NCBI GenBank assembly: GCA_002155105.1
Contig: MUZD01000001.1
Location: 620,001-684,000, forward strand
Direction of reading: 5' to 3'
Length of the DNA: 64,000 nt
Source: Sedimentibacter sp. SX930
Lineage (GTDB): Bacteria; Bacillota; Bacilli; Lactobacillales; Aerococcaceae
Below the pieces are notes generated by a model. That model ran no database searches, was not told the DNA's origin, and was given only the letters and a program-made list of their open reading frames with translations. This document shows, piece after piece, positions 1 to 64,000 of this stretch; within the stretch, counting starts at the first letter, position 1, and each line of letters begins with the position of its first letter. The translations under genes and the position numbers were made by a program.

Positions 1-479
1 CCACGGATCAACCGGTGAACGCCACCCAACTGGCTGAACTGTTATCGGTCAGCCGTCAGGTCATCGTGGGCGATATCGCGTTGATTCGCGCCAAGGGGAT
101 CGAGATTTTGGCAACGCCGCGGGGCTATCTATCAGCGAATGCATTCAAAGGCGAAGGCAGCCTGTTCACGGGCAAAATTGCCAGTCAGCACTCGCAAGCC
201 GAGACCGTTACGGAACTGAACATCATCGTGGACAACGGCGGCGAGGTCGTGGATGTCCAGGTCGAGCACCCCGTCTACGGTACTTTGACCGGGGAACTGC
301 ATATCCGCTCGCGCCATGATGTCATCGATTTTATGAAAAAAATCGCATCAAACGAAGCAGCGATGCTGTCTTCGCTGACGGGCGGCGTGCATCTGCATAC
401 ACTTGCCTGCAAGGATGAAGAAACATTCCTGCGCATCAAAAAAGAACTGCAGGAAGCGGGCATCCTCTATTCCGATTGA
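1..479 (+). CDS. niaR: NiaR-type niacin-responsive repressor (5' end outside window)
   Basis: This is the C-terminal part of a transcription repressor that senses niacin and controls NAD-precursor uptake. The reading frame is open to the left edge, so the start lies upstream. The first visible 40 residues are the end of a winged helix-turn-helix (SVSRQVIVGDI, then IRAKGIEIL), typical of the HTH_11 fold. The rest is a 3H domain, named for three conserved histidines, seen here in VEHPVYG, SRHDV and GVHLHT; the family binds metal and ligand through them. The next gene is a niaX-like transporter with a perfect palindrome in its promoter, which fits the known NiaR-NiaX pairing. The regulator identity is secure; the ligand is inferred from the family. 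Confidence 0.88.
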   Translation, partial: TDQPVNATQLAELLSVSRQVIVGDIALIRAKGIEILATPRGYLSANAFKGEGSLFTGKIASQHSQAETVTELNIIVDNGGEVVDVQVEHPVYGTLTGELHIRSRHDVIDFMKKIASNEAAMLSSLTGGVHLHTLACKDEETFLRIKKELQEAGILYSD

Positions 480-497
480 AAACGCATGAAAATATGC

Positions 498-525
498 TTG
501 ACAACTCCTGAAAAGATTATATAAT
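498..525 (+). promoter_or_regulatory. promoter of niaX
   Basis: TTGACA at 498-503 and TATAAT at 520-525 are separated by 16 bp, a near-consensus sigma-A promoter. The predicted transcription start falls inside the palindrome at 531-550, so a bound repressor would block it. Confidence 0.8.
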
Positions 526-530
526 ATATT

Positions 531-550
531 ACAACTGTCAAGACAGTTGT
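531..550. promoter_or_regulatory. palindromic operator, probably for NiaR
   Basis: ACAACTGTC, a two-base AA spacer, then GACAGTTGT form a perfect 9+9 inverted repeat. It lies just downstream of the -10 box of niaX and directly after the gene for a NiaR-type repressor. Assignment to NiaR rests on this position and on known NiaR control of niaX; no site was compared by computation. Confidence 0.7.
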
Positions 551-575
551 AAACATCTTTGGAGGGATTGGCGAA

Positions 576-1133
576 ATGAATACACGTACACAAACGAAAC
601 ATATTACGATAGCTGCTCTACTGATTGCGATAGGGATCCTGATACCAATGATATCCCCTTTGAAAATAATTCTGGAACCGGCTTCCTTTACTTTGGCTAG
701 CCATGTGGCAACGATGATCGCCATGTTCCTTTCACCCGGCATCGCTGTTGCGGTTGCCTTTGGAACGGCAGTCGGCTTTATGCTTGGCGGCTTTCCCTTG
801 GTCGTAGTCCTGCGTGCGGCAACGCACATGATTTTTTCTTATGTCGGTGCGAAATACATCCAAAAGCACCCGGAAATGGCGCACGATATCAAAAAATCGT
901 TGTTATTCAGCCTGGTCCTTGGCGTGTTGCATGCTAGCTCCGAAGTCATCGTCGTGAGCCTGTTCTACTTTGCAGGCAACCTTACGACAGCCTATTACGA
1001 TAAAGGCCTGATTTCTTCCGTCATGCTGCTGGTCGGCGTCGGAACCGTCATCCACAGCATGGTCGATTACTGGTTGGCCCAAATCGTCTGGAAAACGGTC
1101 GGTAAAAAAGCCCTGCCTCTACGCTCTGTGTAG
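576..1133 (+). CDS. niaX: niacin transporter NiaX
   Basis: A 185-residue integral membrane protein with about five or six hydrophobic segments (first near residues 10-30, last near 145-170) and short loops, the size and shape of an ECF-type substrate-binding S component. The N-terminal TKHITIAALLIAIGILIPM and the central FLSPGIAVAVAFGTAVGFML resemble the NiaX family, which imports niacin together with the shared ECF energising module. No ATPase is encoded nearby, as expected for an S component. An AGGAGG-like site (GGAGG, 561-565) lies 10 bases before the ATG. Its position behind niaR and a palindromic operator supports niacin as the substrate. Confidence 0.83.
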   Translation: MNTRTQTKHITIAALLIAIGILIPMISPLKIILEPASFTLASHVATMIAMFLSPGIAVAVAFGTAVGFMLGGFPLVVVLRAATHMIFSYVGAKYIQKHPEMAHDIKKSLLFSLVLGVLHASSEVIVVSLFYFAGNLTTAYYDKGLISSVMLLVGVGTVIHSMVDYWLAQIVWKTVGKKALPLRSV

Positions 1134-1153
1134 ATCGGAAAACGAATAAAATG

Positions 1154-1195
1154 AAAAGGACGCATCCCGGCTTTAATTGCGGGATGCGTCCTTTT
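1154..1195. terminator. bidirectional terminator between niaX and carbonic anhydrase
   Basis: A 16-bp perfect stem (1154-1169 with 1180-1195) starts with AAAA and ends with TTTT. It can end transcription of the convergent genes on both strands. Confidence 0.9.
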
Positions 1196-1226
1196 TCTGT
1201 GTGTACCATTCATTCTTCGAATTTGC

Positions 1227-1853
1227 TCAACCGTTGCCCAACAAAAATTCGCCTTTTTTCCGGTCATAGATGAAGACTTCACCGGTCTCGATGATGTAGT
1301 GCCACCCGCTGATTTTCAGTTTGCCTTCCCTCATTTTTTCAGCAATGTAGGGGAAAGTTATCAAATGCTTCAGCTGCTCCACGACATTGCCTTGCTCCAT
1401 CATCCAAGCCCGTGCTTCGGGTTCGGATTCCGGGATTTCCTTCAGGACGCGGTCGCGGACCGGATGGATCAGTTCCAGCCATTTGCGGGTGTGCGGCAAC
1501 TCCTCCAGTTTGCCTTCGGGATGCAGGCAAGCAGCACAGCCGCCGCAGTTGGAGTGGCCACAGATGATGATGTTCTCTACGCCAAGCGCGAGCACGGCAT
1601 ACTCGATGGCGGATGTCGTTGCCACGTATTCGGTAGTCATGCGATAAGGCGGCACGATATTGGCGATGTTACGGACGATGAACAATTCGCCCGGCAACGT
1701 TCCGGTGATCATATTTGGATCGATACGTGAGTCAGAACAGGAAATAAAGAGCGTATGAGGCTTCTGGGAAGCTTTTAAACCTTTGAAAAGCTCACGATGA
1801 GATTCAAAATCCCCTCTTCTGAAATTGACGATACCTTCTAATAACTTTTCCAT
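1227..1853 (-). CDS. beta-class carbonic anhydrase
   Basis: This enzyme interconverts carbon dioxide and bicarbonate in the cytoplasm, supplying bicarbonate for carboxylation reactions. About 208 residues, normal for the bacterial beta class. The zinc ligands are visible: Cys39 in SCSDSR, with Asp41 and Arg43 of the catalytic dyad, and His100 plus Cys103 in GHSNCGG. I chose the second ATG (1853). The ribosome site AAGAAGG ends only one base before the first ATG at 1859 but seven before this one. A start at 1859 would only add two residues. It is a single gene, convergent with niaX and 24 bases from the AEC transporter gene upstream, so the two may be co-transcribed. Confidence 0.93.
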   Translation of the reverse strand: MEKLLEGIVNFRRGDFESHRELFKGLKASQKPHTLFISCSDSRIDPNMITGTLPGELFIVRNIANIVPPYRMTTEYVATTSAIEYAVLALGVENIIICGHSNCGGCAACLHPEGKLEELPHTRKWLELIHPVRDRVLKEIPESEPEARAWMMEQGNVVEQLKHLITFPYIAEKMREGKLKISGWHYIIETGEVFIYDRKKGEFLLGNG

Positions 1854-1877
1854 GCTCATACCTTCTTTCTGAAATGA

Positions 1878-2789
1878 TTATCCGAACAAGAGTTGTGCAA
1901 ATTGCACGATGATCGGGATGGTGAATAAGGACAATAAAGTGGTCAAGACCACAAGACGCGCGCCGTATTCGTAGTCGCCGCCGAACAAACGGCCAAGGAT
2001 GGCGGTGTTCGTTGCAGCTGGCGCACAGGAAGCGATGGTCAGGACGATTTCCACCATATAGTCATCGATCGGCAACAAATAGATGATGCCGATCGAAATG
2101 AGGGCGGTGACGATCAAACGCAGGAAAGTGGTCCAATACGCTTTCGGGAAAGCCAACAATTCCGAAAAATTGCTGTTGGCGATGTAACTGCCGAGGATGA
2201 TCATGGCCAGCGGTGTATTCAACGCTGCTAAGCTGTCGACGGATTTCCAGAGAAAAGCAGGGACTGGTAGGCGGCTGATGTAGATGGACAAACCGATGGC
2301 AGCCCCGATCATTCCGGGATTGAGAAGGGTTTGCCGCAAGGTCATCGCTTTTTTGTCGCCGGATATCAAGTATTGGCCGTAAGTCCACTGGGTGACGTTG
2401 TTTGCCATGATGTAACCGGACATGAAAAAGACGCCCTCATAGCCCACGGTCGCAAGGACCAAGGGGATGCCGACAAAACCGGCATTCGGGAAAATTGTGG
2501 CATATTTATCGATGCGGTCCTCTTTTTTCAGCAGCACATGGACGATGAACGCGCGGATGGAAATTGTCAGAAAAGCCGCCAGCGTCGCCCATAGCAACAA
2601 CTTCAAACGGTGCGCGTCAAAATCGGCATTGAACGATGTGATCATGGTCGCGGGCATCACGAACAAGGAGAGGATAGTCGATATCTGACGCGTACCCTCG
2701 CTGGTGATGACTTTCGACCGGATCAGAATAAAACCAAAGAACATGATAGTGAACATGGTCAACAGCTGTTGGAAAACGATGCTTATCAA
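1878..2789 (-). CDS. AEC-family (auxin efflux carrier-like) transporter
   Basis: A 303-residue membrane protein with roughly ten hydrophobic helices, the standard size for AEC permeases, which move organic acids such as malate or related anions. Family features include the N-terminal MFGFILIRSKVIT-like region, PATMITSF, and a repeat architecture of two five-helix halves. The start is TTG at 2789, followed by ISIVFQQLL; an AAAGGAG site lies 12 bases upstream, a slightly long spacing, and no better start is seen. The substrate cannot be told from sequence. The carbonic anhydrase gene follows closely in the same direction. Confidence 0.85.
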   Translation of the reverse strand: MISIVFQQLLTMFTIMFFGFILIRSKVITSEGTRQISTILSLFVMPATMITSFNADFDAHRLKLLLWATLAAFLTISIRAFIVHVLLKKEDRIDKYATIFPNAGFVGIPLVLATVGYEGVFFMSGYIMANNVTQWTYGQYLISGDKKAMTLRQTLLNPGMIGAAIGLSIYISRLPVPAFLWKSVDSLAALNTPLAMIILGSYIANSNFSELLAFPKAYWTTFLRLIVTALISIGIIYLLPIDDYMVEIVLTIASCAPAATNTAILGRLFGGDYEYGARLVVLTTLLSLFTIPIIVQFAQLLFG

Positions 2790-2968
2790 AGTGGCGCGGC
2801 ACTCCTTTCATGTGTGGAAACTTGATTTCAGTTTTTTTCTGTTCCTAACATGATAACACACCACGTGATATAATTTTAAGGATTTTCTCATAAATGTCTA
2901 GTATAATGAATTGGTATGCATCATAAAACAAGCAACAGCGTCTTAGGCTGAAGAATGGAGAAATATAG

Positions 2969-3430
2969 ATGGCTAAAGTAGAAAGTTTTGAATTGGACCA
3001 CAATTTGGTGAAGGCTCCTTATGTCCGCCAAGCGGGCTACGAAGTGCACGAAACAGGAGCTGTCGTCACAAAATTCGATCTGCGTTTTGTGCAGCCCAAC
3101 CAGGATGCATTGCCGACAGGGGCTATGCACACGCTGGAACACCTTTTGGCGATCAATATCCGCGATTACGTGGATGGCGTCATCGACCTTTCGCCGATGG
3201 GTTGCCGCACCGGTTTTTACATGATCTGTTGGGGTGAACATACTCCGGAAGAAATCGCTACTGCTTTGGAAAAAGTGCTGCAGATTGTATTGGAAACGAC
3301 AGTAGTTCCCGCAACGACGGCAAAGGAATGCGGAAATTACCGCGATCATTCCTTGTTCGGCGCACAAGAATACGCGAAGCAAGTGTTGGCGGCCGGCATC
3401 AGCCGCGATCCATTCACGCGTACAGTCTAG
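2969..3430 (+). CDS. luxS: S-ribosylhomocysteine lyase LuxS
   Basis: LuxS splits S-ribosylhomocysteine into homocysteine and 4,5-dihydroxy-2,3-pentanedione, the precursor of autoinducer 2, as part of the activated methyl cycle. It is 153 residues, the usual length. The metal site is complete: His54 and His58 in HTLEH, with Glu57, and Cys121 in KECGNYRDH. Cys79 in MGCRTGFY is the conserved catalytic cysteine. The ATG follows a GGAG site (GAATGGAGAAATATAG). A TATAAT at 2902-2907 may be its -10, but no good -35 is visible. The adjacent dehydrogenase gene begins 22 bases after the stop, suggesting co-transcription. Confidence 0.97.
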   Translation: MAKVESFELDHNLVKAPYVRQAGYEVHETGAVVTKFDLRFVQPNQDALPTGAMHTLEHLLAINIRDYVDGVIDLSPMGCRTGFYMICWGEHTPEEIATALEKVLQIVLETTVVPATTAKECGNYRDHSLFGAQEYAKQVLAAGISRDPFTRTV

Positions 3431-3452
3431 AGATTTAGGGAGGATTGAGGTT

Positions 3453-4565
3453 ATGACGAAAGAATTGATCGTAAGGACAGGACCGCAAGAATATGAATGC
3501 AGAGCAGGCGTCCTGTCGACTTTGCCGAAACGCTTGGAAGAGCGTTTCGTAAAAAATATTTTGATTGTGCACGGAACCGTATCCTGGGAAAAAGCCCGTC
3601 CCTACCTTGAAGACCTGTATCAAGCCGGTTTTTCGATCACCGAAATGGCTTTTTCGGGCGAATGCAGCTATGAAGAGGTCGACCGCATCGTCGGGCTGGC
3701 CGCACAGCACAAAAGCGATGCAATCGTCGGTATCGGCGGCGGGAAAATCATGGATGCGGTGAAGTATGCTGCCGCGAAAGCGGGCTGCATCCTGAATGTG
3801 ATGATCCCGACGTTGGCGAGCAACTGCGCGCCATGGACGCCGCTCAGCGTCATGTACAGCGAGGATGGCGTGTTCATCCGCTACGATTTCCTGCAGCAGC
3901 AAGCTTCGCTTTTGTTGCTGGAACCAAAATTGATCATCGATTCGCCGAAGGATTTCTTTGTGGCCGGATTGGCGGATACGCTGGCAAAATGGTACGAATC
4001 GGATGAAATCCTTTCGCTGCCTGAGAATGCCCAACAACCGATGCTGATGATGGCGCGCCAAGCGGCATACATCTGCAGACAGAGCATCCTCGATCACGCC
4101 GAGTTGGCGATCGCCAGCTTGGAAGCGGGGGAAGTGACGGAAGCTTTTGTGAAGCTGACGGAGGTCATCATTTCCATCAGCGGCATGGTCGGCGGGATGG
4201 GCGACGCCTTTGCGCGGACGACCATCGCCCATGAGATACATGATGCCATAACCAATTTCCCGGCGTCGCATCATTTCCTGCATGGGCATAAGGTAGCCTA
4301 TGGCATCATGGTCCAATTGGCTTACGAAAAGAAATGGGCGGAGATCGATAATCTGATTCCGTTTTATGAACATTTGGACATTCCGAAGAGCCTCCACGAT
4401 CTGCACTTGGATAAACTGGACGCTGAAGGAATCATGGAAATCGCCCGTCTGTCCACGAAACCTGAAGCACCGGCGCACGGCCTGCCATATGATGTCACTG
4501 CCGAACTGATGGCGGAAGCGATCCTGGCGCTCGAGGATTATATGGCGAATTTGCCTGAACTCTGA
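3453..4565 (+). CDS. iron-containing alcohol/glycerol dehydrogenase family oxidoreductase
   Basis: A 370-residue NAD(P)-dependent dehydrogenase of the group III (iron-type) family, closest in look to the GldA/HcxA branch that reduces 2-oxoacids or oxidises glycerol. The nucleotide-binding GIGGGKIMDAVK is at about residues 94-105. Metal ligands are suggested by the Asp in GLADTLAKWYES (about residue 173) and two histidines in HEIHDAITNFPASHHFLHGHK (about 256 and 274). It follows luxS by 22 bases with its own AGGAGG site. The pairing with luxS is not one I know as standard, and the substrate is unknown. Confidence 0.85.
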   Translation: MTKELIVRTGPQEYECRAGVLSTLPKRLEERFVKNILIVHGTVSWEKARPYLEDLYQAGFSITEMAFSGECSYEEVDRIVGLAAQHKSDAIVGIGGGKIMDAVKYAAAKAGCILNVMIPTLASNCAPWTPLSVMYSEDGVFIRYDFLQQQASLLLLEPKLIIDSPKDFFVAGLADTLAKWYESDEILSLPENAQQPMLMMARQAAYICRQSILDHAELAIASLEAGEVTEAFVKLTEVIISISGMVGGMGDAFARTTIAHEIHDAITNFPASHHFLHGHKVAYGIMVQLAYEKKWAEIDNLIPFYEHLDIPKSLHDLHLDKLDAEGIMEIARLSTKPEAPAHGLPYDVTAELMAEAILALEDYMANLPEL

Positions 4566-4623
4566 TCCAAGAGCCTGGCAGTTGAGCAGGAACTGGGCAA
4601 TGCGGATTGATGACCTTTCCGGT

Positions 4624-4652
4624 TTGGCAAAATCTGGAATAATCGGTATACT
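4624..4652 (+). promoter_or_regulatory. promoter of cdd
   Basis: TTGGCA at 4624-4629 and TATACT at 4647-4652 with exactly 17 bp between them. It sits 60 bases before the cytidine deaminase start. Confidence 0.75.
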
Positions 4653-4712
4653 GTAAACACGAACATTTACCGATCAGAAAAATAACCATTCTTGATAAGC
4701 GAGGGATAGTCG

Positions 4713-5111
4713 ATGAACAGTGAAGAATTAGTGTCCAGAGCAAGAGCCGCCATGCAGCATGCATACAGCCCGTATTCCCATTTTCCGGTAGGAGCGGCAG
4801 TCCTCTACAAGGACGGCGCAGTGATCGAAGGCGTAAACGTGGAAAATGTTTCCTTCGGCGCCACCAACTGCGCGGAGCGGACAGCCTTATTCACAGGTGT
4901 GACGCGAGGCTACCGCAAAGAGGATGTCGCCGCTATTGCCATAGCGGGCGACACGAATACGTTCCTCCCGCCGTGCAGCATCTGCCGCCAAGTGATGGTG
5001 GAATTATGCGGATACGAAACGCCAGTCTACCTTTCAGACAAGCACGGGAAAATCAAGGAGCTGACAATCAAAGAGTTGGTTCCTTACGCCTTTACCGATT
5101 TGGATATGTAA
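4713..5111 (+). CDS. cdd: cytidine deaminase
   Basis: A 132-residue homotetrameric-type cytidine deaminase that converts cytidine and deoxycytidine to uridine and deoxyuridine in pyrimidine salvage. Zinc and catalytic residues are visible: Cys53 and Glu55 in NCAERTA, and Cys88 with Cys91 in PPCSICRQ. The N-terminal YSPYSHFPVGAA motif is typical. The ATG has a GCGAGGGAT region upstream as ribosome site. It has its own promoter and a strong terminator, so it looks monocistronic. Confidence 0.96.
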   Translation: MNSEELVSRARAAMQHAYSPYSHFPVGAAVLYKDGAVIEGVNVENVSFGATNCAERTALFTGVTRGYRKEDVAAIAIAGDTNTFLPPCSICRQVMVELCGYETPVYLSDKHGKIKELTIKELVPYAFTDLDM

Positions 5112-5158
5112 AAAAACAACTGCGGCCCACCTATTACTGGTGAACCGCAGTTGTTTTT
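5112..5158. terminator. terminator after cdd, probably bidirectional
   Basis: A 14-bp stem (5112-5125 with 5145-5158) with a further CACC/GGTG pairing inside. It has an A-run on the left and a T-run on the right, between convergent genes. Confidence 0.9.
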
Positions 5159-5191
5159 ATTGGTTTTGGAGCGATTGCGTTCCTCTGGAAT

Positions 5192-6040
5192 TTACATTTT
5201 CAGGAATAATACGTAGGCCAACGTCATCATCAACAGCAAATGCGCGCTGATGCCGCCGAGGCAAAGGTAAAGGGTATCCCGTTTCGTTTCGTTGATCGTC
5301 TGGTACAGGCTGGCGATGAATGTCACCAGATAGCTGGACAGATGGACCAAGAACAACAACAGCACCGGGACCGCCATCAGGATTGGAGCGATGAGGCTGA
5401 TCACAAAAGCAGCACCCAACAGCAACAGGCCGAAAGCGTTCATTCCCGCATACTGCGTCATCCAGTTATGGAAGGCATGGCGTCTGTGCAAAAAGAATGT
5501 TTTGATGAGGTACGCCAAGAATGGGTACAGATAATAGAACGCCAAGAAAAGCAGGAAATTCTTCATGAACCAAATAACCGGTTCAACCTGGAAAGTGACT
5601 GTCGGCAGCAATGAAATCTGCGAAAGCAGATCATATTGATTAGCCAATGCGACCGCAATCCGGGTCACTAATCCAGCTGAGAGCAACGCCGATAGGACAA
5701 AGGTGAAGTAGCCGTATAGATTGTGGCTTTCTCTGCGCGATTTCCGGGTCTCCGCTGGGTCTTTCATTTTTTTCCACAAAAAACGCACGTAGCGGATGAA
5801 TTTATTCAATGCTTCATTGAAAGAGAAAGCCTGCTTTTCAGCGCGCGAAGCCGCTTCAGCCGTTTCATCATCCTCATCAGCCGTCAGGTCGACAAAATTT
5901 TCCGTGTTATCTTCGAATAAAGTGGATTGATAAAAATCATCTTGATGGATTGCGTCCGAACCGGAAACATCCGACCCGCACATCGGACAGATCAAAGCCT
6001 CTTTCGGTATGCGATTATGGCAATAGGTACATATCTTCAT
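5192..6040 (-). CDS. zinc-ribbon membrane protein of unknown function
   Basis: I do not recognise a named family. The N-terminus is a zinc ribbon with two CxxC pairs (CTYC, residues 4-7, and CPMC about 14 residues on). An acidic linker follows up to about residue 70, then a basic stretch, and about five hydrophobic segments between residues 100 and 282. The last ends almost at the C-terminus (LAYVLFLKM). Such ribbon-plus-membrane proteins are common in Lactobacillales. The start at 6040 is set by AAGGAG seven bases upstream; an earlier GTG would overlap that site. It is transcribed alone, convergent with cdd. Membrane location is firm; function is unknown. Confidence 0.82.
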   Translation of the reverse strand: MKICTYCHNRIPKEALICPMCGSDVSGSDAIHQDDFYQSTLFEDNTENFVDLTADEDDETAEAASRAEKQAFSFNEALNKFIRYVRFLWKKMKDPAETRKSRRESHNLYGYFTFVLSALLSAGLVTRIAVALANQYDLLSQISLLPTVTFQVEPVIWFMKNFLLFLAFYYLYPFLAYLIKTFFLHRRHAFHNWMTQYAGMNAFGLLLLGAAFVISLIAPILMAVPVLLLFLVHLSSYLVTFIASLYQTINETKRDTLYLCLGGISAHLLLMMTLAYVLFLKM

Positions 6041-6124
6041 CGGTTCTCTCCTTCTCACTGGTAACTAACTTCTAGAATAATTCAGTTTGTAGGATATAGC
6101 AAGGTTATTTTTGCGACAAATTTT

Positions 6125-6153
6125 TTGTAAACGAACCGATAATTCGGTATGAT
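6125..6153 (+). promoter_or_regulatory. promoter of the glyoxalase-like gene
   Basis: TTGTAA at 6125-6130 and TATGAT at 6148-6153 with a 17-bp spacer, 34 bases before the ATG at 6187. Confidence 0.7.
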
Positions 6154-6186
6154 AATGATAGTATTAATGAGAGGAATGATGACTTA

Positions 6187-6561
6187 ATGAAAATGTTACA
6201 CACTTGCATCCGCGTGCAGCACCTCGATAAATCGATCGCATTCTACAAAGAGGCTTTTGATTTCCGCGAGAAAAAGAAACTGGATTACCCTGAGCACAAG
6301 TTTTCGATCGTCTACTTAGGTTTGGAAGGCGATGACTACGAGTTGGAGTTGACTTACAATTACGATCACGAACCGTACAATATCGGTGACGGTTACGGCC
6401 ACATCGCCATCGGGGTGGATGAATTTGAAGCCCTTCATGACAAACAGGTGGCTGCCGGATTCAACGTGACCGACTACAAAGGTTTGCCTGATTCATCCGT
6501 AAGATACTACTTCATCACCGATCCGGATGGCTATAAGGTTGAAGTCATCCAGAACAAATAG
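6187..6561 (+). CDS. gloA: lactoylglutathione lyase-like VOC protein
   Basis: A 124-residue single-domain vicinal-oxygen-chelate protein. The pattern matches glyoxalase I: MLHTCIRVQHLDKSIAFYKEAF at the N-terminus (His5 a probable metal ligand), ELELTYNY in the middle with a ligand Glu, GYGHIAIGVDE with a ligand His, and DPDGYKVEVIQ with the last ligand Glu. Glyoxalase I isomerises the methylglyoxal-thiol adduct, detoxifying a glycolytic by-product. Many Gram-positives lack glutathione, so the thiol partner is uncertain. It has its own promoter, and the SGNH hydrolase gene follows nine bases after the stop, so they probably share a transcript. Confidence 0.88.
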   Translation: MKMLHTCIRVQHLDKSIAFYKEAFDFREKKKLDYPEHKFSIVYLGLEGDDYELELTYNYDHEPYNIGDGYGHIAIGVDEFEALHDKQVAAGFNVTDYKGLPDSSVRYYFITDPDGYKVEVIQNK

Positions 6562-6570
6562 GGCTGACCT

Positions 6571-7218
6571 ATGGAGAAAATGACCAAGTATAAATTGCTT
6601 TTTATCGGCGACAGCATCACCGATGTCGGCCGCAACCGCAACAATCCGGATTCGTTGGGGAAAGGCTATGTGGCTATGATCGCGAAGGCTCTTGAGGACA
6701 GAGGCGATTCCGAACACTATCAGCTCATCAACCGCGGCATCAGCGGCAACCGAATCCATGATATAGCGGAAAGATGGCACAGCGATTGCGTTTCGCTCGA
6801 ACCCGACGTCGTCACTATGTTGATCGGCATCAATGATACGTGGCACAATGTCGGCGACGAGAGTGTGTTCGCGACCCAAGCGGGCGCTGAACAGTTCGAA
6901 ATGCATTACCGTCATTTGTTGGCCTCCTTGCGGAAAAAATCGGATGCAAGGCTCATTCTGATGGAGCCGTTCGTCTTTCCGTATCCGGAAGACCGCAAAA
7001 CATGGCGGGTTGATTTGGATCCGAAGCAGGAAATCGTCAAACGCCTGGCCGAAGAATTCGATGCCGACTGGATCGGGCTGGATGCCTATCTGAATGAAAT
7101 CGGTGCTGTCGAGGGATATGAAACATTATCGAATGATGGCGTCCATCCGACCAAAAAAGGTCACCGTCTCATCGCCGACGCTTGGCTGAAGCAATTTGAC
7201 GAGGGCGGGAAAGAATAA
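6571..7218 (+). CDS. SGNH/GDSL-family hydrolase
   Basis: A 215-residue serine esterase/lipase-fold hydrolase. All four SGNH blocks can be read: GDSITD with the nucleophile Ser15 (block I), the Gly in GISGNR (II), the Asn in GINDTWH (III) and DGVHPTKKGH with the catalytic Asp and His (V). No signal peptide is present, so it is probably cytoplasmic. The fold acts on acyl esters such as acetylated sugars or lysophospholipids; the substrate here is unknown. It is in the same transcript direction as the upstream glyoxalase-like gene. Its ribosome site is weak (AGGG seven bases before the ATG), which suggests translational coupling. Confidence 0.88.
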   Translation: MEKMTKYKLLFIGDSITDVGRNRNNPDSLGKGYVAMIAKALEDRGDSEHYQLINRGISGNRIHDIAERWHSDCVSLEPDVVTMLIGINDTWHNVGDESVFATQAGAEQFEMHYRHLLASLRKKSDARLILMEPFVFPYPEDRKTWRVDLDPKQEIVKRLAEEFDADWIGLDAYLNEIGAVEGYETLSNDGVHPTKKGHRLIADAWLKQFDEGGKE

Positions 7219-7257
7219 GGATTATTGAGCAGGCTGTCTGTAACCCTAAAAAAAGTC

Positions 7258-7286
7258 TTGCTTTTTCGGTTTCTGCATGATAAGAT
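7258..7286 (+). promoter_or_regulatory. promoter of the putative structured RNA
   Basis: TTGCTT at 7258-7263 and TAAGAT at 7281-7286 with a 17-bp spacer. It is followed within ten bases by the first helix of the structured region. Confidence 0.65.
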
Positions 7287-7292
7287 GTTTTA

Positions 7293-7516
7293 CATGCGAT
7301 GAGGCGACGAGCAATCAGGTGGGTTCGCCCATTCCGCGCAAGCGGCGAAGTGATTGCAAATCAAACGGGACATACGTGCTTGCACAACCACAGGATGTGG
7401 ATGTTTGATGGTGACTGCTGTGAACAGTCCCATCCATGGGTTTACCCATGCCGTATCAGAAGAAAGGGTCGGAAAGTTGAACACTTAGGTGTTTACCTTT
7501 CCGGCCCTTTCTTTTT
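7293..7516 (+). ncRNA. putative structured non-coding RNA, class not recognised
   Basis: No coding frame fits this 220-base stretch, yet it has its own promoter and a strong terminator. By eye it folds into a junction closed by 7298-7304 with 7451-7457 (six of seven pairs). Inside are four arms. One is GCAATCA/TGATTGC (7311-7317 with 7351-7357), carrying a UUCG-loop hairpin and a GCAA (GNRA) hairpin. The second is ATCAAAC/GTTTGAT (7360-7366 with 7403-7409) with an inner CCACA/TGTGG hairpin. The third is GACTG/CAGTC (7413-7417 with 7425-7429). The last is CATGGG/CCCATG (7435-7440 with 7445-7450). I see none of the signatures of tmRNA, RNase P, SRP RNA or T-box RNAs. It could be a trans-acting RNA or a leader, though its terminator cuts it off from the next gene. 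Confidence 0.6.
7462..7516 (+). terminator. terminator of the putative structured RNA
   Basis: A 15-bp stem (7462-7476 with 7497-7511, one G-U pair) followed by TTTTT. Confidence 0.88.
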
Positions 7517-7532
7517 GTGTTGGCGTGGAAAA

Positions 7533-7668
7533 GGCCGTCAGCTCCGGTGAGGGCCGGTTCGCAGGAGCTGACGGCCGCCAAAGACACCTCTCCTCCTGCG
7601 AGGATCGCTTCGCCGGAGGAGAGTGCGCTAAAGCCATGTCACCTCCGGTGAGGGCTGCTTCACCGGAG
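7533..7668. repeat. cluster A of GC-rich palindromic hairpin repeats (three units)
   Basis: Three imperfect palindromes stand in a row. Unit 1 has 13-bp arms 7533-7545 and 7564-7576. Unit 2 has 9-bp arms 7588-7596 and 7615-7623. Unit 3 has 9-bp arms 7643-7651 and 7660-7668 (CTCCGGTGA/TCACCGGAG). The shared core is CTCC, then a GGTGAGG-like and a CTTCGCC-like stretch, then GGAG. The outer arms differ between units yet stay complementary. The cluster continues in degraded form to about 7735 and has no gene. Related clusters lie at 23.6, 34.0 and 55.0 kb. Confidence 0.75.
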
Positions 7669-7822
7669 AAGCGCCCGGTTTCTCCGTCTTCTCCAGCTTT
7701 TCTCCGGCCAAGCCACCTCCGCCACAGCAGGACCTTAAATCTGTAAGGGCTTTATTAGGCGCAGCGGCTGCCATGCGGTATAATCTAAGTAGGAAACTTA
7801 GGGAAGATTGGAGGCGCCTCAA

Positions 7823-8953
7823 TTGAAAAATCTGAAATTATTGATCCTATCGCTGCTGTCATTCTCACTGGTGGGTTGTTCATTCTTAACAACGGAAGAA
7901 ACGAGTGTTTCGCAACAGGACGCTGCCGGAGTAGATAACGTGACGACGGAAATGTCCAAAGCAGATGGGGAAGTCGGATCGGGTTTACTTATCGGCGAAA
8001 AGGTAGTGACCACTGTCCACCTTTCCTATGAAACATTGAAATATGATGATTCCATCGACTATCTGAAGGAAATCATCGGTAAATATGGAGCCTATGTGGA
8101 GTATTCCTATGAATCCAGCGGAGGTGACATGTTCTACACGACCTCCTCATTGAGCCAAAACTATCGCCAAGGCAGCTACACGATCCGGATTCCAAAAGAT
8201 TCAGTGACAGCCTTCCTGGATGACCTGGAGGGTGGGCTGGGCACAAAAGTCAGCGAGCAGCAAGGCAACGAAGATGTCACGCAATATTATGAAGACACAG
8301 CCACGCGCATCAGCGTGCTGCAAAGGAAAGAAGAGCGCCTGCTGACACTGCTTGAGCAGGCAGAAACGGTAGAAGAGATCCTTACTATCGAAGACAGTCT
8401 CAGTGCGGCCATAGCCGAAAGGGAAATGCTGCAGTCCGAATTGGACAACATCGACGATCTGATCGACTATACGGCTTTGTATCTGACTGTTTCCGAGCGT
8501 TCGCGCATTTCGAACAACCAAGGCGGATCGGCGCCTTTCTGGGGTCGCGTCAAGGATGCTTTCACCGATTCGCTTTATTCCTTCTACTATTGGCTGCAGG
8601 ATGCCGCTATCTGGTTCATCTATGCGCTGCCGTTCTTCGTAGCTGTCCTGATGCTATTACTGCTGTTGTGGGCGATCAAAAAACTGTTCGGCAAAACGAT
8701 TTGGGGCAAGCAAAGAGCTGAAAAGCAACTCTTGGAAAGAAAACAGATTGAAGAGCGCCGGAAAGAACGGTTTGAAAGGACCCACCCAAGAAAACCGGGA
8801 GGAACAACCGTTGCATCCAAACCTAAAGTAACACCACCAATATCACCAACAGATACTGCGCCATCTGTTCCGGAAACGCCGACAGCTAAAAATGATACGT
8901 CAAAGGAAACAACCTCTGAAGCCGGAAACAGCGAAGATCCTTTGGAACCATAA
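7823..8953 (+). CDS. DUF4349 lipoprotein
   Basis: A membrane-anchored lipoprotein of 376 residues with the DUF4349 architecture. A lipoprotein signal ends in the lipobox LVGC near residue 16. An extracellular domain follows (about 50-220) with a coiled stretch rich in Glu and Leu (LQRKEERLLTLLEQAE). Then come a transmembrane helix (about 255-285, LPFFVAVLMLLLLLWAI) and a charged cytoplasmic tail ending in a low-complexity Pro/Thr region. Such proteins are widespread in Firmicutes and have no settled function. The start is TTG at 7823, eight bases after GGAGG. A TATAAT at 7779-7784 may be its -10. It is a single gene. Confidence 0.85.
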   Translation: MKNLKLLILSLLSFSLVGCSFLTTEETSVSQQDAAGVDNVTTEMSKADGEVGSGLLIGEKVVTTVHLSYETLKYDDSIDYLKEIIGKYGAYVEYSYESSGGDMFYTTSSLSQNYRQGSYTIRIPKDSVTAFLDDLEGGLGTKVSEQQGNEDVTQYYEDTATRISVLQRKEERLLTLLEQAETVEEILTIEDSLSAAIAEREMLQSELDNIDDLIDYTALYLTVSERSRISNNQGGSAPFWGRVKDAFTDSLYSFYYWLQDAAIWFIYALPFFVAVLMLLLLLWAIKKLFGKTIWGKQRAEKQLLERKQIEERRKERFERTHPRKPGGTTVASKPKVTPPISPTDTAPSVPETPTAKNDTSKETTSEAGNSEDPLEP

Positions 8954-8980
8954 GCTTAACAAATACTATTGAAACAAATA

Positions 8981-9025
8981 AGAAGCAGCCACCGAATCTT
9001 AGCGGATTCGGCGGCTGCTTCTTTA
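8981..9025 (+). terminator. terminator after the DUF4349 gene
   Basis: AGAAGCAGCC and CCGAATC on the left pair with GATTCGG and GGCTGCTTCT on the right across one mismatch, followed by a T-rich tail. It lies between convergent genes. Confidence 0.85.
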
Positions 9026-9060
9026 ATTTTCTGGATACTGAACACATGACACGAAAAATC

Positions 9061-9693
9061 CTACGAATTTTTCAGGACGATTCTTTCGATGACGTTGGCC
9101 GCAGCCTCAAAGGAATCGGTGGCTCGCTCAAACCGATCGTAGATGTTCGTCGTAGCCATTGTCGTCAGTGCGTCTTTCTGTTCGACAAACAATTTTTTGA
9201 CCGAATGGGTATACAGGGAATCTCCCCGTTTTTCAAGACGGTTAATAGCGATGATGGCATCTTTGATGACTTTTGATTTCTTGAAATTCTTCAGATCGTT
9301 GATGGCTTCGTCAAGACTCAATGCGCTTTTTTCGATGATCTCCATGAACTTCAACATTTCTGGCGTGATTTCATGGATCTGATAAATATCGATGTGGATG
9401 AGCGTGTCTTCGATGGTGTCGATGGTCGTATCCAATTCTCCGGCCAAGTCGATGATGTCCTCGCGTTCGAGCGGAGGCAGAAAATCGCTGTATAGGTAAC
9501 TCATCATCTTATGCTTCTTTTGATCCGCTGCATGTTCGATTTCATGCAGTTCCTTGAGCCGGGCTTCCAGAGTCTCCAGATTGTAATCATTTAAAATGCT
9601 GGTCATTAACTTGGCTGCGGAAACGGCCATTGCGGAAACTTCGATGAATTCTTGATAGTAACTGTATTCTTTTGTTTTTTTTCTCTTAAGCAT
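9061..9693 (-). CDS. DUF47 (PhoU-like) protein, PiT accessory
   Basis: A 210-residue all-helical cytoplasmic protein of the DUF47/TIGR00153 family, a PhoU relative that is almost always encoded beside PiT phosphate transporters and probably regulates them. Heptad-like helices rich in Glu, Leu and Ile run throughout, with acidic motifs such as HEIEHAADQKKH and LAGELDTTIDTIEDTL that in PhoU-like proteins bind metal. It begins 13 bases after the PiT gene ends, with GAGGAG nine bases before its ATG, so the two form an operon. The pairing is seen; the regulatory role is inferred from the family. Confidence 0.9.
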   Translation of the reverse strand: MLKRKKTKEYSYYQEFIEVSAMAVSAAKLMTSILNDYNLETLEARLKELHEIEHAADQKKHKMMSYLYSDFLPPLEREDIIDLAGELDTTIDTIEDTLIHIDIYQIHEITPEMLKFMEIIEKSALSLDEAINDLKNFKKSKVIKDAIIAINRLEKRGDSLYTHSVKKLFVEQKDALTTMATTNIYDRFERATDSFEAAANVIERIVLKNS

Positions 9694-9706
9694 AGTTGCA
9701 ATCTCC

Positions 9707-10768
9707 TCAGAATATATTCATGAATATAAGCGCCATCAGGTAACCGACCAGACCGCAGCCCGGAAACGTAAGCACCCAAGCCCACACCATTTCTTTGACG
9801 GTGACCCAGTTTACGGATGATAGCCGTTTAGCAGCACCAACACCCATGATGGCAGTCGTTTTTGTATGGGTGGTGCTGACCGGCAATCCCCAGATGGATG
9901 AGAGCAAAAGACAGGCAGCCGCGCCGACGTCCGCGCTGAAGCCTTGGTAACCTTCCAGCTTGACCATGTTCATGCCCACCGTTTTGATGATCTTGTAGCC
10001 ACCAATGGACGTGCCTAAGGCCATCACTAATGAACAGAGGATCATGAGCCAAAGCGGGATGATGAATTGCGTCGTATCGCTGTTCCCTTGGCCAAGAAAA
10101 ATTCCGAGCATGAAGATTCCCATGAATTTTTGACCATCTTGGGCCCCATGCATAAATGCCATCGCTGCTCCGCCAAGTACTTGGCCTTTTTGGAAAAACG
10201 GCCCTGTTTTTTGCCGCTCCTTATCTTTGCAGATGGCGGTAGTGATCTTAGATACCCCGAAACCGAAGCCGAAGCCCAGTATGGTTGAGAGGACCAGACC
10301 ATAGATGACTTTGATCCACTCCGATCCGTTGATGGCGCCGAATCCACCCTGCAGCGCAATCGCAGCACCTGAAATTCCTGCAATCAGAGCGTGGCTCTCG
10401 CTGGTCGGAATTCCAAAGTACCAAGCTGCCGTCGCCCAAAGCACGATTGCGAAAAGAGCGGCGCAGAGGGCGATGATCGAAAGCTTCGGGTCGTTTCCGA
10501 AATCGACCATGTTCGCGATTGTTTGAGCTACCGTCGCGTTGATTGACGTCATCACGAAGACGCCGAGAAAGTTGAAAACGGCTGCCATAAGAATGGCTTT
10601 TTTTGGAGCGATGGATCTGGTGGACACGCAAGTTGCGATTGCGTTCGGAGCATCGGTCCAACCGTTGACCAAAATCACACCCAAAGTCAATACCACTATG
10701 ATCAAAAGAATAGGGTTCGTCTGGATGCTATCGATAAAATCCGAAAATGTAATTGTCATAGTTTGCAT
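9707..10768 (-). CDS. pit: PiT-family inorganic phosphate transporter
   Basis: A low-affinity phosphate symporter of about 353 residues with roughly ten membrane helices. Both PiT signature repeats are visible: GWTDAPNAIATCVSTRSI near the N-terminus and GLPVSTTHTKTTAIMGVGA near the C-terminus, as expected of the internal duplication. ATG 10768 is preferred because a purine-rich GAAAGAGTGGAA precedes it; a GTG two codons upstream or an ATG three codons downstream are possible. It is followed by its DUF47 partner. I see no clear Pho box in the 340 bases upstream. Confidence 0.92.
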   Translation of the reverse strand: MQTMTITFSDFIDSIQTNPILLIIVVLTLGVILVNGWTDAPNAIATCVSTRSIAPKKAILMAAVFNFLGVFVMTSINATVAQTIANMVDFGNDPKLSIIALCAALFAIVLWATAAWYFGIPTSESHALIAGISGAAIALQGGFGAINGSEWIKVIYGLVLSTILGFGFGFGVSKITTAICKDKERQKTGPFFQKGQVLGGAAMAFMHGAQDGQKFMGIFMLGIFLGQGNSDTTQFIIPLWLMILCSLVMALGTSIGGYKIIKTVGMNMVKLEGYQGFSADVGAAACLLLSSIWGLPVSTTHTKTTAIMGVGAAKRLSSVNWVTVKEMVWAWVLTFPGCGLVGYLMALIFMNIF

Positions 10769-11115
10769 TTCCACTCTTTCTTGAATAGCGTGCCCAATTT
10801 GATGAAACCGCTCTCTTTAATTTCGGACCCGGTGCAAAATACAGCCGGATTCCAGGTTAGGCAGAGGGCAGCACGTTTGATGATTCCGCTATTATATTGT
10901 TAGATATTGCACATCATTCATTTTACTCCTACCTGACCAAAAATAGAATAGCTTTTTTGAAAGAAACATAGCGGGCGGAAGGCTATTGTTTCCGTTTTTG
11001 GAAGTCGGTGACGAAACGAGCACTGTAACAGTCACAAGAATGTTGAAATATAATGCTTTACCGTATCCATGCAGCTTCTAATATATGGTAAAATAACAGA
11101 ATAGGAGGGTATATT
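10769..11115. other. divergent intergenic region between pit and the phosphodiesterase-like gene
   Basis: About 350 bases without a gene. A TATAAT-like box facing left lies near 10894-10899, a plausible -10 for pit. Near the right end TAAAAT at 11089-11094, preceded by TGG (an extended -10), can drive the rightward gene, whose AGGAGGG site follows. No repeat or structured element stands out. Confidence 0.45.
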
Positions 11116-12399
11116 ATGGTAAAGAGAAAACTGTATATCATTTCATTAGATGCATTTGGTGCCAGTGACTTAGAATTTGCCAAGACGCTGCCCCATTTCC
11201 AGGAAATATTGAACAGAAGTGCACTCGTCAAAGAAGTGGAGTCGGTTTATCCTTCTTTGACATACGTAGCCCACACTTCGATTGCAACAGGGATGAATCC
11301 GAATCGTCATGGAATCATCCACAATACACATCGGCAACCGGAAAGGCAGTCTCCAGACTGGTATTGGTATGCCAAAGAAATAAAGAAGGCGACCATATTT
11401 GATGTCGCAAAGAAGGCTGGGTACACAACCTGCGCTTTGCTTTGGCCGGTGACGGGAAGAAGTCCTTCCATCGACTATAACCTCGCGGAAATTTTTCCGA
11501 ACAGGCCATGGCAAACTCTGGTGATGGTTTCCGCTTTTGCCTCCAGCACAAAATATGCGCTGGAGATGAACAAAAAATACAGCTCATTGCGAAACGGCAT
11601 TGACCAACCGGAACTGGATGATTTTGTGACGGCGATTGCGGTCGACACGATCAAGACGAAACAACCGGATCTGATGGCCGTACATCTGGTCGATCTGGAC
11701 AGCATGCGTCACCATTATGGCGTCTTGAGCGACCAAGCGAAAGAAGCCATCGTCCGGATGGATCGCCATCTCGGTCAAATCATCGATGCGATGAAAGAAA
11801 TCGGAATCTATGAGGATACTGTGTTGGCAGTGCTGGGCGATCATTATCAAATCGATACGCATACGGTCATCCGCCCAAATCACCTGTTTTTGGATAAAGG
11901 CTGGCAGACGATTGATAGCAAAAGGAACATCAAGGACTGGAAAGTATTGGCAAAAGCCGCTGATGGGGCTTGCTATATTTATCGGAAAGACGTCAGCATC
12001 ACCAATAAAATGATCTTGGATGCATTGAAAGGGATCGAAGGCAGGGTTGAAACCATCCACTCGGCCGCAGAAGCCAGGAAAATGGGAGCGGATGAGAACT
12101 GCCTCTTCATTCTGGAAGCAAAACCGGGTTATTATTTCGAAAGCGACGTGCTCTATCCTTTCATGGAAAGCACCGCCAAAAACCTTCCCGACCGAAGACT
12201 GCACAGCGCAACGCACGGCTTCAGTCCGAAAAAGAAAAAATATGCTACGACGCTGATGGTTTCAGGACCCGGAATCGACAAGAATGCCGTTGTGGAAAAG
12301 GGCAAGCTGATAGATGAAGGGCCGACTTTCCTGCACGCAATCGGGCTGAAATTTCCGGAAGCCACGGATGGAAGGGTCATCAATAAAATATTTCTATAA
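11116..12399 (+). CDS. alkaline phosphatase-superfamily protein (nucleotide pyrophosphatase/phosphodiesterase-like)
   Basis: A 427-residue protein of the type I phosphodiesterase/nucleotide pyrophosphatase branch of the alkaline phosphatase superfamily. Metal-binding motifs fit: an N-terminal SLDAFGASD (first metal Asp), VYPSLTYVAHTSIATGMNPNRHGI with the nucleophile Thr/Ser, HLVDLDSMRHHYG with Asp and His ligands, LGDHYQ and, near the C-terminus, SATHGFSPKKKKYATTLMVSG with the last His. No signal peptide is seen, so it should be cytoplasmic. Substrates are phosphodiesters in general; the specific one is unknown. The NUDIX gene starts 21 bases after its stop, suggesting one transcript. Confidence 0.87.
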   Translation: MVKRKLYIISLDAFGASDLEFAKTLPHFQEILNRSALVKEVESVYPSLTYVAHTSIATGMNPNRHGIIHNTHRQPERQSPDWYWYAKEIKKATIFDVAKKAGYTTCALLWPVTGRSPSIDYNLAEIFPNRPWQTLVMVSAFASSTKYALEMNKKYSSLRNGIDQPELDDFVTAIAVDTIKTKQPDLMAVHLVDLDSMRHHYGVLSDQAKEAIVRMDRHLGQIIDAMKEIGIYEDTVLAVLGDHYQIDTHTVIRPNHLFLDKGWQTIDSKRNIKDWKVLAKAADGACYIYRKDVSITNKMILDALKGIEGRVETIHSAAEARKMGADENCLFILEAKPGYYFESDVLYPFMESTAKNLPDRRLHSATHGFSPKKKKYATTLMVSGPGIDKNAVVEKGKLIDEGPTFLHAIGLKFPEATDGRVINKIFL

Positions 12400-12420
12400 T
12401 CAGGAGGATTTAATCGTCGC

Positions 12421-12804
12421 ATGATCAAAGTAGTGGGAGCAGTAATAGAAAAAGAGGGCAGAATTTTCTGTGCCAAAAGAGGCCCGGGGAAAGCATTGGC
12501 CGGCTTGTGGGAATTTCCAGGAGGAAAGCTGGAAGACGATGAAACGGCTGAAGAGGCCCTTGTCCGTGAGATGGAGGAGGAGTTTTCCTGCCGAATCCTG
12601 GTTAAGGAAAAGCTTCTCACAATCAAGCATCCGTATGATTTTGGGACCGTCGAGTTGACGACGCTTCTCTGTGAATTGAACGAGGGCGAACCGCAATTGT
12701 CGGAGCACACGGAAATGCGTTGGGTGAACATTTCAGAGTTGCCCGAGTTGGGGTGGGCGCCGGCAGATGTGCCTACGGTGGAGCTGTTGCTCCGGCGATT
12801 GTAA
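12421..12804 (+). CDS. NUDIX hydrolase, MutT-like
   Basis: A 127-residue NUDIX protein of the size of MutT/8-oxo-dGTP diphosphatase. The Nudix box can be read from GGKLEDDETAEEAL through VREMEEEFS, with all acidic metal ligands. The preceding KRGPGKALAGLWEFPGGK and the conserved WEFPGGK are typical of the MutT and MutY-tail group that handles oxidised purine nucleotides. An AGGAGG-like site lies nine bases before the ATG. It probably shares a transcript with the gene before it. Sanitising 8-oxo-dGTP is likely; other nucleotides are possible. Confidence 0.88.
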   Translation: MIKVVGAVIEKEGRIFCAKRGPGKALAGLWEFPGGKLEDDETAEEALVREMEEEFSCRILVKEKLLTIKHPYDFGTVELTTLLCELNEGEPQLSEHTEMRWVNISELPELGWAPADVPTVELLLRRL

Positions 12805-12851
12805 ATACATAGTAAATATAATCCTGAATTGTAAAAATTATGCCACAATCT

Positions 12852-12879
12852 TTGCAAATCAGGATTTTCTTACTATATA
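12852..12879 (+). promoter_or_regulatory. probable distal promoter of the glycogen operon
   Basis: TTGCAA at 12852-12857 and TATATA at 12874-12879, spacer 16 bp. The cre-like site lies just past the expected start of transcription. Confidence 0.5.
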
Positions 12880-12891
12880 AATGTAAGCGCA

Positions 12892-12905
12892 AACATCCAT
12901 ATAGT
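12892..12905 (+). promoter_or_regulatory. cre-like site (CcpA)
   Basis: TGTAAGCGCAAACA fits the low-G+C catabolite-responsive element pattern TGNAANCGNWNNCA at every fixed position. Placed just after a promoter, it would be a roadblock or repression site for CcpA. Confidence 0.6.
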
Positions 12906-13320
12906 AAGGAAGAATTGAACATGTGAAAATATTAACTAAATCTATTTGTGTATTTCCATGTTCTTATTTGTAAGTGAATCCCAACAAAATGTTGTAACAG
13001 TAAGCTTTGCAGAATGTGTTTTCATTGATTTCTAATAATAAATTCATTTTTACGAGTTGCTGGGATGCTATATAGTGATATTCGTGTCTTTGTTTCGGAC
13101 AGCGTTTACAATGTTGTTTTTATTTAAAAAAACTATTAAGGCTGATAGATTATTACTATCAGTAAGGGAAACAGGTTTCAATATATTTATCATGGATTAT
13201 GGCAAAATCATTTATAAAATGGTATCATGAATATATATTAATGAGAGGATCGGGTATGATTAAGTAAATCATAATTAGGTCGTTTTGTTACTGCAATATA
13301 ATTGTAAGGGAAGTGTCTGG

Positions 13321-15231
13321 ATGAGTGCAAAAATGAACATACTTAAAGAGTTGGAAAAAGAGATGTATTTGTTCAACATCGGGGAACATCTTGAAAGCTA
13401 CCGCTTTTTAGGAAGTAAACAACGGACAGAAAATGGGATTGAAGGATGGCGGTTCACAGTTTGGGCGCCCGATGCAAAAACCGTTTCTTTGGTCGGGGAT
13501 TTTACTGAGTGGAAACCCGTAGAAATGCAAAAAATCGGCAAAACCGGAGGCTGGTCGCTCTTTACAGTGGATGCGGCACAAGGGGACTGTTACAAGTATT
13601 ATATCGAGGACAAAAACGGCAAAAAGAAATATAAAATCGATCCCTATTCTTTCGCTTATGAAGTCCCGCCAAAAGACGCCTCAGTCGTGTTCGACATGCC
13701 AGAAAAAAAATGGAAAGACGGCAGATGGGCCGCAAACAAAAAAAGAAAGTCCATCTACCAAAAGCCGCTTAACATTTATGAAGTGCATTTCAGTTCCTGG
13801 AAAAAGCATGATGATGGCAGTTGGTATTCCTTTAAGGACCTTGCTGAAACGTTGATTCCATATGTGAAGGAAATGGGCTACACGCACATCGAATTCATGC
13901 CTTTGATGGAACATCCGCTGGAAGCTTCTTGGGGCTATCAAATCACCGGTTACTTCGCGGTGGCTGCACGTTACGGCAATTTGCTCGAATTACGCGATTT
14001 CGTGGAAGAAGCGCATAAAGAAGGGGTCGGGGTCATCATGGACTGGGTTCCCGGACACTTCTGCAAAAATGATTATGCTTTATCCAATTTCGATGGCACA
14101 CCGACTTTCGAGTATGCTGATCCGAACCGCGCCATCAACAATCGTTGGGGGACGTTGAATTTTGACTTGGGTAAAGCGCAAGTGCACAGCTTCCTGATTT
14201 CGAACGCGATCTTCTGGCTCCAGGAGTTCCATTTTGACGGAATCCGCGTCGATGCCGTTTCGAATATGCTTTATCTTGACTATGATGAAGGTCCATGGAC
14301 ACCGAATGAAGACGGCAGCAATCATAACCGTCAAGGGATCGAATTCCTGAAGAAGATGAACACAAAAGTTTTCGAACGCCAGCCTGATACCTACATGATT
14401 GCAGAGGAAAGCACTGCCTGGGCCAACGTCACGAAACCTATCGAGGTGGGCGGATTGGGCTTCAACTATAAATGGAATATGGGGTGGATGAACGATACGT
14501 TGCGTTTCTTCGAAATGGATCCATTGTTCCGAAAAGACAATTTCAACCTGATCACCTTCTCATTTATGTATGCTTTCAATGAGAACTTTATATTGCCGAT
14601 TTCCCATGATGAAGTGGTCCACGGGAAACAGTCCCTTTTGGCCAAAATGCCGGGTGACCGCTATAAACAATTTGCGGGCTTACGGACGCTGCAAGCCTAC
14701 ATGATGGCTCACCCAGGGAAAAAATTGAATTTCATGGGTAATGAAATCGGTCAATTCCTGGAATGGCGCTTCTACGACCAAATCGAATGGGGTGTCTTGA
14801 ACAACGAGTTCAATCCGGAGTTCCAGCATTACATCAAAACATTGAATCATCTATACAAAGAGACGAAAGCCTTGCATGAAGTTGATGATGCAAATACTGG
14901 TTTAGAGATTCTGGACGCGGACAATAGCTCGGAGTCAGTCCTTTCCTTCATAAGAACAGGTGATAAACCGCGCGACTTCCTGATTGTCGTCTGCAACTTC
15001 ACACCTGTAGAGCGTCGCAATTTCCGAGTGGGTGTGCCGTATGAGGGCCACTACGAAGTATTGCTGAATACGGAAATGCAGGAATTCGGCGGTACTTGGA
15101 CGGAAAATCTGCCTGAAATGGTCACCAGCCTCGATGGCATGGATCGCCAACCGTTCTCGATCGAATTTACGTTACCCGCATTAGGAGTTTTGTTCATCAA
15201 ACCAAAACGCGTTTTTGGTGTTAATAAATAG
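13321..15231 (+). CDS. glgB: 1,4-alpha-glucan branching enzyme
   Basis: GlgB introduces alpha-1,6 branches during glycogen synthesis. It is 636 residues, the usual length. An N-terminal CBM48 domain (about residues 25-120, [19 protein letters not shown]) precedes the GH13 barrel. The four GH13 regions are present: [17 protein letters not shown] with the nucleophile Asp, MIAEESTAW with the acid/base Glu, and [10 protein letters not shown] with the stabilising Asp. A C-terminal all-beta domain closes the protein. ATG 13321 is used because AAGGGAAG lies upstream; an in-frame earlier start is less supported. It is the first gene of glgBCDAP. Confidence 0.95.
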
Positions 15232-15253
15232 ATCTACAGATAGTTATGATGAG

Positions 15254-15289
15254 AAGGAGGGGAAAGGAAGAGGCATTCTTCCTGATACT
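15254..15289 (+). promoter_or_regulatory. ribosome binding site of glgC separated from its ATG by a hairpin
   Basis: A strong AAGGAGG (15254-15260) lies 29 bases before the glgC ATG. Between them AGGAAG (15265-15270) can pair with CTTCCT (15278-15283). If that stem forms, only about ten unpaired bases remain between site and start, a normal distance. Confidence 0.5.
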
Positions 15290-16438
15290 ATGAAAAATCA
15301 AATGGTGGCAATGATATTAGCCGGAGGGCAAGGCACCCGGCTTGGGAAATTGACGCGCGAAACAGCCAAACCGGCCGTTCCGTTCGGCGGAAAATATCGA
15401 ATAATCGATTTTGCTTTAAGTAACTGCGCTAACTCAGGCATCAATAAAGTCGGGGTAGTGACACAGTATCAACCTTTGGAATTGAATGAACACATCGGAA
15501 ATGGTGAGTCGTGGGGATTGACCGGCAGAGACGGTGGAGTGACTATCCTTCAGCCATATTCGAGTGCGGACGGCGAAAAGTGGTTCAAGGGGACTGCCCA
15601 TGCCATTTACCAGAATATCGCGTATATAGACAGATACAATCCAGAATACGTGCTGGTATTGTCTGGTGACCATATCTACAAGATGGACTACTCCCATATG
15701 TTGGAGTTCCATATTGCGCACAATGCCAGTTTGACAGTGGGTGTTATCCCTGTTCCGATGGAAGAAGCACCGCGTTTTGGGATCATGAACACAGATCAGA
15801 CAAACCGCATCATCGAATTCGAAGAGAAACCGAAAGAACCGAAAAGCAATCTTGCATCCATGGGGATCTATATCTTCAATTGGCAGGTGCTCCGTAAATA
15901 TTTGGTGGAAGATCAGGCGAAACAACGCGAAATGGAAGATTTCGGCAAAAACGTTATCCCGACCTATCTTGAAAACGGAGAAAACTGTTTCGCTTACGCG
16001 TTTGATGGTTATTGGAAAGATGTCGGTACAATCGAAAGCCTTTGGGAAGCGAATATGGAATTCCTGGATCCAAATCACACACTGAATATCCGTGATGAAG
16101 ACTGGCGCATCTATTCGAAAAATCCGGTGTCCCCTCCGCAGTTCTTGACAGAGTCATCCAACGTAACAGACTCCATGATCGTTGATGGCTGCTACGTTGC
16201 AGGTGAAATCACGCATTCGATCCTATCCCAGAACGTTCGCGTCGGCAATGGATCAATCGTACGCGATAGCTTGATCATGGCAAATGTTACGATCGGTGAA
16301 AATGTCACAATCGAGCATGCCATCATTGGGGAAAATGCAAAAATCGCCGACAATGCAAATGTCATCGGCAAGAACGGTGAAATCGAAGTTGTTGGATATG
16401 CTGAAGTTATAGGAGGACTGAAAGATGAAGATGAATAG
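15290..16438 (+). CDS. glgC: glucose-1-phosphate adenylyltransferase, catalytic subunit
   Basis: GlgC makes ADP-glucose from glucose 1-phosphate and ATP, the committed step of glycogen synthesis. It has 382 residues. The nucleotidyltransferase domain opens with [35 protein letters not shown] is the conserved substrate region, and GDHIYKMDY holds the catalytic Asp. FEEKP and a C-terminal left-handed beta-helix (hexapeptide repeats, about 290-380) complete it. The start [13 protein letters not shown] matches the family; earlier in-frame TTG codons would add an unrelated tail. It overlaps glgD by 14 bases, indicating coupling. In Gram-positives GlgC works with GlgD. Confidence 0.95.
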
Positions 16439-17570
16439 TATTTGTGCCATTTTAAATTTAACCGAGGACGAGACTGCGTTGAAACCTTTGACGCATGCCC
16501 GCCCGATTGCCTCTTTACCGTTCGCTAGCCGTTATCGCCTGATCGATTTTAATCTTTCGAGCATCAGCCATGCTGAAATCAAATCAGTGGGCATGTTCAT
16601 CGCAGGAAGCGGACGCTCGATCTATGACCATATCCGCAGCGGCTCCATCTGGGACCTTGAGTCCGGCTTGGCCGGCGGGATTTTCACCTATTCTCAACAA
16701 ATGCTGAAAGCAGTCCAAGAAAAAAATGGCGATGCTCCGGATTTTTATCAGAACCATAAGGAATTCATCGAGCGATCCAAAGCCGAATACGTTGTCGTCA
16801 TGGGCAGCAAAATCCTGGCGAATGTCGATATCAAAGCAGTCATGCAGCACCATTTGACAAAGGAAGGCGATATCACCGTACTCTACAAGACTGTACCTAA
16901 AGCTTTCTTTGAGATGAGACCGCAGGAAAAAGTTCTTCAGATTGATCGCGATGAATACTTGCTTCATCTTATAGATGCAGAAGATGCTCCTGCCGACCTT
17001 GAACGTCTCGCACTGGACATGAATATGTATTTCATGAGAGTCGATAAGATGCTGGAACTGATTCAACGTGCCGAATTGGAAGACATGCAACTCGATGCGG
17101 ACAAGCTGATTGAACATTATTTGCCGGAATACCAAATCAGCACCTACGAATATACAGGGTATTTGGCCGACATCGACTCCATCCCAGCTTATTTCAACGC
17201 AAATATGGAAATGTTGGAAAAGAATAAATTTTCCTCATTGTTCCATGGTAGCCAAAACGTCATCACGAAGGTGAAAAATGGGGCACCAACCTATTATGCT
17301 AAAGGGGCACATGTGAAAAATGCCCAATTCGCGACAGGTTGCGTCATTGAGGGGACAGTCGAGGATTCTTTGATCTTCCGTAAAGTCAACATCGCTAAGG
17401 ATGCCGAAGTGCGTAATTGTATGATTATGCAAGGCTCTAAAATCGGCGAGGGCGCAATCCTTGAATATTGCATTCTGGACAAAAATGTGACAGTCGGACC
17501 CGGCGTGACTTTGAAAGGCACAAAAGATAATCTTGTCGTGATCGAAAAAAATAAAACCATTACTGTTTAG
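16425..17570 (+). CDS. glgD: glucose-1-phosphate adenylyltransferase, regulatory subunit GlgD
   Basis: GlgD is the non-catalytic or weakly catalytic partner of GlgC found in Firmicutes. It has 381 residues. The N-terminus shows [11 protein letters not shown] in place of the GGxGTRL nucleotide loop, which explains the loss of activity. [21 protein letters not shown] keeps the fold, and a hexapeptide beta-helix fills the C-terminal 100 residues. AGGAGG sits eight bases before the ATG, inside the end of glgC. Heteromer formation with GlgC is known for the family and inferred here. Confidence 0.94.
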
Positions 17571-17587
17571 AAAGAAGGATGCGCACG

Positions 17588-19027
17588 ATGAAAATTTTAT
17601 TTGCCGCAAGTGAGGCTGCTCCTTTTTTTAAAACAGGTGGTCTCGGCGATGTCGCGTACGCATTGCCGAAAGAGTTAGTAAAACAAGGAGTGGATATCAG
17701 GGTAGTGCTTCCGTACTACTCGACCATGCCTGCAAAATACAAAGCAGAGATCAAGGAATTGATTCATTTCCGTGTGCAAGTCGGTTGGAAAAGCATGTAT
17801 TGCGGTGTCAAAACTTTGGAATTGGAAGGGGTAACTTATTATTTCATCGATAATCAGGCCTATTTCGATCGTCCGTCCTTGTATGGCCAAATGGATGACG
17901 CCGAAAGATTCGGTTTCTTCTCCTTGGCGATCTGCGAAATGATGGAAAAAATTGACTTCATCCCGGATGTCGTCCATGTGAATGATTGGCATACGGCTAT
18001 GGTTCCGGTCTTGCTTGTGGATAAATACCACTGGATCGAAGCATACCAAGGCATCCGTAAAGTCATCACGATCCACAATATCCGTTTCCAAGGTGTCTAT
18101 GATCCTTCCATCCTGACGAGTATCTTCGGGACAGGCATGAACATCTACCATGAAGCTGGCGTGAAGTATTATGAGAACGTCAACTTCATGAAAGGCGGCA
18201 TCAATTTCTCTGATGTCGTCACGACGGTCAGCCCATCTTATGCGAATGAAATCCAGACGCAGGAATTCGGTGAAGGGCTGGAAGGAACGCTGCAGTACAA
18301 CAGCTGGAAAATCAAAGGCATCATCAACGGAATCGATTACGATGTCAATGATCCGGAAACCGATCCGAAATTGGAATTCCATTTTTCAGCCGACGATTTG
18401 ACCGGTAAAGCGGCAAATAAAGCGGCTCTGCAGGAGCGTTTGGGATTGGAAGTGAATCCTGACATCCCGTTGATCACGAGCGTCGGGCGCTTGACGGATC
18501 AGAAAGGTTACCAACTTGTGCAGGAAAAAACCGAGGAATTATTGAATGCCCGCGATGTGCAGATTGCCATCCTGGGTACCGGCGAAGCGCAATACGAGAA
18601 CTCATTCCGTTATTTTGCCGCCAAATATCCTGATCGCTTTGCAGCGGTCATCGATTTTGACATCTCGTTGGCACAGCAGATGTACGCTGGCGCGGATCTG
18701 TTCCTGATGCCTTCCGCATTCGAACCATGCGGATTGTCGCAAATGATTTCTTTGCGCTACGGCACTTTGCCGATCGTGCACGAGACGGGCGGCTTGAAAG
18801 ATACCGTGGTCCCTTATAATTCCTACACGGGTGAAGGCACCGGGTTCACATTCATTGATTTCAGTGGGTATGCATTGCTCGGAACCATCTATCGTGCGCT
18901 GGATGTATATGAAAACCAACCGAAAGCCTGGGCCGAAATGGTTCGCGAAGCAATGAGCAGCGATTTCAGCTGGAAAGAACCGGCTAAGGATTATCTGGAT
19001 GTCTATCAGTCATTAGTCAACGAATAA
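17588..19027 (+). CDS. glgA: glycogen synthase (ADP-glucose)
   Basis: GlgA elongates alpha-1,4 chains from ADP-glucose. It has 479 residues, the usual GT5 length. MKILFAASEAAPFFKTGGLGDV carries the KxGGL ADP-glucose loop at the N-terminus. HVNDWHTAM is in the first Rossmann domain. SVGRLTDQKGYQL and the EPCGLSQMISLRYGTLPIVHETGGLKDTV block hold the donor-site Glu in the second domain. ATG 17588 is chosen because GAAGG lies nine bases upstream, while an ATG at 17579 directly touches that site. It stands between glgD (17 bases) and glgP (18 bases). Confidence 0.95.
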   Translation: MKILFAASEAAPFFKTGGLGDVAYALPKELVKQGVDIRVVLPYYSTMPAKYKAEIKELIHFRVQVGWKSMYCGVKTLELEGVTYYFIDNQAYFDRPSLYGQMDDAERFGFFSLAICEMMEKIDFIPDVVHVNDWHTAMVPVLLVDKYHWIEAYQGIRKVITIHNIRFQGVYDPSILTSIFGTGMNIYHEAGVKYYENVNFMKGGINFSDVVTTVSPSYANEIQTQEFGEGLEGTLQYNSWKIKGIINGIDYDVNDPETDPKLEFHFSADDLTGKAANKAALQERLGLEVNPDIPLITSVGRLTDQKGYQLVQEKTEELLNARDVQIAILGTGEAQYENSFRYFAAKYPDRFAAVIDFDISLAQQMYAGADLFLMPSAFEPCGLSQMISLRYGTLPIVHETGGLKDTVVPYNSYTGEGTGFTFIDFSGYALLGTIYRALDVYENQPKAWAEMVREAMSSDFSWKEPAKDYLDVYQSLVNE

Positions 19028-19045
19028 GAGGAGTTGGAAGCATAT

Positions 19046-21442
19046 ATGGCATTTGACGTTCAAGAGTTCAAAAAAGAATATAAAAAGAAATTTGAGGAAT
19101 TATTCGCTTACGGTTATGAGGCGGGTTCAAAAACGGAACAGTACATTGCTTTGGGGGACTTGGTCCGCGGACTCTACTCCGAGGATTGGATTAAAACAGT
19201 CACGGAGTACAACAACAAAAAGGAAAAGCAAATCTATTACTTTTCGATGGAGTTCCTGCCCGGAAGGATGCTGAAAAGCAATCTCCTGAATATGGGGATA
19301 CTGGACTGCGTCAGACAAGGCATGGAGGATATGGGCTTGGATTTGGATGAAGTCGCGCGTGCTGAAGTCGATCCGGCTTTAGGAAACGGCGGACTCGGCA
19401 GATTAGCTTCCTGCTTCATGGATTCGATCGCGTCGACCGGCCTTGCCGGAAACGGCAACGGAATCCGCTACCGTTATGGTCTTTTCAAACAAAAATTCAT
19501 CAACGGCTATCAGATTGAATTGCCTGAGAATTGGCTCCGCAACAAGAACGTATGGGAAGTCAGAAAAGAGAATAAAGCCGTCATCGTACGTTTCGGCGGA
19601 GAGGTCAGCTTTACTCAGGATGGGGACGGCAAATTGCGTGTGCGTCACGAAAATACCCGTGATATCTTAGCGGTTCCTTACGATACAGCGCAAGTCGGCT
19701 ACAATAACGGCGTCGTCAATAATCTGCGACTTTGGTCTGCAGAAATACCGTATGGTGATGAAGCACGTTTTTCGACGGAAGAGCAACGTGAAGAAGTCAA
19801 ACGTATCACCGAAGTATTGTATCCGGATGATTCCAACTATGAAGGGCGTCTATTGCGCGTTCAGCAGGAATACTTTTTCTCCTCTGCCGGCATCCAAAGC
19901 ATCGTCCGCTATTTCAAGCAATTAAATCTGGACTGGAGCCTTTTCCCGGATAAAATCGCCATCCACATCAACGATACGCACCCAACTTTGGCAATACCTG
20001 AATTGATGCGGATCCTGTTGGATGAAGAAGGGTTGACTTGGGACCAGGCGTGGGAAATCACGAAGAAAACAGTCAGCTATACCAACCATACGATTCTTCA
20101 GGAAGCAATGGAGCGTTGGCCGGAAACGATGATTTCAGATTTATTGCCGCGTATCTACCAGATTATTCAGGAAATCAACCGCCGCCATATCGACAAGAAA
20201 ACGCCTTTATACGGAGACGAATTATCGCAGCGCACTGCCATCATCGCAAATGGACAAATCAAAATGGCCAACCTTGCCATCATCGGCAGCCATAGCGTCA
20301 ATGGCGTCGCTAGATTACATACTGACATCCTGATGGCTGATACGCTGCATGACTTCTATGTGATGTATCCGCAAAAATTCAACAACAAAACCAATGGAAT
20401 CACGCAAAGGCGCTGGGTCCAGATTGCGAATGAAAATCTGACTGCGATGCTTGACGACACAATCGGGACGGAGTGGAAGAGCGATCCGGAAGACATCAAA
20501 ATTCTGAAGGCGCACCGCGACAATAAAAATGTCTTGGATAAGCTAGAACAAGTCAAGTTGGCAAACAAAGTACGTTTTGCAGCTTATGTACAGCAAGAGA
20601 TGGGCATCGAAATCGATCCGACTGCATTGTTCGACGTGCAGATCAAACGATTGCATGCTTATAAACGCCAATTGTTGAACGTTCTGCACATCTTGGACAG
20701 ATATCTGCAAATGAAGGATAATCCCAATGCTAACCTACAGAAGCGCGTCTTCATTTTCGGTGCGAAGGCTGCGCCTAGCTATTATTACGCAAAACAAATC
20801 ATCAAATTGATCAATTCGATTGCTTATCTGATCAACAATGACCCTTCCATCAATGACAAAATCAAGATTGTTTTCGTTGAGAACTATGGGGTCTCGTTGG
20901 CAGAGCTGATCATCCCGGCAGCCGATATCAGCGAACAGATCTCTCTTGCCGGCAAGGAAGCCTCCGGCACCAGCAACATGAAGCTGATGTCGAATGGTGC
21001 CATCACGATGGCAACATTGGACGGTGCCAATGTTGAAATTAGGGATCATGTCGGTGAAGACAATATCTTCATCTTTGGCCTGAAGAGTGATGAAGTGCAA
21101 GAATACTATCGCAATGGCGTGTACAATTCAAGAGATATCTACGACAAGAATCCGCGTTTGAAACGTATCCTGAATCTGCTTATTGATGGCACGATTCCAG
21201 GTGTCGAGACGGAAGGCCGGGATATCTTCGATTCGTTGGTCATGTACAACGACGAGTATTTCTTGCTGAAGGACTTTGACGGATACCTGCAAGCGCAATA
21301 TGAGGCAGATGTGGCCTTTTCTGACAGAGATAGATGGAACCGCATGGCACTGATGAATATCGCAAGCTCAGGGCCGTTTTCATCGGATTACACGATTCTG
21401 CGTTACGCGGATGAAATCTGGAAGATCAAACCACATTCCTAA
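19046..21442 (+). CDS. glgP: glycogen phosphorylase
   Basis: GlgP releases glucose 1-phosphate from glycogen chain ends with pyridoxal phosphate. It has 798 residues, normal for GT35. The PLP lysine is in EASGTSNMKLMSNGAITMATLDGAN, and the upstream VKRLHAYKRQLLNVL motif is also diagnostic. The N-terminal AEVDPALGNGGLGRLASCFMDS is the conserved active-site region. The start ATG 19046 is preferred over an earlier TTG that abuts the GAGGAG site. As last gene of the operon it couples storage to breakdown, and a strong hairpin follows. Confidence 0.95.
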   Translation: MAFDVQEFKKEYKKKFEELFAYGYEAGSKTEQYIALGDLVRGLYSEDWIKTVTEYNNKKEKQIYYFSMEFLPGRMLKSNLLNMGILDCVRQGMEDMGLDLDEVARAEVDPALGNGGLGRLASCFMDSIASTGLAGNGNGIRYRYGLFKQKFINGYQIELPENWLRNKNVWEVRKENKAVIVRFGGEVSFTQDGDGKLRVRHENTRDILAVPYDTAQVGYNNGVVNNLRLWSAEIPYGDEARFSTEEQREEVKRITEVLYPDDSNYEGRLLRVQQEYFFSSAGIQSIVRYFKQLNLDWSLFPDKIAIHINDTHPTLAIPELMRILLDEEGLTWDQAWEITKKTVSYTNHTILQEAMERWPETMISDLLPRIYQIIQEINRRHIDKKTPLYGDELSQRTAIIANGQIKMANLAIIGSHSVNGVARLHTDILMADTLHDFYVMYPQKFNNKTNGITQRRWVQIANENLTAMLDDTIGTEWKSDPEDIKILKAHRDNKNVLDKLEQVKLANKVRFAAYVQQEMGIEIDPTALFDVQIKRLHAYKRQLLNVLHILDRYLQMKDNPNANLQKRVFIFGAKAAPSYYYAKQIIKLINSIAYLINNDPSINDKIKIVFVENYGVSLAELIIPAADISEQISLAGKEASGTSNMKLMSNGAITMATLDGANVEIRDHVGEDNIFIFGLKSDEVQEYYRNGVYNSRDIYDKNPRLKRILNLLIDGTIPGVETEGRDIFDSLVMYNDEYFLLKDFDGYLQAQYEADVAFSDRDRWNRMALMNIASSGPFSSDYTILRYADEIWKIKPHS

Positions 21443-21455
21443 TCGAATGTTAATT

Positions 21456-21496
21456 GCAAACAAGGGCTGCCCCGGAAATGGGCAGCCCTTGTTTGC
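21456..21496 (+). terminator. hairpin after glgP
   Basis: A near-perfect 16-17 bp stem (21456-21472 with 21480-21496) with a short loop. There is no T-run after it, so it may be a weak terminator or an mRNA-protecting hairpin. Confidence 0.65.
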
Positions 21497-21510
21497 GGTT
21501 TAGCGGTGTA

Positions 21511-21559
21511 GTTCCCCGCCAAAGTGGCTTTTGGAGGGGAATCTCTGAGCATAAATTCA
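21511..21559. repeat. solitary hairpin repeat with conserved tail (unit E)
   Basis: TTCCCC (21512-21517) pairs with GGGGAA (21536-21541), with CCAAAG/CTTTTGG inside. Six bases later stands AGCATAAATTCA (21548-21559). The same 12-base tail follows the last unit of cluster B at 23764-23775, which links the two loci. Confidence 0.5.
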
Positions 21560-21611
21560 ATTCCAAAAAAAAAGCCCTGTTTAAGGGCGTCGGTGTTGCA
21601 TTAACGATTCG

Positions 21612-21974
21612 CTATTTATCGGTTTCGCGTTTGAAGTAGAATTCTTGTTCTTCCGCTTCATCGTAGATGGTCAGCGTAGGGGATGTATCCTTTTTCAGAA
21701 TCAGATAATAGCCGAAGTGGTCGCGGAAGACCAGTTCGTTGGGTTTGGCTTCTTCAAGGGTTGCTTTTAATTTTTTGTTGTTCAGGAGAATCTCCAGATT
21801 ATCAGTAATTTCAACCTTCAAGGACTGTGCGTCGTTTTTCCATGTGCCGATGTAAGGGGTATATGATGTTGATTGGCTCTTACCGGCATTGCGGTTTGAC
21901 TTGAACAAAGCAGAGCTGATGCTTGCGATTACGGATAATCCGACTACGATCCTCCAAGGATTATTTTTTTTCAC
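21612..21974 (-). CDS. DUF4828-like membrane-anchored protein
   Basis: A 120-residue protein with one N-terminal membrane helix (about residues 8-25, IVVGLSVIASISSAL) and a small extracellular beta-rich domain. TPYIGTWKNDAQSLKVEITDNLEILLNNKKL is the recognisable part, resembling DUF4828 proteins of lactic acid bacteria; I assign it tentatively. The GTG at 21974 follows GGGAGG with a 10-base spacer; an earlier in-frame GTG at 21992 would overlap that site. It is a single gene, convergent with the glycogen operon. Function is unknown. Confidence 0.75.
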   Translation of the reverse strand: MKKNNPWRIVVGLSVIASISSALFKSNRNAGKSQSTSYTPYIGTWKNDAQSLKVEITDNLEILLNNKKLKATLEEAKPNELVFRDHFGYYLILKKDTSPTLTIYDEAEEQEFYFKRETDK

Positions 21975-22186
21975 TGATTTGAAACCTCCCACACTAAGTT
22001 AACTCATAGTATATTCCTTTTTTTGCAAATGGCCATAGCATTAACAATACAAATATGTTACAAATGATGTAAAGTTTGAAAAGGTAATTGCCATAGCTGT
22101 GATATGATGATATTCTAAAGCATAAATGAAAAAACAATTACAAAATTAAAAAAGCATTAAAGAAATTAAGCGAGGAAGTGTTCGGG

Positions 22187-23548
22187 TTGAAGGTTATTAA
22201 ATTTGGCGGGAGTTCCCTTGCGAATGGAACTCAATTGAAAAAAGTATTGCAGATTGTGAAAGATGACGCAGACAGAAGAATTGTGGTCGTTTCAGCACCC
22301 GGAAAGCGTAATGACTCAGACGAGAAGGTTACGGATTTGCTGATCAAGTTGGCCGATGAGGTACAAAATAAAGAAGATCACCAAAAAACCCTGAAGACGA
22401 TCCTGAAAAGATATCAAGATATCGTCGATGAATTGGAGATCGATCCTAGTGTTATGGACATCATTTCCAAAAATTATGAGAAATTGATTCAGACAAAATT
22501 CTACAATGAATTGTATGCACTGGATGCTTACAAAGCAAGCGGTGAAGACAACAGTGCCATCCTTGTAGCTGCTTTTTTCAATAAAGAGGGCATCCCTGCC
22601 AAATACGTCAACCCGAAAGATGCCGGCCTTTTGGTCAGCGACAACCCTGGGAACGCGCGCGTATTGCCGGAATCTTTCAAGAATCTCTATGCATTGCGGG
22701 ATTCGAAAGAAATCATCGTTTTCCCGGGGTTCTTCGGTTATACGAAGGATGGTCAATTACTTACCTTCTCAAGAGGTGGATCGGACATCTCCGGCGCAAT
22801 CGTCGCCAATGGTGTCAAAGCCAGCCTGTATGAAAACTTTACGGACGTGGATGCCATTTATGTGGCAAACCCTAAAATGGTTAAACACCCTAAAAAAATC
22901 AAGCAATTGACCTATCGTGAAATGCGTGAATTATCCTACAGCGGATTTTCAGTCTTCCATGATGAAGCTTTGCAGCCGGCTTTCAGCGCGGGAATCCCGG
23001 TAGTCGTCAAAAATACAAACAACCCGGCTGCACCCGGTACCAGCATCACGAGAACGAAGCCTGAAAACAAGCAGATCGTTTCAGGCATCGCGAGCTCGAC
23101 CGGCTTCATGAGCATCTACATCGGCAAATACTTGATGAACCGAGAAGTCGGTTTCGGCCGCAGAGTATTGCAGATCTTCGAAGATTTCAACCTGAACTTC
23201 GAACACATGCCATCCGGTATCGACGATTTGTCGATCATCCTGCGCGCCAACCAGATGACGATGCAGCAGGAGCAAGAGTTGTTGTATCGCTTGAAGAACG
23301 AATTGGAAGCGGACGATGTAAATGTCAAGGGCGGCATCTGCTTATTGATGATTGTCGGCGAAGGCATGGTCAATTCCGTCGGGACAGTAGCGAAAGCCTG
23401 TACAGCACTGGCTGAAGCGGACATCAACCTGGAAATGATCAACCAAGGTTCATCAGAAGTCAGCATCATGTTCGGAATCGACGAAAAGGACGAAGCCAGA
23501 GCAGTCAAAGTGCTTTACGATGCCTTCTTCCCGGCCAAAAAAGATTAG
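22187..23548 (+). CDS. aspartate kinase
   Basis: It phosphorylates aspartate, the first step toward lysine, threonine, methionine and diaminopimelate for the wall. 453 residues. The kinase domain begins MKVIKFGGSSLA. The conserved FPGFFGYTKDGQLLTFSRGGSDISGAIVANGVKA block holds the substrate loop. Two ACT-type domains occupy roughly residues 300-450 (FEDFNLNFEHMPSGIDDLSI and INLEMINQGSSEVSIMFGI), typical of regulated lysine-sensitive forms. TTG 22187 is chosen since GAGGAAG ends eight bases before it; a GTG at 22178 falls inside that site. It is monocistronic and ends in a terminator. Confidence 0.92.
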   Translation: MKVIKFGGSSLANGTQLKKVLQIVKDDADRRIVVVSAPGKRNDSDEKVTDLLIKLADEVQNKEDHQKTLKTILKRYQDIVDELEIDPSVMDIISKNYEKLIQTKFYNELYALDAYKASGEDNSAILVAAFFNKEGIPAKYVNPKDAGLLVSDNPGNARVLPESFKNLYALRDSKEIIVFPGFFGYTKDGQLLTFSRGGSDISGAIVANGVKASLYENFTDVDAIYVANPKMVKHPKKIKQLTYREMRELSYSGFSVFHDEALQPAFSAGIPVVVKNTNNPAAPGTSITRTKPENKQIVSGIASSTGFMSIYIGKYLMNREVGFGRRVLQIFEDFNLNFEHMPSGIDDLSIILRANQMTMQQEQELLYRLKNELEADDVNVKGGICLLMIVGEGMVNSVGTVAKACTALAEADINLEMINQGSSEVSIMFGIDEKDEARAVKVLYDAFFPAKKD

Positions 23549-23555
23549 ATTAAAC

Positions 23556-23595
23556 CAAAAACGGGGCTGTCTCATAATGAGATAGCCTCGTTTTT
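23556..23595 (+). terminator. terminator after the aspartate kinase gene
   Basis: An A-run, ACGGGGCTGTCTCA, TAA loop, TGAGATAGCCTCGT and a T-run form an 18-bp stem. Confidence 0.9.
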
Positions 23596-23627
23596 CTGGT
23601 TTGATGGCAGGGATACCGGGTTGCTCA

Positions 23628-23775
23628 ACTCCGGTGAACGAATGCTGGTCGGAGCTGGGGTCGGAATCGGTGGCTGTTCTCCTGCGAAGCCACGGTGGTC
23701 GGAGGTGATGCTTTTTTTGTTGTTTAGCTCCGGCGGAAGGTCTTCTGCCCGGAGCTAATCGTCAGCATAAATTCA
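23628..23775. repeat. cluster B of GC-rich palindromic hairpin repeats (three units)
   Basis: The first two units are degraded: CTCCG at 23629-23633 with CGGAG near 23650, and CTCC...GGAG from about 23679 to 23704. The third is perfect: TTAGCTCCGG (23724-23733) with CCGGAGCTAA (23749-23758), with an inner GGAAG/CTTCT. The shared tail AGCATAAATTCA follows at 23764-23775. No gene lies in this 250-base stretch between two terminators. Confidence 0.65.
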
Positions 23776-23789
23776 TTTTTCCATAGAAA

Positions 23790-23841
23790 AGGGCTGTATC
23801 AAACCAGAAAATTCTCTTCTGGTTTGATACAGCCCTGTTTT
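23790..23841. terminator. 20-bp perfect terminator stem, bidirectional
   Basis: 23790-23809 pairs with 23817-23836 without mismatch, flanked by an A-run on the left and GTTTTT on the right. It serves the leftward P-type ATPase gene and backs up the aspartate kinase terminator. Confidence 0.9.
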
Positions 23842-23874
23842 TATGTTTTCAGCTATCACTAGCATGAGTAAAAA

Positions 23875-25818
23875 TTATTTTTCGTGCGCGAGTCCGCTGC
23901 TCGAAGTCTTTGCGGCAGGTTTGGCAGTGCCCTGAAAGTGGTGGGTAGGTATTTTCGCCAACAGCCTCAAGCTGTTCATGATGACCAGTATCGTGCTGCC
24001 TTCGTGTCCGACCACCCCGAGCGGAAGGTTGATGAGTTGGAACAGGTTTGATAGGATCAGAATGAGAATGACGGTGATCGAAAAGATGATGTTCTGCATG
24101 GTGATTTTTTTCAGCTTCTTCGACAAGCCATAACAATATTCCAACTTATCGAGTTCACTCTTCATCAGTACCACATCCGCTGTTTCCATGGCGATGTCCG
24201 TGCCTTCGCCCATAGCGATGCCGATGTCGGCGTTTGCCAGTGCTGGTGCGTCATTCACGCCGTCTCCGACCATGCCGACCAATTTGTATTTCGCCTGCAG
24301 ATCTTTCAGGATGGTGGTTTTATCTTCGGGAAGACAATTCGCACGGATTTCATCCACACCCAATTGCTTGCCGATCGTCTGCCCGGTTGCTTCATTATCA
24401 CCTGTAATCATGATCGTATGGACACCATTGGCTTTGAAAAAGGCGATCATGTCTTTTGCCTCTGACTTAGGCGTATCCAATAAAGCGTAATAGGCCACGA
24501 CCTTGTCATCCTGCGAAACGTAAATGACGGTCTTTCCTTCATTCTGGAGCGCGAAAGCCTCCTTTACGAATGGAGGCTCATTCAGTTCATCGGTTACGAC
24601 GAAGGTCTTTTTGCCGATTTTCCAATGGCTTCCGAATGCTTCGCCAGCCAAACCGAATCCGGTAAGATCCTGGATTGAATCCATCTGGGACTTCTCATAT
24701 TCCTTCGTATCGAGATGTTGGACCAACGCGGAAGCGATCGGATGGGTTGATGAGTGCTCCAACGCATAGACGACGGACATGATATGTTTTTCATCTGTGC
24801 CTGTCAGATAGCCTGCTTCCGTCACTACAGGTTTGCCTTCCGTCAGCGTGCCTGTTTTGTCGAATGCGATGCAATCCATGGCCGAGAAGTTCTCGATCGC
24901 GATGCCACCTTTGAAGAGGATACCGCGTTTGGCTGCATTGGAAATGGCGGAAAGGACAGCAGGAGTGGCCGATGCCACCAATGCGCAAGGGGAGGCGACC
25001 GTCAACAGCACCATGCCGCGGTAGAATGATTCATTCCAACCCCAATCCAGGAGGAAATAAAAAACGGCAATCATGACCGGCACAAAAATGAGGACGATTT
25101 TTACATAGGTGTTTTCAATGCGGTTGATGAAGCTTGCCGTCTTCGAAGGGGTCTTTTGCGCTTCTTCGACCATACGGATGATTTTGGCGAATAGGGTATC
25201 CTTGGATTCTTTCGAGACGGTCATCGTCAGCGCTTCGCTCAAGTTGATTGTGCTGCCGAAGATATCATCGCCGACAGTCTTTTCGACAGGGACGGATTCG
25301 CCGGAAATGGCGGCTTCATCGATCAGGCCTTGGCCCGATGCGATCGTGCCGTCGATGGGGATGCTGGCGCCTTTAGGGACCAGTAAGGTATCGCCGACTT
25401 TCAGATCCTTGACCGCAACGTCCTCGATTGAACCGTCCGGGTTGATGCGTTTTGCTATTTCAGGGACAATATTCATCAACGCGGTTATCGCTTGGGTACT
25501 TTTCTCTGTCGCGTATTCCTCAAGCGAACCGGAGAGCGAGAAGATGAAGATGAGCAGCGCGCCTTCCATCCAGTAACCGATAAGCGAGGCACCGACTGCG
25601 GCAAGCACCATCAATATATCGACGTTCAAGTGTTTATTTTCAAATGTATCGATGAATCCTTCTTTTGCTTGCTTATAGCCGCCTATGATGAACGATAGCA
25701 CGAAAATGATGGCTGCAGCAGTATCAAAGCTTTGCCATTGCAGCACAATGCCAAGAATGATGAGGATGCCGCTGATCATGGTTGCGATCATCGCTTTATT
25801 CTTGAATAAGTCTTTCAT
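23875..25818 (-). CDS. P1B-4-type heavy-metal ATPase (PfeT/ZosA/CoaT-like)
   Basis: A 647-residue metal-exporting P-type ATPase. Phosphorylation motif DKTGTLTEG, the HP motif in SSTHPIASAL, TGDN and GDGVNDAPAL are all present. The metal-path signatures are SPC in VASPCALVAS (instead of CPC) and HEGST in the last helices, which define subtype P1B-4, exporters of Fe(II), Co(II) or Zn(II). There is no N-terminal CxxC metal domain, also usual for this subtype. A perfect PerR-type box in front of the gene favours peroxide-induced iron efflux as in PfeT. AAGGAG lies nine bases before the ATG. Metal choice is inferred. Confidence 0.9.
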   Translation of the reverse strand: MKDLFKNKAMIATMISGILIILGIVLQWQSFDTAAAIIFVLSFIIGGYKQAKEGFIDTFENKHLNVDILMVLAAVGASLIGYWMEGALLIFIFSLSGSLEEYATEKSTQAITALMNIVPEIAKRINPDGSIEDVAVKDLKVGDTLLVPKGASIPIDGTIASGQGLIDEAAISGESVPVEKTVGDDIFGSTINLSEALTMTVSKESKDTLFAKIIRMVEEAQKTPSKTASFINRIENTYVKIVLIFVPVMIAVFYFLLDWGWNESFYRGMVLLTVASPCALVASATPAVLSAISNAAKRGILFKGGIAIENFSAMDCIAFDKTGTLTEGKPVVTEAGYLTGTDEKHIMSVVYALEHSSTHPIASALVQHLDTKEYEKSQMDSIQDLTGFGLAGEAFGSHWKIGKKTFVVTDELNEPPFVKEAFALQNEGKTVIYVSQDDKVVAYYALLDTPKSEAKDMIAFFKANGVHTIMITGDNEATGQTIGKQLGVDEIRANCLPEDKTTILKDLQAKYKLVGMVGDGVNDAPALANADIGIAMGEGTDIAMETADVVLMKSELDKLEYCYGLSKKLKKITMQNIIFSITVILILILSNLFQLINLPLGVVGHEGSTILVIMNSLRLLAKIPTHHFQGTAKPAAKTSSSGLAHEK

Positions 25819-25871
25819 GATTTGACACTCCTTCCTTATATGCCTTCATGATAGCACTAAAAAAGTCTAGA

Positions 25872-25886
25872 TTATAATCATTATAA
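25872..25886. promoter_or_regulatory. PerR box before the P1B-4 ATPase
   Basis: TTATAATCATTATAA equals the Bacillus PerR box TTATAATNATTATAA at all fixed bases. It lies 54 bases upstream of the ATPase start and covers the likely -10 region. A Fur-family paralogue could also bind. Confidence 0.8.
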
Positions 25887-25994
25887 TCAAACGGAAATGA
25901 ATCTCATTCTCAATATCCATATTTCTGACATAATTTGAAAGGGTCGAAAATTGCACACAGCAATAAAACCAGAAGGCTAACTTAAAATGACAGA

Positions 25995-26009
25995 TTATAA
26001 TGATTATCA
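25995..26009. promoter_or_regulatory. second PerR/Fur-like box
   Basis: TTATAATGATTATCA is one half PerR-like and one half Fur-like (TTATCA). It lies 177 bases upstream of the ATPase start and 32 bases left of the uppP terminator. Confidence 0.6.
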
Positions 26010-26040
26010 ATAAGAGCTCAAAAAGTTCTGGATGGCAAAA

Positions 26041-26067
26041 TAAAAAGCCATCCCCCAAGAGGATGGC
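26041..26067 (-). terminator. terminator of uppP
   Basis: Leftward, GCCATCC and GGATGGC form the stem, followed by TTTTTATTTT. Confidence 0.85.
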
Positions 26068-26079
26068 GAAACTGATTTT

Positions 26080-26901
26080 TCAGATAAACAGGAAATAGAC
26101 CAGGACGATTGCTCCAAGTACAATCCGGTACCAACCGAACGCTTTGAAGTCGTTGCGTTTCAGGTAACCGATCAGGAACTTGATGGCGACTATCGAAACG
26201 AGGAAAGCAGTAAGCATGCCCGACAAGAGAACAGCGAATTCAAGTCCGGTAAAATGAAAACCGAATTTGATGATCTTCAAAAAGCTGATCCCGAACATAA
26301 TCGGAATGCTCATGAAGAAGGAAAATTCCGTCGCGATGAAGCGGGAAGTGCCCAACACGATGCTCCCCAGAATGGAAGAACCGGAGCGCGATGTACCTGG
26401 AATGATCGAGAGTGCTTGGAACAAGCCGATCTGGAAAGCTTTCATATAGGTTAATTGGCTGAAATCGGTGATGCTTGGTTCGCGATCCTTATGCTTGTTT
26501 TCGATCACGATGAACAGGATCCCGTAGATGATCAGCGCCAATGCCACAACTGTCGCGTTCAGAAGGTTTTCGTCCGCCCAATCGTTCAAAGGCAAGCCGA
26601 TGACTCCAGCCGGAATGCAGCCGATGACCACTTTTTTCCAGATATCCCAAGTCTGTGTCTTCTCTTCCTTCGTTTTGCTAGGGGAGAAGGGATTCAGTTT
26701 GTGAAAATAGATGACGACTACCGCGAGGATGGCACCAAGCTGAATCACGTAGAAGAACATCTCTTTGAATGCCTGCGAAAGATTCAATTGGATGAACTCT
26801 TCAACCAAAATCATGTGTCCTGTGCTGCTGATGGGCAGCCATTCGGTGATACCCTCAACGATGCCGAGGATGATTGCTTTCAGTATTTCCATAAATTCCA
26901 T
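26080..26901 (-). CDS. uppP: undecaprenyl-diphosphatase
   Basis: UppP removes a phosphate from undecaprenyl diphosphate on the membrane so the lipid carrier can be reused for peptidoglycan and teichoic acid; overexpression of this family confers bacitracin resistance. 273 residues with about eight helices. The two diagnostic motifs are clear: [15 protein letters not shown] (about 17-31) and [10 protein letters not shown] (about 165-175), which form the active site. ATG 26901 follows AGAAAGGA by seven bases; earlier in-frame codons only add a non-family tail. Single gene with its own terminator. Confidence 0.95.
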
Positions 26902-27119
26902 ATAATATCCTTTCTGTTGTGCATTTTTTTGATACTCCACCATCTAGTATAGCGAAATGAAAAAGATTAGCCAATGCTTTTCATGGATTCTTAAGGAAAT
27001 GAGGGAGCGTTTTTGAATGTAAGCGGTGCAAAAGAATTTCACAATCCTAGTCTGTTTGTGGTAAAATGAAGTATACCAATTTTCACAAAAGCTCATTTAA
27101 ATAAGGAAGAGGCGATAGC

Positions 27120-27629
27120 ATGTTTGGCTTTTTTAAGAAGGATGATAAAAAGGGAAAACTGCCAGTTGAAAAGGAAATCTTATATTCACCAGCCAACGGT
27201 GTAGTGGTACCTGTTTCGGATGTTGCAGATCCAGTGTTTTCCCAAAAAATGATGGGTGACGGTTTCGCGGTCATACCTGCAGACGGAAACATCTATTCTC
27301 CTGCAAAAGGAAAAGTGCTGAGTGTATTTCCGACAAAGCATGCAGTAGGCATTTTGTTGGACAGCGGATTGGAAATTTTATTGCACATGGGATTGGATAC
27401 GGTTGAACTGAATGGGAAACCATTCGAAATCTTCGTGAAGGAAGGCCAAGCGTTGACTGCGGATACTCTGGTCGCCAAAGTGGATCTGGCGCAACTTCAG
27501 GAAGCCGGAAAAGATTCCGCGATGGTCGTCGTCATCACTAATATGGACAAAGTCAAAAACTTCAGCCTGGATGTGACCGGGGAGGCTGCCGTAAAAGCAG
27601 AAATCGGAAGCGTCCTGCCGAAGGAATAA
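27120..27629 (+). CDS. crr: glucose-type PTS EIIA domain protein
   Basis: A free EIIA-Glc protein of 169 residues. It carries phosphate from HPr to membrane PTS transporters of the glucose family and signals carbon status. The phosphorylated His89 is in LLHMGLDTVEL, with the second active-site His74 in PTKHAVG. GDGFAVIPADG and SPAKGKV are family blocks. No membrane component is beside it, so it may serve several EIICB proteins. A TAAAAT (27063-27068) and GGAAGAGG before the ATG are consistent with its own promoter and ribosome site. It ends in a strong terminator. Confidence 0.95.
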   Translation: MFGFFKKDDKKGKLPVEKEILYSPANGVVVPVSDVADPVFSQKMMGDGFAVIPADGNIYSPAKGKVLSVFPTKHAVGILLDSGLEILLHMGLDTVELNGKPFEIFVKEGQALTADTLVAKVDLAQLQEAGKDSAMVVVITNMDKVKNFSLDVTGEAAVKAEIGSVLPKE

Positions 27630-27642
27630 TCGGAAATATGCA

Positions 27643-27682
27643 AAAAAGCTTCATCCGGCTGATCGCCGGATGAAGCTTTTTC
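27643..27682 (+). terminator. terminator of the EIIA gene
   Basis: A perfect 17-bp stem, 27643-27659 with 27665-27681, starting AAAAA and ending TTTTT. Confidence 0.93.
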
Positions 27683-27790
27683 GTCGCTATGCGTGTAAAC
27701 AGCCGACACCATGCCGATGACTGGCTGAACGGAACCTGATATATTCTGAACAACCGAGACAACGGCTGTTGCCAACCAACATACAATCCG

Positions 27791-28408
27791 TTAAGGACGT
27801 TTCAGCGAAAAGATCTCCCCGAGCTTTGTATAGTCGTTGCCGGCCAGTCTCGCGACAGGCTCCAATTTGTCTGCCAAAACATACTGTTTCTCCTGATCGA
27901 ACACCGATTCATCGAAAAGGAAATCTTCGACGCGCAAGATGAACAGATCCGTCAGCACTTTGCCCTCAGCATCCATCAGAGGCACATATTGATGCACCGT
28001 GGTTTCCATCCGGATTTTCGCTTCTTTGATGGCGGGTACAGCGACAGTGTGGCTGGCGGTCAACGTCAATTCCGTCAGATCGATTTCGCTCTCTGTGTCC
28101 GGCAGCTGAGCGGCCGTCCTGTTCATCTCCTCAACCAAGTCTTCGCTGACGATATGGACGACCCCTTGTCGGGAAGCCAGCAGGTTTTTGGCGGAATCCT
28201 TGATTTTCCCGTCATTCCTCAGAATGGCCACGCTAATCAGCGGCAGCACGTTCGAAGCGACACTGAAGAAGCTGAATGGCGCCGCATTGACGACCTGAGT
28301 TTCCGGATTCTGGGTGGTGATCCAGGCAATCGGGCGGGGGATGATGCTCCCTGTCAAAAATTTGTACATCTGTTTCGTGTTGAGATCTTCGGTATTATAA
28401 TGTTGCAT
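27791..28408 (-). CDS. flavin reductase-like (FMN split-barrel) protein
   Basis: A 205-residue protein of the flavin reductase/NADH:FMN oxidoreductase-like family (DIM6/NTAB type). The TGSIIPRPIAWITTQNP opening and VNAAPFSFFSVAS are typical of the FMN-binding split barrel. It begins four bases from the end of the dioxygenase gene, so the two are co-transcribed. Together they look like a small quinone/aromatic-stress module in which reduced flavin or a flavin enzyme acts alongside a ring-cleaving dioxygenase. The physiological substrate is not known. Confidence 0.86.
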   Translation of the reverse strand: MQHYNTEDLNTKQMYKFLTGSIIPRPIAWITTQNPETQVVNAAPFSFFSVASNVLPLISVAILRNDGKIKDSAKNLLASRQGVVHIVSEDLVEEMNRTAAQLPDTESEIDLTELTLTASHTVAVPAIKEAKIRMETTVHQYVPLMDAEGKVLTDLFILRVEDFLFDESVFDQEKQYVLADKLEPVARLAGNDYTKLGEIFSLKRP

Positions 28409-28412
28409 GGGA

Positions 28413-29315
28413 TCACTTCTTTCTGTTCAGGATGGTGTCTTCGATCGCTTTTCGTTTTGTTTCCAGGAAATCAGGGAGGGCAAAAGATTCCCCGAGTTTT
28501 TCCAGCGGTTCGTCGAGCGTGAAGCCTGGGTGCTCGGTCGCTATTTCGATGCGCAATCCGCTCGGTTCGCGCAGATAAAGGCTTTGGAAATATCCGCGGT
28601 CGATGATTTTTTCAACGGTGATCTGACTGTCTTTTGCCTTATCCAGAATCAAATCTAGGACTTTTCGTTCAGGCACGCTGTAGGCGATGTGGTCGATGGC
28701 TCCTTTGCCGAGACGGGTAGGCTTCAGGCTAGTGGACAGGATCAAACGACTTTCCTCATCCGGGGAAGGGGTCGGATGGGCTATATGGTTTGTCACCTTC
28801 ATGCTCAGCACATCGCGGAAAAAGGCTTCCGTTTTTTCCAGGTCGGACACGGTGTAGTGGATGCCTTGGATTCCGATGATTTGGTATTCGGCGGGCACGT
28901 CGCTATGGCGCGTAGCCTGATCGGGCGCAATCATTTCGGGCATTTCGACCAAGCTGATTTTCATGTCATCCGGATCCAGAAAAGTGCAGCTAGCTTCATC
29001 GTTTCCAATCAAACGAACGGCTCCCGCGGTAAGGCGGTTTCTCCAGAACTGCAGACTGCCTTGAGGTATCTTCAGTAGCACTTCATGGATGTAGCTGTCT
29101 TCTTCGTGACGTTGGCCGACTCTCGGCAACTCGAAAAAGGTCAATATCGTACCAGGGGTCCCCTTGTAGTCCCCATAAAAAAGGTGGGGATCTGTCAAAT
29201 TATCTTGATTGACCGTCTGTTTGACGAGACGCAACCTTAGGATATCGGTGTAAAAAATCTTGTTCTTCTCCGCATCTTTGGTGATGGCGGTGAGATGGTG
29301 AAAACCGGAAATCAT
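28413..29315 (-). CDS. ring-cleaving dioxygenase, MhqO/MhqA-like VOC protein
   Basis: A 300-residue extradiol-type dioxygenase built of two VOC halves. Each half starts with a His ligand: GFHHLTAITKD near residue 5 and GIQGIHYTVSDL near 155. A final Glu sits in LREPSGLRIEIATEHPGF, giving the iron triad. It matches the MhqO/MhqA group, which in Bacillus helps degrade hydroquinone-like electrophiles. ATG 29315 has GGAG five bases upstream and GGAGG further out. It is first in a two-gene operon with a flavin reductase. Enzyme class is firm; the substrate is inferred. Confidence 0.85.
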   Translation of the reverse strand: MISGFHHLTAITKDAEKNKIFYTDILRLRLVKQTVNQDNLTDPHLFYGDYKGTPGTILTFFELPRVGQRHEEDSYIHEVLLKIPQGSLQFWRNRLTAGAVRLIGNDEASCTFLDPDDMKISLVEMPEMIAPDQATRHSDVPAEYQIIGIQGIHYTVSDLEKTEAFFRDVLSMKVTNHIAHPTPSPDEESRLILSTSLKPTRLGKGAIDHIAYSVPERKVLDLILDKAKDSQITVEKIIDRGYFQSLYLREPSGLRIEIATEHPGFTLDEPLEKLGESFALPDFLETKRKAIEDTILNRKK

Positions 29316-29365
29316 GTAAGCTCCAACCTCCATTCAAATAATCCATAAGTCGAGTATACAGGAGA

Positions 29366-29382
29366 GTACCTAAACGAGGTAA
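29366..29382. promoter_or_regulatory. inverted repeat near the -35 of the dioxygenase operon
   Basis: GTACC, seven bases, then GGTAAC forms a TACC-N7-GGTA element. A leftward TATACT lies at 29353-29358, so the repeat covers the likely -35. HxlR/DUF24-type thiol-stress repressors such as YodB and CatR use short inverted repeats of this type before similar genes. The regulator is not in the window. Confidence 0.4.
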
Positions 29383-29452
29383 CTATTCTGCTCAGTGGGG
29401 AGGAAGAGCTGGACCCGTGGGTGGAAATAAATGAAACCGACTGAATGATATC

Positions 29453-29483
29453 AAAAAACCTCCGCGTTCATCAGAACGGGAGG
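29453..29483 (-). terminator. terminator of the lactonase-family gene
   Basis: Leftward, CCTCCCGTTC pairs with GAACGCGGAGG (one extra base), followed by TTTTTT. Confidence 0.85.
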
Positions 29484-29498
29484 CATATTGTTATTATT

Positions 29499-30530
29499 TT
29501 AGTAGAAGACGCAAACGCACTCTGGCGCGTAGACGTCTTTTTGCAGCAACGTCAATTTGCCGGTTTCTGCATCGCGTTCGAACAAAGTCAGGTTATCGGA
29601 ATCCTGATGGGCCACGATCACGAATTGACCGCTCGGATCCAAGTTGAAGTCACGCGGGATGTTTCCTTCGGTAGGGACATATTCCACTAATGACAATGTT
29701 TCGCCGTCTTCGGATACAGCATAGACAACCAATGAATCATGTCCACGGTTGGAAGCATACACGAATTTGCCGTCTGCGGAAATGCGGATGGCCGCGCCGC
29801 CGTTGAACCCTGTATGCTCTTCAGGGATAGTCGTGATGACTTGCAATAATGAGAAAGTACCCGCTGCTGCATCATAAGCCAACACTTCGACATCGCTGCT
29901 CAATTCACCGAACATGTAAGCCACTTTACCGTTCGGATGGAAAACCAAATGACGCGGGCCAGTGCCAGGAGTCGCTTTATAGCGGGCAACTTCCGCCAGT
30001 TTGCCTTCAGCGGAAACTGTGTAGGTGTATACCTCATCGGTTCCCAAATCACATGAAAGCAAGAATTTTTTGTCAGGGGAAAGTGCGCTGTAGTGCACAT
30101 GCGGGATGGTTTGGTTTTCATGGATGCTTGAACCTTCATGTTGCGCACGGTCGGTCATCGTGAATGAGCCGTCAGCGTTCTCTTTGTACACAGTCAAATA
30201 ACCGCCGTGATAATTGGCAGTGAAGATCAATTTTTTGTCTTCATCGAAGTAGATATAGCAAGGCGCAGATCCTTCAGCAGAAATTTCGGCCACCTTGTCA
30301 TAGGTTCCGTTTTCATTTTTCTTGAAAGAAGTGACGCCGCCGCCTTCGTCCGTTTTGGAAATTGCGTACAGCGTTTCTTTGTCCGCAGATAAGTCCAGGT
30401 AAGTAGGGCTGTCGACTTCCGCAATCAAGCGATAATCACGCAATTCTTTTTTATCGGTGTCCAAAATGATTTGATGAACCCCTTTGCTTTCTCTTTTCGT
30501 GTAAGAGCCAAGATATAAAACTTGTTCCAT
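29499..30530 (-). CDS. lactonase-family beta-propeller protein (6-phosphogluconolactonase-like)
   Basis: A 343-residue seven-bladed propeller of the YkgB/Pgl lactonase family, which hydrolyses 6-phosphogluconolactone or related lactones. Blade repeats read as short YxxxxDGxLxxV segments through the chain. Typical blocks are ANYHGGYLTVY, HVHYSALSPDKKFLLSCDLGTDEVYTY, GPRHLVFHPNGKVAYMFGE and ASNRGHDSLVVY. The His and Glu of the active site are likely in the GxGPRHL and HPNG stretches. No signal peptide. It is transcribed alone. The exact lactone is inferred, not proven. Confidence 0.88.
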   Translation of the reverse strand: MEQVLYLGSYTKRESKGVHQIILDTDKKELRDYRLIAEVDSPTYLDLSADKETLYAISKTDEGGGVTSFKKNENGTYDKVAEISAEGSAPCYIYFDEDKKLIFTANYHGGYLTVYKENADGSFTMTDRAQHEGSSIHENQTIPHVHYSALSPDKKFLLSCDLGTDEVYTYTVSAEGKLAEVARYKATPGTGPRHLVFHPNGKVAYMFGELSSDVEVLAYDAAAGTFSLLQVITTIPEEHTGFNGGAAIRISADGKFVYASNRGHDSLVVYAVSEDGETLSLVEYVPTEGNIPRDFNLDPSGQFVIVAHQDSDNLTLFERDAETGKLTLLQKDVYAPECVCVFY

Positions 30531-30704
30531 CCAAAGACCTCCTAAATATTATGATAATTCCATTATAACAAACGCCCTTCACAATTACAGAAAAAAAAGC
30601 TTGGAAAGCAAATAAAGTTGGATTCAACGGCATAATCAATGGTTTGCCAATTAAACTGTGATAGAATAGAAGTTGTAAAAAGTGTCTGAAAAGGAGATAT
30701 GTCA

Positions 30705-31064
30705 ATGCAAAGCAAAGTAATTCAAATTGGAGAAAAAGCGATAGATATAAAGGAACCGATGATCATCCTGTTCGATGACAGCGCAACGCCAACATTGCAG
30801 GAGGTTTCCGTCATCCATCGTTTTGTGGAGCCCCAGGAATGGTTCGAACTGGAAGACGGTGACCGGATTTTGTTTGACGATCAGGAATACCGCATATCCT
30901 ATGTCGGTACGCATGTCCTGAAAAATCTGCAGTCGATCGGCCATACAACTATGATCTTCAAAAACTGGGATGATGAACGCTTGGAAACGAGCATCTATTT
31001 GACCCCTTACATTTTGCCGACAATAACGGACGGCACTACAATTACTTATAAGAAGAAAGATTGA
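30705..31064 (+). CDS. PTS glucitol/sorbitol EIIA-like protein, orphan
   Basis: A 119-residue protein with the fold pattern of EIIA-Gut. QSKVIQIGEKAID at the N-terminus, SVIHRFVEP with the candidate phospho-His, GDRILFDDQEYRISYVGTHVLKNLQSIGHTTMIF, and a C-terminal beta strand all fit. No glucitol EIIBC or dehydrogenase is nearby, so it may have a regulatory role. The start at 30705 has AAGGAG with an eight-base spacer; an ATG six bases earlier is too close to it. The permease gene begins 11 bases after the stop, suggesting an operon. Confidence 0.8.
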   Translation: MQSKVIQIGEKAIDIKEPMIILFDDSATPTLQEVSVIHRFVEPQEWFELEDGDRILFDDQEYRISYVGTHVLKNLQSIGHTTMIFKNWDDERLETSIYLTPYILPTITDGTTITYKKKD

Positions 31065-31075
31065 AGGTGAGTCCA

Positions 31076-32275
31076 ATGGAAAGAGCTCCGCGTAGAGGAA
31101 CTAAATCCGGGAATCGGCTGTCGTGGTTCGAAAGATGGTTTCTGAACAACAAGTTCGTGACTGTCCTGTTGATCACTTTACTGATTCTCCTGATCGTTTT
31201 CGTATTTTCAAAAATTTCCTATCTTTTGGGTCCGATAGGCAGCTTCTTCAGTGTCATCGGTTTTCCGCTGATAATGGCGGGCATTTTTTATTACATGCTG
31301 AATCCGTTGGTTACGCTGATGGAGAAGCGGGGCATCAAGCGTTTTGTCGGGACGTGGATCGCTTTCGTGCTGGTGTTGCTGATGATGATCTGGGGATTTG
31401 CGATCCTGATTCCGATCATCCGCGACCAGACGATAGGCATTGTCCGTGAATTTCCGGCTTATTGGCAGGCGCTCGAGAGCATGACGATTGAATTGGTCAA
31501 TTATGATTGGTTCACCTCCCTGCAGGATCAGATCAACGAAATCAATTCGGACATCTTCAACACCGTTTCCGCGAAATTGAACGAAGTCTTGTCGAACACG
31601 GTCAGCGGGCTAGGCAGTGTCGTTGGATTGTTGACGAATGCGTTTGTGGGAATCATCACGATGCCGATCATTTTGTATTATCTTCTGAAAGAAGGAGATA
31701 AGTTGCCGCTCACTTTTCTGCAATTCTTTCCCACAAATCTGCGGGAATCGATCGGAGAACTGCTGAAAAAAATCAACACGCAGATCAGTCAATATGTGCG
31801 CGGTCAGATAACGGTCGCCTTCTTTGTCGGGCTGATGTTCGTCATCGGCTATGCCATCATCGGAATGAAATTCGGCATCGTCCTGGGGATACTCGCAGGC
31901 TTCCTGAACATCATCCCGTACATGGGTTCCTTTATTGCGATGGTGCCCGCGGTGATTGTTGCGATAGTGGATTCTCCGCTGATGTTGGCAAAAGTGCTGC
32001 TTGTTTTCTCGATCGAGCAATTCATCGAGGGGCGCGTCATTTCTCCGCAGGTACTCGGCAGCAATCTCGAAGTCCATCCGGTCACAATCATTTTCGTATT
32101 GCTTACGGCAGGAAAACTGTTCGGTCTGACCGGATTCATCTTGGGTATTCCCGGTTATGCTGTCCTTAAAGTGCTGTTCATGCATATTTTCGATTGGTAC
32201 AAAGAGATTTCCGGGTTGTATTTGGATGAACCGGAAATCGAGGAAGAACCGGAAGAGGATTATGCTCAAGAATAA
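31076..32275 (+). CDS. AI-2E/PerM-family permease
   Basis: A 399-residue membrane protein of the AI-2E transporter family (DUF20). There are about eight helices: one pair near residues 25-80, then IMAGIFYYMLNP, FVGTWIAFVLVLLMMIWGF, and a cluster of helices from 200 to 360 including the AFFVGLMFVIGYAIIGMKFGIVLGILAGFLNIIPYMGSFIA region. A long amphipathic part (about 110-195) separates the halves, as in the family. The C-terminus is acidic and cytoplasmic. The family exports varied small molecules, and some members act in Na+/H+ exchange, so autoinducer transport should not be assumed. luxS lies 28 kb away. Confidence 0.85.
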   Translation: MERAPRRGTKSGNRLSWFERWFLNNKFVTVLLITLLILLIVFVFSKISYLLGPIGSFFSVIGFPLIMAGIFYYMLNPLVTLMEKRGIKRFVGTWIAFVLVLLMMIWGFAILIPIIRDQTIGIVREFPAYWQALESMTIELVNYDWFTSLQDQINEINSDIFNTVSAKLNEVLSNTVSGLGSVVGLLTNAFVGIITMPIILYYLLKEGDKLPLTFLQFFPTNLRESIGELLKKINTQISQYVRGQITVAFFVGLMFVIGYAIIGMKFGIVLGILAGFLNIIPYMGSFIAMVPAVIVAIVDSPLMLAKVLLVFSIEQFIEGRVISPQVLGSNLEVHPVTIIFVLLTAGKLFGLTGFILGIPGYAVLKVLFMHIFDWYKEISGLYLDEPEIEEEPEEDYAQE

Positions 32276-32300
32276 ACGAAACGAAAAGGGGTAATGCTTG

Positions 32301-33341
32301 ATGAACAAAAAGAGATGGATTGCGGTGGCAATCGCGCTTGTGCTTTTCGTGGCATCACTCGGCTCGCAAGTTCTGTCGACCCGGTTGGCTAACCAAACAG
32401 AAGATTCACTAAGCCAGCTTACCGGCAATCTGATACCAGGAACGAGTCTGCAGGAAAGCGTTCTGGAAAGCGGCGATGCCAGCAATCGGATCGCAGTTCT
32501 GCATATCGAAGGAACCATCCAATCAGGGGCAGGGAGTATGCTGACGGACGGTTCCAGCTATGATCACGACCTTTTTCTGGAGCAATTGAAAGCCATCGAA
32601 GAAGATGACACGATCAAAGGGATTTTCCTGATAGTGGATAGCCCGGGCGGCGGGGTATATGAGAGTGCGGAAGCGCACGATAAGTTGTACCGTATAGCTG
32701 CTGAGAAGGAACTTCCTGTCTATGCTTCGATGCAAGGAACTGCCGCAAGCGGAGGCTACTACATTTCCGCTGGTGCGGACAAAATTTATGCTACAGCTGA
32801 AACGACTACCGGTTCGATCGGTGTCATCATGCAGGCAATCGAATACTCCGGCCTGCTTGAAAAATTGGGTATCGAATACAATACGATCAAATCAGGCAGC
32901 CTCAAGGACATCGGGTCGCCGGACCGGGATATGACGGAAGAAGAGCGTGCGTTGCTTCAGGCTTATGTCGATGAGGCCTATCAGCGTTTCGTCACTGTTG
33001 TTTCTACGGGAAGGGATATGCCTGAAGAAGAAGTCCGCGCAGTAGCGAATGGCATGATTTATTCGGGAACCCAAGCTCAAGCGCTAGGGTTGGTGGATGA
33101 GATAGCCTACACGGATGATGCGTTAAAAGCGATGAAAGCAGCTTATGACCTCGAGGATGCGGAAGTGTTCGACTATACTTCGACACCTGGATTGTTTTCC
33201 GATTTTTCTTGGTTGTTCGCTCAGGCGGCTGCCAAACTGACTAGCCAGAACAACCAGACGCTTTCTGAACTGCAACTGCTCCGTGACACTTTTGGGACAA
33301 CCGCCGCTCCGAGATTGCTTTATCTCTACGGAGGTGAGTGA
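32301..33341 (+). CDS. sppA: signal peptide peptidase SppA
   Basis: A membrane-anchored serine protease that digests signal peptides left in the membrane after secretion. 346 residues in the short, Gram-positive form. One N-terminal helix (about 5-25, RWIAVAIALVLFVASL) anchors it. The catalytic Ser sits in GTAASGGYYISAGAD (about residue 150) and the general-base Lys in IKSGSLKDIGSPDRDM (about 200). VDSPGGGVYES is the conserved oxyanion region. AAAGGGG lies nine bases before ATG 32301. Its stop overlaps the RDD gene start by one base (TGATG). Confidence 0.93.
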   Translation: MNKKRWIAVAIALVLFVASLGSQVLSTRLANQTEDSLSQLTGNLIPGTSLQESVLESGDASNRIAVLHIEGTIQSGAGSMLTDGSSYDHDLFLEQLKAIEEDDTIKGIFLIVDSPGGGVYESAEAHDKLYRIAAEKELPVYASMQGTAASGGYYISAGADKIYATAETTTGSIGVIMQAIEYSGLLEKLGIEYNTIKSGSLKDIGSPDRDMTEEERALLQAYVDEAYQRFVTVVSTGRDMPEEEVRAVANGMIYSGTQAQALGLVDEIAYTDDALKAMKAAYDLEDAEVFDYTSTPGLFSDFSWLFAQAAAKLTSQNNQTLSELQLLRDTFGTTAAPRLLYLYGGE

Positions 33342-33907
33342 TGATGGAAGAGCAAACCACTACGCATGAAGCACGCTTGGAAGAAATCCGGAAAAAGAAA
33401 GTAGCCTGGGAGGAAGCCGAGCGCTTATCCGATCAGCAGGAACGTCCGTTTAACCGCTACCCGGACTACGTATTCGCCGGTTTTTGGATTCGGTTCTTTG
33501 CATACCTCGTCGATTTGCTTGTCGTACAGGCTTTGGTGGGGATCCTGATCAAACCGATTTTCGCTTTGGGCGGCATCAGTATGAGCGGGAGTTCTCCCTT
33601 AACCTTGTACGGATTTATTCAGTTGCTGATATTTGTCGGGTATTTCATACTGATGACGAAATATACGAACGGCCAAACACTTGGGAAGATGATCTTCGGA
33701 ATCCGTGTCGTCTGCTTCAAGGAAGAAAAACTCAGTTGGCAGACTATCCTGATCCGCGAGGGCGTTGGCCGCTATATCGGCAAAATCGTGGCTGTGATTT
33801 ATCTTGTCGCTGCCTTCCAAAACAAGAAACAACATCCGATCGATATGCTTTGCGATACTTCGGTCGTGACGGAAAACAGCATCAGGGCTTTGCAGGAAAG
33901 TTACTAG
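33341..33907 (+). CDS. RDD-family membrane protein
   Basis: A protein of 188 residues with an N-terminal charged coiled part (about 1-45), then the RDD domain. AGFWIRFFAYLVDLLVVQALVG carries the hallmark Arg and Asp of helix 1. Helix 2 follows near 85-110 (GFIQLLIFVGYFILMTKY), then NGQTLGKMIFGIRVV and a third helix near 150. The family has unclear functions, with links to Na+/H+ antiport and to secretion. GGAGG ends six bases before ATG 33341, which overlaps the sppA stop, so they are translationally coupled. A terminator follows. Confidence 0.85.
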   Translation: MMEEQTTTHEARLEEIRKKKVAWEEAERLSDQQERPFNRYPDYVFAGFWIRFFAYLVDLLVVQALVGILIKPIFALGGISMSGSSPLTLYGFIQLLIFVGYFILMTKYTNGQTLGKMIFGIRVVCFKEEKLSWQTILIREGVGRYIGKIVAVIYLVAAFQNKKQHPIDMLCDTSVVTENSIRALQESY

Positions 33908-33926
33908 TAGCGAAAACAAATATTGG

Positions 33927-33970
33927 AAAACGGTATGCGACCGGTGGTTATCGGTCGCATACCGTTTTTA
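33927..33970 (+). terminator. terminator after the RDD gene
   Basis: A perfect 17-bp stem (33927-33943 with 33952-33968) followed by TTT. Confidence 0.93.
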
Positions 33971-34030
33971 TGTTGTGCTGATCTAGTTGGTTTGGGTATG
34001 GGTGGGGGAGGAGAGAGCACATAATAGTGT

Positions 34031-34167
34031 TGAACTCCGGCGAGGCCGTCGTTCATCGAAGAAGCGCTTTGAAATGCAGCCTGTCCTCCGATGAGCACGG
34101 CCTCGTCGGAGGACACATAGGAATGTGGATCTGTCCTCCGACGAATCCGTCGTTCACCGGAGGACAG
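34031..34167. repeat. cluster C of GC-rich palindromic hairpin repeats (three units)
   Basis: Unit 1 is degraded (GAACTCCGGCGAGG at 34032 onward). Unit 2 has arms GTCCTCCGA (34083-34091) and TCGGAGGAC (34106-34114). Unit 3 has arms CTGTCCTCCG (34131-34140) and CGGAGGACAG (34158-34167). They occupy the gap between the RDD terminator and the gntR promoter. Confidence 0.72.
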
Positions 34168-34212
34168 AGTGAATATTTGTCAGCCTGCAGCCTCGGCAGT
34201 CCACTTTTTCCT

Positions 34213-34253
34213 ACTTGCAAATTTTTCTGCAAGTGTTATACTTGTTATATAAC
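34213..34253 (+). promoter_or_regulatory. promoter and operator region of the gntR gene
   Basis: TTGCAA (34215-34220) and TATACT (34237-34242) with a 16-bp spacer. ACTTGCA (34213-34219) and TGCAAGT (34228-34234) form a perfect inverted repeat over the -35. GTTATATAAC (34244-34253) is a perfect palindrome right after the -10. Both are candidate autoregulatory sites. Confidence 0.6.
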
Positions 34254-34270
34254 GAACAGGAGGGGTAAAA

Positions 34271-34672
34271 ATGTTCATCGAAATTCTTCCGAACAGCGAT
34301 ACGCCGATCTATACGCAATTGATGTACCAAATCAAAATTGGGATCCTCAAACGGGAATGGTCATTTGGTGATGGATTACCGAGCGTCCGTAGCCTGGCAA
34401 GCGAACTGGGCATCAACATGCATACCGTGAACAAAGCTTACAATCTGTTGGCGGACGAAGGCGTCCTGGAAAAAAACCAGAAGGGCTATTTCGTCAGCGA
34501 GCGCGCAGCGATGGCGTCAAACGAACGTACGAAAGCGGCAATTCAGGATAAGCTCAAGGAAATCCTGATCGACAAACAGATTTTTGAGGTCAATGAAGAA
34601 ACGTTCAACGGCTGGTTGAACGAAATCAAGAAAGAGCTGGAAGGCGAGGAAAAAGCAGATGCTGATATTTAG
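34271..34672 (+). CDS. GntR-family regulator, YtrA type
   Basis: A 133-residue repressor with an N-terminal GntR winged helix (about residues 10-78, DTPIYTQLMYQIKIGIL then LPSVRSLASELGINMHTVNKAYNLLADEGVLEKNQKGYFV). A short C-terminal helical tail follows and no effector domain, as in the YtrA branch. YtrA-type proteins usually control the membrane genes they are transcribed with. The next gene overlaps by 14 bases and encodes a membrane protein. AGGAGGGG precedes the ATG. Confidence 0.9.
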   Translation: MFIEILPNSDTPIYTQLMYQIKIGILKREWSFGDGLPSVRSLASELGINMHTVNKAYNLLADEGVLEKNQKGYFVSERAAMASNERTKAAIQDKLKEILIDKQIFEVNEETFNGWLNEIKKELEGEEKADADI

Positions 34673-35795
34673 TTGGTTCATGGTGATACTATTTTTGATT
34701 ATTGGGGTCGTCAACGGCATTACGCCATATTACAGCCGGTTAAGTACACCGTTTGGAGTGACGGTTCCGACATCGCATCAAAAGGACCCTTATGTTTTGA
34801 AGCTGAAAAAAGCCTACCTGTACCAAAATGTGGTCGGGAGTATTCTGCTCGCTGCTCCAATCTTTTTCTTTCTTCGCTGGGATGATCAGGAGAAAGTGGA
34901 GATGTTCTCCAGCATCTATGTGACGGTTGCGATGTTCGTTTTCATCTTCCTGTCCTTCCTTCTCTATCTGCAGAAACGGAAACAGCTCCGCAGTTGGAAA
35001 ACAGCAAACGACATCAAAATTGAACCGAAAAAGGCCAAAATCGTCATCGATACCGGCTATCAAAAAGATCTGAAGGTGGTCTCCCATTCGGTCTTCGTTT
35101 CGGCTCAATTGTTCATCCTGTTGGTGACGGTGGCGGTCACGCTCTATTTCTATGACCTGATACCCGAGCGTTTCCCAGTTCACTGGAACAGCTCGAATGA
35201 ACCGGATCGGATTGTCGATAAAACGTATGTGAATGTATTCATGTTGCCGGCGATACAATTGTTGATGGTTCCGATGATGTTTTTCAGCCACTATTCCTTC
35301 ATCAAATCGAAACAGAAGATTTCGCCCTATCTGTCAGACCTCTCCAGCAAGCAGAGCAAATTGTTCCGTCAGGCTTGGTCCTATTACTTCCTGGTCGTGA
35401 CGGTGCTGACGCAGCTCTTGTTGAGCGGCATCCATTTCTTTTCCTTGTTCTTCGCAGACAAGGGTGCCCAGTGGGTCATCGGTATGACGATTCCGTTCGT
35501 GGTCATCATAGTTGGGTACAGCGTCTATCTGACCTGGAAATACGGCCAAGGCGGCGAAAAGCTGTTCCTGAACGAAGCGGGTGAACTGCCTGATGAAGTG
35601 ACGGAAGCGGATGAAGAGCGCTACTGGAAGTGGGGAGTATGGTATTACAACCCGGAAGATCCATCGATATTTGTCGAAAAACGCTTCGGTATCGGCAGTA
35701 CGCTGAATATGGCCAGATGGCAATCATGGGCTTTCGTCGCCGGTCTGTTGGCCTTTGTAGTGCTGACGATCGTACTTTCATTCGCGATGGAATAG
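34659..35795 (+). CDS. DUF1648/DUF5808 membrane protein
   Basis: A 378-residue membrane protein with about seven helices. A DUF1648 domain is seen in YFYDLIPERFPVHWNSSNEPDRIVDKT (about 165-192), typical for proteins beside GntR or SdpR-like regulators. The C-terminal YWKWGVWYYNPEDPSIFVEKRFGIGSTLNMAR matches the DUF5808-type segment. Related proteins in Bacillus act in signal or immunity roles, such as SdpI-like ones, but no function can be assigned here. It is translationally coupled to the GntR regulator. Confidence 0.82.
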   Translation: MLIFSWFMVILFLIIGVVNGITPYYSRLSTPFGVTVPTSHQKDPYVLKLKKAYLYQNVVGSILLAAPIFFFLRWDDQEKVEMFSSIYVTVAMFVFIFLSFLLYLQKRKQLRSWKTANDIKIEPKKAKIVIDTGYQKDLKVVSHSVFVSAQLFILLVTVAVTLYFYDLIPERFPVHWNSSNEPDRIVDKTYVNVFMLPAIQLLMVPMMFFSHYSFIKSKQKISPYLSDLSSKQSKLFRQAWSYYFLVVTVLTQLLLSGIHFFSLFFADKGAQWVIGMTIPFVVIIVGYSVYLTWKYGQGGEKLFLNEAGELPDEVTEADEERYWKWGVWYYNPEDPSIFVEKRFGIGSTLNMARWQSWAFVAGLLAFVVLTIVLSFAME

Positions 35796-35818
35796 TAATC
35801 TGTCAAAGCAAAGAACAG

Positions 35819-35849
35819 AAGGTTGCATCATTCTGATGCAGCCTTTTTT
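35819..35849 (+). terminator. terminator after the DUF1648 gene
   Basis: AAGGTTGCATCA pairs with TGATGCAGCCTT (one G-U), followed by TTTT. Confidence 0.88.
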
Positions 35850-35880
35850 GTGATGCCACACTCAAAGGAATACAGGATGA

Positions 35881-36011
35881 TGTCCGATAATGCGGAAGAA
35901 TCGGACAAGCGGCATGCGTCATCTTATGGGGTTGTCCGATAATGCGGAAGAATCGGACAAGCGGCATGCGTCATCTTATGGGGATGTCCGATAACGCGGA
36001 AGAATCGGACA
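35881..36011. repeat. 52-bp tandem repeat of hairpins, 2.5 copies
   Basis: TGTCCGAT, ten bases, AATCGGACA occurs at 35881-35907, 35933-35959 and 35985-36011, exactly 52 bp apart. The 25-base spacers are also near identical and contain GCATGC. Copy 3 differs at one base (AACGCGG for AATGCGG). It lies between convergent genes. Confidence 0.93.
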
Positions 36012-36027
36012 ACTAGGGCGCTATAGC

Positions 36028-36067
36028 CAAAAAAGAGGAGCTTCCCCATTCTGGGGCAGCTCCTCTT
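36028..36067 (-). terminator. terminator of murT-gatD
   Basis: Leftward stem of 15 bp (AAGAGGAGCT and GCCCC with partners), followed by TTTTTT. Confidence 0.88.
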
Positions 36068-36074
36068 CTTCGAT

Positions 36075-36737
36075 TTACTTTTCGATCTTTTTGTTGTGTT
36101 GGGCAATGGCCATATCGACGATGCGGTTTGCCAAATGGATATTGCGGACCAACAGCGGCCCGTGGAAATAGGAACAGAAGACATTTTTGTAGCGTGCGCC
36201 TTCGGTCTTATCTTCGCCGTTGTTGCCCATGCCTTTTTCGACTTTTCCGAGCGGACGCATATTTTCGCCAAGGAAGGTCCGTCCGTTATGATTTTCGAAA
36301 CCCTCATAGGTCTCATTGAATTCCTCGCTGCGGATCGTGATGTCACCGATGAACCGGTTGTTGTCCTGGCTCAATGTATAGTGATCCAAGGCGCTGATGC
36401 CTGGGATCTTATTGCCGGATGCATCCATATAATAATGCCCCAACAATTGGTAGCCGCCACAGATGGCCAATACAACGCCGTCGTTTTCGATATATTCCTT
36501 GATTCCTTCCGCTTTAGCCTGAATGTCTTTTGAGACGATGAACTGTTCGTAATCCTGGCCCCCTCCGAAAAAGACGAGGTCATATTTTTCGGGATCAAAC
36601 GGTTGGTCCAAACTGATGATCTCCGTTTCGAAATCGATGCCTTTTTCACGGGCACAGTATTGGAGCATCAACAGATTCCCGTTGTCGCCGTAAGTGTTCA
36701 GCAGGTTGCCGTACAAGTGGCAAATACGTAGTCGCAT
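36075..36737 (-). CDS. gatD: lipid II glutaminyl-amidation glutaminase GatD
   Basis: GatD is a class I glutamine amidotransferase that supplies ammonia to MurT, which amidates the D-glutamate of lipid II. 220 residues, the usual size. The catalytic Cys sits in VLAICGGYQLLG (about residue 93). The His of the triad is in CSYFHGPLLVRNIHLAN (about 190). LYGNLLNTYGDNGNL at the N-terminus is typical. It follows murT without any gap, so both subunits are made from one message. Confidence 0.93.
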   Translation of the reverse strand: MRLRICHLYGNLLNTYGDNGNLLMLQYCAREKGIDFETEIISLDQPFDPEKYDLVFFGGGQDYEQFIVSKDIQAKAEGIKEYIENDGVVLAICGGYQLLGHYYMDASGNKIPGISALDHYTLSQDNNRFIGDITIRSEEFNETYEGFENHNGRTFLGENMRPLGKVEKGMGNNGEDKTEGARYKNVFCSYFHGPLLVRNIHLANRIVDMAIAQHNKKIEK

Positions 36738-38090
36738 TTATTTCATCCTTTCCGCTATATAGCCTTGGTTCGCCAGCTCTTTACGGAGTTGCAGCACAGC
36801 GGTGTAAGTTGCCATCACATAGATTTTTTTCGTCGGAGCCGTTTTGAAAGCTTTGATGACATCGGTGATTTCCGGTAAAACTTCCAGTTTTTCTTCAGGT
36901 ATACCGGCAACTTTCATCCGTAAGGTCAACTCTTTTTGGCGGATGCCGCTGACGGTTACTTTCGGGATGTCAAAATCCAAAAACTTCTCGTAATTTCCGT
37001 CCCAAATCCAACTGACATCGGTTCCGTCTGCCGGGCGGTCATTAAGGATCGACACGACGCTGAATGGCTCGTCTTCGTAATGGAGGAGGTCGATGACCTG
37101 ATTCAGGCCGACCGGATTTTTGATCAGGTTCAGGATTATTTCCTTGTCGTCGACTGTGATCGTTTCCTGACGGCCAAATTTTTGCTGGGCAGCCGAGAAA
37201 CCTGCCTGGATCTCTTCCGGAGTCAAACCAAAGTGTTTGCCGACTGAATAGGCAGCCAAGGCGTTGTAGACGTTATAGAGACCGGCGACATTCGTGTGGA
37301 ACGGATGGCCATCGATTTCAAATGAAGAACTCTTGTGCGTCAATTTGTCCACTTTGGTGACAGCATAAGCCAGCTCTGGACGTTTGAAATCGCAATGTGG
37401 GCAGTAGTATTTCCCGAGGTTGCTGTAGGTATTAAATTTATAGCGCAAAATGTGCTGGCATTTCGGACAAAGCACGCCGTCCGTGTTGTAATGCGCAAGG
37501 GTATCGCCATCCGGTTCATGGTTGAAGCCGAAGTAGATCTGCTTGTTGACCAACTCTTTGGAGTTGAAAATCGGGCTGTCCCCATTCGCCAAGATGACGG
37601 CATCCGGTGCGAGCGCAGCGCCATCGACCATTTTTTGGTAGATTGTGTAGATTTCACCGAACCGGTCCATCTGATCACGGAAAACATTCGTGTTGACGAT
37701 GACTTTCGGCTTGATGAACTTTGTAACCTTAACCAGGCTGGCTTCATCGACCTCCAGAACAGCAAAGGCTCTTTCCTTTTTTACTTTTCGCGAATAGCCT
37801 TCCAGGAACGAGGAGATGATGCCTTGCTCCATGTTGGCGCCTGTCGGATTCGTCAGGATATGTGGGTATTTTTGCTGCAGGACGTGATAAGTCAAAGATG
37901 TCGTCAGCGTCTTGCCGTTCGTGCCTGTGATGATGACGACATCAAAATTTTCAGAAAGGTGTTGCAAAACGTCGGGATCCAATTTGACGGCCAGTTTACC
38001 TGGCAGGCTGGTTCCGCCTTTTGTGAATGTCTGAAGACCCCACTGGGCGATTTTCCCGATATTGATTGCTAGTGAACCGCGGATAGTCAA
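36738..38090 (-). CDS. murT: lipid II isoglutaminyl synthase subunit MurT
   Basis: MurT is a Mur-ligase-fold enzyme that, with GatD, turns D-glutamate in lipid II into D-isoglutamine, important for wall cross-linking in Gram-positives. About 450 residues. The P-loop is ITGTNGKTLTTSL (about 55). A zinc ribbon (CPKCQH, then CPHCDF, near 205-230) is inserted in the central domain, a MurT hallmark. A C-terminal DUF1727 domain contacts GatD. TTG 38090 is selected by AAGGAG nine bases upstream; longer frames to 38276 add an unrelated tail. Confidence 0.93.
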   Translation of the reverse strand: MTIRGSLAINIGKIAQWGLQTFTKGGTSLPGKLAVKLDPDVLQHLSENFDVVIITGTNGKTLTTSLTYHVLQQKYPHILTNPTGANMEQGIISSFLEGYSRKVKKERAFAVLEVDEASLVKVTKFIKPKVIVNTNVFRDQMDRFGEIYTIYQKMVDGAALAPDAVILANGDSPIFNSKELVNKQIYFGFNHEPDGDTLAHYNTDGVLCPKCQHILRYKFNTYSNLGKYYCPHCDFKRPELAYAVTKVDKLTHKSSSFEIDGHPFHTNVAGLYNVYNALAAYSVGKHFGLTPEEIQAGFSAAQQKFGRQETITVDDKEIILNLIKNPVGLNQVIDLLHYEDEPFSVVSILNDRPADGTDVSWIWDGNYEKFLDFDIPKVTVSGIRQKELTLRMKVAGIPEEKLEVLPEITDVIKAFKTAPTKKIYVMATYTAVLQLRKELANQGYIAERMK

Positions 38091-38159
38091 ATAAATTCGC
38101 TCCTTACTTATGTATCTCTTGCCATCATAGCATATAACAAGGCTTTTTTCGATAGCGTT

Positions 38160-38168
38160 AGTATAGCA
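38160..38168 (-). promoter_or_regulatory. extended -10 of the murT promoter
   Basis: Leftward TGCTATACT, a TGn-extended -10, lies 70 bases upstream of murT. No clear -35 is needed or seen. Confidence 0.5.
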
Positions 38169-38260
38169 GAAATTGCCCGGATTGAATATTTTTAGATGCC
38201 GCTTCGTGTCAGGAATTGGTGTTCCGATTGCATCTGGAGGGCTGCTGAGCGTGAATTTTA

Positions 38261-38289
38261 TTGACTTTGGAGCCATTTCCTACTATCAT
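38261..38289 (+). promoter_or_regulatory. promoter, probably for tdk
   Basis: TTGACT (38261-38266), 17-bp spacer, TATCAT (38284-38289). It gives a leader of about 170 bases before tdk. Confidence 0.65.
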
Positions 38290-38465
38290 TATACGGGATG
38301 TTATTCAGTTTTTTTATCATTCGGTAATCTTACCGGAATGGAATGATGAAGGTGAGATAATAGCGGGTCGGAAGCAGGATGACATAAGAGCATCCTTTCT
38401 TTTTGCAGGAAATTCCGGCCGATTTATGAAAAAATAGGCAAGTCGCTGTTGGAAAGGTGGACATA

Positions 38466-39038
38466 ATGGCACAGTTATTTTTTAAATATGGGGCGATGAA
38501 CAGCGGGAAATCGATCGAGATCCTGAAGGTTGCCTACAATTATGAAGAGCAGAACAAATCAGTGATGATCTTTACGAGCGCAATCGATGACCGCGATGGC
38601 GTAGGCTATGTTTCTAGCCGGATCGGTTTGAAGCGCGAGGCCACTCCGATTGCGGATGATACGGATGTGTTTTTGGAAGTCAGCAAAAATCCAAAAAAGC
38701 CAGCCTGCATTTTGATTGATGAATCCCAATTCCTATCCAAAGCGCATGTCATCCAATTAGCGCGCATCGTGGATGAATTGGGAATCCCGGTGATGGCGTT
38801 CGGATTGAAGAATGATTTCCAGAACGAATTGTTCGAAGGCTCCAAATATCTGTTGCTCTACGCGGATAAGATAGAAGAAATCAAGACTATCTGCTGGTAC
38901 TGTCATAAAAAAGCGATCATGAACATGCGTGTCGTGGATGGAAAACCAGTATATGCCGGCGAACAGATCCAGATCGGCGGAAACGAATCCTATCTTCCCG
39001 TCTGCCGTAACCATTACCACCATCCGCCCTTGGCCTAG
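38466..39038 (+). CDS. tdk: thymidine kinase
   Basis: Phosphorylates thymidine with ATP in the salvage of dTMP. 190 residues, bacterial TK1-like. The P-loop is [13 protein letters not shown] at the N-terminus. The Walker B-like ILIDESQFL contains the catalytic Glu region, and a C-terminal zinc-binding part shows CWYCHKKA and PVCRNHY. AAAGGTGG lies seven bases before ATG 38466. prfA follows 42 bases later, the usual order in Gram-positives. Confidence 0.95.
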
Positions 39039-39080
39039 AACAGATACTCAGAAACATAAAAAGAGGAGTTTGAAAAAGTT

Positions 39081-40160
39081 ATGTATGATCAATTAGATGC
39101 ATTCATTATCCGTTATGAAGAGCTTTCCGAATTGTTGAGCGATCCGGAAGTCCAGGCTGACACAAAACGGTTCTTGGGATTGACCAAAGAAGAAGCAGGG
39201 CTGCGCGAGAAAGTCGCGACCTTCAATCGCTATAAAGAAGTGGAAGGAGAAATCTCCGACACAGAAGAAATGTTGTCAGAAAAGTTGGATGACGACATGG
39301 CTGCTATGGCCAAAGAGGAATTGAACGACTTAAAGAAAGAGAAGACCGAGCTTGAAGAGCGCATCAAAGTTTTGTTGCTCCCTACAGATCCGAATGATGA
39401 CAAAAATATCATCATGGAGATCCGTGGGGCTGCCGGCGGGGATGAGGCTGCTTTGTTCGCTGGGAAGCTGTTCACAATGTACAGCAAATTCGCTGAAAGC
39501 CATGGCTGGCGCGTTGAGGTCATGGATGCGAACATTACCGGCATCGGCGGTTACAAAGAGATCATCCTGATGATCAGCGGAAACGGTGCCTATTCCAAAC
39601 TGAAATACGAGAGCGGTGCACACCGTGTTCAACGTGTCCCGGAAACAGAATCTCAAGGACGTGTGCATACCTCCACTGCCACCGTTGTCGTCTTGCCGGA
39701 AGCGGAAGATGTCGAATTGAACATCGAAGACAAAGACATCCGCACAGATATCTACCATGCCAGCGGAGCCGGCGGACAGCACGTCAACAAGACTGCATCC
39801 GCGGTCCGTTTGACTCACTTGCCGACCGGAATCGCCGTTGCCATGCAGGATGAGCGATCCCAAATCAAAAACCGCGAGAAAGCGATGAAAATTTTGCGCA
39901 CGCGTGTCTACGACAAAATTTCTTCAGATGCACAATCAGAATACGATGCGACGCGTAAATCCGCAATCGGTACAGGCGATCGTTCCGAACGGATCCGCAC
40001 CTACAATTTCCCGCAAAACCGTGTCACGGATCACCGTATCGGCTTGACCTTGCAAAAGTTGGATACGATTTTAAGCGGAAAATTGGATGAAGTCATCGAT
40101 GCGTTGATCATGGCAGATCAAACGCAAAAATTGGAGTCCTTAAACAATGGGTCAATCTAA
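39081..40160 (+). CDS. prfA: peptide chain release factor 1
   Basis: RF1 reads UAA and UAG stop codons and triggers release of the peptide. 359 residues. The stop-codon tripeptide PxT is present as PET in [16 protein letters not shown]. The GGQ motif lies in [25 protein letters not shown] (about 231-233). It overlaps prmC, which methylates the Gln of GGQ, by 14 bases, a conserved coupling. AAAGAGGAG precedes the ATG. Confidence 0.97.
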
Positions 40161-40995
40161 GGAGCTCACTTACCAGCAAGCATTGCAGAATGGCGCGCTT
40201 TTTTTGGAACAAAACGAGAAAAGTCCGTTGGCTGCTGAAAGGCTGCTTTTGGATCGCTTGGGTTGGACGAAAACGGATCTTTTGATGCGTTTTGCCGAGA
40301 CGATAACGGAGCAGCAATACAAGCAGTATTTCAGCGACATAAATGAGTATGTCGCTGGCAAACCGATCCAGTACATCGTAGGCGTCGAGTGGTTCTATGG
40401 GTATCCCTTGAAAGTCACTGAAGCTACGTTGATTCCACGCCCGGAAACGGAAGAGCTCGTGCAACGGGCGCTAAAATGCCTGGAAGGGAAAGGGCCGCAG
40501 AAGGTCCTCGATATCGGGACAGGGTCCGGCGCCATTGCCATTGCGATGAAGAAGGAACGCCCGCAGGATGAAGTGACAGCCACCGACATTTCTGAAGAAG
40601 CGTTGGCCGTTGCGAAAGAGAACGCGGAGCAACTGGATGCCGACATCCGTTTCCTACAAGGGGATCTGCTGGAACCCGTTCAGCTGGAGACCTTCGACTG
40701 CATCCTCAGCAATCCGCCTTACATCAGCGAAGATGAGATCGGTTTGATGGACCGCTCCGTTTTGGAGTACGAACCGCATTCGGCTTTGTTCGCTGACCAC
40801 GACGGATTGGACCTATACCAAAAGATGGCTTTCACGCTGCCGTTCCATTTGAAAACGGACGGATGTCTGTTCCTGGAAATTGGGTTCAGCCAAGGCGAAA
40901 AACTGTTGGAACTCTACAAAAAAGCTTTCCCGGATAAAACGGTCACGATCGAAAAAGATCTGTCCGGCCTCGATCGCATGCTCATAGTCAAATAA
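40147..40995 (+). CDS. prmC: release factor glutamine methyltransferase
   Basis: PrmC (HemK) methylates the glutamine in the GGQ motif of release factors with S-adenosylmethionine. 282 residues. A helical N-terminal domain (1-85) precedes the methyltransferase domain, with the SAM loop [18 protein letters not shown] and the catalytic [12 protein letters not shown]. It overlaps prfA by 14 bases. A large interrupted palindrome follows directly after its stop. Confidence 0.96.
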
Positions 40996-41000
40996 GAAAA

Positions 41001-41112
41001 GCTGAACGGGTTCGTTCAGCCCTGAATGAAATTTAGGAAATTGGGCCGACTGAGCATCGTAGAGCGCAATAGGCCCAATTTATCTAATTTCCGAAGGGCT
41101 AACCCGTGAAGC
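41001..41112. repeat. 112-bp interrupted palindrome after prmC
   Basis: Arms pair in order: GCT (41001) with AGC (41110); ACGGGTT (41006-41012) with AACCCGT (41101-41107); AGCCCT (41018-41023) with AGGGCT (41095-41100); GAAATT (41028-41033) with AATTTC (41086-41091); AAATTGGGCC (41038-41047) with GGCCCAATTT (41072-41081). The loop is 24 bases. An alternative hairpin GCTGAAC/GTTCAGC (41001-41007, 41014-41020) competes with the outer arms. Confidence 0.8.
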
Positions 41113-41259
41113 TAGCCAACTGACTTATTAAGCATATCTATGAAGAAAAGAGTCGCCTGTTATCCATGGGCAAAAAATGGCTGCGGGCAATTGCCCCAGC
41201 TATTTTTTTACCTGAACAGCGACCTTGCAAGTCAAAATATCCAGAAAGGAGCATTTACT

Positions 41260-42288
41260 ATGGAAACGAAATTATACGACACATCAACGATTGATGAGGC
41301 AGCCGAGTTGCTGAAAGCCGGACAATTGATCGCCTTCCCGACAGAGACTGTCTACGGCTTGGGCGCTATCGCATCAAATGATGAAGCCGTCAAAAATGTA
41401 TATAAAGTGAAAGGAAGGCCCAGTGACAATCCCTTGATTGTTCATGTATCTGATCGGGATATTGCTCAGTATGTAGCTTTTGTTCCGCAACAGGCAGAAG
41501 CTTTGATGGAGGCTTTTTGGCCGGGTCCATTGACGTTGATTTTTCCGATGAAAGAAGGGGTTTTTGCGCCTACCGTTACCGCAGGCCACAAAACCGTCGC
41601 GCTGCGGATGCCCGATCAAGAGCAGACGCTGGAATTGATCAGAAAAACCGGCTTTCCTTTGGTAGGACCGAGCGCGAATACATCAGGCAAACCGAGCCCG
41701 ACGACAGCCCAACATGTGATGCACGACCTATCGGGAAAAATTGCGGGAATCCTTGATGGCGGAGAAACGCAGATCGGTTTGGAATCCACCGTACTGGACT
41801 TGACCAATGCCGAAGGACCTGTCATTTTGCGCCCGGGTGCCATCACGGAAGTGCAGCTGGAGCCGATCATCGGCAAACTGTCAAGCAGTGCGCAAACAAC
41901 AAATGAAGCGGAGGCTCCGAAAGCGCCAGGGATGAAGTACCAACATTATGCTCCCGCGCAACCGGTCGTGCTCGTCGATGGAACGGCTGCTGATTGGGAA
42001 GCCGCCATTGAGGAGTATCGCGGTGAAGGCAAGGAAATCGGCATTTTGGCATCCGATGAACAACTGGCTGCCCATAAGCATGCAGCGCTAGCTACCTATT
42101 CATTGGGATCGAAGAATGATGTGGCGGCAGCATCGCAGCGTCTCTATGCCGGATTGCGTTATCTGGATGAACAGCCGATCGATGTGATTTTGGCAGAGGC
42201 TTATGACCTTGGCGGCCTCGGGAAGGCATTCATGAATCGTCTGGAAAAAGCGGCTTCTTCAAAATATCCGAAAAAACAGGCGGAATAA
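41260..42288 (+). CDS. threonylcarbamoyl-AMP synthase, Sua5/YwlC type
   Basis: Makes threonylcarbamoyl-AMP from threonine, bicarbonate and ATP for the t6A37 modification of ANN-reading tRNAs. 342 residues: an N-terminal YrdC/Sua5 domain (about 1-205) with AFPTETVYGLGAIASN, KGRPSDNPLIVHV and GPSANTSGKPSPTTAQHV. A linker follows, and then the C-terminal Sua5 domain (about 225-340) beginning with APGMKYQHYAP. AAAGGAG lies nine bases before ATG 41260; an earlier frame start at 41140 lacks family similarity. Confidence 0.95.
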   Translation: METKLYDTSTIDEAAELLKAGQLIAFPTETVYGLGAIASNDEAVKNVYKVKGRPSDNPLIVHVSDRDIAQYVAFVPQQAEALMEAFWPGPLTLIFPMKEGVFAPTVTAGHKTVALRMPDQEQTLELIRKTGFPLVGPSANTSGKPSPTTAQHVMHDLSGKIAGILDGGETQIGLESTVLDLTNAEGPVILRPGAITEVQLEPIIGKLSSSAQTTNEAEAPKAPGMKYQHYAPAQPVVLVDGTAADWEAAIEEYRGEGKEIGILASDEQLAAHKHAALATYSLGSKNDVAAASQRLYAGLRYLDEQPIDVILAEAYDLGGLGKAFMNRLEKAASSKYPKKQAE

Positions 42289-42370
42289 TCGCCTAATATC
42301 CGTCTTTAGCTTACTTTTTATACAAAATATCCAAATTCAGGAGCTTATATGTTTTATTTCTGAAAAATTA

Positions 42371-42379
42371 TGCTATACT
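42371..42379 (+). promoter_or_regulatory. extended -10 promoter of glyA
   Basis: TGCTATACT, a TGn-extended -10, lies 58 bases before the glyA ATG. Confidence 0.6.
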
Positions 42380-42436
42380 CAACTTACATTTTTTTATGTT
42401 TAAAATTTTGGAATAATGTGATGGAAGGGTGCAAAC

Positions 42437-43675
42437 ATGGATAAAGAATTATTTGCAGCAATTGATAAAGAACGCGAAAGACAAGAGAACGGAATCGAGC
42501 TGATTGCTTCCGAAAACTTTGTATCTGAAGATGTTATGAGAGCACAAGGCAGCATCTTGACCAACAAATATGCTGAAGGCTACCCTGGTCGTCGTTACTA
42601 TGGTGGTTGCGAGTTTATCGATATCATCGAAAATTTGGCGATCGATCGCATTAAAGCAATTTTTGGTGCAGAATATGCCAACGTACAACCCCATTCCGGT
42701 TCGCAAGCAAATATGGCAGCTTACCGTGCATTAGTTCAACCCGGCGACAAAATCTTGGGTATGGACCTGAGCCATGGCGGCCACTTAACGCATGGCGCAT
42801 CCGTGAACTTCAGCGGCCAGACATATGACTTCGTTGCTTATGGTGTGGAAAAAGAATCAGAAACAATCAATTATGACACTGTCAGAGAGATTGCCCTGAA
42901 AGAACAACCAAAATTGATCGTTGCCGGCGCCAGTGCTTACCCACGCGCAATCGATTTCAAACGTTTAAGAGAAATCGCTGATGAAGTCGGCGCTTACTTC
43001 ATGGTCGATATGGCTCATATCGCAGGACTTTGCGCAACAGGACATCACCAAAATCCTGTTGAATATGCCGACATCGTAACCACCACAACACATAAAACGC
43101 TTCGCGGCCCGCGCGGCGGCGTCATCTTAGCCAAAGAAGAATTCGGCAAAAAGTTGAACAGTGCTGTCTTCCCAGGCATCCAAGGTGGTCCTTTAGAGCA
43201 CGTCATCGCTGCTAAAGCTGTTTCGTTCTTTGAAGCTGCAACACCAGAGTATACTGAATATATCGGACAAGTCATCAAAAATGCCCAGGCAATGGCTGAT
43301 GTCTTCAATGCATCCGACCTGCGCGTCATCAGTGGCGGAACAGATAATCATTTATTATTGTTGGATGTTACAAGCAGCGGCTTGAACGGAAAACAAGTAG
43401 AAAAATTGTTGGATACAGTTGAAATCACTGTCAACAAAAATACGATTCCTTTCGAAACGCTAGGCGCCAACAAAGCCAGCGGAATCCGTATCGGCACACC
43501 TGCCATCACAACTAGAGGCTTGAAGGAAGCAGAAGCACGCAAAGTTGCTGAATTGATCGTGGAAACTATCCAAAACCACACAGATGAAGCGAAATTGGAT
43601 GAAGTCCGTGCGGCTGTCAAAGCCATCACGCAAGCTTTCCCATTGCACAAAAAATTAGCTGCAACTGAAGCGTAA
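42437..43675 (+). CDS. glyA: serine hydroxymethyltransferase
   Basis: Interconverts serine and glycine with tetrahydrofolate, the main source of one-carbon units. 412 residues. The PLP lysine is in [14 protein letters not shown] (about residue 227). [15 protein letters not shown] and [11 protein letters not shown] are further family motifs. AAGGG lies about 10 bases before the ATG. It sits upstream of upp and the ATP synthase operon, as in Bacillus, and ends in a terminator. Confidence 0.97.
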
Positions 43676-43685
43676 TAGATTACTG

Positions 43686-43714
43686 AAGAGCTGCCTCTAT
43701 GAGGCGGCTCTTTT
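43686..43714 (+). terminator. terminator of glyA
   Basis: AAGAGCTGCCTC pairs with GAGGCGGCTCTT (one T-G pair) around a TAT loop, then TT. Confidence 0.85.
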
Positions 43715-43925
43715 CTTCGGTCTGCGTACTTTGTCGGCTGAACGCAGATTGAAGCATACCGAAGAGCCGACGACCTCATCATTTATCCCAAAAAACAAGC
43801 ACAACCAGGCCTGTTTCATCCCTAAACATATCGTTCAGTGTTTTCTCATTGTTTTATTTCTGGTATTTACAGCGGTTTTCCATTACAATAGGTTGAGCAA
43901 AAATAGGAAAGTGGGGCAAAAGTAT

Positions 43926-44561
43926 ATGGGAGAATTCCATGTAATGAATCACCCGTTGATTCAACACAAATTAACAATCATCCGCGAGAAAGAATGCGGA
44001 ACAAAGGTTTTCCGTGAGGTAGTAAGCGAAATCGCGATGTTGATGGCTTATGAAGTAACAAGGGATATGCCTTTGGAAGACATCGAGATCGAAACGCCAT
44101 TGGTGAAAACGACTCAAAAAACGTTATCAGGTAAAAAGGTTGCCATCATTCCGATCCTGCGTGCAGGTTTAGGGATGGTCGATGGTTTCTTGGCGATGCT
44201 GCCTGCTGCAAAAGTTGGCCATATCGGCATGTACCGTGACCATGAGACATTGGAGCCAGTAGAATATTTCGTGAAATTACCGACTGACATCCAAGAACGT
44301 CAATTGTTCATCGTTGACCCAATGTTGGCGACAGGCGGATCAGCCATCGCGGCTATCGAAGCGTTGGAAAAGAGAGGCGCATCACCATCATCCATGAAGT
44401 TCATCTGCCTTGTGGCAGCTCCTGAAGGAGTGGAAGCATTGCACGCGGCTTATCCGGATGTGGATATCTATGCAGCTTCTTTGGATGAAAGATTGGACGA
44501 AAACAGCTACATCCTTCCTGGTTTGGGTGACGCTGGCGACCGATTGTTCGGCACAAAATAA
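43926..44561 (+). CDS. upp: uracil phosphoribosyltransferase
   Basis: Salvages uracil to UMP with PRPP. 211 residues. The PRPP loop is [18 protein letters not shown] (about 130-147). [14 protein letters not shown] and the C-terminal [13 protein letters not shown] complete the family pattern. ATG 43926 gives the same N-terminus as known Upp proteins ([17 protein letters not shown]); an ATG 18 bases later is less likely. It lies directly upstream of the atp operon region and has its own terminator. Confidence 0.96.
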
Positions 44562-44669
44562 GCGTTCAAAATGGCATTGAGACAATTGTGTCCATAATTG
44601 TCGAACAGTCAATATTATCATGAGAACGATCTTCCCAGTTACATAATCTTGAAAAATAAAAATAAAGAG

Positions 44670-44711
44670 CTGAGCCAGATATCCGATGGGTATTTCTGGC
44701 TCAGTTTTTTT
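44670..44711 (+). terminator. terminator of upp
   Basis: CTGAGCCAGA (44670-44679) pairs with TCTGGCTCAG (44695-44704), with TATCC/GGGTA inside, followed by a seven-base T-run. Confidence 0.92.
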
Positions 44712-46151
<1,440 letters not shown>

Positions 46152-46190
46152 TAGGGACCAGCAAGACAGATAACTACAGGAGGGATGAGA

Positions 46191-46694
46191 ATGACAGCCA
46201 ATCTCGTATTGGGAGAGATTACCGCATTAGGTGATACGATTGTCACGCTGTTGTCATTTCTGATATTGATGGCTCTTATCAAAAAATTCGCATGGAAGCC
46301 TTTGATGAAGATCTTAACGGATCGGGAAGAAATGATACACACAAATATTGATAAAGCGGCAACGGCGCGCGAGAATGCCGAGAAGAAACACGCGGAAGTC
46401 GATGCGCAGCTGATAGAAGTCAGAACAACAGCGAGCGATATTTTAAACAGAGCTCAAGCAGAAGGCAATGAAATACAAAAGAGCATCATCAAAGAAGCAA
46501 AAGAAGATGCACTCCGGATCAAACTAGTGACCCAAAAAGAGCTCGAACTCGAAAGAAAACAAGCTCTTGAAGGATTACGCGCCGAAATCGGAGTCATCTC
46601 ACTGGAAATCGCTGAAAAGATCCTCGGCAAGGAGATCAACCATGCAGATCAACAGACTTTGATCGAAGCGTTCATTGAAGGGCTGGATGATTGA
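46191..46694 (+). CDS. atpF: ATP synthase subunit b
   Basis: The stator stalk. 167 residues: one N-terminal helix (about 12-35, TIVTLLSFLILMALIKKFAW) and a long charged coiled coil (about 45-165) that reaches F1. ATG 46191 is favoured because AGGAGG sits seven bases upstream; another ATG six bases earlier is too close. It overlaps the next gene by eight bases. Confidence 0.94.
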   Translation: MTANLVLGEITALGDTIVTLLSFLILMALIKKFAWKPLMKILTDREEMIHTNIDKAATARENAEKKHAEVDAQLIEVRTTASDILNRAQAEGNEIQKSIIKEAKEDALRIKLVTQKELELERKQALEGLRAEIGVISLEIAEKILGKEINHADQQTLIEAFIEGLDD

Positions 46695-47214
46695 TATGGA
46701 AAAGGACGGTAAAGCAATCGCTACTGTAGAAGCCTATGTGCAAGCCTACTATAACCGCCTGACAAACTCGAAGATTGCGGATAGACTCTATCTCGATCTA
46801 TCGCAGTTAAAGGATGCCTTCAATCACGCAGACGCCGCAGCGGGAGAGAAGCCAAATCTTGATTTGGCAGTGAAGTATCTCGCTCCCGAGACGCTTCAGT
46901 TTCTCGAAGGACTCCAAGATAACCTTGATAACGAAGGTATCTTGGCTTCCGTCAAGGCGTTCAATGCACTGTACGAAAATAAAAAAGAGTTCGTGAATAT
47001 GAAGTTGACTTCTGCTGTTCCTTTAACGGCAGAACAAAAGTCGCGCATCATGGATAAAATGGAAAAAAGAATCGGGGAAGCGACCTTCTTTGTGACTGAA
47101 GTGGTCGATCCCTCGGTGATGGGCGGCGTCCGGTTGGAGTCGGAGAATCATTATTTCGACAATACCATCGCTACAAAGTTGAAAGAAATGAAGAGACATA
47201 TCCTAAAAGATTAA
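46687..47214 (+). CDS. atpH: ATP synthase subunit delta
   Basis: The soluble stator cap linking b to the F1 head. 175 residues: an N-terminal helical bundle (about 10-110) and a C-terminal part with [14 protein letters not shown], the family signature. ATG 46687 has AAGGG five bases upstream within the end of atpF. The overlap suggests coupled translation. Confidence 0.92.
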
Positions 47215-47236
47215 TAGGGTTGAAGAGGTGAATAAT

Positions 47237-48748
47237 GTGGCTACTGAAAACGAAGATTTGAGTTCATTGATCAAAAATAGGATCAACACTTTTCAATCTG
47301 TATCAGAGTTTGAAGAAATTGGGAAAGTTACCTACATCGGTGATGGAATCGCACGCGCGAAAGGTTTGGAGAACGTTATGTCTGGTGAATTGTTGGAATT
47401 TTCCAACGGTTCCATCGGTATGGCCCAAAACTTGGAAATGACGGATGTCGGTATCATCATTTTTGGAGCTTATGAAAATATCCATGAGGGCGATATCGTC
47501 AAACGCACAGGCAAAATCATGGAAGTACCGGTCGGAGATGCTTTGATCGGGCGTGTTGTGGATGCGTTAGGCAGCCCAGTGGATGGCTTAGGCAGTATCG
47601 AAACGACCGGCACAAGACCGGTTGAAAATGCAGCGCCGGGCGTTATGGATCGTCAGTCCGTCAGAGAACCTCTTCAGACAGGCCTAAAAGCATTGGATGC
47701 TTTGGTACCTATCGGTCGAGGCCAACGCGAGCTGATCATCGGTGACCGCAAAACCGGGAAAACAAGCATCGCAATCGATGCAATCATCAACCAACGAGGA
47801 AAAGATGTTATCTGCATCTACGTCGCAATCGGACAAAAGGAATCGACAGTCCGTAATATGACGGAAACATTGAAAAAATATCATGCAATGGATTATACGA
47901 TTGTCGTGACCGCCAGTGCTTCTCAATCCGCGCCGATGCTCTATATCGCGCCTTACGCTGCTACAGCTATGGCTGAGGAGTTCATGCACAAAGGCAAACA
48001 CGTACTCATCGTATACGATGATCTTTCTAAGCAGGCAGCTGCTTACCGCGAAATGTCCTTGCTGTTGCGCCGTCCGCCAGGTCGCGAGGCGTATCCAGGG
48101 GATGTCTTCTACTTGCACTCCCGTCTGTTGGAACGCTCGGCAAAATTGAACGATGAGTTGGGCGGCGGTTCAATCACCTCCCTTCCGATCGTAGAGACGC
48201 AAGCTGGGGATATCTCCGCTTATATTCCGACGAACGTCATCTCCATCACGGATGGTCAGATTTTCCTGGAAAGCGATTTGTTCTTCTCGGGAATCCGTCC
48301 GGCTCTATCTGCCGGTTTGTCCGTTTCCCGTGTGGGTGGGTCTGCTCAAATCAAAGCCATGAAAAAAGTATCAGGAACATTGCGTATTGATTTGGCCAGC
48401 TATCGCGAACTGGAAGCATTCACCCAGTTCGGTTCGGATTTGGATGTTTCCACACAGAAACGCCTTAGCCGCGGCCGCAGAACCGTCGAAATACTGAAGC
48501 AGGACTTGCACAAGACCTTGGATGTCGAAAAACAAGTTCTCATTCTCTATGCATTGACGCATGGATATATCGATTCCATTCCGGTACAGGACATCGAACG
48601 ATATGAGTCTGAGCTGTTCAAATTCGTCAAAATGTCCTATCCGAATCTGTTCTCCATCATTTCGGAGACAAAAGACTTGCCGCCTACGGAAGACCTGGAT
48701 GAAGCATTGAGTGCATTTGCGAGCATCTTTATTCCGCATGTCGAGTAG
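47237..48748 (+). CDS. atpA: ATP synthase subunit alpha
   Basis: Non-catalytic nucleotide-binding F1 subunit of 503 residues. The P-loop is GDRKTGKTS (Lys where most relatives have Gln). [19 protein letters not shown] and the C-terminal [17 protein letters not shown] block are typical. GTG 47237 follows GAGG by eight bases; a GTG nine bases earlier lies inside the site. Confidence 0.96.
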
Positions 48749-48785
48749 ATTGGTCAGCATGAACAGATAATATTGAGGTGATAAT

Positions 48786-49706
48786 ATGGCAGAGTCTTTA
48801 ATAGACATCCGGAAACGCATTTCTTCCACAAAGAAGACAAGTCAAATAACAAGCGCCATGCAAATGGTATCTGCCTCCAAACTGATACGTGCCGAACAAA
48901 AGGTGCGGGGATATCAGCTTTATGCAGCAAAAATACGCGAAATCGTAACACATATAGCCAGCACACAATTATCTTTGATTGAGGAACATGGCCACGTATC
49001 AGCGAGCGACCAGGTTCTGGTCGATTTTCATGATATGTTGATCGAACGTCCGGTCCGTAAAACGGGCTATCTGATCATTTCTTCCGATAAAGGCTTGGCA
49101 GGAGGATACAACAGTTCGATCCTTAAAGCGACAAAAGATATGCTTGCGATCGACCATGCTTCAAACGATGAGTTTGTTGTGCTGTCGGTCGGTGGTGCGG
49201 TCGCTGATGATCTCAGAAAGAGCGGCATCGAAGTTGCGTTCGAAATCAGGGATTTGAACGACCAACCCAGCTTTACGGAAGTCAGTGATATCGTAGTGAA
49301 GGCTATCCAGCTTTATCGTGATGGTGCGTTTGATGAGTTGTATGTTTGCTACAAACATCATGTCAACGCTTTGATCTCCGAGTATAGGGCTGAAAAAATG
49401 CTGCCATTGACGGACTTGGATTCCCATGAAGCGGTCGGTTACGAAGTCGATTATCTTTTTGAACCAAACAAAGAAGAAATTTTGGAAATTTTACTTCCGC
49501 AATATGCGGAAAGTTTGATTTACGGCGCCATTATCGATGCTAAATCATCCGAGCATGCTTCACGCATGACGGCCATGAAGAGTGCCACAGATAATGCGAC
49601 CAATATGATCAACGATATGACGATTCAATACAACCGAGTGAGACAGACTGCAATCACGCAAGAAATCACCGAGATCGTCGGTGGAGCTTCTGCTCTGGAA
49701 GAATAG
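48786..49706 (+). CDS. atpG: ATP synthase subunit gamma
   Basis: The central rotor shaft, 306 residues. The N-terminal coiled-coil helix (MAESLIDIRKRISSTKKTSQITSAMQMVSASKL) and the C-terminal helix (ITQEITEIVGGASAL) form the rotor, with an alpha/beta domain between. GAGGTG lies seven bases before the ATG. Ends 18 bases before atpD. Confidence 0.96.
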   Translation: MAESLIDIRKRISSTKKTSQITSAMQMVSASKLIRAEQKVRGYQLYAAKIREIVTHIASTQLSLIEEHGHVSASDQVLVDFHDMLIERPVRKTGYLIISSDKGLAGGYNSSILKATKDMLAIDHASNDEFVVLSVGGAVADDLRKSGIEVAFEIRDLNDQPSFTEVSDIVVKAIQLYRDGAFDELYVCYKHHVNALISEYRAEKMLPLTDLDSHEAVGYEVDYLFEPNKEEILEILLPQYAESLIYGAIIDAKSSEHASRMTAMKSATDNATNMINDMTIQYNRVRQTAITQEITEIVGGASALEE

Positions 49707-51158
<1,452 letters not shown>

Positions 51159-51159
51159 G

Positions 51160-51585
51160 ATGGCATACCTGCAAGTCAACGTGGTGACGCCGGATGGAAT
51201 CGCCTTTCAGCATCGCGCTAAAGCGGTGACCGCCAAAACAACGGACGGCGGCATTACCATCATGCCAAACCATACCCCTATCATTGTGCCTTTGGCGATT
51301 GCCGACCTGATCGTAACACGCGTGACCGATGAGTTGGCTCAGAACCATATTGCCGTCAACGGTGGCATCATGGAAGTGCGTGACAATATCGTCAACATCA
51401 TTGCGAACAGTGCGGAACGCGAGAAAGATATCGATATCGACCGTGCTGAAGTCGCCAAAGAACGCGCCGAAAAACGGATGGCAGAAGCTCGCGACATCAA
51501 AAATGAAAAAGAATTCCAACGTGCTAAGATTTCGCTATCGAAAGCCATCAACCGTATCGGTGTTTCGAAAAACAGATCTAGGTAA
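51160..51585 (+). CDS. atpC: ATP synthase subunit epsilon
   Basis: Inhibitory rotor subunit of 141 residues: an N-terminal beta sandwich (about 1-85) and a C-terminal helix pair (about 90-140) that can block hydrolysis. AAAGGAGGGG lies six bases upstream. It closes the operon, and a terminator begins right at its stop. Confidence 0.95.
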   Translation: MAYLQVNVVTPDGIAFQHRAKAVTAKTTDGGITIMPNHTPIIVPLAIADLIVTRVTDELAQNHIAVNGGIMEVRDNIVNIIANSAEREKDIDIDRAEVAKERAEKRMAEARDIKNEKEFQRAKISLSKAINRIGVSKNRSR

Positions 51586-51617
51586 AAAAAGAGGCCATCG
51601 CTGGCCTCTTTTTTTTT
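51585..51617 (+). terminator. terminator of the ATP synthase operon
   Basis: AAAAAAGAGGCCA and TGGCCTCTTTTTT around a TCGC loop. Confidence 0.92.
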
Positions 51618-51860
51618 ACAGACAATTATTTCCTAACAATTAATTAGTTAACGAGATAATATGCACAAATTATCTACAGAAATAGCCTACAATTTCATTT
51701 CTATGTGTTGTAACATATTATTATACCTGATTGGTAATATAAATGTAAACGATTTTCTTAGTAAATTCTTAGGAGACGGCCCGACAAAAACGATCTTCCT
51801 GGTTTTTTTTTCACAATATTTATGTTAGTATAGTTTGAGAATATGGGAGGAGTGCGTCGC

Positions 51861-52097
51861 TTGGACATAACGATGTTTAACGGTATAATAGTATTGCTAT
51901 CCCATATGATATTTATTTTCATTTCTTTCTGGTCGATGAAAGCCATCAGATTGGAGAAATGGATAAGGAAGGGGCACATACGCGAAGCACGGGTGCTCTA
52001 TTTCTTTCTGTCGATTGCTTTAGGCTATACAGTAAGTACGTTTCTGCTTGAGTTGGTGACGACTTCGCGGAACATCAGTTACTTACTGTTCTCGTGA
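51861..52097 (+). CDS. DUF1146 (YwzB-like) small membrane protein
   Basis: A 78-residue protein with two membrane helices (about 5-27 and 48-70) and a basic loop. It matches DUF1146 proteins such as Bacillus YwzB, which also stand between the atp operon and murA. TTG 51861 is set by GGAGGAG eight bases upstream; a longer frame from 51843 would overlap that site. Function is unknown. Confidence 0.82.
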   Translation: MDITMFNGIIVLLSHMIFIFISFWSMKAIRLEKWIRKGHIREARVLYFFLSIALGYTVSTFLLELVTTSRNISYLLFS

Positions 52098-52216
52098 TCC
52101 GCTCACGGTTGCACAAGAGATTGTCACTGTACGGGCAGTTCAGAGTTCCAGGTTTACTAAATAGTTGCATACAAACATACAAATGAAATCACAATTGACT
52201 TTCGGAGGGATTTTTA

Positions 52217-53530
52217 ATGGAAAAAATAATTGTTCGCGGCGGTAACCGTCTTGAAGGAACAGTTAAAGTTGAAGGCGCAAAAAACGCAGTTTTGCCGATT
52301 TTGGCTGCTACACTTTTGGCAAGCGAAGGGCAATCTGTATTGACGAACGTTCCGATACTGTCTGATGTTTTCACAATGAATAATGTTCTGAAACATCTGA
52401 ATGTCGGCGTTGAATTTCAAGAAAACAACAACACCATCTTAGCGGATGCATCAAACGACATTAATTTTGAAGCGCCATTTGCTTATGTCAGCAAAATGCG
52501 TGCATCAATCGTCGTAATGGGTCCGCTATTAGCACGTCTGGGCCATGCACGCATCGCTTTGCCTGGCGGCTGTGCCATCGGAACACGGCCTATCGACCTT
52601 CACCTGAAAGGGTTTGAAGCGATGGGTGCCGACATCAAGATCGAAAATGGTTTTGTTGAAGCGAAAGTCGACAGATTAGTCGGCGCACGCATCTACTTGG
52701 ACTTCCCAAGTGTCGGTGCAACCCAGAACATCATGATGGGCGCTACTTTGGCTGAAGGAACCACTATCATCGAAAACGTCGCCCGCGAACCTGAAATTGT
52801 TGACTTGGCGAATTTTTTGAACCGCATGGGCGCGAAAGTGGTCGGAGCCGGAACAGAAACAATCCGTATCGAAGGCGTTTCATCCATGAAAGCAACGGAG
52901 CATTCAATCATTCCGGATCGTATCGAAGCAGGAACGTTCATGATTGCAGCTGCAGTCACGAACGGGAATGTGTTCATTGAAGATGCGATTGCCGAACACA
53001 ATAAACCGCTGATTTCAAAACTGAAGGAAATGCACGTTGCCTTCCAGGAAGAAGAAAATGGCCTGCGTGTCATCGGTCCGCGTACTTTGAAAGCGACTGA
53101 CGTCAAAACAATGCCGCATCCGGGGTTCCCTACCGACATGCAAGCGCAAATGACGATTGCACAATTGGTGTCCCAAGGTACCAGCACAATGACTGAGACA
53201 GTATTCGAAAACCGCTTCATGCATTTGGAAGAGATGCGCCGTATGAACGCTGATTTCAAAGTCGAAGGGCAGACGGTCCTGATTCATGGCAACACTGATC
53301 TGCAAGGTGCAGAAGTAGCCGCATCGGATTTACGTGCGGCAGCTGCTTTGATCATCGCTGGCCTTGTTTCCAAAGGCTATACGCGCGTCACGAATCTATC
53401 GCATTTGGATCGCGGTTATTATGAATTCGATAAAAAGCTGCAGGCATTGGGAGCTGACGTCGAACGTGTAACGGAAGATGAACAGAATGCTTTCAGCGAT
53501 TCAGATGTTGAAGCACTTTTTGCAAAATAA
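52217..53530 (+). CDS. murA: UDP-N-acetylglucosamine 1-carboxyvinyltransferase
   Basis: Transfers enolpyruvate from PEP to UDP-GlcNAc, the first committed peptidoglycan step. 437 residues. The PEP-adduct Cys lies in the loop [17 protein letters not shown] (about residue 117), the site of fosfomycin attack. [13 protein letters not shown] at the N-terminus is a family signature. GGAGGG lies nine bases before the ATG. A second copy is common in Firmicutes; this genomic context corresponds to the MurAA type. Confidence 0.97.
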
Positions 53531-53594
53531 GTCGGACAACTGTCGTCCGCAAGATAGCTATCGCTAAATGATGAATGTTTGAGAGGGGAACAAC

Positions 53595-54647
53595 GTGGCC
53601 AGAGATATAGGGATCGATTTAGGTACAGCGAACGTACTGATTCACGTTAAAGGGAAAGGTATCGTCTTGAATGAGCCTTCCGTCGTAGCAGTAGACACAA
53701 AAACCGGAAAAGTTTTAGCAGTTGGGGAAGAAGCCTATATGATGGTCGGGCGTACGCCGGCAAACATCAGAGTGATCCGTCCGTTGAAAGGCGGCGTCAT
53801 CGCAGACTTTGACATCACAGAAGCAATGCTGACCCACTTTATTGATCGTTTGAATGTAAAGGGCTTTTTGACCAAGCCGAATATTTTGATCTGTTGTCCG
53901 ACAAACATCACAACAATCGAACAAAAAGCAATCATCCAAGCCGCAGAAAAGAGCGGCGGCAAAAATGTGTATCTGGAAGAAGAACCGAAAGTTGCGGCTG
54001 TCGGAGCCGGACTTGACATTTTTCAGCCGAACGGAAATATGGTCATCGATATGGGTGGCGGAACGAGTGATATCGCAGTCTTGTCGTTGGGCGGCATCGT
54101 AACGAGCAGTTCAATCAAAACGGCCGGTGATAAACTGGATGCCGACATCATGAACTTCGTAAAAAGAGAACATAAATTATTGATCGGTGAGCGGACAGCC
54201 GAAAAGATCAAAATCACCATCGGAACTGCTTTGGAGCCTGAAAAAGAAGAGAAAATGGAAATCCGCGGCCGAGACATGGTGACGGGCCTTCCGCGCACCA
54301 TCTACATCACTTCCAAAGAAGTATACGAAGCGATGCACGAAACTTTGGTTCTTGTCGTGGAGCAAGCGAAGGAAGTGTTGGAAATGACGCCTCCTGAGTT
54401 GGCTGCGGACATCATCAATACAGGGATCGTATTGACAGGCGGGGGCGCCTTGATCAGCGGAATCGAGAAGCTTTTCTCGAGCGAGTTGAAGGTTCCGGTT
54501 TTCGCTGCGGAAAAACCTTTGGATGCTGTTGCTTTGGGAACGGGTATCCTCTTGAATAACATCGACCAAAAGAATCGTCCGTCCAGCGGGCTTTTCGGAA
54601 TTTTGGCACGATTGATCCAAAAAACCAAAATAAAAAAAGGAAGATAG
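53595..54647 (+). CDS. mbl: MreB-like actin Mbl
   Basis: Bacterial actin that guides lateral wall synthesis on the inner membrane face. 350 residues. The phosphate loop MARDIGIDLGTANVLIHVKGKG, the second loop VIDMGGGTSDIAVLSLGG and the adenosine motif GIVLTGGGALISG are clear. The N-terminus and the place after murA match Mbl rather than MreB. The C-terminus carries a basic extension (QKTKIKKGR). The start is GTG 53595 behind GAGGGG. The gene implies a rod or ovoid cell. Confidence 0.92.
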   Translation: MARDIGIDLGTANVLIHVKGKGIVLNEPSVVAVDTKTGKVLAVGEEAYMMVGRTPANIRVIRPLKGGVIADFDITEAMLTHFIDRLNVKGFLTKPNILICCPTNITTIEQKAIIQAAEKSGGKNVYLEEEPKVAAVGAGLDIFQPNGNMVIDMGGGTSDIAVLSLGGIVTSSSIKTAGDKLDADIMNFVKREHKLLIGERTAEKIKITIGTALEPEKEEKMEIRGRDMVTGLPRTIYITSKEVYEAMHETLVLVVEQAKEVLEMTPPELAADIINTGIVLTGGGALISGIEKLFSSELKVPVFAAEKPLDAVALGTGILLNNIDQKNRPSSGLFGILARLIQKTKIKKGR

Positions 54648-54836
54648 GTGTTTGCTGTGAAATTTGATTTCAAACCTGTACTGTCAACAGTGATGTGGGT
54701 TTTGATTTTCATGTTGATGGCTTTCATTCTCTTCGGAGCCGGTCTGATGGTAGGGTATGGCGTCCTCGGTGACGGCAATCCGATGCTTGTATTCAGCAAG
54801 CAGACTTGGGAACATATCTTCAATTATATCCGTTAA
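54648..54836 (+). CDS. EpuA-like small membrane protein (DNA-directed RNA polymerase subunit beta family, PF11772)
   Basis: A 62-residue protein with one central membrane helix (about 14-40) and a C-terminal soluble end (GDGNPMLVFSKQTWEHIFNYIR). Small proteins of this type follow mbl or murA in many Firmicutes; their annotation as RNA polymerase subunit is doubtful. GTG 54648 starts right after the mbl stop; GTG 54657 with AGGTG in front is an alternative. Function is unknown. Confidence 0.72.
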   Translation: MFAVKFDFKPVLSTVMWVLIFMLMAFILFGAGLMVGYGVLGDGNPMLVFSKQTWEHIFNYIR

Positions 54837-54840
54837 GGAA

Positions 54841-54887
54841 ACAAGAAAGGCAGACAGGAACGCTTGCGTTCCGTCTGCCTTTCTTGT
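54841..54887 (+). terminator. terminator of the murA-mbl region
   Basis: 54841-54855 pairs with 54873-54887, with GGAACGC/GCGTTCC inside: over 20 bp in all. Confidence 0.9.
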
Positions 54888-54937
54888 CGAATTGGAGATG
54901 CGCAGGCGCGCTGGCGGATTGTTTGTTTTTAATTCTT

Positions 54938-55073
54938 CGTCTTTCCTCCGGCGGACGAAGGCTTCTCCGGAGGAAAGACGCAATTTGGCGAGCGAACTCC
55001 TGCGAAGATGTCCTCGCGGGAGTTCGTGTGGATATCAACCGGTCTCCTCCGGCAAGCGGGCGCCTCGCCGGAG
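54938..55073. repeat. cluster D of GC-rich palindromic hairpin repeats (three units)
   Basis: Unit 1 has perfect 14-bp arms 54938-54951 and 54967-54980. Unit 2 has CGAACTCC (54993-55000) and GGAGTTCG (55019-55026). Unit 3 has CTCCGGC (55047-55053) and GCCGGAG (55067-55073). It fills the gap between two terminators of convergent operons and has no gene. Confidence 0.75.
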
Positions 55074-55153
55074 CTGCGAACTCGTATCCTCTGCTATAAT
55101 CAGGGAAAGTGGCCACAACCTATTTGCCAAGCACCACAAAACAACCCCAAAAC

Positions 55154-55202
55154 AAAAAGCGAAGACAATCAGCATCTTTCTGCTGACCGTCTTCGCTTTT
55201 TT
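55154..55202. terminator. terminator of clpP, bidirectional shape
   Basis: AAAAAGCGAAGAC (55154-55166) pairs with GTCTTCGCTTTTT (55189-55201), with CAGCA/TGCTG inside. Confidence 0.9.
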
Positions 55203-55211
55203 CGCACATTT

Positions 55212-55805
55212 TTATTTCAATGATTTTGAGTTGACCATAACTTCGTCGATCAAGCCGTATTCTTTGGCTTGTTGGGCGGTCATGTAGTTATCGCGGTCGG
55301 TATCGCGTTCGATGACTTCCATCGGTTGTCCTGTGCGTTCCGCCAAAATTTTGTTCAGGCGTTCACGGGTTTGTAGGATGTGACGAGCTGCGATTTCGAT
55401 TTCGGTTGCTTGACCTTGCGCGCCGCCAAGCGGTTGGTGAATCATGATTTCAGCATTCGGCAACGCGAAACGTTTGCCTTTTTCGCCGGCAGTCAGCAAG
55501 AAGCTGCCCATCGAAGCTGCCATACCCATTGCGATCGTCTGAACGTCGGCCTTGATGAAGTTCATCGTATCGAAGATTGCCAAGCCGGCAGAAACGCTGC
55601 CGCCTGGAGAGTTGATGTAGATGTAGATATCTTTTTCTGAATCTTGTGCATCCAGGAATAGCAATTGCGCGATGACAGAATTTGCTGTGTTGTCGTCGAT
55701 CGGGCCGCTCAACATGATGATGCGATCCTTCAGAAGACGGGAATAAATATCATACGCACGTTCACCACGGGATGATTGTTCGATTACTGTAGGGATTAAA
55801 TTCAT
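55212..55805 (-). CDS. clpP: ATP-dependent Clp protease proteolytic subunit
   Basis: Serine peptidase barrel that degrades proteins fed by ClpC, ClpE or ClpX. 197 residues. Catalytic Ser in [11 protein letters not shown] (about 98), His in IMIHQPLGG (about 123), and the Asp in DRDNYM (about 172). AGGAGG lies upstream of the ATG. It has its own CtsR-type promoter and terminator. Confidence 0.97.
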
Positions 55806-55857
55806 ATATGTTTCCTCCTTGTTCGTTTTGAATGAACAGTTTTTCTTTACAAGGTTT

Positions 55858-55886
55858 ATTTTAACTCATTGGTCAGAAAAGGTCAA
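55858..55886 (-). promoter_or_regulatory. promoter of clpP
   Basis: Leftward TTGACC (55881-55886), 17-bp spacer and TAAAAT (55858-55863). About 52 bases from the ATG. Confidence 0.8.
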
Positions 55887-55887
55887 T
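55871..55887. promoter_or_regulatory. CtsR operator of clpP
   Basis: GGTCAGA, AAA, GGTCAAT is the direct heptad repeat bound by the heat-shock repressor CtsR. It overlaps the -35, as in other Firmicutes clpP genes. Confidence 0.85.
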
Positions 55888-56021
55888 TGTAATGTTTGGC
55901 CTGAAGCTTCGCGTTTTCTGATGAAATATACCTTAGTCAATCATATCGTTTCAGTCAGCAAATGTCCAAAAATAGATTTTGAAAATGCCGATCGGATTCA
56001 ATGTGAAACGAGAAGGTAATA

Positions 56022-56060
56022 AAAAAATCTCCTATTCCGCTTGGGAAAGGAGATTTTTTG
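56022..56060. terminator. terminator after the tRNA gene
   Basis: AAAAAATCTCCT pairs with AGGAGATTTTTT, with TTCC/GGGAA inside; it can act leftward for the tRNA. Confidence 0.85.
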
Positions 56061-56112
56061 CATCTTTTTTGCATTCAAAGTCCAAAAACGTTGAAGCGTC
56101 AATAAAATAGTA

Positions 56113-56184
56113 CGTCTCCTGAGGGAATCGAACCCCCATCTCAAGAACCGGAATCTTACGTGATATCCATTACACCAAGGAGAC
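56113..56184 (-). tRNA. tRNA-Arg, anticodon CCG
   Basis: A 72-base cloverleaf. The acceptor stem GTCTCCT (56178-56184) pairs with AGGAGAC (56114-56120). The anticodon arm is TAAGA, loop TTCCGGT, TCTTG, giving anticodon CCG, which reads CGG. The T arm contains GGTTCGATTCC. No CCA is encoded (TAC follows), so it must be added. Confidence 0.93.
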
Positions 56185-56342
56185 AAGCAACATTAAAATT
56201 ATAACCTATAGCGTGAAAGATAGCAAGGGGAAAATTGAATCTCAAACCGCAAGATGGTTTTGGCACTTATTTCACTTTTCGGAACCTCATATTGACTTGT
56301 CAGAACAACAGTTCCACTGCTGCTGAAATTACCCACCCTAAA

Positions 56343-56358
56343 TTGAAAACGATTTCAA
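56343..56358 (+). promoter_or_regulatory. cre site (CcpA) before rpoN
   Basis: TTGAAAACGATTTCAA contains TGAAAACGATTTCA, a full match to the TGNAANCGNWNNCA pattern and a palindrome. It overlaps the -35 box at 56353-56358, so binding would repress. Confidence 0.75.
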
Positions 56359-56381
56359 TAAAGGGCTGTGTGTGATAAAAT
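56353..56381 (+). promoter_or_regulatory. promoter of the rpoN-like gene
   Basis: TTTCAA (56353-56358), 17-bp spacer, TAAAAT (56376-56381). Confidence 0.65.
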
Positions 56382-56409
56382 GATTCTGAAAAGGTGAGGA
56401 GGGGTTAGT

Positions 56410-57504
56410 GTGTCGGTTATATCAAGTATGCATATGGATAAAGAAAGTTTGGAGGAATCGCTGAGGTTGGTGGGGTACGATAATGAAGAATTGTTCGCTT
56501 ATCTTCAACAAAAAGCGTTGGGCAATCCCTTAATCGAAGTGAAAATCAATAAAGAATTCGATGAACGCGCTGTAAAAGAAAGAACGATAGTGTATAAACC
56601 GGATAAAGACGATCCGATGGATATGGTTTCCGCTATGGATCAAGTATTTGAAGAAGTGCCGGCGTTGGATACATTCTTATTGGAACAAATCTATGCAAAC
56701 ATGCGGGACACGCCCTTGCGCGAGTTGGTTTTATTTTTGGTGGCATTCATCAATCCGGAAGGGTACGTCACAATCGATCTGAATGAAGCCGCGGAACAGA
56801 AGGGTGTCGAACCGATCGTGATGCTGGATGCGTTGACGCTCCTGCATCAATTGGATCCCCCGGGTGTGGGGGCCCGAAATCTGCAGGAATGCCTGATGCT
56901 GCAGACTGAGCGTGATGAATATGCGCCGGAAATCGCCTATTATATTCTGGAGAATTACTTTACGGCCTTCAGTGACAAAAACTGGCAAGCAATAGCTGAA
57001 GAGATGAATGTCGAGCTGTCCGATGTGAAGGCGGTATTCGAGTATGCCCAAACCTTGGACCCGACACCGGGATCGGCATTCGGAGATGACAGTTTTTCGT
57101 TGCCCAGACCGGATCTGTATCTGCAGCTGGTGGATGGTCATCTGACTGTTAAATACAATGAGTGGGCTTCTCCTTTCATCATTTTCCAAAAAGAATATTA
57201 TGAAGAGATGATGCAACACGAAGATGTGGACGTGCAACAATTTCTGGCAGCGAAGAAAACGGAGTGGGAGCAGTTGCGGTCTGCAGTTGCATTCAGAAAA
57301 GAGTTGCTGCTTGCGGCGGGAGAATTGATCTGCGGCTTGCAGAAAGGCTTTTTCCTGGAAGGTCGGGAGTTGGAACCGCTCGATGTGACTCGTTTGGCTG
57401 GAGATTTGGCGGTCCCGGCGACTGTCATGCGCGAAGAAATATTGGAGAAAACGATCGAAACGGACCGTGGGACATTTTTGTTGCACCAGTTATGCGGTGA
57501 ATAG
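56410..57504 (+). CDS. rpoN: truncated RNA polymerase sigma-54 factor
   Basis: Sigma-54 directs RNA polymerase to -24/-12 promoters that need activator ATPases. This protein has 364 residues, against about 430-480 normally. The N-terminal activator region is short: LEESLRLVGYDNEELFAYLQQKALGNPLIEV is kept, but the Gln-rich opening helix is not. The core-binding domain is clear (LDPPGVGARNLQECLMLQ, about 150-168), as is the following TVKYNEWASPFI region. It stops after the HTH-like VTRLAGDLAVPATVMREEILEKTIETDRGTFLL and lacks the C-terminal RpoN box (ARRTVAKYR) that reads the -24 element. The 340 bases after the stop show no displaced RpoN box. It lies before cggR, a known position for rpoN in Lactobacillales. 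It may be decayed or altered. Confidence 0.8.
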   Translation: MSVISSMHMDKESLEESLRLVGYDNEELFAYLQQKALGNPLIEVKINKEFDERAVKERTIVYKPDKDDPMDMVSAMDQVFEEVPALDTFLLEQIYANMRDTPLRELVLFLVAFINPEGYVTIDLNEAAEQKGVEPIVMLDALTLLHQLDPPGVGARNLQECLMLQTERDEYAPEIAYYILENYFTAFSDKNWQAIAEEMNVELSDVKAVFEYAQTLDPTPGSAFGDDSFSLPRPDLYLQLVDGHLTVKYNEWASPFIIFQKEYYEEMMQHEDVDVQQFLAAKKTEWEQLRSAVAFRKELLLAAGELICGLQKGFFLEGRELEPLDVTRLAGDLAVPATVMREEILEKTIETDRGTFLLHQLCGE

Positions 57505-57871
57505 GCTGTGAATCGACAATAATAAATGAAAAAGATGCGAAACGCTAAACAATAACGGGACAATTATCGACCCTTATCAAAAAGTTGATGTACCAAGGTT
57601 TTCTGAAAGCGTATGTCTAAAAGGCAATCGGATTATAGGCTACTCGTGATATATTGAACGAATCTATTTTAAAGGAATTCGAATTTATTTGCCAAAACGC
57701 TTGAAACGTCTAGTGTTTACTGTTAAAATGATGAAGTAAAGACGAGGGAGAATAGACGGAATAAAAAAATATTTGCAGTCCTATTCCATCTCTCCTGATA
57801 TGAAATAAACGAGGACCGCCTAAGATTGCAGCGGGGCGAAAAGCGTCCACGTGCAAATGAAGAGGGTTTTT
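57505..57871 (+). other. leader between rpoN and cggR
   Basis: About 370 bases without a gene. It contains the promoter at 57701-57729 and then about 140 bases of leader. I see no terminator after rpoN and no clear CggR operator with the Bacillus pattern. Confidence 0.45.
57701..57729 (+). promoter_or_regulatory. promoter of the cggR glycolytic operon
   Basis: TTGAAA (57701-57706), 17-bp spacer, TAAAAT (57724-57729). Confidence 0.75.
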
Positions 57872-58909
57872 ATGGAAGAGTCTATTTCAGTCTTGCAGCA
57901 AATAGTCCCGGACATTATGTCAGTCCTTCAAAATCGTTACCATATCATGCGTAATATCCAAATGTATGCTCCAGTCGGGAGACGCGTCCTGGCCGATAAA
58001 GTATCCTTGTCAGAAAGGACTTTACGGACTGAGACAGATTTTTTGCGGAAACAAGGTCTTCTTTCCAGTTCTAAGAACGGGATGGAATTGACTGAGGAAG
58101 GCGAGGACATTTTTCGTCAGCTGGAAAGGTTCATGCGGTTATTGCTGAATATGAATGCGAAAGAAAAGGCGTTAGCGGATTATCTGAATATTCAGTTTTG
58201 TAGGATTGTTCCTGGCGATTGTGATGAAGATGCATCCGTTCTGGATGAAATCGGAAAAACTGCAGCCAAAGAACTGCATGCGTTATTGCCGGCAGGCGAA
58301 TTTATCGTTGCTGTTGCTGGCGGGAGTACTATGGCACAGGCTGCCGAACATTTTTCACCTGAATTGTCACAGAACAGGGAGTTCATGTTTGTCCCGACAC
58401 GAGGCGGTTTAGGCGAATCCATGTCGATACAAGCCAACAGTGTCAGCGATCGTATGGCGCAGTTGGTAGGCGGTGAGAACATGGCACTTTTCGTTCCCGA
58501 TAATTTGAGCGAAAAAGCTTATGCATCCATGAAATCCGAGCCATCAATCAAACATACTTTATCCGTCATGAAAAAGGCAAACTGCTTGTTATATAGTATC
58601 GGTAATGCTAAAGTAATGATGGAAAGACGCAGGATGTCGCATGGGTTGATTTCGTCCCTAGAAGCGCATAATGCGGTAGGTGAAGCCTTTGGTTGTTACT
58701 TCAATGAGAACGGAGAAATCGTCTATCGATTGTCCCGGTTCGGACTTCAGATTGAAGACATCGAAAAGATCCCGTACGCAATGGCCATTGCAGGGGGAAG
58801 CACGAAAGCCAAGGCTATTAAAGCGTTCATGAAATATGCCCCGCATCAAACATGGCTGATTACGGATGAGGGCGCAGCTAATCTGATTTTAAAAGGGGTA
58901 ACCCTTTAA
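57872..58909 (+). CDS. cggR: central glycolytic genes regulator CggR
   Basis: A SorC-family repressor of the lower-glycolysis operon, released by fructose 1,6-bisphosphate. 345 residues. An N-terminal winged helix (about 25-90, VGRRVLADKVSLSERTLRTETDFLRKQGLL) is followed by the sugar-phosphate-binding domain (about 110-345) with VAVAGGSTMAQAAEHF, PTRGGLGE and ITDEGAANLIL. ATG 57872 has AGAGGG about six bases upstream; earlier in-frame ATG/GTG codons exist but are close to the site. The target genes follow directly. Confidence 0.93.
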   Translation: MEESISVLQQIVPDIMSVLQNRYHIMRNIQMYAPVGRRVLADKVSLSERTLRTETDFLRKQGLLSSSKNGMELTEEGEDIFRQLERFMRLLLNMNAKEKALADYLNIQFCRIVPGDCDEDASVLDEIGKTAAKELHALLPAGEFIVAVAGGSTMAQAAEHFSPELSQNREFMFVPTRGGLGESMSIQANSVSDRMAQLVGGENMALFVPDNLSEKAYASMKSEPSIKHTLSVMKKANCLLYSIGNAKVMMERRRMSHGLISSLEAHNAVGEAFGCYFNENGEIVYRLSRFGLQIEDIEKIPYAMAIAGGSTKAKAIKAFMKYAPHQTWLITDEGAANLILKGVTL

Positions 58910-58948
58910 AATAAAAATTTTGACTTATCCTAAGGAGGAAATCTCAGT

Positions 58949-59950
58949 ATGACAGTAAAAGTTGGTATTAACGGTTTTGGACGTATTGGACGTTTAGCAT
59001 TCCGCCGTATTCAAGAAGTAGAAGGAATCGAAGTTGTAGCAATCAATGACTTGACTGACGCTAAAATGTTAGCTCACTTATTGAAATATGATACAACTCA
59101 AGGCAGATTCAATGGTGATGTAGAAGTTAATGACGGATTCTTCACTGTAAACGGAAAAGACATCAAAGTGTTATCACAACGTAACCCAGCAGATCTTCCA
59201 TGGGCAGAACTTGGCGTAGAGTTCGTATTAGAATGTACTGGTTTCTTCATGAGCAAATCAGGCGCTCAAGCTCACGTTGATGCAGGTGCTAAACGTGTTC
59301 TATTGTCTGCTCCAGCAGGCAGCGACGTTAAAACAATCGTTTATAACGTTAACCACAACGAATTAAACGCTGAAGACGTTATCGTTTCAGGCGCATCTTG
59401 CACAACTAACTGCTTGGCTCCAATGGCTAAAGTATTGAACGACGAATACGGAATCATTGAAGGCTTAATGACTACAATCCACGCTTACACTGGCGACCAA
59501 AACACTTTGGATGCTCCACATCCTAAAGGTGACTTCCGTCGTGCACGTGCTGCTGCTGCAAACATCGTTCCTAATACAACTGGTGCTGCTAAAGCTATCG
59601 GCGATGTATTGCCTGAATTGAAAGGCAAATTAGATGGAGCTGCTCAACGTGTTCCAGTTCCTACCGGTTCATTGACTGAATTAGTTACTGTATTGGAAAA
59701 AACTGTAACTGTTGAAGAAATCAATGCTGCTATGAAAGCTGCTTCTAACGAATCTTACGGATACACTGAAGACGAATTAGTTTCTAGCGATATCGTAGGC
59801 ATCAACTTCGGTTCTTTATTCGATGCTACACAAACTAAAGTAATGACAGTTGGGGACAAACAATTAGTTAAAACTGTTGCTTGGTACGACAATGAAATGT
59901 CTTACGCTTCACAATTAGTACGTACTTTAGTAGAATTTGCTAGCTTATAA
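58949..59950 (+). CDS. gap: glyceraldehyde-3-phosphate dehydrogenase
   Basis: NAD-dependent glycolytic GAPDH of 333 residues. NAD site [16 protein letters not shown], catalytic Cys in [12 protein letters not shown] (about 152) and His in [10 protein letters not shown] (about 179). Codon use is clearly more biased to A/T-ending codons than in the flanking genes, a sign of high expression. AAGGAGG lies before the ATG. A hairpin stands between it and pgk. Confidence 0.98.
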
Positions 59951-59994
59951 GATCACGTCTTTCATTTAATGAAAGCTGAATCGTAGAAGATAAC

Positions 59995-60030
59995 AAAAGC
60001 GGGGAGGCAACGCGCTTCCTCGCTTTTCTT
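59995..60030 (+). terminator. partial terminator between gap and pgk
   Basis: AAAAGCG (59995-60001) pairs with CGCTTTT (60021-60027), with GGGAGG/CTTCCT inside, followed by CTT. Its short T-tract suggests incomplete termination or mRNA protection, giving more gap than pgk message. Confidence 0.7.
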
Positions 60031-60060
60031 ATGTAGATACACATATCAGGAGGCGACGTA

Positions 60061-61251
60061 ATGACAAAGAAAGTTGTAACAGATTTAGATGTAGCTGGAA
60101 AAAAAGTATTGGTTCGTGCTGATTTCAATGTTCCTATGAAAGATGGAGCAATCACTAACGACAACCGTATCGTTCAAGCTCTTCCTACAATCAACTACTT
60201 GATCGAAAATAACGCAAAAGTCATCCTTTTCTCTCACTTAGGAAAAGTAAAAACTGAAGAAGACAAAGCGAAGTTGAGCTTGAAACCTGTAGCTGACCGT
60301 TTGGCTGAATTGTTGGGCAAAGCAGTCACTTTCGTTCCTGAAACACGCGGAGAAGCTTTGGAAACTGCTATCGCAGCTTTGAAAGACGGAGATGTTTTGG
60401 TATTCGAAAACACTCGTTTCGAAGATGTTGACGGTAAAAAAGAAAGCAAAAACGATCCTGAATTGGGCAAATACTGGGCTAGCCTGGGCGACCTGTTCGT
60501 AAACGATGCATTCGGTACGGCTCACCGTGCTCATGCTTCCAACGTCGGAATCGCTTCTAACCTTGAAAGCGCAGCTGGATTCTTGATGGAGAAAGAAATC
60601 AAGTTCATCGGCGGAGCTGTTGACGAGCCTGTTCGTCCATTCGTAGCTATCCTTGGCGGAGCAAAAGTAAGCGACAAAATCGGTGTCATCAAACACTTAT
60701 TGAACAAAGCCGACAAAGTACTTATCGGCGGCGGCATGGCTTACACATTCATGAAAGCACAAGGCTTGGAAATCGGTAAATCCTTATTGGAAGCTGATAA
60801 AGTTGAATTGGCTAAAGAATTGTTGGAGAGCGCCGGCGACAAATTGATCTTGCCTATCGATGCTAAAATGGCTCACGAATTCGGCAACGATGGAGAAATC
60901 ACAATCGCTAAAAACGAAGCATTCCCTGCTGACCAAATGGCATTGGATATCGGACCTGCTTCCGTCGAATTGTTCACTAAAGAGCTTGAAGGCGCGAAAA
61001 CTGTCGTATGGAACGGACCTATGGGTGTGTTCGAATTATCTAACTTTGCTCAAGGAACAATCGGTGTCTGCGAAGCAATCGCTAAATTAAGCGATGCTGT
61101 AACAATCATCGGCGGCGGAGACTCAGCTGCAGCTGCAATGCAATTAGGCTTTGCTGATGATTTCACGCACATCTCAACAGGTGGCGGAGCATCATTGGAA
61201 TACCTTGAAGGTAAAGAATTACCAGGTGTAGCATCAATTTCTGACAAATAA
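60061..61251 (+). CDS. pgk: phosphoglycerate kinase
   Basis: Makes ATP from 1,3-bisphosphoglycerate. 396 residues. [11 protein letters not shown] and the basic patch SHLGKVK bind substrate; the C-terminal [40 protein letters not shown] binds nucleotide. AGGAGG lies eight bases before the ATG. Highly biased codons like gap. Confidence 0.98.
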
Positions 61252-61266
61252 GCAACCTATTCTTAA

Positions 61267-62033
<767 letters not shown>

Positions 62034-62034
<1 letters not shown>

Positions 62035-63566
62035 TGAGTAAAACACCGGTAGCAATAATTATTTTAGACGGTTTCGGCTGGAGAAACGAAATGATGGGCA
62101 ATGCGGTTAAGCTAGCGAAGAAACCGAACTTTGACCGTTATTGGAACAATTTTCCGCATGCAACGATGCTGGCTTCCGGATTTGCTGTTGGACTGCCTGA
62201 AGGCCAAATGGGTAATTCCGAAGTAGGGCATACAAACATTGGTGCCGGACGAGTTGTCTACCAAAGTTTGACCAGAATCGACAAAGCCATCATCGATGGC
62301 GAATTCTTGACGAACGAAGCGCTTGTAGGTGCTTACGATCACACTACCGAAAATGATTCTGCTTTGCACCTTTTCGGTCTGCTTTCTGACGGTGGTGTGC
62401 ACAGTCATATCAACCATATCATTGCATTGATCAAGAGCGCAAAAGAAAAAGGCGTCAAAAAACTTTATCTGCATGCTTTCCTTGATGGCCGCGACGTGGA
62501 TCCGCACGCTGCACCAGGCTACATCGAAACAGTGGAAAAAGCGATGGAAGAAATCGGGCTGGGCGAAATCGCGACTGTTTCAGGTCGTTACTACGCTATG
62601 GACCGTGACAACCGTTGGGAACGTGTGGAATTGGCATACAATGCAATCGCACACGGCGAAGGCGAAAAATTTGAATCTGCACAAGCTGTTGTAGAAGCAA
62701 GCTATGCAGATGGTAAAACGGATGAATTCGTCTTGCCGACTGTCATCGTTAAAGATGGCAAACCAGTTGGGCCATTGCAAGACAATGACGCGATCATTTT
62801 CTTCAACTTCCGTCCTGACCGTGCAATCCAACTTTCAAATGCCTTCACTAACGAAGAATGGACGAACTTCGAACGCGGGGAACGCGCTAAAAACGTGAAA
62901 TTTGTGACGATGACTTCTTACCAAGATACTGTAATCGCGGATATCGCTTTCAAGCCTATCCCGATGACAAACGTTCTGGGTGAAGTTCTGGCGCAACATA
63001 AACTTACACAATTGCGTATCGCTGAAACCGAAAAATATCCGCATGTAACTTTCTTCATGAATGGCGGACGTCACGAGCCTTTCGAAGGCGAAGGACGCAT
63101 CCTGATCCCTTCACCGAAAGTTGCAACCTATGATTTGAAACCTGAAATGAGCGCTTATGAAGTGGGCGAAGCATTAGTGAAAGAGATTAATGACGATAAA
63201 TACGACGCCATCATCCTTAACTTTGCGAACCCTGACATGGTCGGCCATTCAGGTATGTTGGAACCTACAATCAAAGCGATCGAAGCGGTAGATGAGAACC
63301 TTGGAGCAGTCGTTGATGCTATCCATGCAAAAGGTGGCTATGCCATCATTTTCGCTGACCACGGTAACGCGGACACTATGTCCACTGAAGACGGACAGCC
63401 GCATACTGCGCACACAACCGTGCCGGTTCCGGTGATCGTAACGAAAAAAGGCGTCACGTTGCGCACAGACGGCAAATTGGCCGATGTTGCTCCAACTATG
63501 CTTGATTTATTGAACGTAGAAAAACCAGCAGAAATGACAGGCGAATCGCTGATCGTTAAAGCGTAA
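62034..63566 (+). CDS. gpmI: 2,3-bisphosphoglycerate-independent phosphoglycerate mutase
   Basis: Mn-dependent mutase of the alkaline phosphatase superfamily, 3- to 2-phosphoglycerate. 510 residues. Metal-site ILDGFGW, nucleophile Ser in [17 protein letters not shown] (about 62), and the C-terminal [10 protein letters not shown] and [11 protein letters not shown] motifs. It is coupled to tpiA by a one-base overlap. Confidence 0.97.
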
Positions 63567-63583
63567 GCAAAACGCTTCAGCTA

Positions 63584-63612
63584 TTGCATAAAGTAAGAAA
63601 ATTGTCTACAAT
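63584..63612 (+). promoter_or_regulatory. separate promoter of eno
   Basis: TTGCAT (63584-63589), 17-bp spacer, TACAAT (63607-63612). It lies between gpmI and eno and gives eno an extra transcription start. Confidence 0.75.
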
Positions 63613-63633
63613 GATACTTGGTAACACAAGTAA

Positions 63634-64000
<367 letters not shown>

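Follow-up and report, generated by a model that had tools for sequence, protein, structure and literature searches.

A conserved sigma-54 paralogue without an RpoN box, a possible catabolite-controlled decoy, coexists with full-length sigma-54 in Trichococcus

The plus-strand frame at 56410-57504 of the 64-kb window (the whole stretch of DNA that was analysed, 64,000 nucleotides) encodes a paralogue of sigma-54 (RpoN) that lacks the RpoN box. This frame is intact over 364 codons, from a GTG at 56410 to a TAG ending at 57504, and the resulting 364-aa protein contains LDPPGVGARNLQECL; its assignment draws on Pfam, NCBIfam, conservation in Trichococcus and dN/dS. The protein has kept the core-binding anatomy of sigma-54, is conserved throughout the genus under selection, lies behind conserved promoter elements, and coexists with a full-length sigma-54 and its activators. 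As selection keeps it intact, the short protein probably does a new regulatory job. The best explanation for this combination is quite possibly, if not yet probably, that the short protein serves as a catabolite-controlled decoy for core polymerase that tempers sigma-54.

With canonical sigma-54 (TIGR02395; PF00309, PF04963 and PF04552) the short protein shares the core-binding domain, the first half of the DNA-binding domain and the old rpoN position. It differs in lacking the RpoN box and the Gln-rich start, in the replacement of an Arg in the helix-turn-helix (HTH), and in scoring below the rpoN cut-off (222.8 bits against 277.35 for NCBIfam rpoN_sigma, TIGR02395). The core-binding domain PF04963 is complete, covering residues 77-263 (56638-57198, plus strand) and profile positions 3-185 of 185 with an E-value of 1.4e-39. 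The activator-interacting domain PF00309 was matched only from profile position 16 on, at 17.5 bits and below its cut-off of 23.8; its later part is present at residues 16-46 (56455-56547, plus strand), and a complete domain with a Gln-rich start is not. The match to the DNA-binding domain spans profile positions 2-87 of 160. An extra-long helix at residues 273-310 (57226-57339, plus strand; AlphaFold2) is followed by a degenerate HTH at residues 326-364 (57385-57501, plus strand), and the stop falls where the RpoN-box domain would be expected. Frame and Pfam profiles thus agree with the original prediction that the protein stops at residue 364 ahead of the box, keeps its core-binding domain and lacks the Gln-rich N-terminal start. 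Its account of lost DNA reading was right about the box and left out the degenerate HTH, in which Arg has become Glu or Met in 11/11 copies.

In all 11 Trichococcus short copies the frame stops ahead of the RpoN box. Three frames read 3' of the stop revealed no trace of the box, and tblastn with two full-length RpoN boxes against 57301-57900 gave no match, so that a box surviving downstream in another frame was rejected. Supply of the box in trans was also rejected: a search of this genome found PF04552 at two places only, and no separate protein therefore provides it. Removal of the box by a sequencing or assembly error, which had been named beforehand as a way in which the reading might fail, is unlikely because the same end point recurs across 11 Trichococcus genomes.

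Residue retention was measured over columns conserved in at least 70% of 66 full-length proteins, in a 103-row alignment with eight held-out canonical groups as controls; this alignment took in 16 of 20 later-added sequences, the other four repeating genomes already included. Of the 48 conserved core-binding columns, a mean of 0.92 is retained by the 11 short proteins, compared with 0.51-0.90 in the controls. For the extra-long-helix part the value is 0.67, low within the control range of 0.45-1.00, and Arg296 of this helix is kept in 11/11. The activator domain retains 0.49 on average, under all eight controls (0.53-1.00), the HTH part 0.47 (controls 0.60-0.88), and the box columns 0 (controls 0.70-0.94). 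The single conserved Arg of the HTH is the residue that reads the -12 element; it is present in 66/66 full-length proteins and replaced by Glu in 10/11 and by Met in 1/11 Trichococcus short copies. According to the available sections of one paper (PMC6755734), the HTH serves the -12 and the RpoN box the -24 element. Core-binding residues are retained in the short protein, and DNA-reading ones are not. An AlphaFold2 model of the protein gave a sigma-54-like chain (pLDDT 81.6, pTM 0.51), for which the best Foldseek matches were sigma-54 chains of polymerase complexes (E 5e-20). The relative placement of the domains in this model is unsure, since the TM-scores to sigma-54 were about 0.45 at best, the rmsd was large and the pTM was 0.51.

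The genes around the short rpoN are arranged as murA, mbl, clpP (55212-55805, minus strand), the short gene itself, cggR (57851-58909, plus strand), gapA, pgk and tpi, with clpP on the left and cggR on the right in 11/11 Trichococcus loci examined. Among 20 regions chosen elsewhere in the order, outside the window's family, rpoN adjoins cggR-gapA in 15, and clpP lies at most 3 kb from canonical rpoN, on the side opposite to cggR, in 7 of 20. Because these flanks are shared with canonical rpoN of other families, the short gene occupies the old clpP-rpoN-cggR-gapA site. Within its own family, 14 stretches taken from further genera showed neither clpP nor cggR near the rpoN-like gene. One of the 15 cggR-gapA-linked regions is itself broken: at L138:5145-6390 (genome G242) rpoN is without its end and cggR without its start, as if one deletion had spanned both, and recent decay of rpoN at the same site is likely there.

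The short frame is present in 11 of 13 Trichococcus genomes, and the two that lack it are 51% and 63% complete. When relatives were compared, seven Trichococcus loci with 78-95% identity had the same end point as the 56410-57504 frame, and in the most distant genome, G006, the frame ends one residue later. All 11 genomes also carry one to three full-length rpoN copies, which are of type A (with a LevR-like activator some 16 kb away), of type B, located elsewhere, or of a third type. The full-length type differs between Trichococcus species and the short copy is constant. A sigma-54 activator (PF00158, E <=1e-15) was likewise found in 11/11 genomes with the short gene. The RpoN-like set was collected from frames of at least 250 aa, and of the matches listed for 398 genomes across the class, none but the frame at 56410-57504 itself was shorter than 400 aa.

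Across 12 Trichococcus pairs, dN/dS was 0.07-0.15 for the whole short gene and 0.06-0.11 for its core-binding domain. Constraint on the HTH remnant is weaker (0.11-0.58 over the eleven pairs for which a value was defined). Residues 16-46 gave 0-0.08 in nine closer-species pairs with a defined value, and 0.26 and 0.38 in two pairs against L006; L077, the short copy furthest from the rest (56% identity), entered the alignment and none of the pairs. Full-length controls ranged from 0.05 to 0.09 for type A (4 pairs) and from 0.07 to 0.11 for type B (5 pairs), and the neighbours clpP, cggR and gapA from 0.01 to 0.14. In a neutral simulation of substitutions only (2000 runs), the frame stayed open in 1.3% of runs at 0.1 and in 0.05% at 0.2 substitutions per site. 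The short gene is under purifying selection and is not decaying. The decay that the original prediction had kept as one alternative is rejected because of the open frame shared by 11/13 genomes, the dN/dS values and the simulation, and its own argument, that the intact frame and the promoter speak against simple decay, is borne out by dN/dS and by conservation in 11/11 copies.

Upstream of the gene, a catabolite-responsive element (cre; TTGAAAACGATTTCAA) at 56343-56358 on the plus strand overlaps the likely -35 and matches WTGNNARCGNWWWCAW perfectly, as one of two such matches in the window; the other is ATGTAAGCGCAAACAT at 12881-12896. An extended -10, TGTGATAAAAT, follows at 56371-56381 (plus strand). 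The cre had been foreseen at this promoter, and a strict 16-base match indeed lies 5' of 7/11 Trichococcus short copies and a relaxed 14-base match 5' of 11/11, each time followed by TGTG[A/C]TAAAAT, while the rest of the upstream region is poorly conserved and drifts among the copies. The relaxed pattern occurs twice in the whole window when both strands are scanned. Upstream of canonical rpoN genes of other families it was found in 0/15, as judged from the 300 bases before the longest possible start, and it was found at none of the one type A and two type B full-length Trichococcus genes; one full-length gene of the third type, L089, does have a relaxed match. A CcpA above the curated cut-off is encoded in the same genome. 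Repression is the likely effect of the predicted cre because it lies over the probable -35. Control of the short gene by CcpA is probably best called putative, a cre match alone being no proof of it.

The genome also has a full-length rpoN at G000:C19:240171, with the activator-interacting, core-binding and full DNA-binding domains, and two PF00158 activators (E about 1e-41) on contigs C19 and C26. PRD and EIIA-man domains are present in the C19 activator and in the later part of the C26 activator. One -24/-12 site, TGGCACGCTTTTTGCA, lies at C19:254621 directly before an EIIA-man/sorbose-IIB gene; another, TGGCACGCTATTTGCA, lies at C26:70573, after the end of the C26 activator frame and about 400 bases ahead of PTS IIB and IIC genes. 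The exact -24/-12 pattern yielded 5 sites in the genome, compared with 2 for a backward control. The output of the full-length sigma-54 here appears to be sugar PTS operons. Since a full-length rpoN, activators of the PRD/EIIA type and -24/-12 sites by PTS genes are all present, sigma-54 regulation has very probably not been lost, and the loss of sigma-54 regulons that had been proposed as a background to decay does not hold. The second, full-length rpoN, a finding that had been named beforehand as a refutation, also means that the short gene is not the working sigma-54 of the cell, and leaves it as a selected paralogue and no ordinary gene.

The decoy reading would run as follows. The present short gene would descend from an ancestral rpoN at the clpP-cggR site. 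No later than the root of the sampled Trichococcus, that gene would have lost its RpoN box, the reading residue of its HTH and the initial third of its activator domain, the sigma-54 job meanwhile being kept by a full-length rpoN elsewhere. The short protein would probably owe its expression to a promoter of the housekeeping sigma that is controlled by CcpA/cre, and it would most likely bind core RNA polymerase through its intact core-binding domain and extra-long helix, with no seat on a -24/-12 promoter. As a dead-end holoenzyme subunit, or decoy sigma, it would compete with full-length sigma-54 and lower sigma-54 output, at a level set by catabolite control: low in rich sugar and higher once CcpA lets go. 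Expression, core binding, competition and the direction of the effect are all what we infer. The decoy is the simplest reading because the parts seated on polymerase are kept and the promoter-reading parts gone, with a working sigma-54 and a cre promoter alongside. It also takes up the original prediction of a protein that binds core without normal promoter reading, which the anatomy fits, the core binding itself being predicted from retained residues and fold. The constraint on the remaining activator domain among close species counts against a pure decoy, as a decoy need not require it.

That the short protein is still a sigma, serving a few promoters via other contacts or acting activator-free like the bypass forms of sigma-54, seems unlikely to us. 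The retained core-binding domain and extra-long helix and the missing start of the activator domain would suit such a role, and bypass transcription is discussed for HTH-less RpoN in the available text of PMC6755734. Both DNA-reading elements, however, are gone or changed in 11/11 copies, and the same text reports that deletion or over-expression of meningococcal rpoN left the tested promoter unaffected.

Another improbable reading places the target elsewhere, the short protein titrating the two PRD-type activators through its residual activator-interacting part and not acting on polymerase. This would explain the strong constraint on residues 16-46 between closely related species (dN/dS of 0-0.08 over the nine pairs) and is compatible with an activator in every Trichococcus genome that has the gene. 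It is countered by the poor retention of activator-domain columns (0.49, below all controls, versus 0.92 for core binding) and by the rise of dN/dS over residues 16-46 to 0.26 and 0.38 against L006.

We likewise give little weight to a move to a job outside transcription with reuse of the core-binding fold. Separately degenerated sigma-54-like proteins, described below, are retained in genomes that yielded no activator, so the fold can persist without activator-driven transcription. A wholly new partner would not predict, however, that canonical core-binding columns are kept better (0.92) than in all controls (0.51-0.90).

The most improbable reading by far is a pseudogene that has been decaying since a different rpoN assumed its role, on the Neisseria pattern. 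The short gene does sit at the old rpoN site, with full-length copies elsewhere and a functional domain gone, and recent decay of such kind is likely at G242 (L138, where rpoN has lost its end and cggR its start). Against this, 11/11 copies have an open frame with a shared end point, one being longer by one residue, dN/dS is 0.07-0.15, neutral simulation rarely leaves the frame open, and the promoter elements are conserved amid a poorly conserved upstream stretch.

The nearest published case is the RpoN-like sequence (RLS) of Neisseria gonorrhoeae and the atypical RpoN of N. meningitidis, which, in the available sections of PMC6755734, lack the HTH, the box or both. The same sections report that 21 of 290 meningococcal isolates had neither HTH nor box and 269 of 290 kept the box, that frameshift, truncation and deletion types occur inside one species, and that no GAFTGA activator was identified and no RpoN protein detected. 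Box-less Neisseria RpoN is reported there as non-functional (PMC6755734; cited in PMC12316311, also available in part). Like the RLS, as far as these excerpts describe it, the Trichococcus short copy has lost DNA-reading domains; unlike it, the Trichococcus copy has one end genus-wide (one residue later in G006), is under purifying selection, lies behind a cre promoter and shares its genome with activators and a full-length rpoN. Relaxed selection with varying breaks, of the Neisseria type, was not what the Trichococcus copies displayed. No paper on a case in Trichococcus or Carnobacteriaceae was found among open-licence papers, the open-licence literature matches listed included no other box-less, core-binding sigma-54 or truncated decoy sigma, and the main text of Francke et al. 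2011 (PMC3162934), as far as available, contains neither 'truncated' nor 'degenerat'.

Among 71 genomes of the family, 47 had a sigma-54-like match, and classification of the copies divided these into 11 Trichococcus, 2 of genus g4, 24 with a degenerate form, and 10 with canonical copies only. The two g4 genomes each have a canonical copy and a copy of 372-379 aa that lacks the box and keeps the HTH Arg (L078:5944-7083, 379 aa; L080:6460-7578, 372 aa); these short copies are sister to the canonical L093 and apparently of separate origin. The degenerate form (rows L063, L065, L067, L069, L071-L076, L091, L092, L095, L096 and L150-L159) measures about 430 aa and has a changed HTH Arg in 19/24, a changed first box Arg in 24/24 and a changed box Lys in 24/24; GAR has become GAY or GAF in the core-binding motif of 22/24. 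It resembles the Trichococcus short protein in its kept core-binding fold, its changed HTH Arg and its purifying selection (dN/dS 0.04-0.13 in 8 of 10 pairs, 0.20 near saturation in one, and saturated and undefined in one). It differs in its length, in an altered box that is still in place, in usually being the sole sigma-54-like protein, in the lack of an activator in 22 of its 24 genomes, and in forming a separate clade. A structural model of one such protein had a pLDDT of 81.2.

In 23 of its 24 genomes no sigma-54-like protein other than the degenerate form was found, G066 having a canonical copy as well. Activators (PF00158, E <=1e-15; at most 42 candidate places scored per genome) were found in 25 family genomes, namely 24/24 with canonical sigma-54 plus G067, and in 0/24 genomes without any sigma-54 match. 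Of the 23 degenerate-only genomes, G067 is the one in which an activator was found, and the other 22 yielded none. In G067 the activator lies at C48:15416-15913, and this exception possibly reflects a stretch missing from the assembly.

Of 90 distinct RpoN-like sequences, three with odd or broken ends (L101, L117, L102) were dropped before alignment and seven further rows before a first, quick tree of 80 rows, which held 14 of the 24 degenerate sequences; a later, careful tree used 47 of 87 rows. In this 47-row tree the Trichococcus short copies, the degenerate form and the g4 copies are separate clades (5, 8 and 2 rows). One shared origin of the short copies with g4 or the degenerate clade was rejected by AU tests (short with degenerate, p 0.0067, on 5/11 short and 8/24 degenerate copies; short with g4, p 0.016), as were degenerate with g4 (p 0.0006) and all three joined (p 0.004), the p values being somewhat optimistic because the groups were chosen after the first tree was known, with long branches in play. 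A candidate sister relation of the short copies to full-length type A scored 92/75, not starred. Similar losses of DNA reading have occurred in two lineages besides Trichococcus, a single origin being rejected by the trees.

We suggest, with clear reserve, that sigma-54 has turned at least three times in one lactic-acid-type family into a stable class of core-holding decoy or anti-sigma proteins that do not read promoters. In Trichococcus such a protein would stand under catabolite control next to a functional sigma-54; in a second lineage it would be on its own and without an activator. The usual assumption is that a genome either has a working sigma-54 or has none. If the suggestion is true, a selected box-less copy would be a natural sigma-54 inhibitor built from sigma-54, CcpA catabolite control would be tied to sigma-54-driven sugar uptake, and an rpoN annotation would be no proof of a sigma-54 regulon, given that 23/71 family genomes are degenerate-only and 22 of these 23 had no activator found.

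Two minor observations concern other loci. In family f6, rpoN is in two pieces in G173 (L117/L127) and in G146 (L119/L126), where each piece is close to the start of its own contig and the split may reflect an assembly break. Beside the degenerate gene, Pfam recognised a zinc peptidase at L095 and a polysaccharide deacetylase at L095 and L091; L092 lacks a neighbour like the L095 zinc peptidase, and at L091 and L096 a neighbouring gene resembles it by eye.
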